Source: Verrucosispora sioxanthis (GTDB lineage Bacteria; Actinomycetota; Actinomycetes; Mycobacteriales; Micromonosporaceae). From it: 64,000 nucleotides of DNA. The notes under the pieces were generated by a model that saw only the letters and a program-made list of their open reading frames with translations, had not been told where the DNA came from and searched no databases. The position numbers were made by a program, and so were the translations under genes. The stretch covers positions 124,001 to 188,000 of the forward strand of contig NZ_SAIY01000003.1 of assembly GCF_010560025.1 (NCBI RefSeq), written 5' to 3'. The number at the start of each line of letters is the position of its first letter. Within the stretch, counting starts at the first letter, position 1. Of this stretch, positions 1 to 64,000 are shown piece after piece.

Positions 1-289
1 CCGGCACATCGACGCCGCCGCCATCGGTCTGCTGCTCGACGTGCACCGCCGGATGGTCCGTGCCGGTGGTGTGCTGGCCGTCCGCAACCCGAACCCGCGC
101 ATCACCCGCATCCTGCAGACCGCCCGGCTGGACCAGATCCTGCCGGTGCACACCGACGCCGCCTCGGCCCCGGTCGCCGAGGCGATCACCGCCGCGCCGG
201 GTGTCCCGCCGGCCGACGGGACACCGGCACCGGGTACGGTCCCGCGCGCTGCCGCGTACGGCCGCGCCGCCGTCACCGTGCGCACCTGA
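1..289 (+). CDS. STAS-domain protein, C-terminal part (anti-sigma factor antagonist type), truncated by the window edge
   Basis: The frame is open from the first bases and ends at 289, so the gene starts outside the window. The visible part reads like the second half of a STAS domain: an IDAAAIGLLLDVHRR segment, where the regulatory Ser/Thr helix normally sits, then VRAGGVLAVRNPNPRITRILQTARL, typical of the last strand and helix. Such proteins bind anti-sigma kinases and are controlled by phosphorylation. Here the usual Asp-Ser-(Ser/Thr) has become Asp-Ala-Ala, so the phosphorylatable residue appears to be lost. A low-complexity tail of about 35 residues follows. The next two genes are on the same strand and also look stress-related, so a small stress-signalling group is likely. 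Confidence 0.75.
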   Translation, partial: RHIDAAAIGLLLDVHRRMVRAGGVLAVRNPNPRITRILQTARLDQILPVHTDAASAPVAEAITAAPGVPPADGTPAPGTVPRAAAYGRAAVTVRT

Positions 290-332
290 CACACCGCAGC
301 CGACGCATCTGACCGCGAGCACGAGGAGCAGC

Positions 333-602
333 ATGACCAGCGCCGGGATCGTCACGGCCCTCGCCGTCGGCCTCGCCGTCGGCGCGCTCGGCCGGCTGGT
401 CCTGCCCGGCCGCCCGGGTGCGCCGCTGTGGCTCACCATGACCATCGGTGCCGTCGCCTCGTTGCTCGGTGCCATCACCGCCTGGCTCGCCGGCGTACAG
501 GGGTTCAGCATCCTGGGCCTGGTCGTGCAGGCCGGGCTCGCCGCGGTCGCGGTGGTGATCGTGGTCGCCACCACCGGCAAGGAACGCTCCGACTCCCTGT
601 GA
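333..602 (+). CDS. GlsB/YeaQ/YmgE-like stress-associated small membrane protein
   Basis: An 89-residue hydrophobic protein with three predicted membrane segments: roughly residues 3-20, 30-48 and 56-78. It has the Gly/Ala-rich pattern of the transglycosylase-associated (GlsB/YeaQ/YmgE) family, including the GRLVLPGRPGAP turn after the first segment. The function of this family is poorly known. Members are often induced by general stress. The ATG at 333 is chosen because GAGGAGCA lies just before it, and an earlier in-frame ATG would add a non-hydrophobic, arginine- and proline-rich stretch. The stop is followed within 90 bases by another STAS gene, so the three genes may be co-transcribed. 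Confidence 0.75.
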   Translation: MTSAGIVTALAVGLAVGALGRLVLPGRPGAPLWLTMTIGAVASLLGAITAWLAGVQGFSILGLVVQAGLAAVAVVIVVATTGKERSDSL

Positions 603-690
603 GGAGTCCGTACGGCGAGGGTGCCTCACCCGCCCCCGCCCCGAGTCCCGCACCGCGGCCGACCGGCCGGGGTACCGGAGAGGAAGCAGG

Positions 691-1365
691 ATGACCGTCG
701 TACCGGACGACAACCTGATGACCCTGATCTGCGACGTCTGTGGAGACACCACCACCGGCACCGCCTGCGTGCTGCCCGACGCCGAGGTCGTCTGGACGCT
801 GGTCTCCGACCACGGGTGGAGCGGGTCGCCGTTCGCCACCGGCCCGCACCGCTGCCCCCGGTGCAGCGCGCTGCCGCCGGGCAGCTCCCTCGGTGACGGC
901 GACCGGGCTGGATCGGGCCTCGCCGAGGCGGCGGTGGTGGTGCCCGCCGACGGCGGAGACCAGGACACCGGCGACGCGCTGCGGGCCGCGCTGCGCGGCG
1001 CGTTCGACGTGGCCGGGACGGTGGTGGTGGACCTGACCCAGGTGCAGGTCATCGACTCGCTCGGCCTGGGCATGCTCGTCCGGGCGCACCGCGACGTACG
1101 CGAGCGTGGCGGGCGGCTGTGCCTCGCCGCGCCGTCGAGGTTCATCCGCACCGTGCTGCACACGATGAAGCTCGACGGGGTTTTCCCGATCTTCGACAGC
1201 CTCGACGCCGCCCTCGATCAATTGCGGAACGCGGCGTCACAGGACGCCGTCTCGGCCGGCGTGTCGCCGATCGACGTGACACCGTCCGACCTACCGCGTC
1301 CGGCCGCCGAGGTGCCGTCGATGCCCATGGCCCGCCGCCGTGCGGCCAGCCGCGTCACCGTCTGA
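691..1365 (+). CDS. STAS-domain anti-sigma factor antagonist with N-terminal cysteine pairs
   Basis: A 224-residue protein. Residues 12-65 carry two cysteine pairs (CDVC and CPRC), which could form a small zinc ribbon. Residues about 80-175 form a STAS domain with the central motif VIDSLGLGMLVRAHRDV. Unlike the upstream fragment it keeps an Asp-Ser, so it could be phosphorylated by an anti-sigma kinase. The C-terminal 45 residues are low-complexity. The start at 691 has GAGAGGAAG a few bases upstream. The role is inferred: partner switching that frees a sigma factor under stress, with the cysteine pairs as a possible metal- or redox-sensing addition. No kinase or sigma factor gene is in view. 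Confidence 0.8.
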   Translation: MTVVPDDNLMTLICDVCGDTTTGTACVLPDAEVVWTLVSDHGWSGSPFATGPHRCPRCSALPPGSSLGDGDRAGSGLAEAAVVVPADGGDQDTGDALRAALRGAFDVAGTVVVDLTQVQVIDSLGLGMLVRAHRDVRERGGRLCLAAPSRFIRTVLHTMKLDGVFPIFDSLDAALDQLRNAASQDAVSAGVSPIDVTPSDLPRPAAEVPSMPMARRRAASRVTV

Positions 1366-1395
1366 CCCCGGCTGCGTCACCGTCTGAACCCGGCC
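1352..1395. repeat. Short tandem duplication across the STAS gene stop codon
   Basis: Two adjacent 22-base copies (1352-1373 and 1374-1395) share about 20 of 22 bases, and each begins GCGTCACCGTCTGA. The first copy contains the last codons and stop of the STAS gene. The second is a non-coding echo of them. It looks like a recent slippage or unequal-crossover duplication. Confidence 0.7.
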
Positions 1396-1449
1396 GCGCC
1401 GCCGGTCGGCCCACGGCTGCGCCGGCCACTCGGGACCGACGGCGTCGCG

Positions 1450-1977
1450 TCACTCCACCACCGAATCCGCCCACTGCCGCCACCAGGCACCGTCGGTGAG
1501 CTCACCGGCGGCGCGCAGTACCGCCACCAGCGCGCCGGTGGTGACGTCGGAGTCGCCGGGTCGCAGGTCGGCCAGCATCCGCTCCAGTTCCTGTTGTCGG
1601 GCTCGCATGCCCAGGCCGACGAGTTCCTTGCCGGCGACGGTCAGCCCGACCCAGGCAGCCCGACGGTCCGCCACCCGCTCGTGCCGTGCCACCAGCCCCT
1701 TGCGGACCAGTCGGTCGCACATCCGGGTGGCGGTCGACGACTGCACGCCGAGCAGCTTCGCCAGGTCGATCACCCGCTGCGGGCCGGGCACCAGCACCAC
1801 GAGCGTCCGGAACTGCTGGAGCGTCACGTCGGCGTCGATGCGCGCCAGCGTCCGCATGGCGACGGCCACCATGACCCGGCTCAGCGAGACGAGGGCACCG
1901 ACGAACTCATCGGCCGGCTCACCGCGTACCTCGTCCGTCGACGCCATCGGGTCGGACTGGATGGTCATGTAGTCCAT
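1450..1977 (-). CDS. MarR-family transcriptional regulator
   Basis: About 175 residues with a winged-helix MarR fold. A dimerisation helix is followed by TLQQFRTLVVL. The recognition region VIDLAKLLGVQSSTATRMCD comes next, and then the wing RLVRKGLVARHERVADRRAAWVGLT with the family's characteristic DRR. MarR proteins repress nearby promoters until a small molecule binds. The gene is divergent from the two exporters downstream, so it may control them; this is inference. The start is uncertain. The frame is open to 2025, but the first 16 residues do not fit the family, and 1977 or 1968 are better starts although neither has a clear ribosome binding site. Confidence 0.8.
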   Translation of the reverse strand: MDYMTIQSDPMASTDEVRGEPADEFVGALVSLSRVMVAVAMRTLARIDADVTLQQFRTLVVLVPGPQRVIDLAKLLGVQSSTATRMCDRLVRKGLVARHERVADRRAAWVGLTVAGKELVGLGMRARQQELERMLADLRPGDSDVTTGALVAVLRAAGELTDGAWWRQWADSVVE

Positions 1978-2025
1978 GCTGGCACAACACGGGCCGGATC
2001 GGGCCGACCGGTCCACATGGGGCAC

Positions 2026-2571
2026 ATCTACGGCACCGACAGTGACCGAGGGGATCGATCCGGGCCGGTCGGCGCGTGCCGGGGTCGCGGTCGCGTACGG
2101 GTAGTCGGATACCGATTCGAGAAACGGCGCAGCTCACGCCCGATCCAGCCCGCCGTCGACCTCAGTTGAAAGGCGATGGGCGGCGGGCATCGCTTCCGAT
2201 CCTAGCATTTCCGTGCGGCCCGGAGCGTTACGGAGAGATTGCCAGCAATTCACGGAACAATACGCTCGGTTAATTGCTGAAGTCGGGTCGGCCGCTGCGC
2301 CGCGCCGGCCTGGCGCGGACAGCGCCACCGCCTGGCGGATCCGACGACGCGGTGCGCGTCACCCGCGACCAACGATCCGCCACAACGGCATTGAGCTGCC
2401 GAAAGGCGATGGCAAGCGGCCCATTGGGGAGTACCGACGCCGGCCAGTTGATCACTTAGGGTGAGCCTAACATCCCACAGGGCGATCGGGCAACGCCCGT
2501 CGGCTGACTGACCGATCAGAGCCCACCAAATCGGTAGCAAACAGGGTGAGCCGCCCGGAGGCAGCAATTCA
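2026..2571. other. Long regulatory intergenic region upstream of the exporters
   Basis: No convincing gene lies here. The region is less GC-rich than its surroundings. It holds an inverted pair CAGCAATT (2243-2250) and AATTGCTG (2272-2279), and a further direct copy CAGCAATTCA at 2562-2571. It also holds an iron-box-like palindrome (2456-2471), and the ten-mer AGGGTGAGCC occurs twice (2458-2467 and 2543-2552). Such a density of short repeats suggests binding sites for one or more regulators of the divergent MarR and exporter genes. Confidence 0.5.
2456..2471. promoter_or_regulatory. Candidate iron box (IdeR/DmdR type operator)
   Basis: TTAGGGTGAGCCTAAC reads on the opposite strand as GTTAGGCTCACCCTAA. 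This contains the eleven-base TTAGGCTCACC core of the actinobacterial DtxR/IdeR/DmdR consensus and one imperfect right-hand half. It is about 120 bases upstream of the best promoter for the first exporter. Repression by iron would therefore need another promoter or a distant effect. The sequence match is clear; the function is inferred. Confidence 0.5.
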
Positions 2572-2600
2572 TAACCACTTACCGAAATGAGTCATATAAT
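2572..2600 (+). promoter_or_regulatory. Probable vegetative promoter of the first exporter
   Basis: A perfect TATAAT hexamer (2595-2600) sits about 98 bases before the chosen start codon, within an AT-rich patch that is unusual for this genome. The matching -35 position (2572-2577, TAACCA) is poor, so an activator may be needed. It would produce a leader of about 90 bases ending with the GGAGG at 2683. Confidence 0.45.
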
Positions 2601-2697
2601 TGACGGTTGTCACCCGGGAAGCACCCTTGTAGATTTCGGTGGTCGCCAATTCGCCGACGTTCTTCTCGTCTCGGGACAGCTCGGAGGTCGGTCATCC

Positions 2698-4539
2698 ATG
2701 CCCGAATCCCGCACTGCCGACACAACACCCGCGAAACACCGCGGGACACTCGGATTCCTGCTCGGCGTGGCGTTGGTGACGGCCGGCGTGCTGTTCCAAC
2801 TGCCCGACGTGAAGATGATGATCGACCATGCCCGGATGGGGTCGGCCGAGCCCGGCATGGACGACATGGACGGCATGGACGACATGGAGAGCATGCCGGG
2901 CATGGAGGGCATGAGCCCCGGCGAGCCGATGGACATGTGGACGCCGACGATGATCCTCGGCATGCTGCTGCTCGTCGTCGGCCTGGTGGTGGCCGGGCGG
3001 GCGCTGTTCGCGGGGGTCCGACGACCGGACTCCGCGAGCGTCACCGTGGAGTCGATCGAGCACGGGCGGCTGCGACCCGCGTACTGGATCACCTGCGCGG
3101 TGCTGACCATCGCCTTGGTGGTCGACATCATGAAGCCGCTGACCCTCGGCTTCGTCATGCCCGGCATGAGCGACGAGTACGGCATGTCCCTCGAATCGGT
3201 CTCGATCCTGCCCCTGGTGGCCCTCACCGGCACCGCGGTCGGGTCGGTCGTCTGGGGCCTGCTCGGCGACCGGTACGGTCGACGGACCGCCCTGCTCCTG
3301 GCCACCCTGCTGTTCATCGCGACCTCGGCGTGCGGGGCCATGCCCACCTTCGAGTGGAACCTCGTCATGTGCTTCACGATGGGCACCTCCGCCGGTGGCC
3401 TGTTGCCCCTGGTGTTCACGCTGATCGCCGAGCTGACCCCACGCCGGCACCGCGGCTGGGTGGCGGTGACCGTCGGTGGGATCGGTGGCCTCGGCGGCTA
3501 CCTGGCGGCCAGCGAGGCGGCACGCCACCTGGAGCCGGCGCTGACCTGGCGCGCACTCTGGTTGATCGGGCTGCCCTCCGGGCTGCTGCTGTTGCTGATG
3601 GCGCCGTTGATCCCCGAGTCGCCGCTGTACCTGCTGCGCGCCGGACGGCGTACCGAGGCGGAGGCGGTGCTCCGCCGCTACGGGTCCCACCTGGGTGCCA
3701 CGCCCCCGGCCGCCGACGCCGCCGCCGCCGCGACGCGTCCCGGCGTGGGGGCGATGCTGCGGGCGTATCCGGTCGTGACATCGGTGATCGGCGTGGTCGG
3801 TGTCGTCTGGGGCCTGGTGAACTTCGGCTTCCTGGTGATGCTGCCCGCGCAGCTGCGCGAGGCTGGCCTGGCCGGCGGTGTCGCGAGCGGGCTGCTGGCC
3901 GACTCGGCGCTCTACTCCACCCCGGCCCTCGCGCTGGTCGTGCTGCTCTACGCGGCCTGGAGCGGCCGCCGCGCGCTGGCGCTGTTCATCGCGATAACCG
4001 CGGTCGGGCTCGGCGGAGTGGCCCTTTGGACCACCGACAGCGGCGGGACGGTGCTGCTGCTGGCCTCCATCGGCCTGCTGGTGCTGTCGTTGTCCGCGGT
4101 CAACGCGATGCTGCTGCCGTACAGCGCCGAGATCTACCCGACCGCGATGCGGGCCACCGGCTCCGGCTTCGCCGGGGCGGCCACGAAGGTCGGTGGCATC
4201 CTCGGACCGTCCGCCATGCTGCTGATTCTCTCCCTCGGCGGCGGGCTCGTCGCGCCGGCCATCGCACTGGGTGTGCTGTGCCTGGCCGCCACCGTCCTGC
4301 TGCTGGTGTTCGGGCCGGAGTTGGGTGCCTCGGTCGGGCCGCTCGCGCGTCGCGGCGTCGGCACCGTGCCGGTGTCCCGGACCGGTCCCGCGCCAGGCAC
4401 CGGCCCCACCGACACCGAAAGCCCGGCGTCGGTGGCGTGGTCGGCGACCGGCAACGGTGTGCCGGCGACCCGGCCGGCGGTCTCCGACGACGACGATCCG
4501 CGGGATGCCCGCACGCCCGCGACACCCAGCCGCACGTAG
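2698..4539 (+). CDS. Major facilitator transporter with a methionine-rich N-terminal loop
   Basis: A 613-residue protein. Residues 16-36 and 83-104 form two extra membrane helices separated by an outward loop rich in Met and Asp (residues 40-80). The rest is a 12-helix MFS core of the sugar-porter/SV2 subgroup, with GDRYGRRTALL after helix two and PESPLYLLRAGR before the central loop. In the loop, seven methionines fall exactly three residues apart (54 to 72), a pattern seen in copper-binding 'Mets' motifs. The tail of about 75 residues is disordered. The ATG at 2698 is preferred because GGAGGTCGG lies just upstream; the 37-residue extension would overlap the promoter. It may export the peptide product, possibly as a metal complex, but this is inference. 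Confidence 0.8.
   Translation: MPESRTADTTPAKHRGTLGFLLGVALVTAGVLFQLPDVKMMIDHARMGSAEPGMDDMDGMDDMESMPGMEGMSPGEPMDMWTPTMILGMLLLVVGLVVAGRALFAGVRRPDSASVTVESIEHGRLRPAYWITCAVLTIALVVDIMKPLTLGFVMPGMSDEYGMSLESVSILPLVALTGTAVGSVVWGLLGDRYGRRTALLLATLLFIATSACGAMPTFEWNLVMCFTMGTSAGGLLPLVFTLIAELTPRRHRGWVAVTVGGIGGLGGYLAASEAARHLEPALTWRALWLIGLPSGLLLLLMAPLIPESPLYLLRAGRRTEAEAVLRRYGSHLGATPPAADAAAAATRPGVGAMLRAYPVVTSVIGVVGVVWGLVNFGFLVMLPAQLREAGLAGGVASGLLADSALYSTPALALVVLLYAAWSGRRALALFIAITAVGLGGVALWTTDSGGTVLLLASIGLLVLSLSAVNAMLLPYSAEIYPTAMRATGSGFAGAATKVGGILGPSAMLLILSLGGGLVAPAIALGVLCLAATVLLLVFGPELGASVGPLARRGVGTVPVSRTGPAPGTGPTDTESPASVAWSATGNGVPATRPAVSDDDDPRDARTPATPSRT
2851..2913 (+). repeat. Nine-base codon repeat encoding Met-x-x-Met units
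   Basis: The stretch GGCATGGAC/GACATGGAC recurs with a nine-base period and encodes the seven equally spaced methionines of the exporter loop. The variation between units (Asp, Glu, Ser, Pro, Gly fillers) suggests that the spacing itself has been kept by selection. Confidence 0.75.
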
Positions 4540-4614
4540 TTGCGCAACCACTGTCGGCACGGAAGCCTCTACCACGGCAACGGGCGTGACAACCAGAAAG
4601 AGCGAGGAGTGTCG

Positions 4615-6174
4615 ATGGCCACTGAGGACGAAGGTCGACCACGGGGCGCCCGGCTGGTGCTGCTCATCCTCCTGGTGGCACAGGTCATGGCGACGATGGA
4701 CAACTCCATCGTCGCCGTGGCCACCAAGACCATCAAGGATGACCTGCAGACCTCCGGCGCCGTTCTGCAACTGATCCTGTCCGGATACACGCTCATGTTC
4801 GCGGTGCTCGTGGTCACCGGCGCGCGACTCGGCGGCGACGTGGGGCACCGGCGGCTGTTCATGGTCGGGCTGACCGGCTTCACCGCCAGCTCGCTGCTCT
4901 GCGGGATCGCCCCGACCGCGGGCACGCTGGTCGCCGCCCGCCTGCTGCAGGGGGCGTTCGGGGCCATGATGGTGCCGCAGGTGCTCTCGGTGATCCAGAT
5001 CGTCTTCACCGGGTCGGCCCGGGCCCGCGCCATCGGGCTCTACTCGATGGTGCTGGCGCTCGGAGTTGCCGCCGGTCAGATCGCCGGCGGCGTGATCGTC
5101 AGCGCCGACGTGCTGGGCAGCGGCTGGCGGGCCGCGTTCCTGGTCAACGTGCCGATCGGGCTGGCCCTGCTGGCGGCGGCGCCGCGTTACCTGCCGGGGC
5201 ACACGCCCAGCTCGCGGTTCCGGCCCGACATCGTCGGCATCCTGCTGCTCGCCGTCTCGATGGGCGCGGTGGTAGCACCGCTGGTCTTCGGGCGGGAACA
5301 GGGCTGGCCCGCGTGGGCACTGGCCAGCATCGCCGCCGGCACGGCCGGGCTCGTCCTCTTCGTCCGGTACGAGCTGCGGCTGGGCGCCCGGGGCGGACAA
5401 CCCGTGCTGGAGATCGACGCGCTGCGACCGCGAGGCGTCAAGTCGGGACTGCTGGCCTGCTGCATCCTCAACTTCGCCTTCGCCGGGGTGCTGTTTCCGC
5501 TCACCCTGCACGTGCAGAACGGGCTGGGCTACACACCGTTGCAGGCCGGGTTGATGTTCATCCCGTACCCCGTGGGTTTCGCGGCCGTCAGCCTCACCTG
5601 GACGCGGCTGCCGAAACGTTTCCACCGCCCGCTACCGGTCGCCGGCCTGCTGGTGTTCGCCCTGGCCCTGGCCGCACTCGCGGTCGTGGTGGCCGGCGGC
5701 TGGCCGATCGCGGTGGTGTCGGCGCTGCTGCTGCTCGCCGGCGCGGGGATGGCGGCCGGTTTCAGCACGCTCGTGGAGCAGACGGCCGCGACCGTGGGCC
5801 CCCGCTACGCCGCCGCCCTGTCCGCCCTGGTCTCGACCGGAACGCTGCTGGCCAGCGTGGTGAGCGTGGTCGTCGTCGGCGGCGTCTACCTGGCGACCGC
5901 CGAGAACGACCCGAGCCGTTCCGCGCTGGGGTTGAGCCGCAGCCTCTGGGTCGACGCCGGTCTGCTGATGCTGGGATTCCTGCTGGCCTACCGGACCTGG
6001 CGGCTGTCCACCCGGGTGTCGGCCGGGACGGCGCCGAACGGCGACGCCGCCGAGCAGGTCGAGGCCGTGGCGGCGCCGGGCAACCCACCTCCCGGTGAGG
6101 TCGAGGTCGAGCCGGCCACGGGCCCGGTCGAGGAGTCGTCCGCGCCGACCGGAGCGCGTTCCGCACCGAGGTGA
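4615..6174 (+). CDS. MFS drug/metabolite exporter, DHA2 (EmrB/QacA) type
   Basis: A 519-residue protein with about fourteen membrane helices. The first begins ARLVLLILLVAQVMATMDNS, and its Asp-Asn pair matches the DHA2 signature in helix one. The motif GARLGGDVGHRRLFMVGL follows helix two, and motif C-like glycines lie in helix five. The last 50 residues are an acidic disordered tail. The ATG at 4615 is preceded by GCGAGGAGTG. It lies 75 bases after the first exporter, so the two are probably one operon. Members pump antibiotics by proton exchange and often give self-resistance beside biosynthetic clusters. The peptide cluster begins just after it, transcribed towards it. Confidence 0.85.
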   Translation: MATEDEGRPRGARLVLLILLVAQVMATMDNSIVAVATKTIKDDLQTSGAVLQLILSGYTLMFAVLVVTGARLGGDVGHRRLFMVGLTGFTASSLLCGIAPTAGTLVAARLLQGAFGAMMVPQVLSVIQIVFTGSARARAIGLYSMVLALGVAAGQIAGGVIVSADVLGSGWRAAFLVNVPIGLALLAAAPRYLPGHTPSSRFRPDIVGILLLAVSMGAVVAPLVFGREQGWPAWALASIAAGTAGLVLFVRYELRLGARGGQPVLEIDALRPRGVKSGLLACCILNFAFAGVLFPLTLHVQNGLGYTPLQAGLMFIPYPVGFAAVSLTWTRLPKRFHRPLPVAGLLVFALALAALAVVVAGGWPIAVVSALLLLAGAGMAAGFSTLVEQTAATVGPRYAAALSALVSTGTLLASVVSVVVVGGVYLATAENDPSRSALGLSRSLWVDAGLLMLGFLLAYRTWRLSTRVSAGTAPNGDAAEQVEAVAAPGNPPPGEVEVEPATGPVEESSAPTGARSAPR

Positions 6175-6203
6175 CCGGGCTCGCCGCCGGTGACGATGCT
6201 CGC

Positions 6204-6241
6204 CCGGGGCCCGCCCAGCCGATGGTCTGGGCGGGCCCCGG
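6204..6241. terminator. Bidirectional terminator hairpin between exporter and synthetase
   Basis: A perfect 15-base-pair stem, CCGGGGCCCGCCCAG (6204-6218) with its complement (6227-6241), and an eight-base loop. It sits between two converging genes with stops at 6174 and 6248. There is no T-tract, as is common for actinobacterial terminators. Confidence 0.8.
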
Positions 6242-6247
6242 TGCCGG

Positions 6248-9200
6248 TCAGCCGAGGTCGAGCACCCGTGCCACCTGGCCGTCGATGAGGGCTGCCAGCG
6301 CGGGCAGGTGCTGCGGGGACCACATCGAGTAGTGGTCGCCCGGCAGCGTCACCACCTCCATCGCCGGACTCCACCGGCGCCACGCCGCGCGGCTGGCCTC
6401 CCGCTCCGCCTGCACCAGCACCGTCCGGCCGGCGTACGGTGCCGGCTGGTAGCCGTAGATGGCCCGCATGTTGGCGCGGAACACCGCGTACCGGTTGGCG
6501 ACGAAGTCGGCCCGCACGTCCGACGGGATCAATCCGTGCCGGACCAGGAACCCGGTGAGCGCCGCGATCGGGTCGGCCGCGTCGACCACCTCGGCGTCCA
6601 GCGGCGGTGCCGGTGCCGCGGAGAGCCCGGCCAGGTCGGCGACGAAGGTCTCCATCACCTGTCGCTCGCTCGGCAGCGGCAACGGGCCGGGCTCATTGGA
6701 GTCGATCATCACCACGAGGTCCGGTGCGGCACCCACGGCGGCGAGCTGCCGGGCCATCTCGAAGCAGAGGAAGCCCCCCATCGACCAGCCGGCGAGCAGG
6801 TACGGCCCGTGCGGCTGCCGCTCGCGCAGCGCGGCGACGTACCGCCCGGCGAGCATCACCAGGTCGTCGACCGGCTCGATGCCGCCCTCCAGTCCCGGCG
6901 CCTCGAAGCCGTCCACCGGCTGCTCCGGATGCAGGGCCCGGCTCAGCGGCAGGTACCAGTACGGCGAGCCGGAAACCGCGTGCGGGCAGTAGAGCCGGGG
7001 GCGCGAACCGGTGGCCTTGAGCGTGACGAGTGGCGAGGCGTCCACCACCGGCCCGTGCTCGACGAACCGGGCCACCGCTCGGACGGTCGGGGTGGCGTAG
7101 AACTGCTTGAGCGACACCGACGTGCCGATCCGTCCGGCGATGCGGGCCAGCACGTGCGCCGCCTGCAACGAGTGCCCACCGAGGTCGAAGAAGGATGTCT
7201 CCGCGCCCACCCGCGCCACCCCCAGCACCTCCGCGAAGATCTCCGCGACCTGGCGCTCGGCACCGGTGGTGGGGGCCGCGCCGGTGTCGTCGGTGTCCGC
7301 CGCCTCCGGTGCCGGCAGCGCCCGCCGGTTGACCTTGCCGCTGGTGGTCAACGGCAGGGCGGGCAGTCGGACGAACCGGCCGGGCACCAGGTGGGCGGGC
7401 AGCTCCGTGCTCAGGTGCGTGCGCAGGTCCGCGTCGCTGGCCGGCTCGGCGGCGTCCACCACGTACCCGACGAGCCGCTGCACCCCGTTGCCGTCGCGGA
7501 CCACGGTCGCGGCGGCGCGGGCCACCCCGGAGTGCCGGCTCAGCAGTGCCTCGATCTCGTCGAGTTCGACGCGTAGGCCGCGCAACTTGACCTGGCCGTC
7601 CAGCCGGCCGCCGAAGTGCAGCCGGCCCTGCGCGTCCCAGTGACCACGATCGCCGGTGCGGTAGACCCGTCCCTGCGGATCGAACGGATCCGCGGTGAAC
7701 CGGCGTCCGGTCAGCTCGTCGTCGTTGAGGTAGCCGGTGCTCAGCGCCGCGCCACCGACCAGGATCTCCCCCGGCACCCCGACCGGCACCGGGTTGTCCC
7801 AGCGGTCGACCAGGTAGGTGCGGCGGTTCGGCATCGTCGCGCCGATCGGCGGTGGGGTGGCTGCCGACCAGTCCGTGCAGTCGTGGGCGAGGCAGCCCAC
7901 GGTGGCCTCGGTCGGGCCGTACAGGTTGACGAACCGACGCCGCCCCGGGCGCGCCCACCGGGTCACCAGGTCGGCGGGGCAGACCTCGCCACCGACCAGC
8001 ACCTCCCGCAACGCGTCGAACCGGTCGGTGTCGTCCTCGACCAGACCGAGCGTGGTCGGGGTCAGGAACAGGTGCGTGATCCGTTCGGCCGCCAGGACCT
8101 CGGCGAGACCGCCCGGCGAGAGCAACCGGTCCTTGCCGATCACCACCACCGTGGCACCGGAGGTGAGCGCCGCCAGCACCTCACCCGCCGCCAGGTCGAA
8201 CACCGGCGCGCAGCCGTGCAACACCCGGTCACCGGGCCCGCAGCGCCACTGGTCGCGCATCCAGTCCAGGTAGGTGACGAAACCCCGGTGCGGCAGCTGG
8301 ACACCCTTCGGGTCACCCGTCGTGCCCGAGGTGTGCAGCACGTACGCCAGGTCGTCCGGGCCGGTGGACGGCTCCGGGGCGAGACCGGCGGCGGAGTCCA
8401 GGTCGCCGGTGTCGAGCAGGAGGGTCCGCCACGGGCCCTCCGGCACCCCGGCGGCGTGCTCGGTGCGGGTGAGCACGAGCCGGGCGGCACAGTTGGTCAG
8501 GATCCGGCGCAGCCGGTTCGGCGGGGCGGCGGTGTCCAGCGGCACGTACACCCCACCGGCGTGCCAGATCGCCAGCGGCGTCAGCACCTCGTCGACGCCC
8601 CGGTCCAGCAGCGCCGGCACCCGGTCGCCGGGTCGCAGGCCCGCGTCGCGCAGGCCGGCCGCCCGCCGCGCGGCCCGGTCCAGCAGCTCCCGGTAGGTCA
8701 GCTCGTGATCGCCGTGCCGGACGGCCACCGCGTCGGGGTTGCGTTCGGCCTGCGCCCGGACCAGCTGGTGGACGGTGGCCGGGGCCACGTCACGTCGTTC
8801 GCCCGCGCCGAGGGCCAGGACCCGCTCGCGTTCGGCGGGGTCGAGCATCGGCAACCGCGACAGCGTCGTAGCCGGGTCGGCCAGGCCCGCGTCGAGCAGC
8901 CGGGCGACGTGGTCGAGCATGGCGCGTACCCGCCGGGCGTCGAACAGGTCGGTGGAGTACTCGGTGAGCACCGAGTACCGGTCGCCGTGGTCGACGAGGC
9001 TGACCATCATGTCGAAGCGGGACCGGTCCAGCCGCAGGTCGACCGGGGTGCTGTCGGTGCCGGGCAGCGTCGGTCCGCCCCAGGTGGAACCGTCCAGCAG
9101 CTGCACGGCAACCTGGAACAGCGGGTTGCGGCCCGGGTCGCGGGGTGGGGCGAGTCGCTGCACCACCCGCTCGAACGGGGCGTCCTGGTGCTCCCACGCG

Positions 9201-10285
9201 CCCAGGCAGGTGTCCCGGGCCCGATCGACCAGGGTGGCGAAAGTGGGGTCGCCCGAGGTGTCCAGACGCAGCACCCCCATGTTGGCGAAGAACCCGACCA
9301 CACTCTCCAGCTCCGGGCGACTGCGCCCGCTGAAGGTGGTGCCGACGGCCAGGTCGTCGGTGCCGGTGTAGCGGGCGAGCATCGCCGCGAAGGCCGCCAC
9401 CAGCACCATGAACGGGCTCGCGCCGGTTTCCTTGGCCAACGCCTGCACCCCGGCGTGCAGCTGCGGATCCAGTGGTTGCTCCAGCAGCGCACCCCGGAAC
9501 GACGCGGTGGTCGGCCGGGGTCGATCGGCCGGCAGTTCCAGGGTGGGCAGGTCGGCCAGCCGCTGCGCCCAGTACCTCAGGTGGTTGTCCAGTTCGGCGG
9601 TGGCCAGCTGCTGATGCTGCCAGCGGGCGAAGTCCGGGTACTGGAGGGCGGGCGGGTCCAGCCGCGCTCGCGTGCCGTGCCGGTGCGCGTCGTACGCGGC
9701 GGCCAGTTCCCGCAGGATCAGGCCCATCGACCAGCCGTCGACCACGATGTGGTGCGCCGCGACGGCGAGAGCGTGCTCGGTGGGACCGAGCCGGACCAGC
9801 CGGGCCCGGAACAGCGGGCCGGTGGCCAGGTCGAACGGGCGGTGCACCTCCTGCTGCTGGAGCAGGGTGAGCGCCGCCGGCCGACGCTGCTGCTCGGGCA
9901 GCCGGGACACGTCGTCGACGACCAGGCTGGCCGGCCCCGGCGGCAACACCCGCTGGTACGCCACGCCGTCGACGCTCTCCACGACCGTGCGCAACGCCTC
10001 GTGCCGGGCGACCACGCCGTCCAACGCCCGCCGCAGCGCGGCGGGGTCCACCTCGCCGGTCAGGTACGAGGCCTGCACCAGGTTGTACGTCGGCTCGGCC
10101 GGCGCGAGCTGGGCGAGGAACCACAACTGTTCCTGGGCCCGCGACAGCGGCACCCGCTCGTCGCCGGCCGGTCGGGCGCCGATCGTCGCCGGTGGCTGCC
10201 GGCGCTGTTGCCGCATCCGTTCCAGCAGCAGCCGCCGGCGCTCGTCCAGTCGGGCTACCCTGCCGTCGAAGGTCTCGTCGGACAT
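6248..10285 (-). CDS. Nonribosomal peptide synthetase, C-A-T-TE (termination module)
   Basis: A 1345-residue protein. The condensation domain (about 40-470) has an intact HHIVVDG near residue 176. The adenylation domain (about 480-965) has HTSGTTGDPKG near 647, YGPTEATVG, and lysine in SGKVNR. The carrier domain has LGGHSL, with its pantetheine Ser near 1038. The thioesterase (about 1075-1345) has the nucleophile in GWSMGG near 1162 and a terminal His in GDHYSMW near 1317. Aligned by eye to PheA, the pocket reads D-L-G-F-L-G-L-V-G-K, which I cannot assign. The thioesterase should release the finished chain by hydrolysis or cyclisation. The ATG at 10285 follows GAAAGGAGTGAG. It is 68 bases after the upstream synthetase and is probably co-transcribed with it. 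Confidence 0.93.
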   Translation of the reverse strand: MSDETFDGRVARLDERRRLLLERMRQQRRQPPATIGARPAGDERVPLSRAQEQLWFLAQLAPAEPTYNLVQASYLTGEVDPAALRRALDGVVARHEALRTVVESVDGVAYQRVLPPGPASLVVDDVSRLPEQQRRPAALTLLQQQEVHRPFDLATGPLFRARLVRLGPTEHALAVAAHHIVVDGWSMGLILRELAAAYDAHRHGTRARLDPPALQYPDFARWQHQQLATAELDNHLRYWAQRLADLPTLELPADRPRPTTASFRGALLEQPLDPQLHAGVQALAKETGASPFMVLVAAFAAMLARYTGTDDLAVGTTFSGRSRPELESVVGFFANMGVLRLDTSGDPTFATLVDRARDTCLGAWEHQDAPFERVVQRLAPPRDPGRNPLFQVAVQLLDGSTWGGPTLPGTDSTPVDLRLDRSRFDMMVSLVDHGDRYSVLTEYSTDLFDARRVRAMLDHVARLLDAGLADPATTLSRLPMLDPAERERVLALGAGERRDVAPATVHQLVRAQAERNPDAVAVRHGDHELTYRELLDRAARRAAGLRDAGLRPGDRVPALLDRGVDEVLTPLAIWHAGGVYVPLDTAAPPNRLRRILTNCAARLVLTRTEHAAGVPEGPWRTLLLDTGDLDSAAGLAPEPSTGPDDLAYVLHTSGTTGDPKGVQLPHRGFVTYLDWMRDQWRCGPGDRVLHGCAPVFDLAAGEVLAALTSGATVVVIGKDRLLSPGGLAEVLAAERITHLFLTPTTLGLVEDDTDRFDALREVLVGGEVCPADLVTRWARPGRRRFVNLYGPTEATVGCLAHDCTDWSAATPPPIGATMPNRRTYLVDRWDNPVPVGVPGEILVGGAALSTGYLNDDELTGRRFTADPFDPQGRVYRTGDRGHWDAQGRLHFGGRLDGQVKLRGLRVELDEIEALLSRHSGVARAAATVVRDGNGVQRLVGYVVDAAEPASDADLRTHLSTELPAHLVPGRFVRLPALPLTTSGKVNRRALPAPEAADTDDTGAAPTTGAERQVAEIFAEVLGVARVGAETSFFDLGGHSLQAAHVLARIAGRIGTSVSLKQFYATPTVRAVARFVEHGPVVDASPLVTLKATGSRPRLYCPHAVSGSPYWYLPLSRALHPEQPVDGFEAPGLEGGIEPVDDLVMLAGRYVAALRERQPHGPYLLAGWSMGGFLCFEMARQLAAVGAAPDLVVMIDSNEPGPLPLPSERQVMETFVADLAGLSAAPAPPLDAEVVDAADPIAALTGFLVRHGLIPSDVRADFVANRYAVFRANMRAIYGYQPAPYAGRTVLVQAEREASRAAWRRWSPAMEVVTLPGDHYSMWSPQHLPALAALIDGQVARVLDLG

Positions 10286-10308
10286 CTCACTCCTTTCAGG
10301 ACACCGCC

Positions 10309-10335
10309 GGCCCCGCCGCGCACGGCGGCGGGGCC
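10309..10335. other. Intercistronic hairpin between the two synthetase genes
   Basis: A ten-base-pair perfect stem, GGCCCCGCCG (10309-10318) with its complement (10326-10335), and a seven-base loop, lies in the 68-base gap. It could attenuate transcription or protect mRNA ends, and so tune the amounts of the two synthetases. The effect is inferred. Confidence 0.5.
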
Positions 10336-10353
10336 CGCGGACGCGACCGGCGA

Positions 10354-13300
10354 TCAGTCCGCCGCCAGCAGCCGTTCCACCTCGTCGTCGCTGAGCTGCT
10401 CGATCTCGTCGAGCAGTTGCCACTGCGCCGCCTGCTCGGCGGCCCGTCGGCGTCCGGCCAGCTCGGCCAGGGCCGCGACGGTCGGTGCCGCGTAGAAGTC
10501 CCGCACGGTCAGCGGCACACCGAGTGCGTCGTTGAGCCGGCCCACCGCCCGGATCGCCTGCAGCGAGTTGCCGCCGCTGAGGAAGAACTCGTCCTCGCGG
10601 CCGGCCCGTTCCAGACCGAGCAGGTCGGCGAAGACCCCGGCGATGAGCCGCTCGTCGTCGGTGCCGGGCGGCACGTACGCCGCCTGCCCGGCACCGGACT
10701 CGGGCGCGGGCAACCGCTTGCGGTCCACCTTGCCGGTGCGGGTCAGCGGCAGCTGCGGCAGGCGCAGCACCACGTTGGGCACCATGTACCCGGGCAGCTT
10801 CCCGGCGAGCGTCGTCCGCAGGGCCTCCGCGTCGTCGTCAGACAGCTCGCCGACCACGTACCCGACCAGGACCGCCTCGGCGCCCGTGCCGTGCACCGCC
10901 GCGGCGGCTCCGGACACGCCGGCCGCCGTGCGCAGGGCATGCTCGACCTCACCCAGCTCGACCCGCAGCCCACGCAGCTTGACCTGCCCGTCGCGGCGGC
11001 CGAGGAACTCCAACTGGCCGTCCCGGTTCCACCGGGCCAGGTCACCGGTGCGGTACGCCCGTCCCTCCCCGGCCCGCTCGTCGGCGCCGAACGCCGAGTC
11101 GGTCAGCTCGGGTCGGTCGAGATAGCCACGCGCCACCCCGTTGCCGGCGACGACCAGCTCACCGGGCACACCGACCGGCGCCAGGTCGCCGCTGTCGTCG
11201 ACGACGTACACCCGCCGGTTCGGCATCGGACGACCGATCGGTACCGTCGCCGCGGGTGCGGTGCCGGCCGGGCACTCGTACCAGGTGCAGCCCACCGTGG
11301 CCTCGGCCGGGCCGTACAGGTTGAGCACCCGCCGACCGTCGACGTGCCAGGCGGCCACCAGCGACGGCGGCGCCGGTTCGCCGGCCATCATCACCGACCG
11401 CAGTTGCGGCAGTTCGGTCGGATCGAGCAGACCCAGCACGGTGGGAGTGGTGAAGATGTGCGTCGCGCCGGTCTCGCGGGCCAGCGCGGTCAACGCGCCC
11501 GGGCGGTGCACGTCGTCGTGACCGGCCACCACCACGGTCGCACCGGCGGTGAGGGCACCGAACAGTTCACCGACGGCCAGGTCGAACACCGGCGCGCAGC
11601 AGTGCATCATCCGGGACCGTGGCTCGATGCCGAAGTCCGGCACCATCCACTCCAGGTAGCCGGCGACCATGCCGTGCTCGATGAGCACGCCCTTGGGCTC
11701 GCCGGTGGAACCGGAGGTGTACAGCACGTACGCCAGCGAAGCGGGGGTCAGCTCGGCCAGCCACGGCTCGTCGGCCGCCTCCGGCAGCTCCGCCGCCGGG
11801 TCCACGATGGTCACCCCGGCGACGGTGCCGAGCCGCGCCGGGTCGCCCACCACCACCCGGGCACCGGTGTCACCGACCTGGAAAGCCAGCCGGCTCGGCG
11901 GCGCGGCCGGGTCCATCGGAGCGTACGCGGCACCGGCCCGCAGCACGGCCAGCACGCTCACCACCTCCGCGAGGCCGCGCTCCAGCAGCACCGGCACGAC
12001 GTCCCCGGTGCCCACCCGGCGGCGCGCAGCCGCGCCGAGCCGACGGCTGCGCTCGTCGAGTTCGGCGTAGCTCAGCGTGCCCTCGGCGGCGATGACCGCG
12101 GTGGCCTGCGGGGTGCGGGCCACGCTCGCCGCGAACAGCTCCGGCAGGGTCGCCGGCCGGTGGGGTCGTCGCTCCCCCTGGGCCAGCGCCAGCAGTTCGG
12201 TTCGCTCGGTGTCGTCGAGCAGTGGCAGGGCCGACAGCGGCGTCTGCGGTGCCGCCACCGCGGCCCGCAGAACCCGCTCCAGGTGGCCGAACATCGCCTC
12301 GATCCGGGCGGTGTCGAACAGATCCGTGGCGTACTCGATCCGGAAGGTGATGCCGTCGGTCTCCTCGTACGCGTTGATCGCCATGTCGAAGCGGGAGACG
12401 CCGGGATCGACGTCGAGGAACTCGGCGGCCAGCCCGGGGAACCGGAAGTCCACCAGGTCGCCGCTGAGCAGGTCGATGGAGACCTGGAAGACCGGGTTGC
12501 GGCTGGCGTCGCGGCGTCGACCGAGCCGCCCGACGACCCGCTCGAACGGCGCGTCCTGGTGGTCCCAGGCGGCCAGCAGGGTGCCCATGGTGCGGCGGAC
12601 CGCCTCACCGAAGCTCGGGTCGCCGGAGAGGTCGGTACGCAGGGCCAGCATGTTGACGAAGAAACCGACCAGATCCTCCAGCTCCGGACGGCCGCGACCG
12701 GCACCGGCGGTGCCGACCACCACGTCGTCGACGCCGGTGTAGCGCATCAGCACCGTCTTGAAGCCGGCGAGCAGCACCGCGTACGTGCTGGCCTGCTCCT
12801 GTTGGGCCACCCGGCGCAGGCCCTCCAGCACGTCGGCGGGCATCCGACGCACCAGCAGGGCGCCACGGTTGGTGGCCGTGGCCGGGCGGGGCCGGTCGCT
12901 GGGCAGGTCCAGGGTGGGCGCGTCGGCCAGTTGCCGCGCCCAGTACGCCAACTGCGACTCCAGGTCACCGGCGTCGAGCTGCCGGCGCTGCGCCAGCGCG
13001 TGGTCGGCGTACTGCAACCGCAGGGCGGGCAGCTGCGGCTGCCGGTCGTGCCGCAACGCGTCGTACAGCTCGGCGAGATCACGCACCAGCAGCCCGGCCG
13101 ACCAGCCGTCGGCGCAGATGTGGTGCAACACCATGCTGAGCACGTGCTCCTGGCCGTCAAGGCGGATCAGCCGGGCCCGCAACATCAGGTCGCGACCCAG
13201 GTCGAACGGTTCGGTGGCGTCGCGTTCCAGCTCGACGCGGAGCGCCTGCTCCCGGTCGTCGGCTGCCGTCGCGTCCAGCTCGTGCACCGGCAGCGGCACC

Positions 13301-16300
13301 TCACCGACGGGTGACACCAGTTGGTACGGGGTGTCGTCGTCGGTGCCGAACGTGGTGCGCAGCGCCTCGTGGCGGGCCACCACGGCGGTCAGCGCCCGAC
13401 CGAGCAGGTCGACGTCGAGCGGTCCGGTGAGCCGTACCGGCACCGGGATGTGGTAGGTCGGCTGGCCGGGTGCGAGCTGTTCGAGGAACCAGAGCTGCTC
13501 CTGCGTCGGTGACAGCGGCAGCCGTTGTCCCTCGTGCCCGCCGGACACCGGACCGTCCTGCCCGGCGAGGGCCGCCCGCGCGGCCCGGAGCCGCTGTTCC
13601 AGGTCGGCGATCTCCTGCTCCAACCGGGCCCGGGTCTGGTCGGCCACCGGTGCCGCGTCGGTCGGGGTCGCCGGGTCGGTGCTCGACGGCGTTCCGGCGA
13701 GCAGCTGCGCGATCTCGCTGACCCGCGGCTTGGTGTAGAAGTCCCGCATGGTCGCGCTGGCCCCGCCGAGTTCGGCGATCCGGGACAGCACCCGGGCCGC
13801 CATCAGCGAGTTGCCGCCCAGCTCGAAGAAGTTCGCGTCGGCGCCGACCCGCTCGACACCGAGCACCGCGGCGAAGATCTCAGCGACCCGTTCCTCCTCC
13901 GGGGTGCGCGGCGCGACCAGCTCCACCTCGGCCGACCCGGTCTCCTCGGGAACCGGAAGCCGGTTGCGGTCCACCTTGCCGACGCTGGTCAGCGGCAGTA
14001 CGTCCAGGGCCACGAAGACGTGCGGCACCATGTACGGCGGCAGGTCGGCGAGCAGGTGCTCGCGCAGTTCCTCGGTCGGTGGTGCCGCCGCGCCGGCCGG
14101 GACCACGTAGCCGACCAGCCGCTTGCTGCCGGGGCTGTCCTCGCGCAGCGCCACCGCCGCCTCGGCGACGCCGGGATGGGCGGTGAGCGTCGACTCGATC
14201 TCCTCCAGCTCGATGCGCAGCCCGTTGAGCTTGACCTGGGTGTCGATGCGGCCGAGGAACTGGATCTGCCCGTCCTCGGTCCACACGCCCAGGTCGCCGG
14301 TGCGGTACATCCGCTCCCCCGGCCGGTACGGGTTGTCGATGAACTTCTCGGCGGTCAACTCCGGCCGGTTGAGGTAGCCCCGGGCGAGACCCTCACCGCC
14401 GGTGATCACCTCACCGGGCACCCCCACCGGTTGCAGGTTGTTCCACCGGTCCAGCACGTAGGCGACCCGGTTGGGCATGGCCCGCCCGATCGGCGGTTGG
14501 CCGATCCAGGTGCGGTGCTCGCACTCATAGAAGATGCAGCCGACGGCGGCCTCGGTCGGTCCGTACCCGTTGATGAACCGGCGACCCGGGGTGTTCCAGC
14601 GGTTGATGAGATCACCCGTGACCGCCTCACCTCCGGCGATCATGTACTTGAGGTCGGGGTAGCTGCCCGGCGGGATGCGGCCCAGGATGGCCGGCGGTCC
14701 GCCGATGTAGGTGATCCTCTCCGAGACTAGCAGCTGCCCGATCACGTCCGGGTCGGTGCGGTGTTCCTCCGGTACGAAGACCATCGTCACGCCACGGGTC
14801 AGCGCGGTGAAGATCTCGCCCTCGGCGAAGTCGAAGATGGGCGCCATGTGTTGCAGCAACCGGTCGCCGGGGCCGAAGTCGAAGATGTTGCCGAGCCAGA
14901 GCAGGAACGTGTTCAGTGCGTGATGCTCGATCATCACCCCCTTGGGTTTGCCGGTCGAGCCCGAGGTGTAGAGCACGTAGGCCAGCGAGTTCTCGTCGGC
15001 CAGTTCGTCGAGCGGCGCCGCACCGGCGGCCGCCGCCGACAACTCGTCCCACTCCGTGTCGACGAGCACCGGCGTGGCGGCGGCACCCTCGGGCAGCCGG
15101 TCGGCCAGCGCGCTGCGGGTGACCACCGCCTTGGCCGCGGTGTCTTCGAGGATGAACTCGATGCGGCGTACCGGGTGGCCCGGGTCCATCACCACGAACG
15201 CGCCGCCGGCCTTCTGCGCGGCGACCATGCCGACGATCAGGTCGAAGCCCCGTTCCAGCAGCAACGCCACGATGTCGTCCCGGCCCACGCCGAGCGCCCG
15301 GAAACGGTGCGCCAGCACCCCGGCGCGGCGATCCAGCTCGCCGTAGGTCAGCTCGGCACCGTGCAGGGTGGCCGCCACCAGGTCGGGTCGTTCGGCGGCC
15401 AGCCGCGCGATCTGCACGTGCACCGGTTCGCGGGCGCGCTCCCCCTGCGGTCCCTGCCAGGTGTGCAGCAGCAGCGTCCGCTCCTCCTCGTCGAGCAACG
15501 GCAACGCCGACAGCGGGGTGTCGGGAGCGTCGACGGCGGTCCGCAACACCCGTTCCAGGTGCCGCAGCAGCCGCGCCATCCGCGGCTCGTCGAACAGGTC
15601 GACCGAGTAGTCGGCGACCAGCCGCAGCTGGTCGGGGCTCTCGGTGCAGGTGATCGACAGGTCGAACGGGTGCCCGCCCGGGTTGGCGTCAAGCGAGGTG
15701 ACGGTGAGCCCGGGCAGGTTCGGCTCGGTGCTCTGGGTGGCGCTGCCCAGCAGTTGCAGGCCCACCTGGAACAGCGGGTTCCGCGAGGGGTCGCGGACCG
15801 GCTGGATCCGCTCGACGACCTTCTCGAACGGCACCTGCTGGTGCTTCCACGCCTCCAGCACCACGCCGCGCACCCGGGTCAGCAGTTCGCCGAAGGTCGG
15901 GTCGTCGGCGACCTCGGTCCGCAGCACCACCATGTTGACGAAGTAGCCGATGAGGGGCTCCAGCTCGGCCGGCTCCCGGCCGGTGGTGGTGGTGCCGACG
16001 ACGATCTCGTCCTGTCCGCTGTAGCGGGCCAGCACCGCCTGGTACGCCGTCATCAGCGTCATGAACAGGGTGGCGTTGTTGCGGGCGGAGAGCTGACGCA
16101 GCCGGTGCAGCAGATCCCCGTCGAGGGTGCGGGACACCGCGGCGCTGCGGTACGACATCGTGGCCGGTCTTGGTCGGTCGGTGGGCAGTTCCAGGGTGGG
16201 CAACCCGCTCAGCCGCTGCTGCCAGTGGTCGAGCTGGTCGGTGAAGACCTCGTCGCTGAGCTGGTTGCGCTGCCAGGCCGCGTAGTCGCCGTACTGCACG

Positions 16301-16950
16301 GGCAGCGGTGCCAGCGCCGGTGGGCGGCCGGTGTGGTGGGCCGCGTACAGCTCGGACAGCTCGTTGGTGAGCACCGCCTGCGACCAGCCGTCGGAGGCGA
16401 TGTGGTGCATGGTGACGGCGAGCAGGTGGTCGGCGTCGTCGAGGCGGACCAGCAGCGAGCGGAACAGCGGCCCCTCCGCCAGGTCGAACGGTCGCCGGAT
16501 CTCCTCCTGCACCCGCCGCTGCGCCTCCGCCAACCGCACCGCCGGGTCCGCGACGTCGCTGAGGTCGTCCACCACCAGGTGGTGCGGCTGCTCCCCCGGC
16601 TTGGCGATGTGCTGGTACGGTTCGCCGTTCTCGGCCCGGATGGTGGTCCGGAGCGCCTCGTGCCGATCGACGATGTCGGCCAGCGCGCGGCGCAGGGCCG
16701 TCAGGTCCAACGGCCCCTGCAACCGGAACACCGACGGCACGTTGTACGTGGACTGTCCCGGCACCAACTGGTCGAGGAACCACAGCTGTTCCTGTAGGTA
16801 GGACACGGGCGCCCGGTCCGCGTCCCCGACCCGGCGGGGAATCCGGGTGGACGGACGTTGGCGTTCGGTCAACTGCGCACCGACCTGCTTCAGCAACAGG
16901 GCGCGCTGCTCGGCGGTCAGAGTGGAGAGGCGTTGGGCGTGCTGGTTCAT
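10354..16950 (-). CDS. Nonribosomal peptide synthetase, two modules C-A-T-C-A-T
   Basis: A 2198-residue protein. Module 1: condensation (HHIASDG near residue 182), adenylation (YTSGSTGKPKG near 660, GYGPTEAAVG) and carrier (LGGNSL, Ser near 1047). Module 2, after a charged coiled linker: condensation (HHICADG near 1275), adenylation (YTSGSTGEPKG near 1738, LYGPAEATVG) and carrier (SGGNSL, Ser near 2128). There is no epimerase, methyltransferase or thioesterase. Pockets aligned by eye to PheA read D-F-G-G-I-G-G-V-G-K and D-L-G-F-M-G-L-V-G-K. Both are atypical and resemble that of the C-A-T-TE synthetase. The ATG at 16950 follows CCGAGGAGCGAG. An in-frame ATG at 17004 overlaps the aminotransferase stop as ATGA and is an alternative. 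A condensation domain at the very N-terminus means it receives an upstream acyl or peptidyl unit. Confidence 0.93.
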   Translation of the reverse strand: MNQHAQRLSTLTAEQRALLLKQVGAQLTERQRPSTRIPRRVGDADRAPVSYLQEQLWFLDQLVPGQSTYNVPSVFRLQGPLDLTALRRALADIVDRHEALRTTIRAENGEPYQHIAKPGEQPHHLVVDDLSDVADPAVRLAEAQRRVQEEIRRPFDLAEGPLFRSLLVRLDDADHLLAVTMHHIASDGWSQAVLTNELSELYAAHHTGRPPALAPLPVQYGDYAAWQRNQLSDEVFTDQLDHWQQRLSGLPTLELPTDRPRPATMSYRSAAVSRTLDGDLLHRLRQLSARNNATLFMTLMTAYQAVLARYSGQDEIVVGTTTTGREPAELEPLIGYFVNMVVLRTEVADDPTFGELLTRVRGVVLEAWKHQQVPFEKVVERIQPVRDPSRNPLFQVGLQLLGSATQSTEPNLPGLTVTSLDANPGGHPFDLSITCTESPDQLRLVADYSVDLFDEPRMARLLRHLERVLRTAVDAPDTPLSALPLLDEEERTLLLHTWQGPQGERAREPVHVQIARLAAERPDLVAATLHGAELTYGELDRRAGVLAHRFRALGVGRDDIVALLLERGFDLIVGMVAAQKAGGAFVVMDPGHPVRRIEFILEDTAAKAVVTRSALADRLPEGAAATPVLVDTEWDELSAAAAGAAPLDELADENSLAYVLYTSGSTGKPKGVMIEHHALNTFLLWLGNIFDFGPGDRLLQHMAPIFDFAEGEIFTALTRGVTMVFVPEEHRTDPDVIGQLLVSERITYIGGPPAILGRIPPGSYPDLKYMIAGGEAVTGDLINRWNTPGRRFINGYGPTEAAVGCIFYECEHRTWIGQPPIGRAMPNRVAYVLDRWNNLQPVGVPGEVITGGEGLARGYLNRPELTAEKFIDNPYRPGERMYRTGDLGVWTEDGQIQFLGRIDTQVKLNGLRIELEEIESTLTAHPGVAEAAVALREDSPGSKRLVGYVVPAGAAAPPTEELREHLLADLPPYMVPHVFVALDVLPLTSVGKVDRNRLPVPEETGSAEVELVAPRTPEEERVAEIFAAVLGVERVGADANFFELGGNSLMAARVLSRIAELGGASATMRDFYTKPRVSEIAQLLAGTPSSTDPATPTDAAPVADQTRARLEQEIADLEQRLRAARAALAGQDGPVSGGHEGQRLPLSPTQEQLWFLEQLAPGQPTYHIPVPVRLTGPLDVDLLGRALTAVVARHEALRTTFGTDDDTPYQLVSPVGEVPLPVHELDATAADDREQALRVELERDATEPFDLGRDLMLRARLIRLDGQEHVLSMVLHHICADGWSAGLLVRDLAELYDALRHDRQPQLPALRLQYADHALAQRRQLDAGDLESQLAYWARQLADAPTLDLPSDRPRPATATNRGALLVRRMPADVLEGLRRVAQQEQASTYAVLLAGFKTVLMRYTGVDDVVVGTAGAGRGRPELEDLVGFFVNMLALRTDLSGDPSFGEAVRRTMGTLLAAWDHQDAPFERVVGRLGRRRDASRNPVFQVSIDLLSGDLVDFRFPGLAAEFLDVDPGVSRFDMAINAYEETDGITFRIEYATDLFDTARIEAMFGHLERVLRAAVAAPQTPLSALPLLDDTERTELLALAQGERRPHRPATLPELFAASVARTPQATAVIAAEGTLSYAELDERSRRLGAAARRRVGTGDVVPVLLERGLAEVVSVLAVLRAGAAYAPMDPAAPPSRLAFQVGDTGARVVVGDPARLGTVAGVTIVDPAAELPEAADEPWLAELTPASLAYVLYTSGSTGEPKGVLIEHGMVAGYLEWMVPDFGIEPRSRMMHCCAPVFDLAVGELFGALTAGATVVVAGHDDVHRPGALTALARETGATHIFTTPTVLGLLDPTELPQLRSVMMAGEPAPPSLVAAWHVDGRRVLNLYGPAEATVGCTWYECPAGTAPAATVPIGRPMPNRRVYVVDDSGDLAPVGVPGELVVAGNGVARGYLDRPELTDSAFGADERAGEGRAYRTGDLARWNRDGQLEFLGRRDGQVKLRGLRVELGEVEHALRTAAGVSGAAAAVHGTGAEAVLVGYVVGELSDDDAEALRTTLAGKLPGYMVPNVVLRLPQLPLTRTGKVDRKRLPAPESGAGQAAYVPPGTDDERLIAGVFADLLGLERAGREDEFFLSGGNSLQAIRAVGRLNDALGVPLTVRDFYAAPTVAALAELAGRRRAAEQAAQWQLLDEIEQLSDDEVERLLAAD

Positions 16951-17000
16951 CTCGCTCCTCGGCACGGACTGCGGTGACGACTGTCGGATCGGTTCGGAGG

Positions 17001-18371
17001 TCATCGGTAGTGGCTGCCTATGACGGACAACGCCTCGTCGAGGATGTCCAGGCCCTCGCGGATCTCCCGCTCGGTCACGGTGCACGGCGGCACGACGTGG
17101 ATCCGGTTGGTGTGCACGAACGGCCAGAGCCCGCGCTTACGGCAGGCCGCGGCCAGCTCGTCCATCGGACCGGGCGGACCGCCGGGCGCCCCCAGCGGCG
17201 GCAGCATCTCGCGGGTGTCCCGGTCCCGCACCAGCTCCAGCGCCCAGAACACGCCCAGTCCGCGTACCTCACCGATGACCGGGTGGCGTTCGGACAGCTC
17301 CCGCAGACCGGGGCCGAGTACCTCGGCACCGAGGTGGGCGGCGTTCTCGACGATCCCTTCCTCGCTCATCGCCGTGATGGCGGCCACCGCGGCGGCGCAG
17401 GCCAGCGGGTGGCCGGAGTAGGTCAGGCCGCCGGGGTAGGGCCGGTCGGCGAAGGCGTCGAACACGCGCGGACCCATCAGCACCCCGCCGAGCGGGACGT
17501 AGCCGGAGTTCACCCCCTTCGCGAAGGTGATGAGGTCGGGTACGACGTCCCAGTTCTGCACCGCGAACCAGCGTCCGGTCCGGCCGAAGCCCGCCATCAC
17601 CTCGTCGGCGATCAGCAGGATGCCGTGCCGGTCACACAGCTCGCGTACGCCGGCCAGGTAGCCCTCCGGCGGCACCAGCACACCGTTGGTGCCGACCACC
17701 GGTTCCAGGATCACGGCGGCGACGGTGCCCGGCCCTTCCAACGCGATCACCTGCTCGAGGTGGGCCAGCGCCCGCTGGGCCTCCTCCGGTTCGGTGCGCG
17801 CGTGGAACGCGCTGCGGTACAGGTAGGGGCCGAAGAAGTGGACCACGCCGGCCGCGCCGGTGTCGATCGGCCAGCGACGCGGGTCGCCGGTCATGTGCAG
17901 CGTCAGGTGTGACCCGCCGTGATAGGAGCGGTACGCGGCGAGCACCTTCGGCCGCCCGGTGACCAGGCGGGCCATCCGTACGGCGTGTTCCACCGCGTCG
18001 GTGCCACCGTTGGTGAACAGCACCCGGTCGAGGTCGCCCGGTGCCCGTTCGGCGATCAGCCGGGCCGCCCGCGCCCGCTGGTCGTTGCCGAACGCCGGGC
18101 TGACCGTGCACAGCCGTTCGGCCTGGCGCTGGATCGCCGCCACCACCTTCGGGTGCTGGTGACCGATGTTGACGTGCACGAACTGGGAGGCGAAGTCGAG
18201 GTAGCGGTTGCCGTCGTAGTCCCAGAAGTACGAGCCGAGCGCCCGCGCCACCGGCATCGGCGACAGTTGTCGCTGCGCGGACCAGGAGTAGAACAGGTGG
18301 GCCCGGTCCTCGGCCAGGATGCCCTGCGCCGTGTCGGGCAGCGGATCGCTGTGGTGGTCGTGCGCGCTCAC
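17001..18371 (-). CDS. Class III PLP aminotransferase (omega-amino acid type)
   Basis: A 456-residue fold-type I enzyme. It has SYHGGSHLTLHMTG in the middle, the cofactor Asp in IADEVMAGFGRTG, and the PLP lysine at about residue 285 in TFAKGVNSGYVPLGG. These features match beta-alanine, taurine or 4-aminobutyrate pyruvate aminotransferases. Such enzymes move an amino group to or from a terminal carbon, so this one may make or break a beta- or omega-amino acid used by the synthetases. The start is a GTG at 18371 after GACGGGAGC. The stop overlaps the 17004 ATG of the synthetase, so the two are translationally linked. The gene diverges from the SDR gene 62 bases away. Confidence 0.88.
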   Translation of the reverse strand: MSAHDHHSDPLPDTAQGILAEDRAHLFYSWSAQRQLSPMPVARALGSYFWDYDGNRYLDFASQFVHVNIGHQHPKVVAAIQRQAERLCTVSPAFGNDQRARAARLIAERAPGDLDRVLFTNGGTDAVEHAVRMARLVTGRPKVLAAYRSYHGGSHLTLHMTGDPRRWPIDTGAAGVVHFFGPYLYRSAFHARTEPEEAQRALAHLEQVIALEGPGTVAAVILEPVVGTNGVLVPPEGYLAGVRELCDRHGILLIADEVMAGFGRTGRWFAVQNWDVVPDLITFAKGVNSGYVPLGGVLMGPRVFDAFADRPYPGGLTYSGHPLACAAAVAAITAMSEEGIVENAAHLGAEVLGPGLRELSERHPVIGEVRGLGVFWALELVRDRDTREMLPPLGAPGGPPGPMDELAAACRKRGLWPFVHTNRIHVVPPCTVTEREIREGLDILDEALSVIGSHYR

Positions 18372-18433
18372 GCGGCTGCTCCCGTCGGACTGAAGTGGTG
18401 GATACTGCCGGGCATCGATGACCGAGAGGGGTG

Positions 18434-19180
18434 ATGGGCGTGCCGAAGCTGGCCGTGGTTTCCGGAGGTGGCACCGGGATCGGGCGGGCGATCGCCGAGG
18501 AACTGGCCGCGGAGCACGAGGTGGTGCTGCTCGGCCGGCGCGCCGAGGTGCTGCGACGCACCGCCGAGGAGTTGTCCGGCGAGCACCGTCTGGTCCGGGC
18601 GGTGGTCGCCGACCTGTGCGAACCCGACGAGGTACGCCGGGCCGCCGACGAGATCACCGCCGGGGACCGTACGGTCGACGTGCTGGTCAACAACGCCGGG
18701 GGCAACTTCGCGCCGCAGCCCGCCGAGGATCTGTCCACCCTGCGCGAGCAGTACCTGCGCAACCTCGGTGGCAACGTGTTGCCGGTGGTGCTGCTGACCC
18801 AGGCGCTGCTGCCCGCCCTGCGACGTCCGGGTGGGCGGATCGTCACGGTGACCTCCATCGCGGCCTTCCGCGGCAACGCCTCCTACGGGGCCGCCAAGGC
18901 GGCGCTGCACCCGTGGTCCACGGAACTGGCCGCGCGGCTGGCCGGCGCGGGCATCACGGTGAACGTCGTCGCGCCCGGCTACGTGGGCGGCACCGAGTTC
19001 TACCGGGACCGGATGACACCGGAGTTCCACCGGCAGCGTTCGGCGCAGGCGCCGGTCGGTCGCGGCGGCACGGTGGCCGATGTCGCCGGCCTCGTCGGCT
19101 ACCTCGCCGGTGCCACGGCGGGTTTCGTCACCGGCCAGATCATCCAGATCAACGGTGGCGCGCTGATGGGCCGGGGCTGA
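18434..19180 (+). CDS. Short-chain dehydrogenase/reductase
   Basis: A 248-residue Rossmann enzyme. It has a glycine-rich GGGTGIGRAIAEEL at the N-terminus, VNNAGGN, the catalytic Ser in VTSIAAF, and Tyr/Lys in YGAAKAAL. The end GQIIQINGG is typical of 3-oxoacyl-ACP reductase-like members. It probably reduces a ketone or oxidises an alcohol with NAD(P). The substrate is unknown. ATG 18434 is preferred to GTG 18431 because the GAGAGGGG upstream is better spaced. It is the only plus-strand gene inside the core of the cluster and shares a short divergent promoter region with the aminotransferase. Confidence 0.87.
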   Translation: MGVPKLAVVSGGGTGIGRAIAEELAAEHEVVLLGRRAEVLRRTAEELSGEHRLVRAVVADLCEPDEVRRAADEITAGDRTVDVLVNNAGGNFAPQPAEDLSTLREQYLRNLGGNVLPVVLLTQALLPALRRPGGRIVTVTSIAAFRGNASYGAAKAALHPWSTELAARLAGAGITVNVVAPGYVGGTEFYRDRMTPEFHRQRSAQAPVGRGGTVADVAGLVGYLAGATAGFVTGQIIQINGGALMGRG

Positions 19181-19184
19181 CCCG

Positions 19185-19256
19185 GGACCGGCCGACGGCC
19201 GCCGGACGGGCCCCCGGTGGGGTCCGCCGCCGGCTCGCCGGCGCGTCGGCCGGTCC
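19185..19256. terminator. Bidirectional terminator between SDR and lyase genes
   Basis: A 13-base perfect inverted repeat, GGACCGGCCGACG (19185-19197) and its complement (19244-19256), encloses a smaller CCGCCGG/CCGGCGG-type hairpin. It lies between converging stops at 19180 and 19273. Confidence 0.7.
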
Positions 19257-19272
19257 TGTCGTCGTGCACCGG

Positions 19273-20682
19273 TCACCCGCGGCCTGCCAGCCACTTGCGC
19301 GCCTCCGCCACGGCACGATGGGTCAGGTCGGTCGACGCACCGAGATAGCGGGCCGGATCGAAGATCACCTCAACTTCGTGGTCGGGCAGCAGGCGGCGTA
19401 GCTCGGCGCAGCCGTCCAGGGACTCCCGCAGCGAGCCACCGGCGTCGTGGGCCTGCTGGCTGAGCTCGTAGACGCGCTCGTGGGCGGTCTGTTTGCCCAC
19501 ATGCGCGCCGAGGGCGAGCATCAGCCGCTCGGAGGCGAGCTGGTCGGCGACGACCCGGGTGTTCTCCCGCAGCCGGTCGACGTTGACGGTGAGGCCGCTG
19601 ACCAGCTCCCGGGTGATCTCACAGGCGGCCAGGGTGTAGTGGGACACGTCCGGCACGCACGCCCACTCCACCCGCAGCGCCCGCGAGTCCCGCTCGTGGT
19701 CACCGATCATCCCGCCGTACGCGATGCCCGCCTGGGCGGCGGCGAGCTTCGCCATCACCACCACCTGCTCGCACCGCTCCGGGTTGCGCTTGTGCGGCAT
19801 GGTGCTCGACCCGACCTTGCCGTACCGCCACGGCTCGGTGACCTCGCCGAACTCGGGCCGGCCGATGGTGCGGATCTCGTCGGCCACCCGGCCCAGGGTG
19901 CCGGCCACCATGGCCAGGGTGGTGACGAACTCCACCACCCGGTCGCGGGCCACGTGCCAGCCGATCGTCGGTACGCCCAGACCGAGCCGCGCGGCGAACC
20001 GCTCCAGCAACCCGATGCCCTCGGTGCCGAAGCCGGCCATGGTCCCGGCACCGCCGAACAGCTGGGCCACCACCACCCGGGACCGGACGGTCGCCAGTCG
20101 CTCGGTGTGCCGCAGGATCTCGTCGATCCAGCTGGCGGCCTTGAGGCCGAAACTCATCGGCAGTGCCGCGCGGGCGTGGGTGCGTCCCACCGCCACCGTC
20201 TCGGCGTGTTCCTCGGCCAGCTCCACCAGGCAGCCGAGAATCTCCGTCAGCTCCCGGTCGATCTCGTCGAGGGTGTCGCGGATCTCCAGCGACTGCCCCG
20301 TGTCCTGGATGTCCTGGGTGGTGGCGCCGAAGTGGATGAACTCCCCGGTGCCGTCCGGGCAGGCCGCCTGGAACACCCGCAGCAGGCCGACGAGCGAGTG
20401 CCCGGAGCGTTCGATCTCCTGCTGCACCGCGTCCAGGTCGATGCGGTCCAGCCGGGCCGCCGACACGATGCCCTCGACCGCCCTGGCGGGGATCATGCCC
20501 AGCTCACCCTGCGCCTGGGCCAGCGCCGCCTCGATGTCGAGCCAGCGCTGCTTGCGACAGACGTCGCAGTAGATCCGCCGGCTGGCGGCGGTCGCGTAGC
20601 GGTTGCCGTAGAAGCGGGAGTCGGTGATGTGGCCCCGCTCGTGGCGGCAGGTCTCGACCGAATGGGCGTGGGTGACGGACAT
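19273..20682 (-). CDS. Fumarase/aspartase-superfamily lyase (adenylosuccinate lyase-like)
   Basis: A 469-residue protein with the superfamily signature KVGSSTMPHKRNPERCEQV near residue 289. GATTQDIQDTGQ lies near 115, and VGRTHARAALPMSFG supplies the second conserved His. Such enzymes eliminate fumarate, or a fumarate-like acid, from N-substituted aspartates. It does not read like housekeeping PurB: the first 35 residues carry extra cysteines (ETCRHERG, CDVCRKQ), and it sits at the end of a biosynthetic operon. Start 20682 follows ACGGAGGCACC, 15 bases after the dehydrogenase homologue. I infer that it releases an amine such as 2,3-diaminopropionate from an aspartyl adduct made by the beta-synthase homologue. 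A nitrosuccinate-type lyase is an alternative. Confidence 0.85.
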   Translation of the reverse strand: MSVTHAHSVETCRHERGHITDSRFYGNRYATAASRRIYCDVCRKQRWLDIEAALAQAQGELGMIPARAVEGIVSAARLDRIDLDAVQQEIERSGHSLVGLLRVFQAACPDGTGEFIHFGATTQDIQDTGQSLEIRDTLDEIDRELTEILGCLVELAEEHAETVAVGRTHARAALPMSFGLKAASWIDEILRHTERLATVRSRVVVAQLFGGAGTMAGFGTEGIGLLERFAARLGLGVPTIGWHVARDRVVEFVTTLAMVAGTLGRVADEIRTIGRPEFGEVTEPWRYGKVGSSTMPHKRNPERCEQVVVMAKLAAAQAGIAYGGMIGDHERDSRALRVEWACVPDVSHYTLAACEITRELVSGLTVNVDRLRENTRVVADQLASERLMLALGAHVGKQTAHERVYELSQQAHDAGGSLRESLDGCAELRRLLPDHEVEVIFDPARYLGASTDLTHRAVAEARKWLAGRG

Positions 20683-20697
20683 CGGTGCCTCCGTGGT

Positions 20698-21883
20698 TCA
20701 GCGACGAACGGGTCGGCTGGTCGCGGTCAGTGGTCGGGTGAGGAAGGGGCTGGTGCCGTACGGCGGCTGGTCGGGGGTCACGCGGGCGGCGGCGGCCGTG
20801 TCGTACGCCACCTGGCGCAGCGGCAGGCCCCGGCGGCGGGCCTCGTCGGTGAGATGGTCGACGAGCTGACGCATCAGCTCCGTCACGCCGTCGAGCACCC
20901 CGCGCGGGCTCGGACAGCGGGTGGGCCCGAACAGCGCCTCCATCGAGGCTGAGCCGCCGATGCCGCCGACGAAGTCGGGCACCACGAGCACTCCCGCCCG
21001 GTGCAGCGCGTGCTCCGCCTGCGGGCTGAGCCGCAGTTGGCACCGACCACCACCACCGGTGCCGGCAGCCGTTCGGCCCGCTCCGCCGGCAGCCCGTCGG
21101 CGCCGGCGGCGAGCAGGACCAGGTCGGTGGGGAGGTCGAGCAGCGCGGCGCCGGCATCCGTCGGACGTGTCGAGCCATTTGCGACACCGGGGTGCCGGCC
21201 GGCTCGGCCAGCATCGCGGCGACGTCCAGTCCGCGCGGGTCGGCGACGCAGCCGTACTCGTCGGCGATCCCGGTGATCCGTACGCCCTCCTGCGCCAGGG
21301 TGTACGCCGCCGCGCGTCCCAGGTTGCCGAACCCCTGCAGGGTGCAGGAGAGCGGACCCGGCAGGGCACTGGCGCGGGCGGCCATCACCGCCGCCTGGGC
21401 CAGGGCGTGCCCGGCGCGGCGCTCGGCCAGGGTCAGCGCGCCGACGTGCTGGTCGAGCAGGCCCATCCGCGCGACGAACTCCGCCTCACTGAACTCCTGG
21501 GCGCCCCGGACGGCGTACTTGATCGACGGGATGCCCTCCAGCAGGGCGAGCTGTTCCAACTCGTCCCAGTGGGTGCCCATGTCGCAGCCCATGCTGAACC
21601 GGGTCATCAGCTGCCCGCGCAGGAAGCGCAGGAAGCGGCGCAGCGCCGCCGCCTTGCCCGGTGCCCTCGGGTCGTAGTCGATGCCGCATTTCGCGCCGTC
21701 GACGTTGATGCCCAGCAGCCGCTCCTTGAGGGTCATCCGGGAGGCCAGTTCGCCCAGCTCCGCCGCGGTCAGCCCGGGTTTCACCCGGCAACCACCGGCG
21801 GCCAGCCGGCAGTCCAGCCCGTCGTAGACCAGCCACCCCCGGAACCCCTCGATCGGGTCCACGTACTCGATGACAGCGTTCAC
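20698..21883 (-). CDS. Glu/Leu/Phe/Val dehydrogenase homologue, two frameshifts in this sequence
   Basis: The N-terminal frame (from GTG 21883) has the substrate-domain pattern of the family: AGGCRVKPGLTAAELGELA, NVDGAKCGIDYDP and GCDMGTHWDELE. Next comes the NAD-domain motif LQGFGNLGRAAAYTLAQ. The reading frame then breaks near 21182 and again near 21030. The middle piece (DLPTDLVLLAAGADGLPAE, VVVVGANCG) and the end piece (LSPQAEHALHRAG, VPDFVGGIGGSAS) join perfectly if one base is restored at each point. The total length then becomes 396 codons. The gene starts with a GTGA overlap with the beta-synthase homologue. It may oxidise or aminate an amino acid precursor. The catalytic-type Lys in DGAKCG is present. 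Confidence 0.75.
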
Positions 21884-23277
21884 GGCTTCCCCCGCGATGA
21901 TGGTGCGGACCCGCTCGCGCCCCCACCCTCGCCCAGGTACGCGACCAGGCAGCGGGCGGTCAGCAGGCAACGCGGGAGTCCTCCGTCGACCACCAGCACG
22001 GCGGTCGACGGCTCGGACAGCATCGGAACCACGTCCGGCAACGGCGTGCCGGCGCCGACCTGCGGCGGCGGCGGGCTCAGGTGATCGCCGACCAGGTCGT
22101 CGGCGCCGGCACCGGCGGCGTACGCACCGGCGAGCGTCGCCTCGGTGACGCATCCCAGGATCTCCGCCAGCCGCAGCGGCGGTGCCGCTGCACTGACCAG
22201 CAGGTGCGTGGTGTCGGCGTCACGCAGCAGCTTCGCCGCGTTGGCCAGGGTCTCGTCCGGCCGGATCAGCGGCGGATGTCCGCCGGTCGCGGCGTCGCGC
22301 ACCCTCGGCTGGTCGGTCGGTGGGTCGTACAGGCCCAGGCCGGCGAGCCAGTCGTCGTTGAAGATCTTGGACAGGTAGCCACGGCCGGAGTCCGGTAGCA
22401 GCACGACGACGAGTGCCTCCGGCCCGGCCGCGGCGGCGACCCGCACCGCCGCGGCGGCGGCCATCCCACCGGAGCCGCCGGTGAGCAGGGCGTCCTCGCG
22501 GGCCAACCGGCGGGTCATCAGGATCGACTCCTGGTCGGTGACCGCGATGACCTCGTCGACCACCGTCGGGTCGTAGGAGTCCGGACAGCTCGGCTGACCC
22601 ACCCCTTCGACCAGGTACGGCCGCCCGGTGCCACCGGAGTAGATCGAACCGTCCGGGTCGACGCCGATGATCCGAACCGTCCCGCCGGAGACCTCCCGCA
22701 GGTAGCGCCCGGCACCGGAGATCGTGCCGCCGGTGCCGATCCCGGCGACGAAGTGCGTCAGTCGGCCCTCGGTCTGCCGCCACAGCTCCGGTCCGGTGGT
22801 GTGGTAGTGCGATTCCGGGTTGCTGCGGTTGGCGTACTGGTTGAGCTGTACCGCGCCGGGCCGCTCGGAGGCTATCCGGGAGGCCACGCTGCGGTACGAG
22901 TCCGGGTGCTCGGGCCGTACGGCGGCGGGGCAGACCACCACCTCCGCCCCGTACGCCCGCAGCACGTCGATCTTGTCGCGGGACACCTTGTCGGGGCAGG
23001 TGAAGACGCAGTGGTAGCCCTTCTGCTGGGCCACGATGGCCAGCCCCACCCCGGTGTTGCCGGAGGTGGGCTCGACGATGGTCCCGCCGGGACGCAGCAG
23101 GCCGTCGGCCTCGGCCGTCTCCACCATCCGCAGGGCGATGCGGTCCTTCACCGAACCGCCCGGGTTCAGGTACTCCACCTTGGCGTAGAGCGGGGCCGAG
23201 CCGGGCGGCACCACGCTGCGCAGTCGCACCAGCGGGGTGTCACCGATCAGCTCGGTAAGTGATTCGTGCATGTTCAC
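21880..23277 (-). CDS. Cystathionine beta-synthase-like PLP enzyme with C-terminal CBS pair
   Basis: A 465-residue fold-type II enzyme. PLP lysine 44 lies in NPGGSVKDR. SGNTG binds the substrate carboxylate, and GTGGTISGAG binds the phosphate. After about residue 330 come two weak CBS-like repeats, as in full-length cystathionine beta-synthases. It catalyses beta-replacement on serine, O-phosphoserine or a related donor. The incoming nucleophile is unknown. Given the neighbouring fumarate-type lyase, I suggest aspartate (or another amine) as nucleophile, leading to 2,3-diaminopropionate. A sulfur role is also possible. The GTG start at 23277 overlaps the ThDP gene stop and has GGAGGTGAG upstream; ATG 23271 is an alternative. 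Confidence 0.87.
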   Translation of the reverse strand: MNMHESLTELIGDTPLVRLRSVVPPGSAPLYAKVEYLNPGGSVKDRIALRMVETAEADGLLRPGGTIVEPTSGNTGVGLAIVAQQKGYHCVFTCPDKVSRDKIDVLRAYGAEVVVCPAAVRPEHPDSYRSVASRIASERPGAVQLNQYANRSNPESHYHTTGPELWRQTEGRLTHFVAGIGTGGTISGAGRYLREVSGGTVRIIGVDPDGSIYSGGTGRPYLVEGVGQPSCPDSYDPTVVDEVIAVTDQESILMTRRLAREDALLTGGSGGMAAAAAVRVAAAAGPEALVVVLLPDSGRGYLSKIFNDDWLAGLGLYDPPTDQPRVRDAATGGHPPLIRPDETLANAAKLLRDADTTHLLVSAAAPPLRLAEILGCVTEATLAGAYAAGAGADDLVGDHLSPPPPQVGAGTPLPDVVPMLSEPSTAVLVVDGGLPRCLLTARCLVAYLGEGGGASGSAPSSRGKP

Positions 23278-24992
23278 CCGACACTCACCTCCATGCTCAC
23301 CGGGCCGCTCACGCTCAGCCGGCGGTACGCCGAGATCCAGGACAGGCTCGTGCGCACGTCGACCACCACCGGCCCGCCGTGGGCCAGCGCCCGGGCCAGG
23401 CACGGCTCCACGTCCTGCTCCGTGGTGACCGCGAGCCCCAACGCGCCGTACGCGCGGGCGAGCGCGACGAAGTCGGGATTGTCGAGGTCGGTGGCGATGA
23501 CCCGGCCGGGGTACGCCCGCTCCTGGTGCGCCCGGATGGTGCCGTAGCTGCCGTTGTTGGCGATCACCACGATCAACGGCAGGCGGCGGCTCACCGCGGT
23601 GGCCAGTTCGGAGCCGGTCATCAGGAATCCGCCGTCGCCCACGATCACCACCGTCGGCCGGCCGGTACGCAGCGCGGCGGCCACGCCACCGGGCACCCCG
23701 AAACCCATGGCGCTGGAACCGACGCCGAGCATCCGCGCGTCGCCGGTCAACCGCAGGTAGCGGTAGAGCCAGCTGGTGAAGGTGCCGGAGTCGAGGGTGA
23801 CCACCACGTCGCCGCCGGTCAGTTCGTCCAATCCGGCGACGAGCGCACCGAAGGCCAGGCCGTCGTCGGCGGGGTGCGGCGCCCACCGGGCCTTGGCCAC
23901 CTCCAGCTGGTGCAGCTCGTCAACCCAGCCGACCCGCCCCGCGTCCACCCCGGCCGGTGCGAGATCGGCCAGTTGCCGCAGGAACTGCACCGGGTCGGCG
24001 GCCAGCCCGACCGTCGGCGGATGGGTGCGGCCGATCCGCTGCGGGTCGGGGTAGACGTGCACCAGTGCCTGTGCGGGGTTGCCGGGCCTCGGCAGCCGCC
24101 GCGACAGCGTGGTCACGTCGTCGAGTCGGGTGCCGACCGCCAGCACCAGGTCGGCGCGGTCGAGCAGGGTCCGCTGCCGTTCCTGGGTGTTGTTGTGCAG
24201 GTGGCCGGCGTAGCACGGGTCCCGGTTGTCGAACAGGTCCTGCCGCTTGTTGCTGGTCAGCACGGGCAGGTGATGCCGGTGGGCGGCGGCGGCCAACACC
24301 CGCCGCCCGGCCTCGCCGCCGAGCGTGCCGCCGGCCAGCAGCAGGGGACGTTCCGCACCGTGCAGCAGCTCCCGTACCCGGTCGAGGTCGGCCGGGGCGG
24401 CCGCGGTCGCGCCCGGCTGCCAGCGGGTCGGTGCCGCGCCGACCGGATCCGGCAGGTCCAGCACGTCCTCGGGCAGCACCAGCACGACCGGGCCTGGGGT
24501 GCCCGACTGGGCGGTGCGGAACGCGCGGGCGACGAACTCACCGGTGCGGGCCGGCTCCAGCAGCACCAGCACCTCCTTGGCCAGCCCGCTGAAGGCGCGT
24601 GCGTAGTCGACCTCCTGGAACGCCTCGGTGCCGAGGTCGCAGCGGGGCACCTGGCCGATCACCAGGACCAGCGGTGTGGCGTCGTACCAGGCGGAGTGCA
24701 CCGCGATGCTCGCGTTGGTGGCCCCCGGGCCCCGGCTGACCAGGCACACCCCCGCTCGTCCGGTGAGCTTCGCGTCGGCCACCGCGGCGAAGCCGGCGGA
24801 GGCCTCGTGCCGGCTGGTGACCACGTCGACTGTCGACGCGGCGTGCAACTCGTCCAGCACCGCCAGGTAGCTCTCCCCGGCGACGCAGAAGACCCGGTCC
24901 ACGCCGTGGGCGAGCAGCGTGTCCACGACGGTGGCGGCGACGGTGCGCGGTGTCGGCGACGCCCGGTCCGCCGCCGGCGGGGCGGTTGTCAC
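23274..24992 (-). CDS. Thiamine diphosphate-dependent enzyme, acetolactate synthase-like
   Basis: A 572-residue protein with the three-domain layout of the family. The N-terminal pyrimidine domain has catalytic Glu63 in SRHEASAGFAAVADA and GPGATNASIAVHSAW. The central domain follows. The C-terminal pyrophosphate domain has GDGGFLMTGSELATAV near residue 447 and NNGSYGTI. It should join or decarboxylate 2-oxo acids. It differs from housekeeping acetolactate synthase in the FAD-region residues, and no small subunit is nearby. In the cluster it may make an unusual 2-oxo or hydroxy acid. The GTG start at 24992 overlaps the previous stop as GTGA. Confidence 0.85.
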   Translation of the reverse strand: MTTAPPAADRASPTPRTVAATVVDTLLAHGVDRVFCVAGESYLAVLDELHAASTVDVVTSRHEASAGFAAVADAKLTGRAGVCLVSRGPGATNASIAVHSAWYDATPLVLVIGQVPRCDLGTEAFQEVDYARAFSGLAKEVLVLLEPARTGEFVARAFRTAQSGTPGPVVLVLPEDVLDLPDPVGAAPTRWQPGATAAAPADLDRVRELLHGAERPLLLAGGTLGGEAGRRVLAAAAHRHHLPVLTSNKRQDLFDNRDPCYAGHLHNNTQERQRTLLDRADLVLAVGTRLDDVTTLSRRLPRPGNPAQALVHVYPDPQRIGRTHPPTVGLAADPVQFLRQLADLAPAGVDAGRVGWVDELHQLEVAKARWAPHPADDGLAFGALVAGLDELTGGDVVVTLDSGTFTSWLYRYLRLTGDARMLGVGSSAMGFGVPGGVAAALRTGRPTVVIVGDGGFLMTGSELATAVSRRLPLIVVIANNGSYGTIRAHQERAYPGRVIATDLDNPDFVALARAYGALGLAVTTEQDVEPCLARALAHGGPVVVDVRTSLSWISAYRRLSVSGPVSMEVSVG

Positions 24993-26299
24993 GGCAGTTC
25001 CCCGTCGACCGTTGAGGGCCGGAACTTGCTGTCGGCAAGGGCCGGCGGGTAGATGATCGCCGCGTCGTCGAAGGTCTGCCCGACCGTCTGGTACTGCATG
25101 ACCACCAGCTCCGGCGGGTTGTGGTGCCAGTGCTCGGCGCCCCGCTCGAAGCGCAGCGGGCCCCGCCAGGTGTCGAACTCGGTGGACTCCAGGGCGTCGA
25201 GCAGGCCCTCGCGGCTGTCCGTGCCGGCCACCTGCAACGCCTGGCCGATGATGGTCACGTCGGTGAAGGCGCTCAGGCAGGTGTCCGGCGGCGCGAAGCC
25301 GTAACGCTGCATGAACCGGTCGGTGAACCAGCGTCCGATCGGCGTCATCTCCGACCACGAGGGACGGAACTTCGTGGCCGGCCACATCACCCCGTTGCCG
25401 CCCGCGCCGGCCATCCGCCAGTAGTCCTGGGAGCGCATCGGGAAACCGAAGGTCACCATCATCGGCACCGCGGGCAGCAGACCGATCTCGATGGCCTGCT
25501 GGAGGATGTGGTAGCTGTTGCCGACCGGGCCACCGCCGGCGACGACGTTGAGCCCGCCGTTGATGAACGCGTCCGGCTGCCACTGCTTGATCTGCCGCAG
25601 CTGCTCCCGCCAGTCGAGCGCGACCTCCTGCTCGAAGTCGAACCGGAGGAACTCCATGCCGTGCCGCGACTCGCCGTACTGCTGGAGGGTGTCGGCCATG
25701 GTCTTGCCGAACACCGTGTCGGGCGCGATCATGCCGATGCGGCGGGCGCCGATGTCGGCCAGGCAGTCCATCATCAGCGGTACCCGGTCGGCGATCGAGA
25801 AGTAGGTGCGGAAGATCGTGCGCCGCCCGTGGGTCACCGTGCTGTGCCCGTTCTCGACGAACATCGGCACGCCGATCTTCTCGCACATCTCCGCCACCCA
25901 CGGGGTGGTACGCAGGTGCCACTGGCCCAGCACGGCGAGCACCTCGTCGACCATGGCGAGCTTCGCCATGCCCGCGACGGCGGAGCGCGGGAAACCCTCC
26001 TCCGCGGCGGTCGCCATGTCGTTGTACGCGATGAACGAGACGTTGCGCCCACCCAGTACGCCGCCGTGTTCACGCAGGTACTCGGCACCCAGGCGGGCAC
26101 CTCGCGAGACCAGTACGCCGGCCATCGCGTCACCGGGGCGGCTCATCGGCGACAGGATCCCGATCTTGATCGGGTTGTCGCCGGCGACCGAGTTCACCGC
26201 CTCGATCTCCTGCAACGCCAGCTCCATCGGAGTGCTCGCCGGTGCGGTCGGCTGCGGGTTGCGCGGCGCGGGAACCTCGGCGTTCGTCGTGGTGGTCAC
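24989..26299 (-). CDS. Cytoplasmic homologue of branched-chain amino acid/amide-binding proteins
   Basis: A 436-residue protein with the two-lobed periplasmic-binding-protein type I fold (AmiC/UrtA/LivJ group): IKIGILSPMSRPGDAMAGV, GARLGAEYLREHGGVLGG, VLAVLGQWHL and IGMIAPDTVFGKT. It has no signal peptide or lipobox. The N-terminus is a hydrophilic Thr/Pro/Ala stretch, and no permease is encoded nearby, so it is probably a cytoplasmic ligand sensor or an adapted enzyme. A GTG start at 26299 is chosen for the AGAAGGAGAG before it. The open frame would also allow a longer form from 26347 overlapping the sulfotransferase stop. Its place amid biosynthetic enzymes is unusual, and its job is unknown. 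Confidence 0.75.
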   Translation of the reverse strand: MTTTTNAEVPAPRNPQPTAPASTPMELALQEIEAVNSVAGDNPIKIGILSPMSRPGDAMAGVLVSRGARLGAEYLREHGGVLGGRNVSFIAYNDMATAAEEGFPRSAVAGMAKLAMVDEVLAVLGQWHLRTTPWVAEMCEKIGVPMFVENGHSTVTHGRRTIFRTYFSIADRVPLMMDCLADIGARRIGMIAPDTVFGKTMADTLQQYGESRHGMEFLRFDFEQEVALDWREQLRQIKQWQPDAFINGGLNVVAGGGPVGNSYHILQQAIEIGLLPAVPMMVTFGFPMRSQDYWRMAGAGGNGVMWPATKFRPSWSEMTPIGRWFTDRFMQRYGFAPPDTCLSAFTDVTIIGQALQVAGTDSREGLLDALESTEFDTWRGPLRFERGAEHWHHNPPELVVMQYQTVGQTFDDAAIIYPPALADSKFRPSTVDGELP

Positions 26300-26343
26300 G
26301 GCATCTCTCCTTCTGCGGTCGGCTCGTGCCAGATGGGACAAGG

Positions 26344-27459
26344 TCACAGTCGGTAGTCGGCCCGGTAGTCGGCGAAGCGACGGCGCAGGCCGTCCGCGTC
26401 GAGCCCGTAGTCGCTCAGTCGGTACTGGTGGCGGCCCGGAGCGGTGTGCGCGGCGGTGCGGATCGCCGACCGCACCGCGTGCTGGGCCGCGGCGTCGAAC
26501 GGCAACCCGGCGAACTCGCAGACCCGGCCGAGGACCGTCACCGGGTCGGCGACCAGGTCCCGGTAGCGCAGGTCGAGCACCGGCAGACCGGCGAACGCCT
26601 CGGGGTCACGCAGGCCCGGCAGGGCGGCGGCGGTGCGGTCCAGCCAGAAGGCACCGATCTGGTACGGGTCGACGTGCCGGGAACGCGCCGCCCGCACCGT
26701 CCGGGTGAGACTGCACACCGAGGCCACCGTGGTCACCGGATCCCGGTGCAGCCGGACGACCCGGGCCTGCGGGTAGGTGCCGGCCAGGTCCGCGGCGTGC
26801 CACAGGTGGAACGGGCACTTGAGCACCACGTGCTGGCCCGCGCCGGAGCCGACGATCGCGGCGAGCTGTTCCCGGTGCAACCCGTACGCCGCGGTGTGGT
26901 CCTGGCGGGACAGCCAGTCGAGGTATCCGGGCACGTGGTAGCGCAGGCCGAAGATCTCGGAGTGGAAGCTGTTGGCGATCAGCCGGTGGCACTCCTCGGG
27001 CTTGCGAGGATGCAGCGGATGGATCGCGGCGAAGGCCGGGGCGGCCCGGTGGTACTCCGCCACGTAACGGTCGGCCGCGGCCACCAGTTCCTCGGGCGGC
27101 TGCGTCGCGGCCGGTGCCAGCAGCTCCCACAGCTGCGGCGCGCGCACCCGCGGGTGCGCGGCGAGCAGCAGTTGCAGCAGGGTCGTCCCGGTGCGGTGCA
27201 GTCCGGTCACCACGGTCACGGCCGGCGGCCGGTCCGTCGACGGCCGCTGTCGGGCGGCCAGCCGCTGCTGGACGCGCAGGGCGTTCACCAGCGAGTCGCG
27301 CGCCACCCGCGCCCCGTCGGGCGTGAGCTGCGCCTCCTCGTTGATCGCCCGGACCAGCCGGTGCAGCGCGGGCTGGAAGCGAAGTCCGGCGGTGGCCGCC
27401 TCGCCCTCGCCGAGCGCGGCCCGGGTCACCTCGTCCGGATCCAGCAGGACGGTGGTCAT
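26344..27459 (-). CDS. PAPS-dependent sulfotransferase family protein
   Basis: A 371-residue protein of the Sulfotransfer_3 type. The 5'-phosphosulfate loop is TGLHRTGTTLLQLLLAAHP near residue 85. The 3'-phosphate motif RVVRLHRDPVTTVASVCSL contains the usual Arg-Asp-Pro. A late segment, RYHVPGYLDWLSRQD, is common in this group. It should transfer sulfate from PAPS to a hydroxyl or amine on a small molecule. The start is an ATGA overlap with the mutase E gene, with GGGAGGTG upstream, so translation is coupled. In the cluster it would give a sulfated peptide or intermediate; the target is unknown. Confidence 0.85.
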   Translation of the reverse strand: MTTVLLDPDEVTRAALGEGEAATAGLRFQPALHRLVRAINEEAQLTPDGARVARDSLVNALRVQQRLAARQRPSTDRPPAVTVVTGLHRTGTTLLQLLLAAHPRVRAPQLWELLAPAATQPPEELVAAADRYVAEYHRAAPAFAAIHPLHPRKPEECHRLIANSFHSEIFGLRYHVPGYLDWLSRQDHTAAYGLHREQLAAIVGSGAGQHVVLKCPFHLWHAADLAGTYPQARVVRLHRDPVTTVASVCSLTRTVRAARSRHVDPYQIGAFWLDRTAAALPGLRDPEAFAGLPVLDLRYRDLVADPVTVLGRVCEFAGLPFDAAAQHAVRSAIRTAAHTAPGRHQYRLSDYGLDADGLRRRFADYRADYRL

Positions 27460-28907
27460 CGGACACCTCCCGAACTCGCGGCGGCACCCGGTCCGGTGTT
27501 GGCCGGGCCGGGGCACTCGACCGTCGCGCGGTCCGCCTGGAACCGTCGCTCCGCGTGCAGGAAGAAGTTGATGTCGGAGCGGATCTCGTCGATCAGCCGG
27601 CGGCTGAGGCTGGCCCGGTCCACCCGCAGGCACTGCTCGTTGCGGCGCAGGGTGGGCCGGCTGAACGGCAGCCGGCCCGGGTTGAGATAGCGGATGGCAC
27701 CGGTGGCGTCCCGCTTGGGGATCACCTCCGATCGGGCGTGCACGCTGGCACTGAACGGGATGTCGAGCCGTCCGTCGGCGAAGGCGTCGACGATCGCCGC
27801 CGCAAGATCCGGGGCGGCCAGCACCGGTTCGACCAGTTCGGCGACCTCGCGTTGCAGCCAGTAGGTCTCCTCCTCGACCGTCGCCTCGTCGACCCGTACG
27901 AAGTCGAGCAGGTCGGTGCAGGCCAGCGCGGCGGTGCGGATCCCGGCCACGTTGGCCTGCGCGTCGGGGATGCCGCGGGCCTCCTGGTTCGTCTTGTTGA
28001 TCACTTTGGCGGCGCCGCCGAGTCGGGCGGTGAGCCCGCCGTACAGGATCAGGGCGTCGGCGACGTCCGGGTCGGCCGGGAAGACGCCCATGAACTCGTG
28101 CAGGACCGGGAAGATCTCCACGTTCTCCGGCAGGTACCGGCGGGCCAGCACCGGAATCGAGCGCAGAGCGGCGATGTCCTGGTGCACCTCGCCGCCCTGC
28201 GGATACGCGATGGACAGGCAGCGCACCCCGGCCAGGCTCGCCGCGCGCGCCTCCAGGACGCAGACCGCCAGGCTCACCGACGGGGGCACCAGCACGGCGG
28301 TGAGGGTGCCGAACAGTTCCCGGTCGACGATCACCCCCTCCTCGGCGAGCAACCCGCAGAGCCGGTCGACCTGCGCCCACGCCGCCAGGGACCGGGTCAG
28401 CGACACGTCCTTGGAGTACGGCAGGTTGTAGTCGATGCCGCCGCCCTCGAACGAGGTGAACCCCGAGGCCAGCGAGACCGCGAACAGCTCACGCGGGTCG
28501 GGTGAGCCGTGCCGGACCTCGATCGGGGCGTCCACCGACTCGTTGAGTTCCCGGCCGCGCCGCCAGCCGTGGGTGACCAGCGGATAGCCGTTGAGGTCCG
28601 CCGGCTCACGCTGCAACGTCTGGGCCGCGGTGCGGAACTGCTTGAGCCGGGTGAACGAGTCGATGGTGATGGTCAGGATGCCGGGCCGGGCGCGCCGCTC
28701 CAGAGTCGTCAGCAGGGTCCGCATCTCGTCGTGCCCGCCGACGCCGCAGCGGGGCTGCACCACCGGCCGGCCGCGCGCGGCCGCGGCCCGCAGCACCTCC
28801 ACCGGTGCTCGCTTCGGCGACTTGCGGATGTACTGCATGGTCTCCGTCCAGGGCGGCAGCATGGCCGCGACTCGTGGCTCGACGTCGAGCTCGGGTAGGT
28901 CAGACAC
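27456..28907 (-). CDS. glmE: Glutamate mutase epsilon subunit (methylaspartate mutase E)
   Basis: A 483-residue TIM-barrel subunit of adenosylcobalamin-dependent glutamate mutase. Motifs include QPRCGVGGHDEM, YPLVTHGWRRGRELNES, the cobalamin/substrate region TSFEGGGIDYNLPYSKDV, and AYPQGGEVHQDIAALRS. The enzyme rearranges L-glutamate to L-threo-3-methylaspartate. The GTG start overlaps the S-subunit stop by eight bases, so the two subunits are made together. Antibiotic clusters such as those of friulimicin and vicenistatin use the same pair for a methylaspartate-derived unit. The last 25 residues are a Gly/Ala tail. Confidence 0.92.
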   Translation of the reverse strand: MSDLPELDVEPRVAAMLPPWTETMQYIRKSPKRAPVEVLRAAAARGRPVVQPRCGVGGHDEMRTLLTTLERRARPGILTITIDSFTRLKQFRTAAQTLQREPADLNGYPLVTHGWRRGRELNESVDAPIEVRHGSPDPRELFAVSLASGFTSFEGGGIDYNLPYSKDVSLTRSLAAWAQVDRLCGLLAEEGVIVDRELFGTLTAVLVPPSVSLAVCVLEARAASLAGVRCLSIAYPQGGEVHQDIAALRSIPVLARRYLPENVEIFPVLHEFMGVFPADPDVADALILYGGLTARLGGAAKVINKTNQEARGIPDAQANVAGIRTAALACTDLLDFVRVDEATVEEETYWLQREVAELVEPVLAAPDLAAAIVDAFADGRLDIPFSASVHARSEVIPKRDATGAIRYLNPGRLPFSRPTLRRNEQCLRVDRASLSRRLIDEIRSDINFFLHAERRFQADRATVECPGPANTGPGAAASSGGVR

Positions 28908-29337
28908 CGGTCAGCGGGGTGGCCCGGGCGGCGTGCAGCAGGTCCAGCAGCAGCGGGATCTGGTCGGCCTCGTCGAGGATGTGGTCGACGCCGAGGCTCA
29001 ACAGCCGCTCCCGCTCGTCGCCGTCCTTGTGACTGCCCACCGAGAGGTTCCCGCCGACGATCAGCGGGCAGTGCAGGCGTCCGGCGGCCCGCAGCGCCGG
29101 CAGGTCGCGCAGATCCTCGTACGCGTGGCCGTTGAGGCTGCCGATCAGCACCGCCTCGGCGTCCGGGTGGGCGACCAGCGCGTCGGCGAAATCCTCCAAC
29201 GGTGTGCAGACGCCCAGGTTGACCACGCAGAAGCCGGCTTCGCGCAGCCGCATCGCGATGAGATGGTTGGCCACCGCGTGGGCGTCGCTGCGGGCCACCC
29301 CGATGATGACGGTTCGTTGGGTCTTGCGACTGGACAT
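28900..29337 (-). CDS. glmS: Glutamate mutase sigma subunit, cobalamin-binding
   Basis: A 145-residue flavodoxin-like B12-binding subunit. The base-off motif is present as SDAHAVANHL: the Asp and axial His are kept, but the usual DxHxxG glycine has become alanine. A later SLNGHAYEDL and VGGNLSVG match the other cobalamin-contact loops. It partners the epsilon subunit encoded next. ATG 29337 has GGGAGGTACG upstream. It lies 40 bases after the desaturase-like gene in the same operon. Confidence 0.9.
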   Translation of the reverse strand: MSSRKTQRTVIIGVARSDAHAVANHLIAMRLREAGFCVVNLGVCTPLEDFADALVAHPDAEAVLIGSLNGHAYEDLRDLPALRAAGRLHCPLIVGGNLSVGSHKDGDERERLLSLGVDHILDEADQIPLLLDLLHAARATPLTGV

Positions 29338-29376
29338 GTCGTCGTACCTCCCGATGTGCGCAGTGCGTGCCGGCCG

Positions 29377-30600
29377 TCAGTCGTCGAAGGCGGAGAAGAC
29401 GCTGCGCCCGCTGACCTGAGCGATCCGGGCCCGGTCGTACTCCTGTGGATCGGCCCGGCCCAGCGAGTCGAAGACCAGGTTGATCGCCGGGACGAGGCCC
29501 CACACCTCGCGGTACGGCGGCCATCCGCGATGTCCCGCCTCGATGTCGGCGTGCCGGGCGAAGATGTAGTTGGCCCAGTCGCGACTCATCGGATGCCGGT
29601 GGTGGAAGTCGTGCACCACCGTGTCGCCGGTGAGCACCAGGTACCGTGCCGGCAGGTGCACCACCAGCATCCGCAGCGACCAGTGCAGCCACCGGGCGGC
29701 GCGGCGCAGCGGCCCACCCGACCGGTCGGCCGGCGCGCGCTCCCCGATCAGGATGGCGTTGGTGAGACTGGCGAAGTACTCCCGACCGCGCCGCTGCGTG
29801 ACCTCCGGGCCGGGGAAGGTGTGCTTGACGCACAGCCGCAGGGTGTTGCTGATCTGGTAGAAGACCGTCATCGGCAGCACCCAGGCGACCAGCAGGAAGA
29901 CCCACATGTCGAGCAGGACGGCCGACGCGACCACGGTGGCGTAGCCCGCCACGGTCGCCACCCGCAGCGTCCGGCTGGCCGGGGCGAAGTAGGACTGGAT
30001 CCGGCCCAGCAGGAAGTTCAGGTGGAACGCCGGGGACAGCAGCTTGTGCCGGACGAGGTGCCGCCACATCTGCCGGCGGGTCATGCCGGGCCGCAGTTCC
30101 AGGCCGATCAGGAACGCCTGGACGGTGGGGTCGCGGACGGTCATGTGATGCACCGCGTGGTGGTCGATGACGTGCTCGGTGCTGTAGCGGTCGAAGTCCT
30201 GCACCATCAGTGCGGCGGCGACCAGCCGACCGACCACCCGGTCCCGGCGGGGGCGGGCCCACATGTTCCGGTGCGCCGCCTGGTGGTACATCATCATCCG
30301 CAGGTTCCGGGCCCCGTGCAGGGTCATCGACCAGCCCAGCAGCAGAAGCACCAGCCACCAACCGCCGGTTGCCAGCGCGACCCAGCTGACCGCCAGCCCA
30401 CCGAGCATCGAGGCCGTCGCCGCCCAGAGATGGAATCCGGGCGTGAGCCGGACCGGCCGCTGACCGGTGTGTGGCTTGCCGGTGAGGAACGTCAGCGGCA
30501 TCGCCAGCACCCGGGGCAGGGCGTTCATCGAGTCACGGATCGACACCGACTCGTCCGCCGGTGTGTAGGCGAGGGTCGTACCGTGTTGCTGCATCACCAT
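29377..30600 (-). CDS. Membrane diiron fatty acid desaturase/hydroxylase-like protein
   Basis: A 407-residue membrane protein with about four to six hydrophobic helices. Its histidine clusters are spaced as in integral membrane diiron enzymes: MMMYHQAAHRNMW, EHVIDHHAVHHMTV and HDFHHRHPMSRDW. These bind two irons and activate oxygen to desaturate or hydroxylate an alkyl chain. ATG 30600 follows CAGGGAGCG. The gap to the decarboxylase stop is 36 bases, so it is in the same operon. The substrate could be a lipid tail or a carrier-bound amino acid; I cannot tell which. No acyl-ACP or fatty acyl ligase gene is in view. Confidence 0.8.
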   Translation of the reverse strand: MVMQQHGTTLAYTPADESVSIRDSMNALPRVLAMPLTFLTGKPHTGQRPVRLTPGFHLWAATASMLGGLAVSWVALATGGWWLVLLLLGWSMTLHGARNLRMMMYHQAAHRNMWARPRRDRVVGRLVAAALMVQDFDRYSTEHVIDHHAVHHMTVRDPTVQAFLIGLELRPGMTRRQMWRHLVRHKLLSPAFHLNFLLGRIQSYFAPASRTLRVATVAGYATVVASAVLLDMWVFLLVAWVLPMTVFYQISNTLRLCVKHTFPGPEVTQRRGREYFASLTNAILIGERAPADRSGGPLRRAARWLHWSLRMLVVHLPARYLVLTGDTVVHDFHHRHPMSRDWANYIFARHADIEAGHRGWPPYREVWGLVPAINLVFDSLGRADPQEYDRARIAQVSGRSVFSAFDD

Positions 30601-30636
30601 CGTTGCGCTCCCTGACGGATCTCTGCGGAAGGGGCG

Positions 30637-32157
30637 TCAGGACCGGCCCGCCGCCTCCAGCGCCGCACCCGCGGCCAGCACGTCGTCGATAACCTGGTCG
30701 AGCTGCTCACCGGTGGTGTCGGGGTTGAGCAGCATGAGCTTGAGCCACACGTCCTTGCCGCCGCCGGGGCGCGGCAGGAAGACCCGGGCGAGCATGGCGT
30801 GCCCGTCACGCATCAGCTGCCGCCGTAGGCTGCTGTTGAACGCGTCGAGGTCGCTCCCGTCGCCGGGCAGGTAGCGGAACAGCACGGTGCTGAGCACCGG
30901 CTCCGCGGCCAGTTGGAGCTTCGCCTCCCGGGCGACCCGCGCCGCGCCGTACCGGGACAGTTCGTGGCAGGCGTCGACCATGGCGCCGATGCCGTCGCGG
31001 CCGTACGCCCGCAGGGTGGCGGCGATCTTGAGCGCGTCGCAGCGGCGGGTGGCCTGGATGGAGTGCCCGTAGCGGCCGACGAAGCCCTCGGCCACGTCGT
31101 CCGGCGAGTTGAGGCTGGTCTGCTGGACGGCGAGATGGTCCAACATGGCCGCGTCCCGGGTCAGGAACACCCCGGCCGACGCCGGCACCCAGCCGAACTT
31201 GTGCAGGTCGAGGGTGACCGAGTCGGCCTCGGCGAGCCCGTCGAACAGCGGCCGCAGCCGCTCGGAGAACAGCGCCCCACCGCCGTAAGCGGCGTCGGCG
31301 TGCAGCCACACGCCATGCTCGCGAGCCACCCGCGCCAGCTCGGGCAGCGGATCCACCCAGCCGAAGTCGGTGGAACCGGCGCAGACGAAGAGCATCACCG
31401 GCAGGCAGTCCGACGGCAGCTCGCGCAGGATCCGGTCGGCCTCGGCGGGGATCATCCGGCCCAGATCGTCGGCGGGTACCCGGATGATGCCGTCCGCGCC
31501 GATGCCCGCGATGCTCGCGCCACGGTCGACGGAGAAGTGCACCGTCTCGGTGCACAGCACCACCGGACGGACGCCACCGACGGCCAACCCGCTGTCGAAG
31601 GTGGACCGGCCGAGGCGACGGCGGTACGCCTCGTCCCGGGCGATCAGCATGGCCATGACGTTGGAGATGCTTCCGCCGGCGGTCAGGGTGCCACCCGCGT
31701 CGGCGCCGTAGCCGACCAGGGTGGCCAGGTCCTCGATCAGCCGACGCTCCAGTTCCAGCGCGAACGGGCCGGCCTCCCACGCGTGCATCGACTGGTTGAG
31801 CGCGCCGGCGACCAGGTCGGCGGCGACGGCGACCGCGGTGGGTGGGCACTGCATCCGGGCCACCGTCGCGGGGTGGCTCACGTCCACCGACCAGTTGGCG
31901 TACGCCTCGACGAGCTTGCGCAGCACCTCGGCGGGGTTGCCGCCGCCGGTCGCCGGCAGCAGCGGCTCGGCGAGCACGTCGTCCGCGTACGCCCGGACGG
32001 CTGTCGGGCCGCCCGGCGCCACCGGGTTGGCCCGTCCCTTGCCCACGTCCTCCAGGACGCCCAACACGTCGTCGATCAACGTCCGGAGCTGTCGCATGCT
32101 GTCGTGGTCAGCGGTCGCCACGAAGGTGGGTGCGTCGCCGACGCTCGGCACTGACAC
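30637..32157 (-). CDS. Group II PLP-dependent amino acid decarboxylase
   Basis: A 506-residue fold-type I decarboxylase (aspartate/diaminobutyrate/aromatic group). It has TAGGSISNVMAML, ETVHFSVDRGA, the cofactor Asp in LHADAAYGGG, and the PLP lysine near residue 320 in LDLHKFGWVPAS. The family removes the alpha-carboxyl. With glutamate mutase in the same operon, the likely substrate is 3-methylaspartate, which would give 3-amino-2-methylpropionate; in vicenistatin biosynthesis a PLP decarboxylase does this on a carrier-bound substrate. Free diaminobutyrate or an aromatic amino acid remain possible. The GTG start at 32157 follows AGAAAGGGG. It is the first gene of the long minus-strand operon. 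Confidence 0.87.
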   Translation of the reverse strand: MSVPSVGDAPTFVATADHDSMRQLRTLIDDVLGVLEDVGKGRANPVAPGGPTAVRAYADDVLAEPLLPATGGGNPAEVLRKLVEAYANWSVDVSHPATVARMQCPPTAVAVAADLVAGALNQSMHAWEAGPFALELERRLIEDLATLVGYGADAGGTLTAGGSISNVMAMLIARDEAYRRRLGRSTFDSGLAVGGVRPVVLCTETVHFSVDRGASIAGIGADGIIRVPADDLGRMIPAEADRILRELPSDCLPVMLFVCAGSTDFGWVDPLPELARVAREHGVWLHADAAYGGGALFSERLRPLFDGLAEADSVTLDLHKFGWVPASAGVFLTRDAAMLDHLAVQQTSLNSPDDVAEGFVGRYGHSIQATRRCDALKIAATLRAYGRDGIGAMVDACHELSRYGAARVAREAKLQLAAEPVLSTVLFRYLPGDGSDLDAFNSSLRRQLMRDGHAMLARVFLPRPGGGKDVWLKLMLLNPDTTGEQLDQVIDDVLAAGAALEAAGRS

Positions 32158-32411
32158 GGCTTTCCCCTTTCTGGTTCAGCAGCGGGAAAGGGCATTCGGG
32201 TACGGCCCTCCACCGAACCGAATCCACCTTCGTGGAGTCGGCCCGAAACCGCCGTCAATTATGTGACCGAAAGTAGTCGCCGAACTGGACTGCCAAACAT
32301 GGGCGTACCAGGAAGCGAATGTCTCATCGCTGCTCATCGCGCTCCGACAACGACGGTACAACCGACCGGCCCCTTGCGCCAGTGGAGAATCGAGGAACTA
32401 GAATCTCCGGC
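32158..32411. promoter_or_regulatory. Divergent promoter region of the biosynthetic operon and the glycolipid-binding-fold gene
   Basis: A 254-base, relatively AT-rich region between divergent starts, and so the likely control point for the long operon. It contains a small hairpin, TCCAC-CTTC-GTGGA (32223-32236), in what would be the decarboxylase leader. I see no clear palindromic operator for a known regulator. Confidence 0.5.
32374..32404 (+). promoter_or_regulatory. Probable leaderless promoter
   Basis: TTGCGC (32374-32379) and TAGAAT (32399-32404) are 19 bases apart. The -10 hexamer ends seven bases before the ATG at 32412, so transcription would begin at or next to the start codon. This fits the lack of a ribosome binding site there. 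Confidence 0.45.
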
Positions 32412-32999
32412 ATGTCCGATTTGGAGAGACTAAGTACGACCAGTTGGGAACGGTCCGACCGACTGTTCCTGGAAATGGGCAAACTCGACCGGACGCCGAC
32501 CGGCTTCCGGCTGTCGGGAACCGCCCTGTACCGAGGCAGGGGCGGGCCGACCAGCGCCACCTACCTCGTCGAGACGGACGCCTCGCGGCGGTCCCGGTCC
32601 GTCCGGATCGAGGTGGACGAGCCGACCGGGTTACGCACGCTGGCGCTGCACGCCGACGACGAGGGTCGCTGGCACTCCGCCGACGGCCCCCTCGACCTGC
32701 CGTTTCCCTGTGAGGACGTGGATCTGGCGGTTACCCCGGCCACGAACGGCCTGACCATCCGGCGGCTCGATCTGGCCGTCGGCGCCCAGGCCACCGCCCG
32801 GGTGCTGTGGATCCAGGTGCCCTCGTTCGGCGTACGCGCCGTCGAACAGGGATACCAGCGGATCGACCGCGACACCTATCGGTACAAGGGCCGATACGGC
32901 AGCTACAAATTGACGGTCGACGCCAATGGAATGGTGCTCGACTATCCCGGCGGCGGGTGGCGCTCAGTGGCGCACAAGGTTAGCCGTCGGGTGCCGTGA
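32412..32999 (+). CDS. Putative glycolipid-binding (DUF1089) family protein
   Basis: A 195-residue soluble protein with the features of the putative glycolipid-binding family: an early GTALYRGRGG and SATYLVETD, and near the end EQGYQRIDRDTYRYKG, SYKLTVDANG and LDYPGGGWRS. The family forms a beta-rich spiral fold of unknown role. There is no signal peptide. No ribosome binding site is seen; a -10 hexamer seven bases upstream suggests a leaderless message. It diverges from the biosynthetic operon and converges on the third synthetase, so it may be a bystander. Confidence 0.75.
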   Translation: MSDLERLSTTSWERSDRLFLEMGKLDRTPTGFRLSGTALYRGRGGPTSATYLVETDASRRSRSVRIEVDEPTGLRTLALHADDEGRWHSADGPLDLPFPCEDVDLAVTPATNGLTIRRLDLAVGAQATARVLWIQVPSFGVRAVEQGYQRIDRDTYRYKGRYGSYKLTVDANGMVLDYPGGGWRSVAHKVSRRVP

Positions 33000-33000
33000 C

Positions 33001-33050
33001 AATTGTGCGGTCGGGGTGGGTGCGGCACTCCCCACCCCGACCCGCAATTG
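33001..33050. terminator. Terminator between converging genes
   Basis: GGTCGGGGTGGG (33009-33020) pairs perfectly with CCCACCCCGACC (33031-33042). The stem extends outward through AATTG/CAATT. It separates the stops at 32999 and 33056. Confidence 0.8.
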
Positions 33051-33055
33051 CGGCC

Positions 33056-36000
33056 TCAGCCGCCGATATCTGCGAACATACGCTCCAGCTCCTCCGCGGG
33101 AATGGCCTCCAGCATGCGCTCCTCGATACGCGTCGCGAGCGCTTCCAGAACGGGTACCTCAAAGATGTCCTGAACTGCCAGGTCGACGCCGAACCGCATG
33201 CTGACCGCCGCGATCATCGGTACCGCACGCAGCGAGTGGCCACCCAGCTCGAAGAAGTTGTCGTCGAGACCGACCGACGGTACACCGAGGATCTCCTGCC
33301 AGATCTCGGCGACGGTCTGCTGGGTACCGGTCTCCGGCGGTCGGTGCGCGCCGCCGGCCGCCAGCTCCGGCGCGGGCAACGCCCGGAAGTCGACCTTGTT
33401 GTTCGGAGTCAGCGGGATGGTGGGAATCGTGACGTAGTGGGCCGGCACCATGACACTGGGCAACGCGGCCGCCACCCGGGCCCGCACCGCGGCGGGGTCG
33501 AAGGTGTGCCCCTCGGCCGGCACGACGTACGCGACTAGCGTGCGTCGCGTGCCGATCACCGGTGCGGTCACCACCGCGGCGGCGACCGACTCGTCATCGG
33601 CCACCGCGCTCTGGATCTCGCCGAGTTCGACCCGCAGCCCGTCGATCTTCACCTGGGTGTCCAACCGGCCGTGGAACTGGATGGTGCCGTCGGGCAGCCA
33701 GCGGCACCGGTCGCCGGTGCGGTAGAGCCGGTTCCCGTCGCCCGGGCGGAAGGTGTCCGGCAGGAACCGCTCGGCGTTGAGATCGGGGCGGTTGTGGTAG
33801 CCGAGCGCCACGCCGGGACCGCCGAGGTACAACTCGCCCCACACGCCGACGGGTACCGGTTGGCCCAGCGGGTCGAGGATGTAGGCGGTGGTGTTGTGCA
33901 TCGGCCGCCCGATCGGGATCGACGGCCAGTCCGGGTCCACGTAGGTGATCCGGTGGCTGACGCTGAAGGCGGTCACCTCGGTCGGCCCGTACCCGTTGAC
34001 CATCGACACGTGTGGCAGCCGCTCCAGCACCTGACGGATGTGCGGCAGCGACAGGACGTCCCCGCCGGCCATGAACTGGCGCAGGTCGCGCAGGTCCTCC
34101 AGGTGGGTGTCGATGGTGAGGTTCGCCAGCGGTGCGACCAGCCAGAGGGTGTCCACTCCCTGCTCGCGGACGGTACGCGCGACCCGGGCCGGGGTCGGCA
34201 CCCCGGGCGGCAGCAGCACCACCCGTCCGCCGTTGAGCAGCGGTCCGAAGATCTCCAGCGTGCAGGCGTCGAACGAGAGCGGGGATATCTGCAGGTAGCT
34301 GGTCCGCTCGTCGAGTTGGAGGATGTCCGTGTTGATGACCAGGCGGACGACCCCACGGTGGATCGTCTCGACTCCCTTCGGCCGGCCGGTCGAACCCGAG
34401 GTGTAGACGATGTAGGTCAGGTCGTCGGCGGTGTTGACGTTCACCGGGTTGTCGGTGGGCTGCGCGGCCAGCGACGCGGCGTCGGCGGGGTCGTCGAGCA
34501 CGAGCACCGCGACGTCCTCGCCGACCGGCGCCAGTTCACGCAGCCGCTGCTGGGTGACCAGGAAGCGGGCCTGGGTGTCGGCCAGCATGAAGGCCAGCCG
34601 GTCCGTCGGGTACGCCGGGTCGAGGGGCACGTACGCGCCGCCGGACTTCAGCACCGCCACGACGGCGACCATGAGTTCGAGCGAGCGTTCCAGGCAGAGG
34701 GCGACCAGGGTGCCCCGCCCGACGCCACCGGCGCGCAGCCGGTGGGCGAGCCGGTTGGCCTGCTCGTTGAGCTCGCGGTAGGTCAGGTGTCGCCCCTCGA
34801 TGGTGACCGCCCGGGCGTCCGGCGTGCGCAGCACCTGCTCCTCGAACAGCTCGTGCACGGTGACGTCCTGCGGGAACGGCGCGTCGGTGCGGTTGAACTC
34901 GTCGAGCAACCGGGCCCGCTCGGCATCGTCGAGGATGGCCAGTCGGTGCACCGCGGTGTCCGGGTCGGCGACCGCGGCCCGCAGCAGGTTCACGTAGTGG
35001 CCGAGCATCCGCTCGGTGGTCGTCGGGTCGAACAGGTCGGCCCGCCAGGTCAGGGTGAGCCGGGTGCCGCCCGGGTCGGGCTGGGCCAGCAGCGCCAGGT
35101 CGGGCAGGGTGGCCGCGGCCGGTACGAGGGTCTGCGCCAGCACCGTCAGCTCGCCGAAGCAGTCGGTCGCGGCGGTGGCCCGGCGGGCGGTGAACGCCGC
35201 CTGGAACAGCGGGCTGCGGGCCGGATCGCGAGGTGGACGTACCTCCTCGACCAGCGTCTCGAACGGCAGCGGCTCGGGGGTGTCGGATGGGGCGCACAGC
35301 GCGGCGAACGGGGTGTGCTCGTCGGTTTCGCTGCGCAGCACCCGCCAGGTCGCCACCGGTCCGACCAGGCCGGCGGTGTCCGGCGTCCGACGCTCGTCGC
35401 TGACACCCAGTGCCAGCACCGGTTGGCCGGACCAGCGGTGCAGCAGGGACTGGAAGCACGCCCGCAGCACGTCGGCCGATGCCACGCCGAGCCGGGCGGC
35501 CAGGTTCTCCACCTGCTCGTGCAGCACCGGCGGCAGCCGCAGGTCGGCGGTGCCGGCCGCGTAGTGGGGCTGTACCGGACGGATCCGGTCGGTCGGCAGC
35601 TCCAGCGGGGCGACGTCGGCGAGGTACTCCCGCCAGGCGGCGCCGGCGACCACCCGGGCCGCCTCCGCCGCGGCGCGTTCCCGCTGCGCGAAACCGGCGA
35701 ACTCGTCCCGGACGGTGGTGTCGGCCGGTCCGGACGGTTCGGCGAGCCGGGCTTGGTAGGCCGCACCGAGGCGGGCGACGACGAGCGTGAGGAGGCCGGG
35801 TCCACCACGGCACGGTGGGCGATCAGCAGGAGCAGGTGTTCGTCGGCCGCCAGGCGCAGCAGTTCGGCGCGGATCAGCGGGCCACGGCCGAGGTCGAACC
35901 GGGTCTCGGTGGCCCGCCCGACGGCTCGCCGGACCGCCTCCTCCCGTTCGGTGTCCGACAGCCCGGACAGGTCCGCGCCGGCCAGCGCCGCCGGAACCGG

Positions 36001-36231
36001 TGCCGCCGACCGCCGGTCGGCCCGGCCCTGGGCGGTGCCGATCGCCAGGCCGAGCACGGCTTCGGCGGCGACCACGTCACCGAGCGCGGCGGCGAGCGTG
36101 GCCGCCCGCAGCGGCCCACGCAGCCGCACCTGCTCCACCAGCACCTCTACCGGCGCGTCCACGTACTGATCGATGAACCAGGACCTCTCCTGCCCGAGCG
36201 ACAGGCTCGGTTCGGTCTCCCCCTGCTGCAT
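33056..36231 (-). CDS. Nonribosomal peptide synthetase, degenerate C-A-T, one frameshift in this sequence
   Basis: Restoring one base near 35796 gives 1058 residues. The condensation-like domain starts SLSLGQERSWFID. Its active-site motif is HRAVVDP instead of HHxxxDG, so the catalytic second His is Arg, and the FVNT-type motif is also missing. The adenylation domain has YTSGSTGRPKG near residue 602, GYGPTEVTAF and lysine in PNNKVDFRALP. Its pocket by eye is D-A-L-W-M-G-G-A-F-K, close to valine-type pockets. The carrier domain has LGGHSL, with Ser near 999. The protein then ends, with no thioesterase. It may be a loading or stand-alone module that feeds the two-module synthetase. Start 36231 follows GGGAGTGACGAG and is moderately sure. 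Confidence 0.87.
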
Positions 36232-36348
36232 CTGCTCGTCACTCCCGTCTCGACATGCGGTGGTCATACATACGGAATGGAAGGTCAACGTGGACACGAC
36301 GATGCGGCCTGTCCCTGCCTGTCGGGTGCCACCCGCCGGCCGGTCTGC

Positions 36349-36882
36349 TCACTCCTCGGCAGCGATCACCTCCCGGCGGGTAGGCACCGAGGAGACCGGA
36401 TAGGAACCGGCGGAGTGCGCGTTGTGGAAGGCCATCGCGATGCCCAGCAGGATCACGCAGCCGAGCAGGACAGGTACGAAGAGGAACAGCCACCCGGGTT
36501 GGGCCAGCATCACCAGTACGGTGTCGCCGCCGGCCGGCGGGTGGAACGACCGGGTCAGTCCCATCAGGGCCATGGCCAGGCCGACCGCGGCGGCGATCGT
36601 CCACGGGGCGTTTCCCAGCACGCGTACGCCGAGCAGGCCGACCACGGTGCAGATCGTGTGTCCACCGAGGACGTTGCGTGGATGGGCGAACGGCGCGTGC
36701 GGCGCCCCGAAGATCATCATGCAGGTGGAGCCCAGCGGAGCGATCAGCAGGGGCGTACCGACCAGCAGCGCGATGGAGCCCACCGCTCCGATGCCCAGCG
36801 TGCCCCCCACCCCGGCGAGCACCGCCGTCCGAGGCGGCCACGGGCGTCCGACTCCACGCACCAACGACCGTACGACAAGCAC
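36349..36882 (-). CDS. HPP family integral membrane protein
   Basis: About 177 residues with four to five membrane helices and the family's hallmark segments: PLGSTCMMIFGAPHAPFAHPRNVLGGH and, later, TRSFHPPAGGDT, which contains the His-Pro-Pro motif. Some HPP proteins have been linked to nitrite transport; the role here is unknown. The GTG start at 36882 is inferred from the GGGGGAAG just before it and because the upstream open frame is not hydrophobic. It lies 117 bases downstream of the third synthetase's start in the reverse direction and is probably unrelated to the cluster. Confidence 0.75.
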   Translation of the reverse strand: MLVVRSLVRGVGRPWPPRTAVLAGVGGTLGIGAVGSIALLVGTPLLIAPLGSTCMMIFGAPHAPFAHPRNVLGGHTICTVVGLLGVRVLGNAPWTIAAAVGLAMALMGLTRSFHPPAGGDTVLVMLAQPGWLFLFVPVLLGCVILLGIAMAFHNAHSAGSYPVSSVPTRREVIAAEE

Positions 36883-37288
36883 GCGCTTCCCCCAGCCATG
36901 CCTTGATGTTGCCGTCGCGTTAACGAAACCGCGCCCGAGAGGGCTCTCGATCCCACGAAATCCGACCCACGGAGCGGACGCCGGCCCGCCCTCCAGCCTT
37001 CGATTGGCACCCCGGACAGCTCGACTACCAGGCAAGACATTGGCTCCGCGGCCCCCGTACCGGCGGATCCAACGACCGGAAGCTTATCGCTTTGGATGCA
37101 TCCTGTCACTGGATGACATGTGACATGGAAGTGACATTCGCCGATGTTGCCGATTACGGTTATCCCACGCGAGGGACGAGAAAACATGGCCTAACCGGGC
37201 ACTGGCGACATCCCGCGAGAGGTTTCCTGGCGCCTGATTGAACCCATCCACCACCTCCGCCCGTACCTCTGTGCGAAGGGAGTGGCCC
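36883..37288. other. Intergenic region between HPP gene and Rieske operon
   Basis: No gene is seen here. It holds the promoters of two diverging units and the TGACAT repeats described separately. The stretch 37060-37170 is clearly AT-richer than the flanks. Confidence 0.5.
37104..37137. promoter_or_regulatory. Repeated TGACAT/TGTCAC operator-like sites
   Basis: TGACAT occurs three times (37114-37119, 37121-37126, 37132-37137). TGTCAC (37104-37109) and GTGACA (37120-37125) also form an inverted pair with ten bases between. This is the layout of a dimeric regulator site, about 150 bases before the secreted-protein gene. The regulator is unknown. Confidence 0.45.
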
Positions 37289-38083
37289 ATGAAGCGCCTG
37301 ACCCCGTTGCTCACCCTCCTGTCGGGGGCGGTGACGGCTGCCGTGCTGTTCACGATGAGTGCACAGGCATCCCCGCCGGGCACCCAACCCGCCGCCGGCG
37401 GCGGTGCGCCGGCCGCCGCGCCGGCCCCACCCGCCGACGCGGCGGCGGACGCCGACGCCGAGGCGGACCCCGACGCGGCTGCGCCCGACGAGGAACCGAG
37501 CGACGCCGACGCCCGCCGACCGGCCGGCACCTCGCCACCGACGGACCCGGACAGCTCGTCGGCCGGCACCGAGGTGACGTCGGTCGAGCAGAACTGGATC
37601 GGTGAACTCGAGAACGGGGCCACCATCGCCATCACCGTCAAGGACGGCAAGGCCGAGGCGTACGTCTGCGACGGTCGGAGCATGGAGCTGTGGCTGTCCG
37701 GCACGGTGCGCGACGGCAAGATCGAGCTGACCGGCAAGGACGCGAAGCTGACCGGCGTCATCCGGGGCGACCGCGCCAGCGGCGAGATGATCGTCGGCGT
37801 ACGGCGTTGGAAGTTCACCGCCCGACCCGACGACACGTCGACCGACGAGGCGGTGGTGAAGTCCGGCTCGGGCACCGCGCCGGCGATCTACCGGGTGACC
37901 GACGAGACCCGTAAGGCCGGCTTCGACGGCGGCTGGATCATGCTGCCCGACGGCACCCAGATCGGCATCGTCACCTGGAACGGCAAGCCCATTCCGGCTC
38001 CACCGCTGGACCCCGCCTTCAACAGCACGGTGGTCGACGGCGTAACCCTCGTCGCCGAACCGGTCATCCCCGGGGCGCGGTGA
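37289..38083 (+). CDS. Secreted protein with Ala/Pro/Asp-rich linker, function unknown
   Basis: A 264-residue protein. Residues 1-29 form a Sec-type signal peptide (MKRLTPLLTLLSGAVTAAV, then SAQA). Residues 30-100 are an Ala/Pro/Asp-rich, probably disordered linker. Residues about 105-260 form a beta-rich domain with WIGELENGATIAITVKDGK and a later FDGGWIMLPDGTQIG. I do not recognise the domain. ATG 37289 follows GAAGGGAGTG. The stop overlaps the next ATG by one base (TGATG), so it belongs to an operon with the b561-like and Rieske proteins and may act with them outside the membrane. Confidence 0.75.
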   Translation: MKRLTPLLTLLSGAVTAAVLFTMSAQASPPGTQPAAGGGAPAAAPAPPADAAADADAEADPDAAAPDEEPSDADARRPAGTSPPTDPDSSSAGTEVTSVEQNWIGELENGATIAITVKDGKAEAYVCDGRSMELWLSGTVRDGKIELTGKDAKLTGVIRGDRASGEMIVGVRRWKFTARPDDTSTDEAVVKSGSGTAPAIYRVTDETRKAGFDGGWIMLPDGTQIGIVTWNGKPIPAPPLDPAFNSTVVDGVTLVAEPVIPGAR

Positions 38084-38715
38084 TGTCCCAGCATCGGCAG
38101 GGCGGGGCACGCACCGTGCCCCGCCGGGCCTCCGAGCCCACCATCGAGGTGATGCGCGACTTCGGGGCCCCGCCGCCGAGCCCACCGAGACGGCGGCCCT
38201 CGCTGCTGGTGCCGCTTGTCGTCGGGGCCGGGGTGGCGGTGGCGCTGGGCGTCTACGGACGCACCCACACTCCCACCGGCATCGCCGTGAACGTGGCCGG
38301 CTTCTCCTCGCCGCTGACGGTGAAGGTGTGGCTCGGCACCGGGGCGGCGTTCTTCGCCGTCATCCAACTGCTGTCCGCGCTGGCGATGTGGGGTCGGCTC
38401 GGTGGCTTCTCCCCGTCCTGGGCCGGCGCGGCGCACCGCTGGTCGGGGCGGATCGCGTTCCTGCTCACCGTGCCCGTCGCGGTGCACTGCCTCTACGCGC
38501 TCGGCTTCGCCGACTACGACACCCGTACGCTGCTGCACTCCCTGCTGGGCTGCTTCTTCTTCGGGGCGTTCGCCACCAAGATGCTGACCCTGCCCAAGCG
38601 GGGCCTCGCCGGTTGGGTGCTCCCCACGGTCGGCGGGGCCGTGTTCGTCGCCCTGATCGGTGTCTTCCTGACCTCCTCGGTCTGGTACTTCACCACGTTC
38701 GGCATCCAGTTCTGA
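38083..38715 (+). CDS. Small membrane protein with b561-like histidines (DUF6529-like)
   Basis: A 210-residue protein with about five membrane helices after a basic, proline-rich cytoplasmic start. Three helix histidines (AAHRWSGRI, PVAVHCLY, TLLHSLLG) are placed as possible heme ligands, as in cytochrome b561/ferric reductase-like proteins. In actinobacteria this type of protein often precedes a Rieske protein, as it does here. It is probably the membrane partner of a small electron-transfer unit. Start 38083 is coupled to the previous stop; GTG 38080 is an alternative. Confidence 0.7.
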   Translation: MSQHRQGGARTVPRRASEPTIEVMRDFGAPPPSPPRRRPSLLVPLVVGAGVAVALGVYGRTHTPTGIAVNVAGFSSPLTVKVWLGTGAAFFAVIQLLSALAMWGRLGGFSPSWAGAAHRWSGRIAFLLTVPVAVHCLYALGFADYDTRTLLHSLLGCFFFGAFATKMLTLPKRGLAGWVLPTVGGAVFVALIGVFLTSSVWYFTTFGIQF

Positions 38716-38740
38716 TCCCCGGAAAGGCGAGGCACCGCAG

Positions 38741-39256
38741 ATGAAACACGAGCAGGCTGGCTGCTGCCGGTCGCGACGCGCCCTGCTGGCCGGTACCGGC
38801 GCGGTGGGCGTGGCCGCGTTGGCCGGTTGCGCGACGTACGGTCAGCCGACAGCGGCGCCACCGGCCGCACCGCCCGCCGGCACCGCCGGTGCCGCCGACC
38901 CGTCGGGCACCTCCGGTGCCGATCCCTCCGGCACCGCCACCCCGGGCGACGACGGCGCGGACGCCGGTCCACCGGCACTGGCCACCCTCGCCGACATCCC
39001 GGTCGGTGGCGGCGCGATCTTCGCCGACGCCGGCGTGGTGGTGACCCAGCCGACCGACGGGATCATCAAGGCGTACTCGGCGACCTGCACCCATCAGGGC
39101 TGCACGGTGACCTCGGTCTCCGACGGCACCATCGTCTGCGCCTGCCACAACAGCGTGTTCGACATCGCCGACGGCTCGGTACGCAGTGGCCCGGCGGGGG
39201 CGCCGCTGCCCGCCGCGAACGTCACCGTCGACGGTGACGCCATCCGGTTGGCCTGA
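38741..39256 (+). CDS. Rieske [2Fe-2S] protein, TAT-type lipoprotein
   Basis: A 171-residue protein. The N-terminus has consecutive arginines followed by ALLAGTGAVGVAALAGC, a TAT-type signal ending in a lipobox cysteine. A low-complexity linker follows. The C-terminal Rieske domain has CTHQGC and, 15 residues later, CACHNSVFD, giving the two Cys and two His ligands, and then a GPAGAPL loop. It is anchored outside the membrane and should pass electrons to or from the b561-like protein encoded 26 bases upstream. ATG 38741 is preceded by GGAAAGGCGAGG. Confidence 0.88.
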   Translation: MKHEQAGCCRSRRALLAGTGAVGVAALAGCATYGQPTAAPPAAPPAGTAGAADPSGTSGADPSGTATPGDDGADAGPPALATLADIPVGGGAIFADAGVVVTQPTDGIIKAYSATCTHQGCTVTSVSDGTIVCACHNSVFDIADGSVRSGPAGAPLPAANVTVDGDAIRLA

Positions 39257-39312
39257 CCCGACGCTCGGCGATGCGAACGCGGTGACGCGGCCCACCCAGG
39301 CCCGGGCCGCGC

Positions 39313-39384
39313 GGGGCCGTCCGAGGTGGCGTCACGCCCCCGGACGGCCCCTGCTCCACCCACGATCCGCAGGTGGAGCAGGGG
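39313..39384. terminator. Double hairpin terminator between Rieske and cellulase genes
   Basis: GGGGCCGTCCG (39313-39323) pairs with its complement (39341-39351). CCCCTGCTCCACC (39348-39360) pairs with its complement (39372-39384). The two stems overlap by a few bases and so are mutually exclusive at the junction. They lie between converging stops. Confidence 0.75.
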
Positions 39385-39394
39385 ACGCGGCCGG

Positions 39395-41371
39395 TCAGGA
39401 CGCGGTGCAGGTCAACCCGGAGGGCGTACCCGATCCGCTGCCGGTCAGCCCGAACGTGGTGCTGGCGTCGGCGGCGAGCTGCCCGTTGTAGGGCTCGTTG
39501 CGCACCGTCACCGTGCTGCCGGAGGTGGTGAGCCGGCCGTTCCACAGTGACGCGATCGTGGTGCCGGCGGGGGCGGTCCAGGTGACCGTCCAGCCGGAGA
39601 TGGCCGCCGTACCGGTGTTACGGACGGTCACCTCCGCCTGGTAGCCACCCTGCCACGAACTGGTGACCCGGTACGTCGCGGCACAGCCGGCGTCACCGTT
39701 GCCGTTGCCGGCGGGGGTGGTGACGGTCAGCGCCGGCGAGGCCGCCGACACGTTGCCGGCCGCGTCGCGGGCCCGCACGGTGAAGGTGTAGCTGGTCGAG
39801 GCGCTCAGCCCGGTCGCCCGGTAGGTGGTCCCGGAGACCGTGCCGACCACGGTGGCCGCCCCGGATCCGGTGGCCCGCAGCACCTCGTACGAGGTGACAC
39901 CCACGTCGTCCGTGGCCGCCGCCCAGTTCAGCGTGGCCGAGGTGGCGGTCACGTCGGTGGCGGTCGGCCGTCCGGGGGCGGTCGGCGCGGTGGTGTCGCC
40001 GGGGCCGGGCCCGCCGGCGTAGCGCTCGGCGAGGCTCATGCCGGTGGTGGAGTCGGTGCCGCCGAGGCGCACCTGGTGGTCGAGGCCGACGAACTTGCCG
40101 TTGTGCTGCCACAACGCGGGCTTGAGCATCTGGTTGTACTTCGTCTCGTCCCAGCTGGCCCAGTCGTCCAGCAGCAGACCCCCGGTGTCACCGGAGTTGG
40201 GGTTGAGGCACCAGAAGGTGTGGTGAATACCGTTCTCGATCATCAGGTCGCGCAGCGCGGCCATCCAGCGGTCCTGCCGGTCGTCCTGCCCCAGCCGGCC
40301 ACCCCACTCCCCGACCAGCAGCGGTGCGATGTTCTGCTCGTGGATGTAGAACCAGTTCGGCCGCCACACGTCGTTGGTCAGCGAGTCCTTGTCGAAGTCG
40401 CCCTCGAACCATGGCTGCTCGTACACCAGCGGTCCGTAGTCGTGCGGCGAGTAGACGAGTTGGTCCTGCTGGGCACCGAGGTTGACCGGGTGCTCGGCAA
40501 CGCCGCGCAGGTTGCCGCCCCACCAGTTGTAGTGGTAGTTGGGGCTGCGGTCGGGGTTGGTGTTCGGCGAGTTCCAGGTGGCACCGGCGCGCGGGTAGAT
40601 CTCGATGCCCTCGCAGAGGATCAGCAGGTTCGGGTTGATGGCCAGGATCCGCCGGCCCGCCGTCTCGCACGCGTACTTGAAGTTGTCCTGGTCGGTGCTG
40701 GAGTCCCACTTGGCCCGCTGGGGATCGTTCGGGGTCCCGTGCGGCTCGTTCTTGATGTCCATCGCGACGATGGTGTCGTTCGTCCGGTAGCGGGTGGTGA
40801 TCCACTCCCAGCCCTGGAAGAACAGTTCCGGGGTGACGCTGCCCTTCCACCACACCGGATAGACGTGGCCGGAGTTGTCCGCCTCGGCGCTGTGCACGTC
40901 GAGCATGACCTTCAGCCCGTACTTCTCGCACAGGGCGAGCCAGTGGTCGAAGACCTGGAGGTTGTTCAGGCCCTCCAGCTCCGGGTTGACGTACGTGTTG
41001 ACGTTCGGCCGGATCGTCTGCCCGGCCTTCCACTCCAGCAGCAGTTGCGTGGAGATGGGCACCCGGACGATGTTGATGCCGCGCTGGGCCATCTGGCGGG
41101 TTATCGATTCGAGGTTGCCCGACCACAGGCCGTGGAAGACCCGCTCGCTGGCGTTGAAGCCGAACCAGTTCGCCCCGGTGAGCCAGACCTGGTTGCCGGC
41201 CTCGTCGACGATCCGGTTGCCGTCGGTGTGCAGCCAGTCGGCGGTCGGCGCGGCGGCGACGGCCGGAGCACCGACCGTCGGCGCCGCCGTCGCGGCGGGC
41301 GCGGCGGCGGCCAAGCCGAGCAGAGCCACGGCCACCGTCGCGGCGGCCTGAAGTTTTGTACGTGCAGACAT
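39395..41371 (-). CDS. Secreted GH5 cellulase with FnIII and CBM2 modules
   Basis: A 658-residue protein. Residues 1-35 are a signal peptide. Residues about 40-405 form a glycoside hydrolase family 5 domain, with acid/base Glu in DIKNEPHGT and nucleophile Glu in LLVGEWGGRLG. A fibronectin type III module runs from about 445 to 530 (TATSATLNWAAATDDVG). A family 2 cellulose-binding module is at the end, with AISGWTVTWTAPAGTTI and LWNGRLTTSGSTV. It should cut internal beta-1,4-glucan links outside the cell. ATG 41371 follows AGAGGAAG. A CebR-type operator lies 64 bases upstream, so it is probably induced by cellobiose. Confidence 0.92.
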   Translation of the reverse strand: MSARTKLQAAATVAVALLGLAAAAPAATAAPTVGAPAVAAAPTADWLHTDGNRIVDEAGNQVWLTGANWFGFNASERVFHGLWSGNLESITRQMAQRGINIVRVPISTQLLLEWKAGQTIRPNVNTYVNPELEGLNNLQVFDHWLALCEKYGLKVMLDVHSAEADNSGHVYPVWWKGSVTPELFFQGWEWITTRYRTNDTIVAMDIKNEPHGTPNDPQRAKWDSSTDQDNFKYACETAGRRILAINPNLLILCEGIEIYPRAGATWNSPNTNPDRSPNYHYNWWGGNLRGVAEHPVNLGAQQDQLVYSPHDYGPLVYEQPWFEGDFDKDSLTNDVWRPNWFYIHEQNIAPLLVGEWGGRLGQDDRQDRWMAALRDLMIENGIHHTFWCLNPNSGDTGGLLLDDWASWDETKYNQMLKPALWQHNGKFVGLDHQVRLGGTDSTTGMSLAERYAGGPGPGDTTAPTAPGRPTATDVTATSATLNWAAATDDVGVTSYEVLRATGSGAATVVGTVSGTTYRATGLSASTSYTFTVRARDAAGNVSAASPALTVTTPAGNGNGDAGCAATYRVTSSWQGGYQAEVTVRNTGTAAISGWTVTWTAPAGTTIASLWNGRLTTSGSTVTVRNEPYNGQLAADASTTFGLTGSGSGTPSGLTCTAS

Positions 41372-41434
41372 GCGACTTCCTCTGTGGTGGGTGAGGGAGC
41401 GAGCACGTCGAGAAACAGTCCTGCCCAGGGACCG

Positions 41435-41448
41435 TGGGAGCGCTTCCA
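41435..41448. promoter_or_regulatory. CebR-type operator upstream of the cellulase
   Basis: TGGGAGCGCTTCCA differs at one base from the palindrome TGGGAGCGCTCCCA bound by the actinobacterial cellulose-utilisation repressor CebR. It lies just before the cellulase gene, in a position to block transcription. Confidence 0.8.
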
Positions 41449-41495
41449 GACCCACCTTAGGCGGTCGACCCCGACAACGGAAGGCCCACCCCCCG

Positions 41496-41578
41496 ACCTC
41501 GCCGATCTTGCACTTTCCGTCGCCACAAAAGCCGCGACAAGGGGCATCTCGGCGACCGAAAGTGCAAGATCGCGGGAG
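41496..41578. repeat. Long inverted repeat element after urtE
   Basis: Two near-identical arms of about 30 bases face each other. Both contain GATCTTGCACTTTC (41504-41517 and the complement of 41558-41571), flanked by matching GTCGCC and ACCTC stretches, with a centre of about 35 bases. It begins right after the urtE stop and could act as its terminator. I recall similar GATCTTGCACTTTC elements scattered in Micromonospora intergenic DNA, but I cannot verify this here. Confidence 0.7.
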
Positions 41579-41579
41579 G

Positions 41580-42275
41580 TCAGACCGCGAGGGCCTCCCG
41601 GACGGTGTGTTCGGCGGTGGCGCCGCCGTCGCCGGCGGAGGTGACGCGGCCGGATTCGAGGACGTGGTAGCGGTCGGCGACCCGCAGCGCGAAGCCGAGG
41701 TGCTGCTCGACCAGGAGCACACTGAACCCGCTCTGGGCGATGAGTGCGACGATCCGGTCCTGGATCTCGGTCACCACCGACGGCTGGATGCCCTCGGTCG
41801 GTTCGTCGAGCATCAGCAGCCGTGGTCGGGTGATGAGTGCCCGGGCGATGGCCAGCTGCTGACGCTGGCCGCCGGAGAGCAGCCCGGCCCGGCGACGCAG
41901 CAACGGACGCAGCGCCGGGAACAGGTCCAGCACCTCGGCCGTGGCCGTCGCGCCGTCCCGGCGACCGTCGGCGACCAGGCGCAGGTTCTCCGCCGCGGTC
42001 AGGTGCGGGAAGCACTGCTGCCCCTGCGGCACGTACGCGATTCCCCGGGCGACCCGCTCGTGCGGAGCCAGCCGGGTGATGTCCTCGCCGTCCAGCTCGA
42101 CCCGGCCGGCGGTCGGACGCAGCAGGCCGGCGGCCACCCGCAGCAGGGTGGACTTGCCGGCTCCGTTGTGGCCCAGCACCGTGGCGACCCCGTCGTCGGG
42201 CACCGTCACGTCGACGCCGTGCAGCACCCGGCTGCGCCCGTAACCGGCGTGCACGCCGCGCATCGCGAGCATCAT
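41580..42275 (-). CDS. urtE: Urea ABC transporter ATP-binding protein UrtE
   Basis: A 231-residue LivF/UrtE-type ATPase with Walker A GHNGAGKST, signature LSGGQRQQLAIARAL, and Walker B LLMLDEPTEGIQP. The Thr-Glu-Gly-Ile-Gln run after Walker B is typical of UrtE. It powers urea uptake with UrtD. ATG 42275 overlaps the urtD stop as ATGA. It is the last gene of the urt operon. Confidence 0.9.
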   Translation of the reverse strand: MMLAMRGVHAGYGRSRVLHGVDVTVPDDGVATVLGHNGAGKSTLLRVAAGLLRPTAGRVELDGEDITRLAPHERVARGIAYVPQGQQCFPHLTAAENLRLVADGRRDGATATAEVLDLFPALRPLLRRRAGLLSGGQRQQLAIARALITRPRLLMLDEPTEGIQPSVVTEIQDRIVALIAQSGFSVLLVEQHLGFALRVADRYHVLESGRVTSAGDGGATAEHTVREALAV

Positions 42276-43045
42276 GCCTCCGTGTGCGTCGGGGCCGACC
42301 CGGCGTCGACCGGGTGACCGAGGTAGACCTCCTGCACGCGTGGGTCGGCCTGTACCTGCGCGACGGTGCCCTCGCTGAGCACCTTGCCGGCGTGCAGCAC
42401 GGTGACGGTACGCGCGAAGCGGCGCAGGAAGTCCATGTCGTGCTCGATCACCACCACCGTGCGGTCCTGGCTCACTTTCTCCAGCAGCTGCCCGGTGGCG
42501 TCGCGTTCCTCGTGGCTCATGCCGGCGACCGGCTCGTCGAGCAGCAGCAGCCGGGTGTCCTGCACCAGCAGCATGCCGATCTCCAGCCACTGCTTCTGCC
42601 CGTGGGCGAGGGTGCCGGCGAGCTGGTCGGCGCGGCTCGCCAGGCCGATCACGTCGAGGGCCTCGGCCACCTCGTCGGGCACGTCGTGGCGGCGGCGCAG
42701 CAACGTCGCCCAGCCGCGCCGGGCCCCGGCGGCGATGTCGAGGTTCTGCAACACGGTCAGCTCCTCGAACACCGTCGAGGTCTGGAAGGTGCGGCCGACG
42801 CCGAGCCGGCTGATCCGGTGCACCGGCCGGCCGAGCAGTTCCCGGTCGCCGAAACGCACCGAGCCGGTGGCCCGGACCAGGCCGGTGACCGCGTCCACCA
42901 GGGTGGTCTTGCCGGCGCCGTTGGGCCCGATCAGGAACCGGATGTCGCCGGGGGCGACATCGAGGGACACCCCGTCGACGGCGGTGAACCCGTCGAAGCT
43001 GACCCGCAGGTCACGCACGTAGAGCCCGTGCAACTGCCCGGTCAT
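42272..43045 (-). CDS. urtD: Urea ABC transporter ATP-binding protein UrtD
   Basis: A 257-residue LivG/UrtD-type ATPase with GPNGAGKTTLVDAVTG, an AHGQKQWLEIGMLL signature (the Leu-Ser-Gly-Gly position is replaced by Ala-His-Gly-Gln, as usual in UrtD), and LLLLDEPVAGMS. The ATG at 43045 follows GGGAGGGGG and overlaps the urtC stop. Confidence 0.9.
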   Translation of the reverse strand: MTGQLHGLYVRDLRVSFDGFTAVDGVSLDVAPGDIRFLIGPNGAGKTTLVDAVTGLVRATGSVRFGDRELLGRPVHRISRLGVGRTFQTSTVFEELTVLQNLDIAAGARRGWATLLRRRHDVPDEVAEALDVIGLASRADQLAGTLAHGQKQWLEIGMLLVQDTRLLLLDEPVAGMSHEERDATGQLLEKVSQDRTVVVIEHDMDFLRRFARTVTVLHAGKVLSEGTVAQVQADPRVQEVYLGHPVDAGSAPTHTEA

Positions 43046-44211
43046 GCCGCCCCCTCCCGCCGCCGAGGTCGAAATCGACTCAGTCGACTCGGGCGGGGTT
43101 CGCCGTCGTCGCGGCGGCGGGCCAGACCGATCAGCGAGGCCAGGCCGCCGGGCAGGAACGCCACCACCACCACGAACAGCAGGCCCTGGAGGTACGTCCA
43201 GGTGCCCGGGAAGCGCTCCGACAGGGCGGTACGCGCCCACGCCACCGCGACCGCACCGAGTACCGGGCCGAGCAGCGTGGCGCGCCCGCCGATGGCGACG
43301 CCGATGACGAACTCGATGGACGGCACGATCCCGATCAGGGCCGGGGAGATGATGCCCACCGCCGGCACGAACAGCGCGCCGGCCAGCCCGGCCATGCCGG
43401 CGGCGACCACGTACGCGACGAGCTTGACGGTGGCCGGGTCGTAGCCGAGGAAGCGGACCCGCTCCTCCGAGTCGCGCACGGCCACCAGCAGCTCGCCGTA
43501 GCGGCTCTGCATCAGGTGCCGGGCCAGGGCTAGCAGGGCCAGCAGCGTGCCGGCGATGATGAAGTAGACCATCCGCTGGTTGACCGGGTCGTCCAGGTCG
43601 TAGCCGAAGAAGCCCTGGATGTCGGTGAGCCCGTTGGTGCCGCCGGTGGTGCCCTGCTGGCCGATCAGCAGGATCACCATGGCGGCGGCGAGGGCCTGGC
43701 TGAGGATGGCGAAGTAGGCGCCGCGCACCCGACGGCGGAACACCAACGACCCGAGTACGAAGGCGACCGCCATCGGCAGCAGCACCGTGGCGGGCAGGGC
43801 GAACCACGGGCTGGCGAACGGCCGCCACCACAGCGGCAGCTCGTCCAGTTGCCCGTACAGCATCATGAAGTCGGGCATGGTGCCCGGCCCCGCGTCGGCG
43901 AGCTTGAGATGCATGGCCATCGCGTAGCCGCCGAGGCCGAAGAAGACGCCCTGGCCGAGGGTGAGCATGCCGCCTCGGCCCCAGGCCAGGCCGATGCCGA
44001 CCGCGACCATGGCCACGCAGAGGTACTTCGCCAGCAGGGAGAGCCGGAAGTCCGACAGCAGCAGCGGCGCGACGGCGAAGAGCAGGGCCGCGCCGAAGGC
44101 GAATCCGACGGCGGCCCGGTAGCGGTGCCGGGACGGTCCGGCCGCCGGTCTGGTCGGTGGTGTCGGCGCCGGGTCGGTGGCGGCGACGGGATCTCGGGCG
44201 ACGGTGGTCAT
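43042..44211 (-). CDS. urtC: Urea ABC transporter permease UrtC
   Basis: A 389-residue permease of the LivM type with about nine membrane helices. It has GRGGMLTLGQGVFFGLGGYA near the first third and the cytoplasmic coupling segment AVRDSEERVRFLGYDP. ATG 44211 follows CAGGAGTC and overlaps the urtB stop as ATGA. Confidence 0.9.
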   Translation of the reverse strand: MTTVARDPVAATDPAPTPPTRPAAGPSRHRYRAAVGFAFGAALLFAVAPLLLSDFRLSLLAKYLCVAMVAVGIGLAWGRGGMLTLGQGVFFGLGGYAMAMHLKLADAGPGTMPDFMMLYGQLDELPLWWRPFASPWFALPATVLLPMAVAFVLGSLVFRRRVRGAYFAILSQALAAAMVILLIGQQGTTGGTNGLTDIQGFFGYDLDDPVNQRMVYFIIAGTLLALLALARHLMQSRYGELLVAVRDSEERVRFLGYDPATVKLVAYVVAAGMAGLAGALFVPAVGIISPALIGIVPSIEFVIGVAIGGRATLLGPVLGAVAVAWARTALSERFPGTWTYLQGLLFVVVVAFLPGGLASLIGLARRRDDGEPRPSRLSRFRPRRREGAA

Positions 44212-45095
44212 GCCAGACTCCTGGTACGCAGGGTGAACAGGCCCTGGGGTCGCCACTGGAGGAACGCGACGATGGCGATGAAGACCATCACCTTGGCGAC
44301 GCTGAGGGTGGTGAGGTACTCGCCGGTCGCCTGGAGCACGCCGAGGGCGAAGGCGACGATGACGGTGCCCTTGAGCTGGCCGATCCCGCCGACCACGACG
44401 ACCAGGAAGGCGTCGATGATCAGGTTGGTGCCCATGGTGGGACCGATCGGCCCGAGCAGGGTGAGGGCCACTCCGGCGATGCCGGCCAGGCCGGAGCCGA
44501 TGAAGAAGGTCATCCGGTCGACCCGGGCGGTGGGGATGCCGGAGACAGCCGCCAGGTCCCGGTTCTGCACGACGGCCCGGATCCGGCGCCCCAGCGGGGT
44601 GACCCGCAGGGCGAGGGTCAACGCGACGACCGCGCCGCCGGCCAGGGCGAGGATGAACAACCGGTTGTTGGCCACCGTGATGCCGCCGGGCAGCGCGATG
44701 TTTCCGGTGAGCAGCTCCGGGGCGCGGGTCTGCACGTTGGGGCTGCCGAAGATGTCTCGGGCGAGCTGTTGCAGGATCAGCGACACCCCCCAGGTGACCA
44801 GCAGGGTGTCCAGCGGGCGGGCGTAGAGGCGGCGGATCAGCAGCATCTCCAGCAGCACACCCATTGCGCCGGCCACCACGAAGGCGACCGGCAGGGCGAT
44901 CAGCAGTGACCAGCCGGCCGCGGTGATGACCTGTTGCAGCACGTAGGTGGTGTAGGCGCCGGCCATGATGAACTCGCCGTGGGCCATGTTGATGACGCCC
45001 ATCTGGCCGAAGGTCAGGGCCAGGCCGAGGGCGATGAGCAGCAGCACCGCCCCGATGCTGACGCCGGTGAAGAGTTGGCCGATGAGAACTGTCAC
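44208..45095 (-). CDS. urtB: Urea ABC transporter permease UrtB
   Basis: A 295-residue LivH-type permease with about eight helices. It has TFGQMGVINMAHGEFIMAGA near the N-terminus and the coupling loop AVVQNRDLAAVSGIP. The start is GTG 45095 after CGGAGTAC. A strong hairpin separates it from urtA. Confidence 0.9.
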   Translation of the reverse strand: MTVLIGQLFTGVSIGAVLLLIALGLALTFGQMGVINMAHGEFIMAGAYTTYVLQQVITAAGWSLLIALPVAFVVAGAMGVLLEMLLIRRLYARPLDTLLVTWGVSLILQQLARDIFGSPNVQTRAPELLTGNIALPGGITVANNRLFILALAGGAVVALTLALRVTPLGRRIRAVVQNRDLAAVSGIPTARVDRMTFFIGSGLAGIAGVALTLLGPIGPTMGTNLIIDAFLVVVVGGIGQLKGTVIVAFALGVLQATGEYLTTLSVAKVMVFIAIVAFLQWRPQGLFTLRTRSLA

Positions 45096-45122
45096 GGTGC
45101 GTACTCCGAACTGCTGGTGGGT

Positions 45123-45155
45123 GCGGGCCCGGGCGGGAGCGCCGCCCGGGCCCGC
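45123..45155. terminator. Attenuating hairpin between urtA and urtB
   Basis: A perfect 14-base-pair stem, GCGGGCCCGGGCGG (45123-45136) with its complement (45142-45155), and a five-base loop, lies between urtA and urtB. A leaky terminator here would yield more binding protein than permease, a common arrangement in ABC uptake operons. Confidence 0.75.
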
Positions 45156-45159
45156 CGGG

Positions 45160-46404
45160 TCAGCTCAGGCCGCCGGCCCACGGGTAGCTCTTGAGGTACG
45201 GGTCGGGGGTGATCGGTTCGCCGGAGTTCCAGACCTCCGTGATCAACCCGTCCGCACCGACCTTGCCGACGCGCGCCGTCTTGGCGATGTGCTGGGTCGC
45301 GCCGTCCACGGTGACCAGCCCCTCGGGCGCCTCGAAGGTGATGCCGTCGGAAGCCTCCCGGACCTTCTCCACGTCGAAGGTGCCGGCCTTCTCGACCATC
45401 GCCTTCCACAGGTAGACCGAGACGTAGGCGGCCTCCATCGGGTCACTCGTCGGCTTGTCCGCCCCGTACTTGGCCTTGTACGCCGCGACGAACTTCTCGT
45501 TCGCCGCCCCGGGCGTGGTCTGGTAGTAGTTCCAGGCGGTGAGCTGGCCCTCCAGGTACTGGGTGCCGATGCTCTTGACCTCCTCCTCGGCGATCGACAC
45601 CGACACCACCGGCATGCTGTCGGCGGTCAGCCCGGCCGACTTGTACTCCTTGAAGAACGCCACGTTGCTGTCACCGTTGAGCGTGTTGAAGACCGCGTCC
45701 GCGCCGGAGGACTTCACCTTGTTCGTGATGGTGCCGAACTCGGTGGAGCCCAGCGGGGCGTAGTCCTCGCCCAGCACCTTCATCCCGTTGGCCTCGGCGT
45801 ACGCCTTGATGATCTTGTTTGCGGTGCGCGGGAAGACGTAGTCGGAGCCGACCAGGTAGAGCGAGGTCGCGCCCTGGGCCTTGAGGTAGTCCAGGCCGGG
45901 GACGATCTGCTGGTTCGTCGTGGCCCCGGTGTAGAAGATGTACGGCGACTGCTCCAGACCCTCGTACTGCACCGGGTAGAACAGCAGCGCCTTGTTCTTC
46001 TCGAACACCGGCTTGACGGCCTTGCGGCTGGCCGAGGTCCAGCAGCCGAAGACGGCCGCCACGCGGTCCTCGCGGATCAGCTTCTCGGCCTTCTCGGCGA
46101 AGGTCGGCCAGTCCGAGGCGCCGTCCTCGCCGACAGGTTCGATCTTCTTGTCGAGTACGCCGCCGGCGGCGTTGATCTCCTCGATCGCCAGCATGATCGC
46201 ATCGCGGACGGTGACCTCGCTGATGGCCATCGTGCCGGAGAGGGAGTTGAGCAGGCCCACCTTCACGGTGTCGCCGGAGACATCGGCGGCGACTCCCGCC
46301 GAGGTGTTCCCGTCGGTGGTCTTGCTGCCGCACGCGGCCAGCGCGGCCGCGGCGACCAGGGTCATGGCACCCGCCAGGATGCGGCGGCCCCGGATCAGTG
46401 TCAT
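45160..46404 (-). CDS. urtA: Urea ABC transporter substrate-binding lipoprotein UrtA
   Basis: A 414-residue lipoprotein. A signal peptide ends at the lipobox ALAAC near residue 25. Then comes the binding fold with [37 protein letters not shown] and [16 protein letters not shown], close to known UrtA proteins. It captures urea or short amides and delivers them to UrtBC. ATG 46404 has GCAGGGAGA upstream. With the urease genes 6 kb away, it gives a complete urea-nitrogen route. Confidence 0.92.
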
Positions 46405-46859
46405 CAAATCTCCCTGCGTCGCGCGTGTGACGTCAGTCAGTGCCCGGGAACGGTCGTCGGCCCCGAGTCGAAGTGCGGATCTGTCTAACTGCGGTGCGGT
46501 CCATCGGAACGTTGGCGCTGCCCGGCACGGCGGGTGGACACCGACCCGGGCGGCGATTCGAATATCGGGCAGGGAAAGCTTCGATCCGTTTCATTGCACG
46601 GATGTTTCCCGGTCCTCAATAGAGTGTTTCCGCTGGCCCGACCGTGCTGATGAGGGCACGAAAAATGCCGGCGCATCGCCGAGGAGAATCGGCGGAATGG
46701 CACCGGCACACGATTTTCAGCCGCATTCGGCTGCACTTTTCCGTCCATCGCCGGACGGTGGTGATATCCGACGCGACGATCGGATGCTTCACGTAGGAAG
46801 TATCTTGGCCGCCGGCCGACGAACCTGTCAAGACACGGTCCGGTCACGCCCGGCGGAGA
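46405..46859. other. Intergenic region upstream of urtA
   Basis: 455 bases without a convincing gene, AT-richer than the flanks. It should hold the urt promoter. GTTTC occurs at 46588-46592, 46604-46608 and 46626-46630. The last two are exactly 22 bases apart, as in GlnR sites. Confidence 0.5.
46604..46630. promoter_or_regulatory. Candidate GlnR nitrogen-control site for urt
   Basis: Read on the coding strand of urtA, two GGAAAC/GAAAC boxes lie 22 bases apart with six-base spacings to a poor middle half-site. This is the geometry of gTnAc-n6-GaAAc GlnR operators. The a-type halves are weak, so this is only suggestive. Confidence 0.35.
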
Positions 46860-47987
46860 TCACAGTTCGGTCAGGACGGTGAAGTCCAGGCCGTCGGCCT
46901 CGGCCAGGTAGATGCGCTGACGCACGTGCCGGCGACGCAGCCGCAACTCGCCGCGCGGTCCGTCGTAGGTCACCACGCCGGCGGAGGCCTCCACCGCCCG
47001 TACGTCGAGCGTGCCAGCCTTGGCGATAAGCGCGGCCAGCAACATCACGCCCTCGTAGCAGGACTCCCCCAGGCTGCCCAGCGGCGGTGCCTCCAGCCCG
47101 AAGCGACGACCGAAGCTGCCGTGGAAGTCCAGATTCTCCTGTGTCACCAGGCCGGCGAAGAAACCCGCCGCGCTGAACAACCCCCGGGTGTTGGCGGCGC
47201 CGCTGGCCAGCAGCATGTTCTCGTCCATCAGGGTGCTCAGGCGCAGGCACCGCTGGTCCAGACCGGCCCGCGCGAACGCCCGGTTGAACCGCACCGCGTC
47301 CGCGCCCACGAGCAGCATGAGCACCGCGTCGGCGTCGCTGTGTTCGACGCGCCGCAGCACCTCGGTGTAGTCGTGGGTCTCCAGCGGCAGGAAGTGCTGG
47401 CCGACCACCCGCCCGCCGCTGCGCAGCGCGTACCGGTGCGCCGCCCGGGTGGTCCGACGTGGCCAGACGTAGTCGTTGCCGACCACGAACCAGCGCCGCA
47501 CCCCCAGATCCCCGGCGAGCACCCGCATCGCCGGCCACAGCTGCGCGTCCGGCGTCTCGCTGGTCAGGAAGACACCCTCGGTACGCTCGCCCCCCTCGTA
47601 CAGGGCGGTGTAGACGTACGGCACCCGGTGCGCGATGCGCGGCGCCACCGCCTGGCGCACCGAGGAGATGTGCCAGCCGGTGACGCCCTGCACCGCGCCC
47701 ACCGACACCAGCGCCTCGACCTCGGCGGCCACCTCGGCCGGCGGGGCCCCGCCGTCGACCGGCACCAGCCGCAGCTCCCGGCCGAGTACGCCGCCACGCC
47801 GGTTGAGTTCCTCGACCGCGAGCTGCGCGCAGAGTTCACAGCTCGGACCGAACATGCCCGCCGGCCCACGCATCGGGTACACCAACGCGATGCTGACCAC
47901 GCCCCGGTCGACGGTCAGCCAGGACGCCCCGGCGGCGATGCTCTCCCCTGCCTGCGGGCGTCCGGACCCTGGTGCCGGCGCGGACAT
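46860..47987 (-). CDS. AmiC/UrtA-like ligand-binding protein without export signal
   Basis: A 375-residue protein of the periplasmic-binding type I fold: VSIALVYPMRGPAGMFGPSC, AVEELNRRGGVLGRELRL, VTGWHISSVRQAVAPR, and WFVVGNDYVWPRRTTR, which resembles a segment of UrtA. There is no signal peptide, so it is probably cytoplasmic and may act like AmiC, the amide sensor that controls amidase expression. It lies upstream of urtA on the same strand and diverges from a MarR regulator. A role in sensing urea or amides is inferred. The start is uncertain (ATG 47987 or GTG 47993). Confidence 0.75.
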   Translation of the reverse strand: MSAPAPGSGRPQAGESIAAGASWLTVDRGVVSIALVYPMRGPAGMFGPSCELCAQLAVEELNRRGGVLGRELRLVPVDGGAPPAEVAAEVEALVSVGAVQGVTGWHISSVRQAVAPRIAHRVPYVYTALYEGGERTEGVFLTSETPDAQLWPAMRVLAGDLGVRRWFVVGNDYVWPRRTTRAAHRYALRSGGRVVGQHFLPLETHDYTEVLRRVEHSDADAVLMLLVGADAVRFNRAFARAGLDQRCLRLSTLMDENMLLASGAANTRGLFSAAGFFAGLVTQENLDFHGSFGRRFGLEAPPLGSLGESCYEGVMLLAALIAKAGTLDVRAVEASAGVVTYDGPRGELRLRRRHVRQRIYLAEADGLDFTVLTEL

Positions 47988-48084
47988 GAACACATGGTGG
48001 CCGCCGCCGCTGGTGGAAGACCAGCCCTCCCAGCCAGCGGGACATCTCGGTACGATGACAACGCATCAGCGAGGCGGGAGTGCC

Positions 48085-48528
48085 ATGTCAGACCTTCCCG
48101 GTTCCGCAGCCGACCTACTACCCCTGCTCACCCGCGCCGAGCGGCTGCTCTCGCGCCGGGTCGGCGGGGTGCTCGCCGCCGAGTCGCTCACCATCGAGGC
48201 GTGGCGGGTGCTCTGCCTGCTCGCCGACGGTCTCGGGCACCCGATGAGCGAGGTCGCCGCCGAGGCGTCGCTGCCGCCCGGCACGCTGACGAAGCTGGTC
48301 GACCAGCTCGTCGACCGTAACCTCGTCTTCCGCCGGGTCGATCCGATCGACCGGCGTCGCATCCGCGCCTACCTCACCGTCCGAGGTCGCCGCGAGCACG
48401 AGCGCCTCTCCGCACGGATCCGCGACGAACTGGCCGAACTACCCGGTGACGCCGACCTGGCGGCACGCCTCGACGAGCTGATCCGGCACCTCGATCCGAA
48501 GCGCCGGCACGTCCCGGTCGGCTCCTGA
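48085..48528 (+). CDS. MarR-family transcriptional regulator
   Basis: A 147-residue winged-helix protein. It has LTIEAWRVLCLLADG, the recognition helix MSEVAAEASLPPGTLTKLVDQ, and the wing RNLVFRRVDPIDRRRIRAYLT. ATG 48085 follows GCGGGAGTG. It is transcribed away from the AmiC-like gene, with about 97 bases between the starts, so it probably controls that gene and itself. Confidence 0.85.
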   Translation: MSDLPGSAADLLPLLTRAERLLSRRVGGVLAAESLTIEAWRVLCLLADGLGHPMSEVAAEASLPPGTLTKLVDQLVDRNLVFRRVDPIDRRRIRAYLTVRGRREHERLSARIRDELAELPGDADLAARLDELIRHLDPKRRHVPVGS

Positions 48529-48609
48529 ACGCGCTCGACCGCGGAAACGACGACGGTTCGGGCAGCCACGGCGGCCAGACCACCAGACCGACCGGCCACA
48601 CGAGCGGGC

Positions 48610-50109
48610 TCAGAAGTGACCGAAGCTGCTCGGCCAGGTGGTGGCGTGCCGGGTCGACGACCGGGTATCCGACGTCCATGGTGCCGGCGCAGGCCACGGG
48701 TCGGGGCGACTGTTGCGTCGTGCGACGGTCCGGAAGTGCTCGTGCTCGTAGAGATAGGACTGCGTGGCGATGATGGCGCGTAGCCGGGTGCCGTCGGGGT
48801 CCTCACGGTCGTACCGCTCGAACTGCTCGGTGAGGAAGAGCACCGGCAGCGCCGATTCGTCGTCATCCTCGGGCAGGTACCCCGCGTCGACCACGGCCGC
48901 CACCGCCTCGGGCACCAGCGTGGCCGCGTGCGTCAGGAGCGCCCTTCGCATCGCCCGGCGGCAGAAGTCGTCGTCCAGAGAGGAGCCCGAGGGGCCAAGG
49001 TCGCGCAGGGACCGGCGCACGGATGCGGCCACGTCGTCCGGCAGATCCGTCTCCAGGACGCGCAGAACCCGATCGATGATGGCCTTCTCCTCGACCTGCA
49101 ACTCGTCGAGGACGTCCTCGTCCGCGCTCCCCCACTCGCTGGCGAAGCACGCCAGTTGCAGCACCCGCCCCTCCGGATCGGCCTCGCGGTAGGCCGCGAA
49201 CTGCCGGGTGAGGAGCAGGAAGAGGGGCAGCCAGGCGGGGTGAGCCGGCCGGTGCCCGGCGGCACGGACCGCGGCGGTCGCCTCGGTGTCGCCGAGCATG
49301 GCCTGCTTACAGACCACGGCGACACCATCTCGGGCAGACAGCTCCCGCAACGCACGGCGACACCGGTCGTGGACCTCCTCCGGCAGCCAGGTGTCGAGAC
49401 ACCTCAGCAGTCGCTGGGCCAGGACGGCCTGGTCGAACGCCGGCAGCAGATCGAGCCGGTCCTTGACAAGCGGCAGCAGAACCAGGTTGACGTCCCCGGG
49501 ATCGGCGGACGGGCGGGGCAGATGGGGGTTGGCGCAGACGATCCGCAGCAACGCGGTCGGCTCGCCCCCGTACCACAGGTTGCACAGGGTTTCGTGGCCG
49601 GGCGGTGCCGCGCCGACGTAGGTCGAGTCCAGCCGCGCCCGCGATCGGAACTCGATTTCCAGGGCGTCCAGCAGCCCGGGCTGGTCGGTGACCGACATCA
49701 GCTCGGCCAGCCGTCGGCGCAGTTCGAGATCGGGAAACGCGAGCGCGGCCTGAACCAGCCGCCGTACGTACGGGTCGCCCTCGTACAGGCCTTGCGGCGG
49801 GTCGGCGGCGGTCTGCGGAAGGCAGGCGGTCAACCGCACCCGCGGAAGGTACCCGGATGTGGGGTCGGGTTCGAGCAGGAACTCCAGCACCGGAGCGACC
49901 TGCTCCGGCCGCTCGTGATTGCCGAACCTGAAGTACGCGTCGCTCAGCAAGAACCACGCACCACGCCAGACCCGGTCGCGACCGGCGCCACCGGCCGCCC
50001 ACCACCGGTCGATTCTGGCCCGGGCGTGGGCGTTGCCCGCAAGGGCGTCGGCCAGCACGTACTGGCCACGCCTGGGACTGTGGAACGGTCTGCGCCAGCG
50101 ACGAAGCAT
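48610..50109 (-). CDS. Uncharacterised helical repeat-like protein
   Basis: A 499-residue soluble protein that I do not recognise. It is rich in Leu, Arg and Asp and reads as a series of helical pairs (for example DPYVRRLVQAALAFPDLE and, later, DDVAASVRRSLRDLGP), as in HEAT/armadillo-like scaffolds. Two halves contain similar phrases (PLFLLLTRQFAAYREADPEG and PVLFLTEQFERYDREDPDG), which points to an internal duplication of about 145 residues. There is no signal peptide or membrane segment. The last 30 residues are Pro/Thr/Ser-rich and may be out of frame. ATG 50109 follows ATGGAGTG. Confidence 0.65.
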   Translation of the reverse strand: MLRRWRRPFHSPRRGQYVLADALAGNAHARARIDRWWAAGGAGRDRVWRGAWFLLSDAYFRFGNHERPEQVAPVLEFLLEPDPTSGYLPRVRLTACLPQTAADPPQGLYEGDPYVRRLVQAALAFPDLELRRRLAELMSVTDQPGLLDALEIEFRSRARLDSTYVGAAPPGHETLCNLWYGGEPTALLRIVCANPHLPRPSADPGDVNLVLLPLVKDRLDLLPAFDQAVLAQRLLRCLDTWLPEEVHDRCRRALRELSARDGVAVVCKQAMLGDTEATAAVRAAGHRPAHPAWLPLFLLLTRQFAAYREADPEGRVLQLACFASEWGSADEDVLDELQVEEKAIIDRVLRVLETDLPDDVAASVRRSLRDLGPSGSSLDDDFCRRAMRRALLTHAATLVPEAVAAVVDAGYLPEDDDESALPVLFLTEQFERYDREDPDGTRLRAIIATQSYLYEHEHFRTVARRNSRPDPWPAPAPWTSDTRSSTRHATTWPSSFGHF

Positions 50110-50191
50110 CACTCCATTATGCGCGGTCCGCTACTGCCCGTAACCAGGCGGGAAACGCACGGGATCGACCGAGCCAGATGGTCAGGCTCGA

Positions 50192-51214
50192 TCAGCCGCC
50201 GTTGACAGGGCGGAACCGCTGGACGGAGTGGCGGGCGCGCGGGGCGGGGTTGGTGGTTCGGGCGATGGTGTCGAACATGGTTCGGCCCAGGGCCGCGTGG
50301 GCGCGTACGGCCGGGTGGGTACCGCCGTAGTTGTCCAGGTCGCCGAGGGAGTCGGCGAAGAACGCGTACGTCAGGGTGGGCGCGCCGGTCGCGTCGAACA
50401 TGATCCCGACCTCGTGCCGGGCGGCACCCGAGGAGTCGAAGTCGGCGCCGTACTTGGTGGCGACCCGGCTGCGCTCCGCGGAGGACATGTCGCGGCGGAT
50501 CCCGTCGTGGTAGCCGTTGATCCAGCGCAGGATGCCGAGCAGGAAGTCGCTCGACCGGGCCGAGAGCAGGGTCTTGTTGGCCAGCCGCCACAGCAGGTCA
50601 TGGGTCTCGCGCGGGGTGGTGACGCCGAGGAAGAACCGGTTCGGGTTGGCCACCGGCTCGACCCGGGTGTGGGTGAAGCCCTTGGCCGCCAGGATCTCGT
50701 TGATTTCCAGCGCCGGCACCACCCGGCCGCACATCCGCACCGCGGTGTTGTCGGAGACGAGCAGCATCGCGGTGAGGAAGTTCGCCACGGTGACCTCGTC
50801 ACCCCAGACCGTCTGCAGAAAGTAGATCCCGCTGCCACCGAGGATGATGTCGGCGGTGAGGTCGAGACGCTGGTCGAGCCGCAGCTCACCGCGGTCGATC
50901 TTGTCCATGGCGGCCACCGCGACCGCGAGCTTCTGCACGCTGTACCCGTGCGTGACCCGGTCGGCGTCGTCGGCGAGCACGGTCCGCAGGGCGCCGGACT
51001 CGTCCACCATCGCGACGTGCGAGCGCCACACCCCGCCGGCCCGGGCCTTCTGCCGCCGGTACGTCCGGCGGATCACCTCTCGCGGCGACATCCCGCCGTC
51101 GGCAGTTATGGTGCCGTCCCCCGGAGCGGCCACCGCGCCGGACGGCGTTGCCGCCACTGTCACCGCTGCCGCACCGAACCCGATCGCTGCCCGACGACTG
51201 ATCCGCATGGTCAT
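50192..51214 (-). CDS. TAT-exported class A beta-lactamase-like serine hydrolase
   Basis: A 340-residue protein. The N-terminus ISRRAAIGFGAAAVTVAAT is a twin-arginine signal. The catalytic domain has the Ser-x-x-Lys motif as GYSVQKLAVA, an SDN loop in LLVSDNTAVRM, and a Lys-Tyr-Gly box in VATKYGAD in place of KTG. These define a penicillin-recognising serine hydrolase of the beta-lactamase class A fold. Whether it breaks down antibiotics or acts on cell wall is unclear. ATG 51214 follows TGGGGAGAG. Confidence 0.85.
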   Translation of the reverse strand: MTMRISRRAAIGFGAAAVTVAATPSGAVAAPGDGTITADGGMSPREVIRRTYRRQKARAGGVWRSHVAMVDESGALRTVLADDADRVTHGYSVQKLAVAVAAMDKIDRGELRLDQRLDLTADIILGGSGIYFLQTVWGDEVTVANFLTAMLLVSDNTAVRMCGRVVPALEINEILAAKGFTHTRVEPVANPNRFFLGVTTPRETHDLLWRLANKTLLSARSSDFLLGILRWINGYHDGIRRDMSSAERSRVATKYGADFDSSGAARHEVGIMFDATGAPTLTYAFFADSLGDLDNYGGTHPAVRAHAALGRTMFDTIARTTNPAPRARHSVQRFRPVNGG

Positions 51215-51435
51215 TGACTCTCCCCAGGGTTTACACCGGCGCCGACGAGCACCGGCACCCGACACACCCTGCCATATGACCACAAAGGACAGCCGACCTG
51301 GCCGCGCCGGGATCTGTCGCGAGCCGGCCGAGGTGGCCCGCCTACCGGAGGCCGCGGGTGGGCTGCCGGCAGACGATGGCCGAGGAGCCCGGGTGTGAGC
51401 AGACCCGTTCCGGGCTGGTGGCGCAGATCAAGTGG

Positions 51436-52401
51436 TCAGAGTGCGCTGATGGTCTCCGGGGCCCGTTCCCGGCGGGACAGTGCCCGCACCACCGCGAGGG
51501 GACCGTGCCGCCAGGCGGCGATGCGGGTGAGCAGGTCGGTGGTCAGCTCGGTGGCGGCCGTCGGCATCTCGGGCGTCGGCAGGTCGAGGCTGACCGCCAG
51601 ATCGTCGCCGTGCACCACCATCTCCAGCAACCGGGTCAGCAGGAAGTCGTCGACGGTCAGTCCCCAGTCGCCGAGGTCGACGATCCGGTAGGGCGGCTGC
51701 GCCGGCACCGTGCGGTGCAGCCTTGCCAGACACCCGTCGACCTCGGCGGCGAGCCGGTCGGCGGTGGTCTCGGCGGCGGCCCGTTCGCCACGCTCGCGGA
51801 TGTCGGTGTTGTCCGCCTCGTCGGCACCGGTGGTCACCCAGCCGCTGCCGGTGAAGTGGGCCAGGACGTCGATCGCGGTGTGCCCGGGCGGGGCGTCGAG
51901 CAGTTCCGCCGTTCGGGTGATCTGGTTGGCGAGGTGCCGGGCCAGGCCGCCGGTCGAGTAGTACGGCAGGGCACTCGGCGACGTCCAACGCTCGGCCAGC
52001 AGCGGCGTACGCAGCAGCGCGGCGGTGATGTCGGCGGCGGCGAGGTAGGCGTCGCGGGTGGTGACGTCCTGGAGCACCAGGCCCGGATCGACGCGCAGGC
52101 CGAGTTCCGGCTGTCCCAGCCAGTCCAGTCGAGCCGCGGTCTGCTCGGCGTGTTCGGTCAGCAGCAGCCGCACGCGGTACGCGGCCAGCAGCATCGCCTG
52201 TAGGGAGTCCACCCCGAACGCGGCGTCGACCGCACCGTCGCCCAGCCCTTCGATCTGGAACGGGCAGCACCAGTCGCCGCCCGGCAACGGGTCGGGGTGC
52301 GGCTTGCCGAAACGGACCACCAGCTCCGACGTGCCACCGTCAGGAAGAACCACCGCGATCCGCCGCTCGGCGACGACCTCACCCAACTCGTACAACCGCA
52401 C
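51436..52401 (-). CDS. Fusion of a DUF6968-like N-terminus and a maleylpyruvate isomerase-like (DinB/mycothiol) domain
   Basis: A 321-residue protein. Residues 1-90 resemble a small family that begins with an acidic strand pair and ends DAAFGVDSLQAMLLAAYRVR. Residues about 105-310 resemble the mycothiol-dependent maleylpyruvate isomerase N-terminal domain: AYLAAADITAALLRTPLLAERW, ARHLANQITRTAELL, and LLEMVVHGDDLAVSL with a metal-type His. The two parts are in one frame with no gap. The GTG start at 52401 lies within the last 23 bases of ureD, so it is probably translated with the urease genes. The function is unknown. Confidence 0.65.
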   Translation of the reverse strand: MRLYELGEVVAERRIAVVLPDGGTSELVVRFGKPHPDPLPGGDWCCPFQIEGLGDGAVDAAFGVDSLQAMLLAAYRVRLLLTEHAEQTAARLDWLGQPELGLRVDPGLVLQDVTTRDAYLAAADITAALLRTPLLAERWTSPSALPYYSTGGLARHLANQITRTAELLDAPPGHTAIDVLAHFTGSGWVTTGADEADNTDIRERGERAAAETTADRLAAEVDGCLARLHRTVPAQPPYRIVDLGDWGLTVDDFLLTRLLEMVVHGDDLAVSLDLPTPEMPTAATELTTDLLTRIAAWRHGPLAVVRALSRRERAPETISAL

Positions 52402-53160
52402 GCTCCTCTGCCTCGCCCGACGCAGCGATGGTATCCAGCGCGGTCTGCGATTCGAGGTACTCCCGCAGGGTGTGCGCGTCCGGCGCGGTGGCGCTCCACA
52501 GGGTCGCCGGTCCACCGGCCAGCGGCAGCCGGGCCCGCGTACCGCACACCGCGGGCGGCTGTTCCGGTCGGGTCGGGTCCACGATCAACAGTGAGCCGGT
52601 GGCGGGCGCACCGGCCAGCACCGCCGGGCCAGCCCAGCCGGCGGCGTTCGGCCCTACCGTCAGCGACTGCCGCAGCAGCGGCCGACCTTCCAGGTCGACC
52701 CACGTGTTGATCTCGACGTTGCCGGGCCGCTCGCCGTGTCGACCGCAGATCAACTCGTCCCGCCAGTGCAGGACGCCGCCTTCGGCGACGTCCACCTGCG
52801 AATCGGCGACGTGCGCGCAGCCGGCCGCCGCGACCAGTTGCTCGGGCAGCCAGTACAACGCCGCCCGGTCGGCGACGGTGGCCCGGACCAGCATCCGGGA
52901 CACCGCGCCGGGACGCCCCGGCAGCGCGACGGACGCGGCCACCGTGTGCACGCGTACCGCCGCGCCGGGGCCGACCTCGACGTCCAGGCGCAGATCGTCA
53001 CCGGCGAGCGGACCGGCCGCCCCGCCGACGATGTACACCGTGACACCATCGCCCGGGGTCGGCACCTGGCGCAGCAGCAGCGGGCTCTCGCCGCGCAGTT
53101 CCGCCAGCACGGTGCGGCCGTGCCGGTCGGCCGGGCCACCAGCCGGGCGGTGGCCCGCAT
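52379..53160 (-). CDS. ureD: Urease accessory protein UreD, one frameshift in this sequence
   Basis: If one base is restored near 53128, the start (ATG 53160, overlapping the ureG stop as TGATG) joins the long frame to give 260 residues. Motifs include LRGESPLLLRQVP, LDVEVGPGAAVRVHTVAASVALPG and HWRDELICGRHGE, typical of actinobacterial UreD (UreH), which helps load nickel into urease with UreF and UreG. The deletion falls in a GC-rich run, so an error in the sequence is more likely than a broken gene. Confidence 0.83.
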
Positions 53161-53897
53161 CAGGCCTGTCCGGCGGGTACCGGGCCGGCGGGCATGGACT
53201 GCGCGGCCCGGTGGTGGGCCAGTTCGTGCCGGATCCACGCGGCGACCCGGGTGGCCAGGGGATCCTCGCTGATGGACTGGAAAACCGTGGGCAGGTCGCC
53301 CCGGCGGGCCCGGGCGTCCCGGTCCATCACGGACAGGTCGGCACCGACCATCGGCGCCAGGTCCGTCTTGTTGATGACCAGCAGGTCGGCGGCGGTCACC
53401 CCCGGGCCGCCCTTGCGGGGCACCTTGTCCCCGCCGGCCACGTCCACCACGAAGATCTGCCGGTCGACCAGGCCCCGGCTGAATGTCGCGGTCAGGTTGT
53501 CGCCGCCGCTCTCCACCAGCACCAGGTCCAGCGGACCCAGCGCGTCGGTCAGGTCGTCGACGGCGTCGAGGTTGGCGCCGATGTCGTCGCGGATGGCGGT
53601 GTGCGGGCAGCAGCCCGTCTCCACCGCCCGGATCCGCGCCGGGTCGAGCACCCCGGCGCGCTTGAGGAAGTCGGCGTCCTCGGTGGTGTAGATGTCGTTC
53701 GTCACCACACCGAGGCGCAGCTCACCGGCGAACGCCCGGCACAGCGCCGCGACCAGGGCCGTCTTGCCGGAGCCGACCGGCCCGCCGATGCCGACCCGCA
53801 ACGCCCGCGCGGCGGCGGGCAGCGGGGCGTGCGGGTCGACTCCCGGCTCGGGGTGGGTGTGGGGAACGGACTCGTCGTGATCGAATTCAGGACGCAA
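53160..53897 (-). CDS. ureG: Urease accessory GTPase UreG
   Basis: About 245 residues. After a His-containing N-terminal stretch ([11 protein letters not shown]) comes the P-loop [13 protein letters not shown], then the metal motif [13 protein letters not shown] with Cys-Pro-His, [12 protein letters not shown], and the guanine motif VINKTDLAP. It hydrolyses GTP to drive nickel insertion into urease. No ATG is available. A TTG at 53897, a few bases after GGGAGGTGCG, is the best start and overlaps ureF by 11 bases; a GTG further in is an alternative. Confidence 0.9.
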
Positions 53898-54569
53898 AGA
53901 GACGCACCTCCCAGGTGACGTGAGCTTCGGCGTGGATGTCGGCGAGCGGAGCGGCGGCGGCGGGCAGCCGCTCCGGTGGTTCGTCGGCGGCGCGCGCCGC
54001 CCGCGCCGCGGTGGCGTCGCAGGCACCGGCGAGCCGCACCAGCAGGGCCTGCACCTGGTACGGGTCCAGGCCGAGCAGGCGTACGGCGGCGCTGGCGGCG
54101 CCGGTCACCGTCGCGTGGGCGGCGACCGTGGCCACCTGCCCGGGATCGAGGCCGGCGGCGGCACCGACGAGTCCCAGCACCAGCGGCTGGTGTGGCCCGT
54201 CCGCTGCGGCGGGCAGGTCGTCGAAGGTGACCGCTGGCCAGATCCGGCGACCGGCCCGCAGCAGTGCCCGCCCCTGCCGGCGGGACACCGACCGCTGGGC
54301 GGGCGAGGCGGTCCGGCGTCCAGTTCGGCGTCGAGCCGGGCCAGCGCGGCGGCCCGGCCCGCCGACCAGGCCGCACCACGGGCCGCCGCCGCGAACGCGG
54401 CCGCGACAAGTCCCGCGGTGGCCAGCCGACCCCGCAGGTACTCCCCCAGCGTGTCCAGGTCGGTCACCCGGCCGGCGGCGACGGCCGCCTCCAGCCCGGC
54501 CGAATGCGCGTGCGCACCGGCCGGAAACCGCCCGTCGGCGAGGAGCAGCAGCATCGTCGTGGCGGCCAT
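53887..54569 (-). CDS. ureF: Urease accessory protein UreF, one frameshift in this sequence
   Basis: Restoring one base near 54313 gives 227 residues. The N-terminal frame has [21 protein letters not shown], typical of UreF, and the second has [27 protein letters not shown] and [12 protein letters not shown]. The helical protein binds UreD and controls UreG on urease. The ATG at 54569 overlaps the ureC stop (TGATG). Confidence 0.83.
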
Positions 54570-56272
54570 CAGAACAGGAAGTACCGCTGGGCCATGGGTA
54601 GTTCGGCCACCGGATCCGGCTCCACCACCACACCGTCGATCCGGACCGTGAAGGTGTCCGGGTCGACCTCGATGCGGGGCAGCGCGTCGTTGCCCGGCAG
54701 GTCGGCCTTGCCGCGCGAGCGTACGTCGGCCACCGGCACCACCCGCCGCCGCACGTCCAGCCGCAGCCCGGCCTCGAGCGCCGCGGGCGCGACGAACGCC
54801 AGGCTGGTCGCGGCGGCCGCGCCGCCGTACGCGCCGAACATCGGCCGGGGCAGCATCGGCTGCGGCGTGGGGATCGAGGCGTTCGCGTCACCCATCTGGG
54901 CGTACGCGATCATGCCGCCCTTGATGACCAGGTGCGGTCGTACGCCGAAGAACGCCGGCTCCCACAGCACCAGGTCGGCGAGCTTGCCCGGCTCCACCGA
55001 CCCGATCTCGTGGTCGAGGCCGTTGGCCATGGCCGCGCAGATGGTGTACTTCGCGACGTACCGGCGGGCCCGGTGGTTGTCGGCGGCCCCGTCCCCGGGC
55101 AGGGCGCCCACCCGGGCCTTCATCACGTGCGCGCTCTGCCAGGTACGCAGCACGATCTCCCCGATGCGGCCCATCGCCTGCGAGTCGGAGCCGATGATGG
55201 AGATCGCCCCGAGGTCGTGCAGCAGGTCCTCGGCGGCCATCGTGGACGGCCGGATGCGGCTCTCGGCGAACGCCAGGTCCTCCGGCACCGCCGGGTTGAG
55301 ATGGTGGCAGACCATCAGCATGTCGAGGTGCTCGGCGAGGGTGTTGCGGGTGTACGGGCGGGTCGGGTTCGTCGACGACGGCAGCACGTTCGGCTCACCG
55401 GCGACGGTGATGATGTCCGGCGCGTGCCCGCCACCGGCCCCCTCGGTGTGGTACGAGTGGATCGCCCGTCCGCCGATGGCGCGCAGCGTGTCGGCGACGA
55501 ACGCGGCCTCGTTCAGGGTGTCGGTGTGGATGGAGACCTGCACGCCGGAGGCGTCCGCGACACGCAGACAGGCATCGATCGCCGCCGGGGTGGTGCCCCA
55601 GTCCTCGTGCAGCTTGAACCCGCCGGCCCCGGCCCGCAACTGCTCCCACAGCGCCTCCTCCGAGACGGTGTTGCCCTTGCCGAGCAGCAGCACGTTGACC
55701 GGGAACGTGTCCAGGGCCTCGTGCATCCGGGCCAGGTGCCACGCGTTCGGGGTGACGGTGGTGGCCCGGGTGCCCTCGGCCGGGCCGGTGCCACCGCCGA
55801 CCAGGGTGGTGACCCCGCTGGCCAGGGCCTCGGTGACAAGTTGCGGGCAGATGAAGTGCACGTGGGTGTCGACCGCACCGGCGGTCAGGATCCGGCCGTT
55901 ACCGGCGATCACCTCGGTGGCCGGGCCGATCACCAGGTCCGGGTGGACACCGTCCATGGTGTCCGGGTTGCCGGCCCGGCCCAGCGCGACGATCCGCCCG
56001 TCGCGCAGCCCGACGTCGGCCTTCACCACCCCCCAGTGGTCGAGGACGACCGCACCGGTGATGACGGTGTCCAGGGCGCCCTCGGCGCGGGTGGCCCGGG
56101 ACTGGCCCATCGACTCACGGATCACCTTGCCGCCACCGAAGACCGCCTCGTCGCCGCCGGCACAGTGGTCGTGCTCGATCTCGATCAGCAGGTTCGTGTC
56201 GGCCAGCCGGATCCGGTCGCCGGTGCTCGGGCCGTACAGGGCGACGTAGCGGTCCCGCTCCACCATGCTCAT
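54569..56272 (-). CDS. ureC: Urease alpha subunit
   Basis: A 567-residue catalytic subunit. The nickel ligands and catalytic residues are in place: [10 protein letters not shown], the carbamylated lysine in [20 protein letters not shown], the flap [11 protein letters not shown], and the Asp in [12 protein letters not shown]. It hydrolyses urea to ammonia and carbamate. ATG 56272 follows CGGAGTGCC. Confidence 0.97.
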
Positions 56273-56333
56273 GCCGGCACTCCACTTCGCTCCATGCCGC
56301 CAGGCGGCGGGTCTAACCTGCTGATCCGCGCGC

Positions 56334-56657
56334 TCATGCCGTCCGTCCTTCGTCCAGCGATCCGGCGCACTCGCCGCGCAGGCCCGGCACGATCCGTGCG
56401 CCGCCCAGCGGCACCAGGTCGACGCGGCGGCTCACTCCAGGCTCGAACCGCACCGAGGTGCCGGCCGGTACCGCGAGCCGCTGCCCCCAGGCGGCGTCCC
56501 GGTCGAAGTCCAGCGCCGGGTTGGCCTCCGCGAAGTGGTAGTGCGACCCGACCTGCACCGGCCGGTCGCCGGTGTTGACCACCAGCAGCGTGGTCACCGG
56601 GCGTCCGGCGTTGATCTCCACCGGTCCATCGGCCGGCAGGATCTCCCCGGGGATCAC
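56334..56657 (-). CDS. ureB: Urease beta subunit
   Basis: A 107-residue small subunit starting [19 protein letters not shown], then [17 protein letters not shown] and the end [15 protein letters not shown], all standard. The GTG start at 56657 overlaps the ureA stop as GTGA. Confidence 0.95.
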
Positions 56658-56956
56658 GGGATCGGGTGGTGCACCGTCACCAACTTGGTGCCGTCCGGGA
56701 ACGTCGCCTCCACCTGCACCTCCCTCAGCAACTCGGGGATGCCGTCCTGCACGTCATCGCGGCTGAGCACGGTGCGTCCGGCGGCCATCAGGTCGACCAC
56801 GGACGCACCGTCGCGGGCCCCTTCGAGCAGGAAGGCGGTGATCACCGCGACGGCTTCCGGATAGTTGAGGCGCAGGCCGCGCTCGCGGCGACGCCGGGCG
56901 ACATCGGCCGCCACGTGAACGAGCAGACGGTCCTGCTCGTGCGGGGTGAGATACAC
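56654..56956 (-). CDS. ureA: Urease gamma subunit
   Basis: A 100-residue subunit starting [19 protein letters not shown], then [21 protein letters not shown] and the end [22 protein letters not shown] 56956 follows CCGGGAGCACC. It is the first gene of the ureABCFGD operon; ureE is absent, as is usual in actinobacteria. Confidence 0.95.
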
Positions 56957-57344
56957 GGGTGCTCCCGGTGGATGTCCGCGCTCCCGACGCCGCCGGCCCG
57001 GCGCCTCGACGCGCCGCCGCACGGTTCGGGGGTTCGCCCGCCGGCCCGACCGTCACGCGCTGAGGACCTGGGAGTTCCACCCTCCCGGCCCACGTGACGG
57101 ACCACCGGCGGTGTCATCGGATGCGGACCGCACCGCCCACCGCTGAGCAGACCGTAGAGGATCACCCACTCCCCCGGCAACACCCCGACCGGCCGCCCAC
57201 CCAAACGCCCACCAGCGTTGATCATGAGGTTAGCGGCAGTCGGATAGATCAACTTCGCCGCCAGCCTCATGATCAACCGAGCTTGGCCTTGGGGTGAGGG
57301 TGGTCATAGCGGGTGGACGGTGGGCGGGCGAGGGCTGATAGCGT
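56957..57344. other. Divergent intergenic region between urease and the SAM-IV-controlled transporter
   Basis: No gene is convincing here. It should hold the ureA promoter and, near 57314-57344 (TGGACG, then TAGCGT), a possible promoter for the riboswitch transcript. It also contains the inverted repeat described separately. Confidence 0.45.
57217..57277. repeat. Inverted repeat element with GTTGATCATGAGG ends
   Basis: GTTGATCATGAGG (57217-57229) and its exact complement (57265-57277) enclose an inner pair, TTAGCGGC and GCCGCCAG. The 61-base element would form a long hairpin. I recall GTTGATCATGAGG elements as frequent between Micromonospora genes, but I cannot count copies here. Confidence 0.75.
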
Positions 57345-57457
57345 CGGTGGCAGGTCATGAGTGCCAGCGCGAAGCCCCGGCTTGCTGGCCGGCAACCCTC
57401 GTCCGCGCAGGGGTGCCCCGGGTGAGGACCAGGCGCCGGAGCGTTCTCCGGTGCAAG
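57345..57457 (+). promoter_or_regulatory. SAM-IV riboswitch
   Basis: The stretch has the conserved SAM-IV core: GGTCATGAGTGCCAGCG, then AGCCCCGGCTTGCTGGCC, GGCAACCCTC, GGGGTGCCCCGGGTGA and the closing GACC. GGTC (57353-57356) pairs with GACC (57427-57430) as the basal helix. The 3' hairpin GCGCCGGAGCG/TCTCCGGTGC that marks this actinobacterial class follows directly. When S-adenosylmethionine is plentiful it should switch off the downstream peptide and transporter genes, which points to a sulfur amino acid substrate. Confidence 0.92.
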
Positions 57458-57499
57458 CGTGGCCTGGGTTCCCAGGTCATCACGACCTTGAGGAGCACC

Positions 57500-57592
57500 A
57501 TGTCGTACCGCGATCGTTCTGTGGCCCGCCCGGGCCTGACCCGGCGTCGGCACGTCGACATGATGCGGGTGTGCAGCGCCGCGTGTAGCTGA
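57500..57592 (+). CDS. Cysteine-type leader peptide
   Basis: A 30-residue open frame with GAGGAGCACC before its ATG. It contains LTRRRHVDMMRV and ends CSAACS. This is the pattern of actinobacterial leader peptides before sulfur genes, in which cysteine codons near the end slow ribosomes when cysteine is scarce and so change downstream expression. It lies just after the riboswitch and 136 bases before the binding-protein gene. The two controls in series would read both methionine-derived and cysteine status. Confidence 0.85.
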   Translation: MSYRDRSVARPGLTRRRHVDMMRVCSAACS

Positions 57593-57727
57593 CCGCGTCG
57601 CTCCCCGTCACCGATCCGCCACGGGTCGGCTGACCCTCTGCCATCGATCCCATCCCAGCGGTCCGCCCTGCGGCGGACCGTCGGTGCGGCACGTCCGTGC
57701 CCGCCGCAGCTCAACCAGGAGACACCT

Positions 57728-58576
57728 GTGCGATTCCTTCCTGCCCTGACCCGCGCCGCCGCCGTCGGTGTCGCCGCGATCCTCGGTGCCGCCACCCTCA
57801 CCGCCTGCGGCTCCGACTCCGCCGGCAGCGCCGCCGACAACCCGTACGGCCTGGTGCAGCCGGGCGTGCTGCGGGCCGGCACGCTCACCGACGCCCCGCC
57901 GAACGTGTACCTGAAGGACGGCGAGTTCACCGGCTTCGACAACGACCTGCTTGTCGCCGCCGCCGACAAGCTCGGTCTGAAGGTCGAGTTCGTCGGCACC
58001 GACTTCTCCGCCCTGCTCGCCCAGGTCGGCAACCGGAAGTTCGACGTCGGCAGTTCCTCGATCACCATCACCGAGGCGCGCAAGAAGACCGTGGACTTCG
58101 GCAACGGGTACGACTTCGGCTACTTCGGGCTCGACGTGCCCGCCGGATCGACGTTGCGCAGCTTCGACGAGTTGCCCGGCAAGCGGGTGGTGGTCGTGCA
58201 GGGCACCGTCCAGGACGACTACGCCACGAACAAGGGGCTGGACCCGGTCCGCGTACCCGACTACAACGGCGCGATCAACCAGCTCAAGGCCGGTACCGCG
58301 GACGCGTGGATCGCCCCCGCCGAGATCGGTGAGAAGACCGCGGCGGACAGCGGCGGCAAGATCACGGTGGCGGCGAAGGAACTCAGCCCGGCACCGACGG
58401 CGTACGCCTTCGCCAAGGGCAACGACGCGCTGCGCGAGGCGCTGAACAAGACGCTCGACGAGGTGATCGCCGACGGCACCTGGACCCGCCTTCAGGAGCA
58501 GTACTACCCGGGCCGGCCGATCCCGGCCGACTTCACCCCGGGCAGTGGAGACGTGTCGGCACCGGTCGCCTCCTGA
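57728..58576 (+). CDS. Polar/sulfur amino acid ABC transporter substrate-binding lipoprotein
   Basis: A 282-residue protein with a lipoprotein signal ending at LTAC (near residue 27). The SBP family 3 fold follows: LRAGTLTDAPPNVYLKDGEF, TGFDNDLLVAAADKLGL and SSITITEARKKTVDFGNGY. It should bind a polar amino acid. The riboswitch and cysteine leader upstream suggest cystine, methionine or a related sulfur compound. The GTG start follows CAGGAGACACC. Confidence 0.88.
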   Translation: MRFLPALTRAAAVGVAAILGAATLTACGSDSAGSAADNPYGLVQPGVLRAGTLTDAPPNVYLKDGEFTGFDNDLLVAAADKLGLKVEFVGTDFSALLAQVGNRKFDVGSSSITITEARKKTVDFGNGYDFGYFGLDVPAGSTLRSFDELPGKRVVVVQGTVQDDYATNKGLDPVRVPDYNGAINQLKAGTADAWIAPAEIGEKTAADSGGKITVAAKELSPAPTAYAFAKGNDALREALNKTLDEVIADGTWTRLQEQYYPGRPIPADFTPGSGDVSAPVAS

Positions 58577-58613
58577 CGGTAGGACGACGAGCGAGCAGGG
58601 CGGAGGTTGACCC

Positions 58614-59393
58614 GTGGATCCGTTGCGCACCCTGTGGGAGACGTTCTTCGACGGCGAGTCGATGCGTGAGGCGTTACCCGAGATGCTCACCGTCGGGTTG
58701 CCGAACACGCTGATCCTGGCGGTCACCGCTGCCCTGCTCGGCTCGGCACTCGGCATCCTGCTGGCGGTGGCGGGCATCTCGCGTACCCGTTGGCTGCGGT
58801 GGCCGGCGCGGGTCTACACCGACGTGTTCCGGGGCCTGCCGGCGGCGGCGACGATCCTGCTGATCGGGGTGGGCCTGGCCCCGCTGGGCATGCAGGTGTG
58901 GGGGCCGAACCCGTACCCGTTGGGCATCCTGGCGCTGTCGCTTATCGCGTCGGCGTACCTCGGGGAGATCTTCCGCTCGGGCATCCAGTCGGTGGAGGCC
59001 ACCCAGCTGGAGGCGGCCCGCGCGCTGGGCTTCTCCTGGCGCGAGGCGATGCGGAGGGTGATCATCCCGCAGGGCATCCGGCGGATCCTGCCGGCCTGGG
59101 TCAACCAGCTCATCGCCCTGATCAAGGACTCCAGCCTGGTCTACTTCCTCGGTCTGCTGGCCAGTCAGCGCGAGCTGTTCCGGATCGGTCAGGACTACGC
59201 GGCCAACACCGGCAACCAGTCGGCGCTGCTGCTGGCCGGGCTGTTCTACCTGGCGCTGACCGTGCCGCTGACCCACGCCGTCAACCGGATCGACAAGCGA
59301 CTGCGACACGGCCGGCCGGCGGCCGGGCCGACCGACGACCCCGACGACCTGGACCTGGCGCTGCCCGGCGCCGCCGGAGGCAACCAACGATGA
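58614..59393 (+). CDS. Polar amino acid ABC transporter permease
   Basis: A 259-residue permease of the HisM/GlnP type with about five helices. It has [20 protein letters not shown], the [18 protein letters not shown] region, and the coupling motif [20 protein letters not shown] followed by [19 protein letters not shown] 58614 follows GGAGGTTGA. The stop overlaps the ATPase start (ATGA). Confidence 0.9.
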
Positions 59394-60121
59394 ACACCTC
59401 GGTCAGCCTGAGCCTGCGCGACGTACACCTCGCCTTCGGGCGTCACCGGGTGCTGCGTGGGGTGGACCTGGACGTGGCGCGCGGCGGCACCGCCTGCGTC
59501 ATCGGCCCGTCCGGGTCGGGCAAGTCCACCCTGCTGCGTACCGTCAACCGGCTGCTCGAACCGGACCGGGGCGACGTGCTGCTCGACGGGCGCAGCGTGC
59601 TGCGCGACGACCCGGACGCCCTGCGGCAGCGGATCGGCATGGTGTTCCAGCAGTTCAACCTCTTCCCGCACATGAGCGTGCTGCGCAACATCACCCTGCC
59701 GCTGCGCCGCATCCGCAGGCTCCGCGAGGACGAGGCGGTGACCCGGGCCCGGGCCGAACTCGACCGGGTCGGCCTGGCCGCCAAGGCCGACGCCCGGCCC
59801 GCGCACCTGTCCGGCGGGCAGCAGCAGCGGGTGGCCATCGCCCGGGCGCTGGCCATGCGGCCGCAGGTGATGCTCTTCGACGAGGCCACCTCCGCGCTCG
59901 ACCCGGAGCTGGTCAAGGGGGTGCTGGCACTGATGGCGGAGCTGTCCACCCAGGGCATGACCATGGTGGTCGTCACCCACGAGATGGGCTTCGCCCGGCA
60001 GGTCGCCGACACCGTCGCCTTCATGGACGCCGGGGTGGTGCTGGAGGCCGGCAAGCCGGAGTCCGTCTTCGAGTCGCCGCAGCACCCCCGGCTACGCCGC
60101 TTCCTGTCCCAGGTGCTGTGA
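59390..60121 (+). CDS. Polar amino acid ABC transporter ATP-binding protein
   Basis: A 243-residue GlnQ-type ATPase. It has [15 protein letters not shown], the Q-loop [45 protein letters not shown] and [12 protein letters not shown]. It completes the sulfur amino acid transporter under the SAM-IV/leader control. Confidence 0.93.
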
Positions 60122-60259
60122 GACGGACGCGAGCGCGCCAGACATCACCTCCGGTACACGTTCCACGCAGGCCGGTCGGTTGGTGTGGACCGAAGCAACC
60201 TGCGGGTCCCGGTGTCAGCGTTCCACTCTTCCCGTCGCCATGAGCTGCGCGTAGCGTGA

Positions 60260-60274
60260 GGTACACGATGTACC
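60260..60274. promoter_or_regulatory. Palindromic operator GGTAC-N5-GTACC, copy 1
   Basis: GGTACACGATGTACC is a perfect five-plus-five palindrome 22 bases before the first XRE regulator. The same form recurs before the next regulator, so it is probably their own binding site. Confidence 0.6.
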
Positions 60275-60295
60275 CCATCGAGTGAGGTGTTGTTC

Positions 60296-61510
60296 GTGAC
60301 CAGTCAAGAGCAGCCCAAGCCGGGTCAGCGAGTCGAGCGGCTACGTCGAGCAGCCGGGCTCTCCCGCGAACGCCTCGCCAATCTGAGCGGACTTTCAGCG
60401 ACCACTGTGAAATTCATCGAGAACGGCCGCCGGTCGTTGACCCTGCGTGCCGCGCAGCAGATGGCACCACACCTCGGGGTGCGGGATCTGGGTGACCTCT
60501 TCGGCCCGTCCGTGGCACTGTCTCTCGACGGCCGGGTCAGTCACCCCGCAGTACACGAGGTCCGCCGTGCGTTGACCGCCTGGCACATTGTCCTCGACGG
60601 CGAACCGGAGAGCACCGACTATCTCCGTGGTGCGGTCGATTCCGCATGGCAGACCTGGCACACATCTCGAAACCAGCGCACGGCGGTGGGGGAAATCCTG
60701 CCCTGCCTGCTAGGTGCCACCCAGCGGGCGGCTCGGTTGCATTCCGGCGATGCTCGACGAGAGAGTCTCGCTCTGCTCGCACAGGCTTATCACCTCGCCC
60801 AGGGGTATCTGGCATGGCATGGCGACCGCGAGTTGGTCTGGTTGACCGTCGATCGCGGAATGACTGCTGCCATGGACGCGGACGACCCACTGGCTATCGC
60901 ACGAGCGAGTTGGTTTGCCGCGCACCTGCTGCGCTCGGTCGGCCGCGGAGACGAGGCGTTGGAGCGGCTGCGGGAAGCGCGTGGGCTTATCGAGCCACGC
61001 GTAGCAGATAGCGGTCCCGAATGGGCGGAAGTGCTCGCCGACCTGCACCTTTGCGCGGCCCTTACCCGCGCCCGGACCGGGGACCAGGGCGCGTGGTCGG
61101 ATTGGGACACCGCTCGGTCAATCGTCGACCGGGCGTTGCCCGAGGGTTTCGTGGGCCTGCGGACCCGCGTGTCGCGGCCCTTGGTCGACGTGTACGCGGT
61201 GATGTGCGCAGTGGATCTCGGAGATCCGGACGAGGCGCAACGCCGCGCCCACGCCCTCGACCCGGCGTCGATCCCGTCGACAGAGCGCCGGGGTCGGCAC
61301 TACGTGGAGCTGGCACGCTCCGCCGACCTGGAGGGCGCGAGAGAAGCGACCCTCCACCTACTGGCGCGAGCCGAGGCGACGTCACCGGAGACCGTCCGCT
61401 ACTCGCCGGTGGCGCAGGACATGGTCACCCGGTTGTGCCACGAAGCACCAGCGTCGATCCGCGCCGAGGCGGTTGACCTCGCACGTCGAATCGGCGCCTC
61501 CGACCTTTAG
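60296..61510 (+). CDS. XRE-family regulator with TPR-like C-terminal region
   Basis: A 404-residue protein. The N-terminal helix-turn-helix (residues about 12-65) has LRRAAGLSRERLANLSGLS and TTVKFIENGRRSLTLRAAQQM. The remaining 300 residues are helical repeats similar to those of actinobacterial SARP-like or TPR-type regulators (AVDSAWQTWHTSRNQ, LLAQAYHLAQGYLAWHGD). It may sense a ligand or partner through this part. GTG 60296 is chosen for the GAGG upstream; an earlier GTG at 60287 is possible. Confidence 0.8.
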   Translation: MTSQEQPKPGQRVERLRRAAGLSRERLANLSGLSATTVKFIENGRRSLTLRAAQQMAPHLGVRDLGDLFGPSVALSLDGRVSHPAVHEVRRALTAWHIVLDGEPESTDYLRGAVDSAWQTWHTSRNQRTAVGEILPCLLGATQRAARLHSGDARRESLALLAQAYHLAQGYLAWHGDRELVWLTVDRGMTAAMDADDPLAIARASWFAAHLLRSVGRGDEALERLREARGLIEPRVADSGPEWAEVLADLHLCAALTRARTGDQGAWSDWDTARSIVDRALPEGFVGLRTRVSRPLVDVYAVMCAVDLGDPDEAQRRAHALDPASIPSTERRGRHYVELARSADLEGAREATLHLLARAEATSPETVRYSPVAQDMVTRLCHEAPASIRAEAVDLARRIGASDL

Positions 61511-61526
61511 GTACGCCTCGTCACCG

Positions 61527-61541
61527 GGTACGCCGTGTACC
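61527..61541. promoter_or_regulatory. Palindromic operator GGTAC-N5-GTACC, copy 2
   Basis: GGTACGCCGTGTACC has the same arms and spacing as copy 1 and the same TGTACCC right flank. It lies about 86 bases before the small gene and second regulator. Confidence 0.6.
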
Positions 61542-61626
61542 CAGGACTCGAACACTCGATTGCTTAGCGTAATCAGACGGTAGCGACAGAGAGTTGCTGG
61601 CGCTTCTGATTGCGGAGGAGTCGGGA

Positions 61627-61788
61627 ATGAGCGGCCAGAACAAGCCCGACACGCCCAGTGAGGGCGAGCGGATCGAGGCGGCCGAGCGGGAAGCGGCGCG
61701 GTTTCGGTTGCTCGCGCAGGCCGAGGCGGATCGGATACCGGTCGAGGAGACGACCCGGGCGGTGCCGGATCGGCGACGGCATGGGTGA
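61627..61788 (+). CDS. Small charged protein, unknown
   Basis: A 53-residue protein rich in Glu, Ala and Arg (ERIEAAEREAARFRLLAQAE), probably one long helix. GCGGAGGAGTCGGGA before the ATG is a strong ribosome binding site. Its end overlaps the second XRE regulator's start by eight bases, so it may be a co-translated partner of that regulator. Confidence 0.6.
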   Translation: MSGQNKPDTPSEGERIEAAEREAARFRLLAQAEADRIPVEETTRAVPDRRRHG

Positions 61789-62982
61789 CGAGTTGCCGAT
61801 CGGTCGGCGGGTGGCGTACTGGCGGGGGCGGCGACGGATGTCGCAGCAGGTGTTCGCCGACCGGCTGGGCAAGTCGAAGAGCTGGGTCGACAAGGTCGAG
61901 CGCGGTGCGCGGTCGCTGGACAAGGTGTCCACGATCGCGGAGATCGCCGCTGTGCTGCGGGTCGATCAGTCGGTGCTGCTGGGCCACGACGTCCGTCCCG
62001 TCGCCGACAGCGAGCGGGCCGGCTCGGTGGAGCGGATCCGAGCGGCACTTGCGGCGTACGACATCGCGGTGGGCCGGCGGGTGCCGGACCGCGACGTGCC
62101 GGCGGCAGCTCAGGTGGCGCGCGGCGTGGCTTACGCCTGGACCACCTACCAGCACGCACGGTACCCCCAGTTGACCGACCTGCTGCCCGAGCTGATCAGC
62201 GGGGCGCAGCGCGGTCACGCCCGCGAGCTGGCGTCGGGGCGCGTGCCACTGGTGGAGGCGTACCGGATCGGCGCGGCACTGCTGACGAAGCTCGGTGAGA
62301 CCGAGTTGGCCTGGTTGGCCGCCGACCGGGCGATGACGCTGGCGACCGGCGATGCTGTGCTCGTCGCCAGCGCGGCGGTGCAGCTCGGGAGGTGTTGCGC
62401 GCCACCGGGCGGGCGCGATCGGCGGTGTCGACCGTGCGGACCGCCGCGTACCGCATCGCCCCGCCGGACCTCGACGGCGGCTCGTCGGCGCAGTTGTCCC
62501 TGTGCGGCACGCTGCTCGTGCAGGGCGCGTTGGCGGCAGCCGGCGACGGCGACGAGCGCGCCGCCGCCGACCTGCTCGACGAGGCCGCCGACCTGGCCGA
62601 CCGGGTGGGCGACGGTCATGACCACCATCGCACCGCCTTCGGGCCCACCGCCGTCACCGCAGCACGGACAGTGGCGGCACTGGAGTTGGGCGACGCGGGT
62701 GAGGCGGTGGCCTGGCATCAGAGGGCGGTCCGACGCGACGGTTGGCGGTGGCTACCCGTCGAGCATCGCGCCGCCCACCTGATCGACGCCGCCCGAGCGC
62801 ACCTGCACGCCCACGATCCCACCAGCGCGGCTCGGACCCTGCTGCAAGCCCAGAGCACCGCACCCGCTGAGGTACGGCACCGGCCCGCCGCCCGCGATCT
62901 GCTCGCCGAGGTGCTCCGGAGCCGGCACGCCCCGACGACGATCGTCCAGCTCGCCGCGGCCCTCAAGGTGCCGGCAACATGA
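61781..62982 (+). CDS. XRE-family regulator with TPR-like region, one frameshift in this sequence
   Basis: Restoring one G in the run near 62390 gives 400 residues. The helix-turn-helix has VAYWRGRRRMSQQVFADRLG and SKSWVDKVERGARSLDKVST. The rest is helical and resembles the first regulator of the pair (DVPAAAQVARGVAYAWTTYQ, ELAWLAADRAMTLATGD). It is an arrangement typical of Actinobacteria. ATG 61781 has no clear ribosome binding site but overlaps the small gene, so translation may be coupled. Confidence 0.78.
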
Positions 62983-63235
62983 CCGCACCGCTGCTGTCCC
63001 TGGCCCAGATTCTCAACCGGCTCGCCCTCACGGCCCGCCGAACCCTCCGTGATCATGAATCGTCGGACGGCACCTGCCCGATCTGCCACACGGCGGACTG
63101 TGCCACGGCAGCCGCTGCGCGTGACGTCCTCGACGCCATCACCCAACTGCGCTGGCACCGCCTGGAGGTTCCGCCGCACATCGTGTCCCCCGTGGATCCC
63201 GCCTGCTCCGCGCTGACCGGCACCCCGAGCACTGA
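62979..63235 (+). CDS. Small Cys/His protein, 3' end uncertain
   Basis: The ATG overlaps the regulator stop as ATGA. The first 70 residues look genuine: helical LSLAQILNRLALTARRTLRDH and then CPICHTADC, a possible metal knuckle. The frame as written stays open to 63740, antisense to a permease gene, which is unlikely. A single missing base would end it at 63235. The function is unknown. Confidence 0.4.
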
Positions 63236-63295
63236 CCATGGCAGCGGCGTGTCGAGTCACTCGACTGCAAACGATCAAGCTCGGCTCAGGCCGCG

Positions 63296-64000
63296 TCAGG
63301 TGGGGGTGTCGCGGCGGCGGAAGGTGGTGAGGCCGAGGGCGAGCAGGGCGGCGGCTACGGCGGTCAGGACCACCAGGGGCAGGACGGTGACGTCGACGGC
63401 GGGCACCGACGGCACGTGGGTGTACGGGGAGAGGTTCAGCGCCGCCTGCGGCAGGTCCAGCGCGGCGCCCAACTGGCCGAGCAGCAGGAACACGATGAGC
63501 ACCGCCCAACTCGACGCGACCGACAGGCGCGGCAACGCGCCGAGCAGGGCGGTCACCACCCCGGCGACGACCAGCAGCGCCGGCAGCCGCAGCAGCGCGG
63601 CCCCGGTCAGGTCGACCGTCCAACCGACCGGGTCACCGACCGCCAGCCCGTACCCGAGGCCGGTGGTGGCACCGGCCAGCAGCATCAGCGCCAGCGCGCC
63701 GAGCACGGCACCGGCCACCTGGGTGCCCAGCCACCGGTAGCGGCTGACGGCGGTGGCGAGCAGCGGTTCGAGGATGCCGTCGGACTCGTCACCGCGCACC
63801 CGCAGCAGGGCCTGCACCACGTACGCCCCGATGGTCAGGGCGAACAGCCCGAGCATCGCGGCCAGGAAGGCGTCGACGAGTTCGGCCCCGCCGCCGAGTT
63901 GGGCGATCGCCTCGGCGGCGGCCGGGTTGTCGGCGATCATGTCGTCGACCTCGTTGCCGGCCAGACCCATGGCGAGGCCGAGCACCGCCACCGCGACCGC
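63296..64000 (-). CDS. ABC transporter permease, C-terminal part, truncated by the window edge
   Basis: At least 232 residues of a membrane protein with about six helices. A loop ALLRVRGDESDGILEPLLAT precedes YRWLGTQVAGAVLGALALML, similar to large ABC exporter permeases of the tetronasin (TnrB3-like) type. The last segment ends ALLALGLTTFRRRDTPT. The gene begins outside the window, so its partner ATPase is not visible. Confidence 0.75.
   Translation of the reverse strand, partial: AVAVAVLGLAMGLAGNEVDDMIADNPAAAEAIAQLGGGAELVDAFLAAMLGLFALTIGAYVVQALLRVRGDESDGILEPLLATAVSRYRWLGTQVAGAVLGALALMLLAGATTGLGYGLAVGDPVGWTVDLTGAALLRLPALLVVAGVVTALLGALPRLSVASSWAVLIVFLLLGQLGAALDLPQAALNLSPYTHVPSVPAVDVTVLPLVVLTAVAAALLALGLTTFRRRDTPT

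Follow-up and report, generated by a model that had tools for sequence, protein, structure and literature searches.

The ABC transporter genes described here are probably (about 0.6) governed by a two-stage sulfur sensor, in which S-adenosylmethionine (SAM) gates a short leader peptide and the cysteine codons of that leader report the supply of cysteine, the two acting as one relay. The locus lies in a stretch of 64,000 nucleotides, hereafter called the window, and all coordinates refer to the forward strand of this stretch. When SAM is plentiful, the aptamer of a riboswitch would presumably fold, the ribosome-binding site of the leader would be hidden and the leader would not be translated. 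With no ribosome on the leader, transcription of the transporter genes (probably through Rho acting on a C-rich tract) or their translation would stay low. When SAM is low the leader would be translated, and scarce Cys-tRNA would be expected to stall the ribosome at UGC/UGU; standing just 5' of the C-rich tract, the stalled ribosome may keep the transporter on. A sensor of this kind would therefore allow the transporter to be made best when SAM and cysteine are both short. The support comes from sequence comparison, and consists of the elements themselves, the conserved order in which they occur, the exchange of a SAM-IV aptamer for a SAM-I one in some loci, the overlap of the leader Shine-Dalgarno sequence (SD) with the aptamer stem P1, and the constrained codons of the leader. 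A relay is preferred to two independent switches because the riboswitch platform overlies the ribosome-binding site of the leader, most clearly in loci with a SAM-I aptamer.

A wider proposal, to which we give rather less than even odds, is that a leader licensed by a riboswitch constitutes an AND gate (SAM and Cys-tRNA both low) within one 5' UTR; that the module is old, the aptamer class differing between genera (SAM-IV or SAM-I) while the leader stayed; that a similar tandem precedes another gene in a different actinobacterial family; and that the leader arrests its ribosome in a manner dependent on cysteine, with UGU as the invariant codon of stalling.

Elements and conservation of the tandem

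The RNA at 57353-57465 is a SAM-IV riboswitch by covariance-model membership, matching RF00634 over positions 1-116 of 116 with 99.8 bits (E 4.3e-17, cut-off 38), and SAM binding is predicted. No second SAM-IV match was found in the genome from which the window comes. The putative expression platform for the leader (57461-57504) contains the SD GAGGAG (57490-57495) and leads into an open reading frame of 30 codons, with ATG at 57500 and the stop codon TGA at 57590-57592, which codes for the peptide MSYRDRSVARPGLTRRRHVDMMRVCSAACS, ending in RRHVDMMRVCSAACS. This start codon was chosen for its SD, a mechanical listing of open reading frames extending further 5'. The leader is followed by a C-rich, G-poor tract reaching from its stop codon to the first of two conserved hairpins (57593-57657), by the hairpins H1 (57658-57681) and H2 (57682-57706), and by the SD AGGAG (57717-57721) of the gene for the substrate-binding protein. 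The preliminary description, in which a SAM-IV riboswitch is followed by a cysteine leader peptide and then by an amino acid ABC transporter, was thus borne out for each element and for the arrangement; the start of the feature it had placed at 57345-57592 was 8 bases too early.

The tandem was compared in 78 relatives, obtained from a scan of named genomes for the binding protein and mostly belonging to Micromonospora, with Couchioplanes and Plantactinospora. SAM-IV motifs were located with a regular expression, and leaders as open reading frames with [RK][RH]H[VI]D and a Cys near the end. A Cys leader was present in 79 of 79 transporter loci (the window and its 78 relatives), preceded by a SAM-IV motif in 75 and by a SAM-I (S-box) aptamer in 4. 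The order SAM-IV motif, leader and binding-protein gene was found in 74 of the 78 relatives and in the window, and the conservation of the leader between the other two makes its origin by chance very unlikely. The leader starts 143-149 nt from the start of the aptamer in 74 of these 75 loci; the exception is L096, in which an N in the record breaks the aptamer. When 16 of the 78 relatives were scanned with covariance models, 11 had SAM-IV, 4 had SAM-I and only L096 gave no hit.

Loci from whole genomes agreed with the named set. A draw of 250 genomes of the family was searched with a binding-protein profile, and 74 were positive (E up to 1e-100). Both elements occurred in 31 of 31 loci examined from the window's genus; the window is one of these, and the species of the named set probably account for most of the others, so that the count is not independent. 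Among the 14 loci outside the genus, 4 had SAM-IV and the leader (L005, L006, L020, L155), 8 had SAM-I and the leader (4 on the same contigs as the named SAM-I exceptions, 4 additional) and 2 showed neither. These two, G867 and G895, are distant relatives with the binding protein, in which no leader or aptamer was detected.

Among SAM-IV loci retrieved from the family, 91 with the window, the leader was found in 38/38 of those preceding this transporter and in 0/49 of those preceding an aminotransferase-V-like gene, named by a short motif; of the other 4 loci, 2 had a leader and 2 did not. For 46 of the 49 aminotransferase loci a start codon with an SD ahead of it was located 109-172 nt beyond the start of the aptamer (148-152 nt in 19), a distance similar to that of the leader start, and the leader therefore appears to sit in the place of the ordinary riboswitch target.

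Only one of 20 Cys-leader loci scanned class-wide, L241, had a SAM riboswitch. In this locus, from an unrelated family, SAM-IV is followed by a leader ending ...RRHVDLVRVASCTCR and by an LLM-type oxidoreductase-like gene, identified by eye with no family search. A leader was seen in 1 of the 6 SAM-IV loci viewed in that family, a seventh match (L273) being the adjoining divergent aptamer. Two SAM-IV aptamers, divergent and separated by about 100 nt, share positions 1095-1430 of L241: an aminotransferase-V-like gene follows one of them, and the Cys leader with the oxidoreductase-like gene follows the other.

Other short frames were seen near SAM-IV aptamers. In L188, L201, L202 and L203, SAM-IV precedes metY-like genes and is followed by different short SD-preceded ORFs, three of which end in VCRR or VCRC. 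These mycobacterial-type SAM-IV/metY ORFs were considered as tandems and excluded from the count, as their peptides differ. Judging from such loci, SAM-IV control of upstream ORFs (uORFs) may extend beyond this transporter. Two remoter relatives of the binding protein, L215 and L216, had no SAM-IV motif, and their upstream frames, ending in NVCLCIR or PVDLCLIRK, are perhaps Cys leaders.

A promoter-like sequence, TGGACG-N19-TAGCGT, occupies 57314-57344 and ends 8 nt short of the aptamer. The pattern TnGACn-N16..20-TAnnnT was present in 74 of the 75 SAM-IV loci, with a spacer of 19 in 71, and stops 7-8 nt ahead of the aptamer in all 74, so that transcription very likely begins at the aptamer. 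A generic sigma-70 scan (TTGACA/TATAAT) detected no promoter. Just 5' of the -35 element a box resembling GTGAGGGTGGTCATAACG (57294-57311), possibly a regulator site, was seen in most of the 19 loci printed. Also just 5' of the promoter is a 40-nt inverted repeat (57198-57296, 78% complementary, 19-nt gap) with the core GTTGATCATGAGG...CCTCATGATCAAC; a similar palindrome lies between the leader and the transporter gene in L081, and the repeat may for that reason be mobile or REP-like.

Expression platforms of the two aptamer classes

In the SAM-IV loci, the interval between aptamer and leader contains GUGGCCUGG in 74 of 75 loci, CCAGGUC in 73 of 75 and, behind it, GACC in 71, followed by a G-rich SD and the leader start codon. 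A tight hairpin between GGCCUGG (57461-57467) and CCAGGUC (57472-57478) would leave the leader SD free, and an alternative, longer hairpin in the computed folds would cover both SD and AUG. The region 57461-57515 folds with a z of -2.54 relative to dinucleotide shuffles. In L052, GGUC/GACC has become GGCC/GGCC with the pairing kept, which is one compensatory change, and in L063 and L084 pairing is retained through G-U pairs; the platform varies too little for further support by covariation. A hairpin over the leader SD and AUG is thus a possible form of the SAM-IV switch. A pseudoknot between 57457-57462 and 57403-57408, suggested by complementarity and by the literature, may couple SAM to the choice of hairpin.

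Equilibrium two-state folding gave no clear switching. Mean SD accessibility was 0.33 with the 3' strand of the aptamer occupied and 0.38 without, and among the 74 loci it fell by more than 0.05 in 19 and rose by as much in 8; leaving the whole RNA free gave 0.32. The aminotransferase control (40 loci) was equally flat (0.27 vs 0.29), and since no switch appears there either, the method seems powerless for these RNAs.

The SAM-I loci give a plainer picture. L102, L104, L108 and L109 had at first been recorded as lacking a SAM switch, wrongly, since the regular expression was specific for SAM-IV; Rfam shows SAM-I (RF00162) in all four, which are loci of the Plantactinospora type, at 52.7-57.6 bits with a cut-off of 44.4, and in 8 of 10 further loci scanned from the draw RF00162 scored 52.7-59.2 bits. 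The aptamer ends in GAUGGAGG in 8/8 loci of the whole-genome draw. In this strand CCAUC:GAUGG forms P1, and GGAGG is the SD of the leader, overlapping P1, so that SAM binding should block translation of the leader. In the four named loci, where it was measured, the leader starts 6-8 nt past the aptamer; L104 has two further in-frame leader starts. As predicted from these overlaps, the SAM-I arrangement is about the simplest possible OFF switch for a leader ORF. The segment 3' of the leader differs, by eye, from that of the SAM-IV loci. The two sulfur controls of the preliminary description stand in series as it had proposed, but they look like a relay rather than independent controls, given the position of the platform over the leader ribosome-binding site.

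The segment before the transporter and the leader codons

The 30 nt or less ahead of H1 average 55% C and 10% G (73 loci), a rut-like composition, and when ranked against other windows of their own locus by excess of C over G they came within the top 1% at 54 of 73 loci and within the top 5% at 69. The tract of the window ranks at 1.5%, less extreme than most. An earlier count (51/61 in the top 1%, 14/75 uncounted) was replaced by this alignment-based one, as the pattern used for placing H1 had shortened some tracts. On composition alone the tract may be a site of Rho-dependent attenuation. No intrinsic terminator was found in a scan of 57200-57800, and at least five T within 8 nt occurred in just 4 of 75 loci, so that a classical transcription attenuator was not recognised.

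H1 and H2 were folded with RNAalifold over the last 98 nt, with L056 and L081 left out; an alignment of the full segment from leader to gene was poor and its RNAalifold result was set aside. One pair of H1 is U-A in 36, C-G in 23, U-G in 8 and G-C in 1 of the 73 rows, and one pair of H2 is A-U in 39, G-C in 25 and G-U in 4; both hairpins thus show two-sided pair changes, and together they fold with a z of -3.37. H1 holds well except for its innermost pair, which is non-standard in 29 of 73 rows, and five outer pairs of H2 are broken in 15-35 of 73. Pairing of the MRVC codons of the leader with the start of the binding-protein gene, seen in some minimum-energy folds, was rejected as a candidate because by inspection it is weaker in the MRMC clade.

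The conservation of H1 and H2 also fits translational attenuation, in which the leader or its ribosome would open or close the ribosome-binding site of the binding-protein gene. The GG of the transporter SD could be paired by a CC just 5' of H1, the two pairs being standard in 70 and 68 of 73 rows, which says little because the pairing barely varies. A case from M. smegmatis is given this name in the excerpted text of a paper that cites it (PMC13236596). The C-rich tract and the missing intrinsic terminators fit Rho as well, and we regard translational attenuation as unlikely, if a serious candidate.

The leader of the window matched NF042936 (Ms4527A Cys-rich leader) with 28.6 bits (E 7.8e-7; curated cut-off 45) and NF042934 (putative leader peptide) with 25.8 bits (E 5.7e-6; curated cut-off 27), and thus resembles the actinobacterial Cys leader-peptide families to which it is apparently related, though it is no formal member of them. 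Its N-terminal half varies in length and sequence, and its C-terminal motif of 14 codons is nearly constant. Within the motif the mean minor fraction was 0.073, 0.056 and 0.168 at codon positions 1, 2 and 3 (46 distinct sequences), variation being mostly at position 3, which suggests that the motif is read as protein. The features of a cysteine-responsive leader were found, namely Cys codons near the stop, a conserved peptide and the presumably regulated gene next to it, a sulfur role of the transporter being assumed.

The motif holds just two Cys codons and no Cys run, which in the window are UGC and then UGU. All 75 leaders have UGU for the Cys at motif position 13, which is the last Cys of the peptide in 74 of them; in the transporter genes UGC outnumbers UGU by 165 to 19 (automatic walk). 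The last leader Cys codon is also UGU in 8/8 SAM-I loci, and class-wide UGU stands at motif position 13 in all 27 countable leaders (2 of 29 were not countable). In 6 of 75 leaders His, Tyr or Arg takes the place of the first motif Cys, which in the remainder is mostly encoded by UGC (66 of 69). The Arg, Val and Ala codons nearby differ among the same leaders; other codons near fixation are Asp GAC (75/75), His CAC (74/75) and Ser AGC (73). As the loci share descent, these counts are not independent trials. A second Cys leader in the window's genome precedes a rhodanese-like sulfurtransferase gene, named by eye, and has no SAM-IV.

The residues RRH and D are identical in 75 of 75 leaders, none dropped, while the Arg codons use four synonyms. 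This constraint on the peptide argues for stalling by the nascent RRHVD(L/M)xR within the ribosomal tunnel, with cysteine or Cys-tRNA as cofactor and codon hunger alone being insufficient; the recurrence of related motifs 5' of other genes and the loss of the first Cys in 6 of 75 leaders point the same way. The invariant UGU, here and class-wide, indicates Cys decoding rather than the peptide alone, and such an arrest peptide is a doubtful substitute for the relay as a whole.

Against the relay itself stand the flat folding calculation, the small number of Cys codons with the first sometimes replaced, leader scores under the curated cut-offs, a case for Rho built on composition, the two distant relatives in which neither element was detected, and the single tandem among 6 SAM-IV loci of the other family. 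Even so, it is quite improbable that the riboswitch acts on the whole mRNA, through transcription or stability, and that the leader senses cysteine separately, their order being meaningless. Each element does occur without the other, SAM-IV before aminotransferase-V-like genes in 49 of 91 loci and Cys leaders commonly lacking a SAM riboswitch (all but L241 of 20). The near-constant distance of 143-149 nt, at which direct riboswitch targets also sit, and the overlap of the leader SD with P1 in the SAM-I loci speak against separate action. Least probable is a uORF that merely passes on the SAM signal and senses no cysteine, as in ppe2 of M. tuberculosis, since in spite of the riboswitch-controlled uORFs of that species, for which amino acid sensing is not known, the motif is common to other actinobacterial leaders, including the rhodanese-like one of the same genome, and its UGU codon is constrained.

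The transporter and comparison with known systems

The relay would act on a three-gene transporter of the PAAT (polar amino acid) type, comprising a SocA-like substrate-binding lipoprotein (SBP_bac_3, PF00497; 57728-58576), a permease (BPD_transp_1; 58614-59393) above the cut-off of TIGR01726, and an ATPase (ABC_tran, PF00005; 59390-60121) whose best NCBIfam model is GlnQ-like and below its cut-off. The closest solved relatives of the binding protein are structures of SocA with deoxyfructosyl-glutamine and glucopine (176 bits), compared with about 103 bits or less for ancestral and ordinary amino acid binders and 54 bits for 2yln, a cystine binder. A fold search concurred, with 40-41% identity to SocA; the AlphaFold model (mean pLDDT 70) served solely to confirm the fold. 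Pro197 is invariant in 30 of 30 aligned sequences at a position where SocA and AncQR have Asp, the residue that usually binds the alpha-amino group. No curated NCBIfam cut-off was reached by the binding protein, and cystine and methionine binders are not its closest relatives; the best model of the permease is a cystine one, at 114 bits and below its cut-off of 300. The earlier suggestion of cystine or methionine as substrate is thus not supported, and a sulfur substrate would be implied by the regulation alone. If the regulation is as proposed, this SocA-like transporter, so far uncharacterised, probably contributes to sulfur nutrition. Gene neighbours gave no hint of the substrate, none being conserved beyond the three genes in 13 loci inspected.

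In a different family within the order (probably the Mycobacteriaceae), the binding-protein domain lies in frames of at least 600 amino acids in 18 of 20 hits (L217-L236), and an NCBIfam hit to StpK7 suggests that it is there the outer sensor domain of a Ser/Thr kinase. In the window, RF02514 (5' ureB sRNA) matches 55828-56121 with 60.4 bits opposite a urease-like ORF, as it also does in L032; conservation of the urease coding sequence, and not an RNA, may be what the match detects.

Canestrari 2020 reportedly describes translational attenuation by Cys leaders of mycobacteria. The parts from which the proposed relay is built are already known: M. tuberculosis offers published cases of uORFs under riboswitch control (PMC11260477, PMC12810186), and Cys leaders have been described in mycobacteria (Shell 2015, PMC4633059). 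In a search of open-licence literature, seen in part, no description was found of a SAM riboswitch acting on a Cys leader or of two SAM riboswitch classes substituting for each other at one.

Of the M. tuberculosis systems, ppe2 is controlled by a B12 riboswitch acting on translation of the uORF uPPE2, on which the downstream gene depends, and metE also has a uORF (PMC11260477); the ppe2 ligand differs from that proposed here, and the uORF, which shares an AUGA overlap with the gene after it, is not presented as a sensor of amino acids. The Mbox of pe20 has a translational platform on uORF2, together with Rho-dependent termination 5' of the operon, its ligand being Mg2+ and the role of the uORF peptide being unclear (PMC12810186). 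Cys leaders were proposed to work with Rho by Seliverstov 2005 (PMC1262725), and these share with the present leader Cys codons near the stop, a pyrimidine-rich tract and the lack of an intrinsic terminator; in contrast, the excerpts of that paper mention no riboswitch, and by its authors' own account the tract lacks conservation and the prediction is rather weak.

The present leader shares with the actinobacterial Cys leaders (NF042934, NF042936 leader_Ms4527A, NF042933 leader_Ms5788A) a short ORF, the pattern R..VDLxR...C and a position before sulfur-related genes, but it is below the cut-offs of the curated families and has only two motif Cys codons. It has an SD and a riboswitch-bearing 5' UTR of about 147 nt, whereas the mycobacterial leaders are described as leaderless. 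For actinobacterial cysteine leaders in general, the fixed UGU codon suggests a concrete rule.

Like known SAM-IV (RF00634) and SAM-I (RF00162) riboswitches, the aptamers found here are full-length and above cut-off, and a platform of the OFF type is expected. They differ in that the platform lies on a leader ORF and not on an enzyme or transporter gene; if the relay holds, it shows how a riboswitch stacked on a leader peptide lets bacteria integrate signals from two metabolites. They differ also in that either class may be found in front of this one transporter, each replacing the other, and SAM-I and SAM-IV on the same leader would thus constitute a natural swap experiment on whether the class of riboswitch matters.
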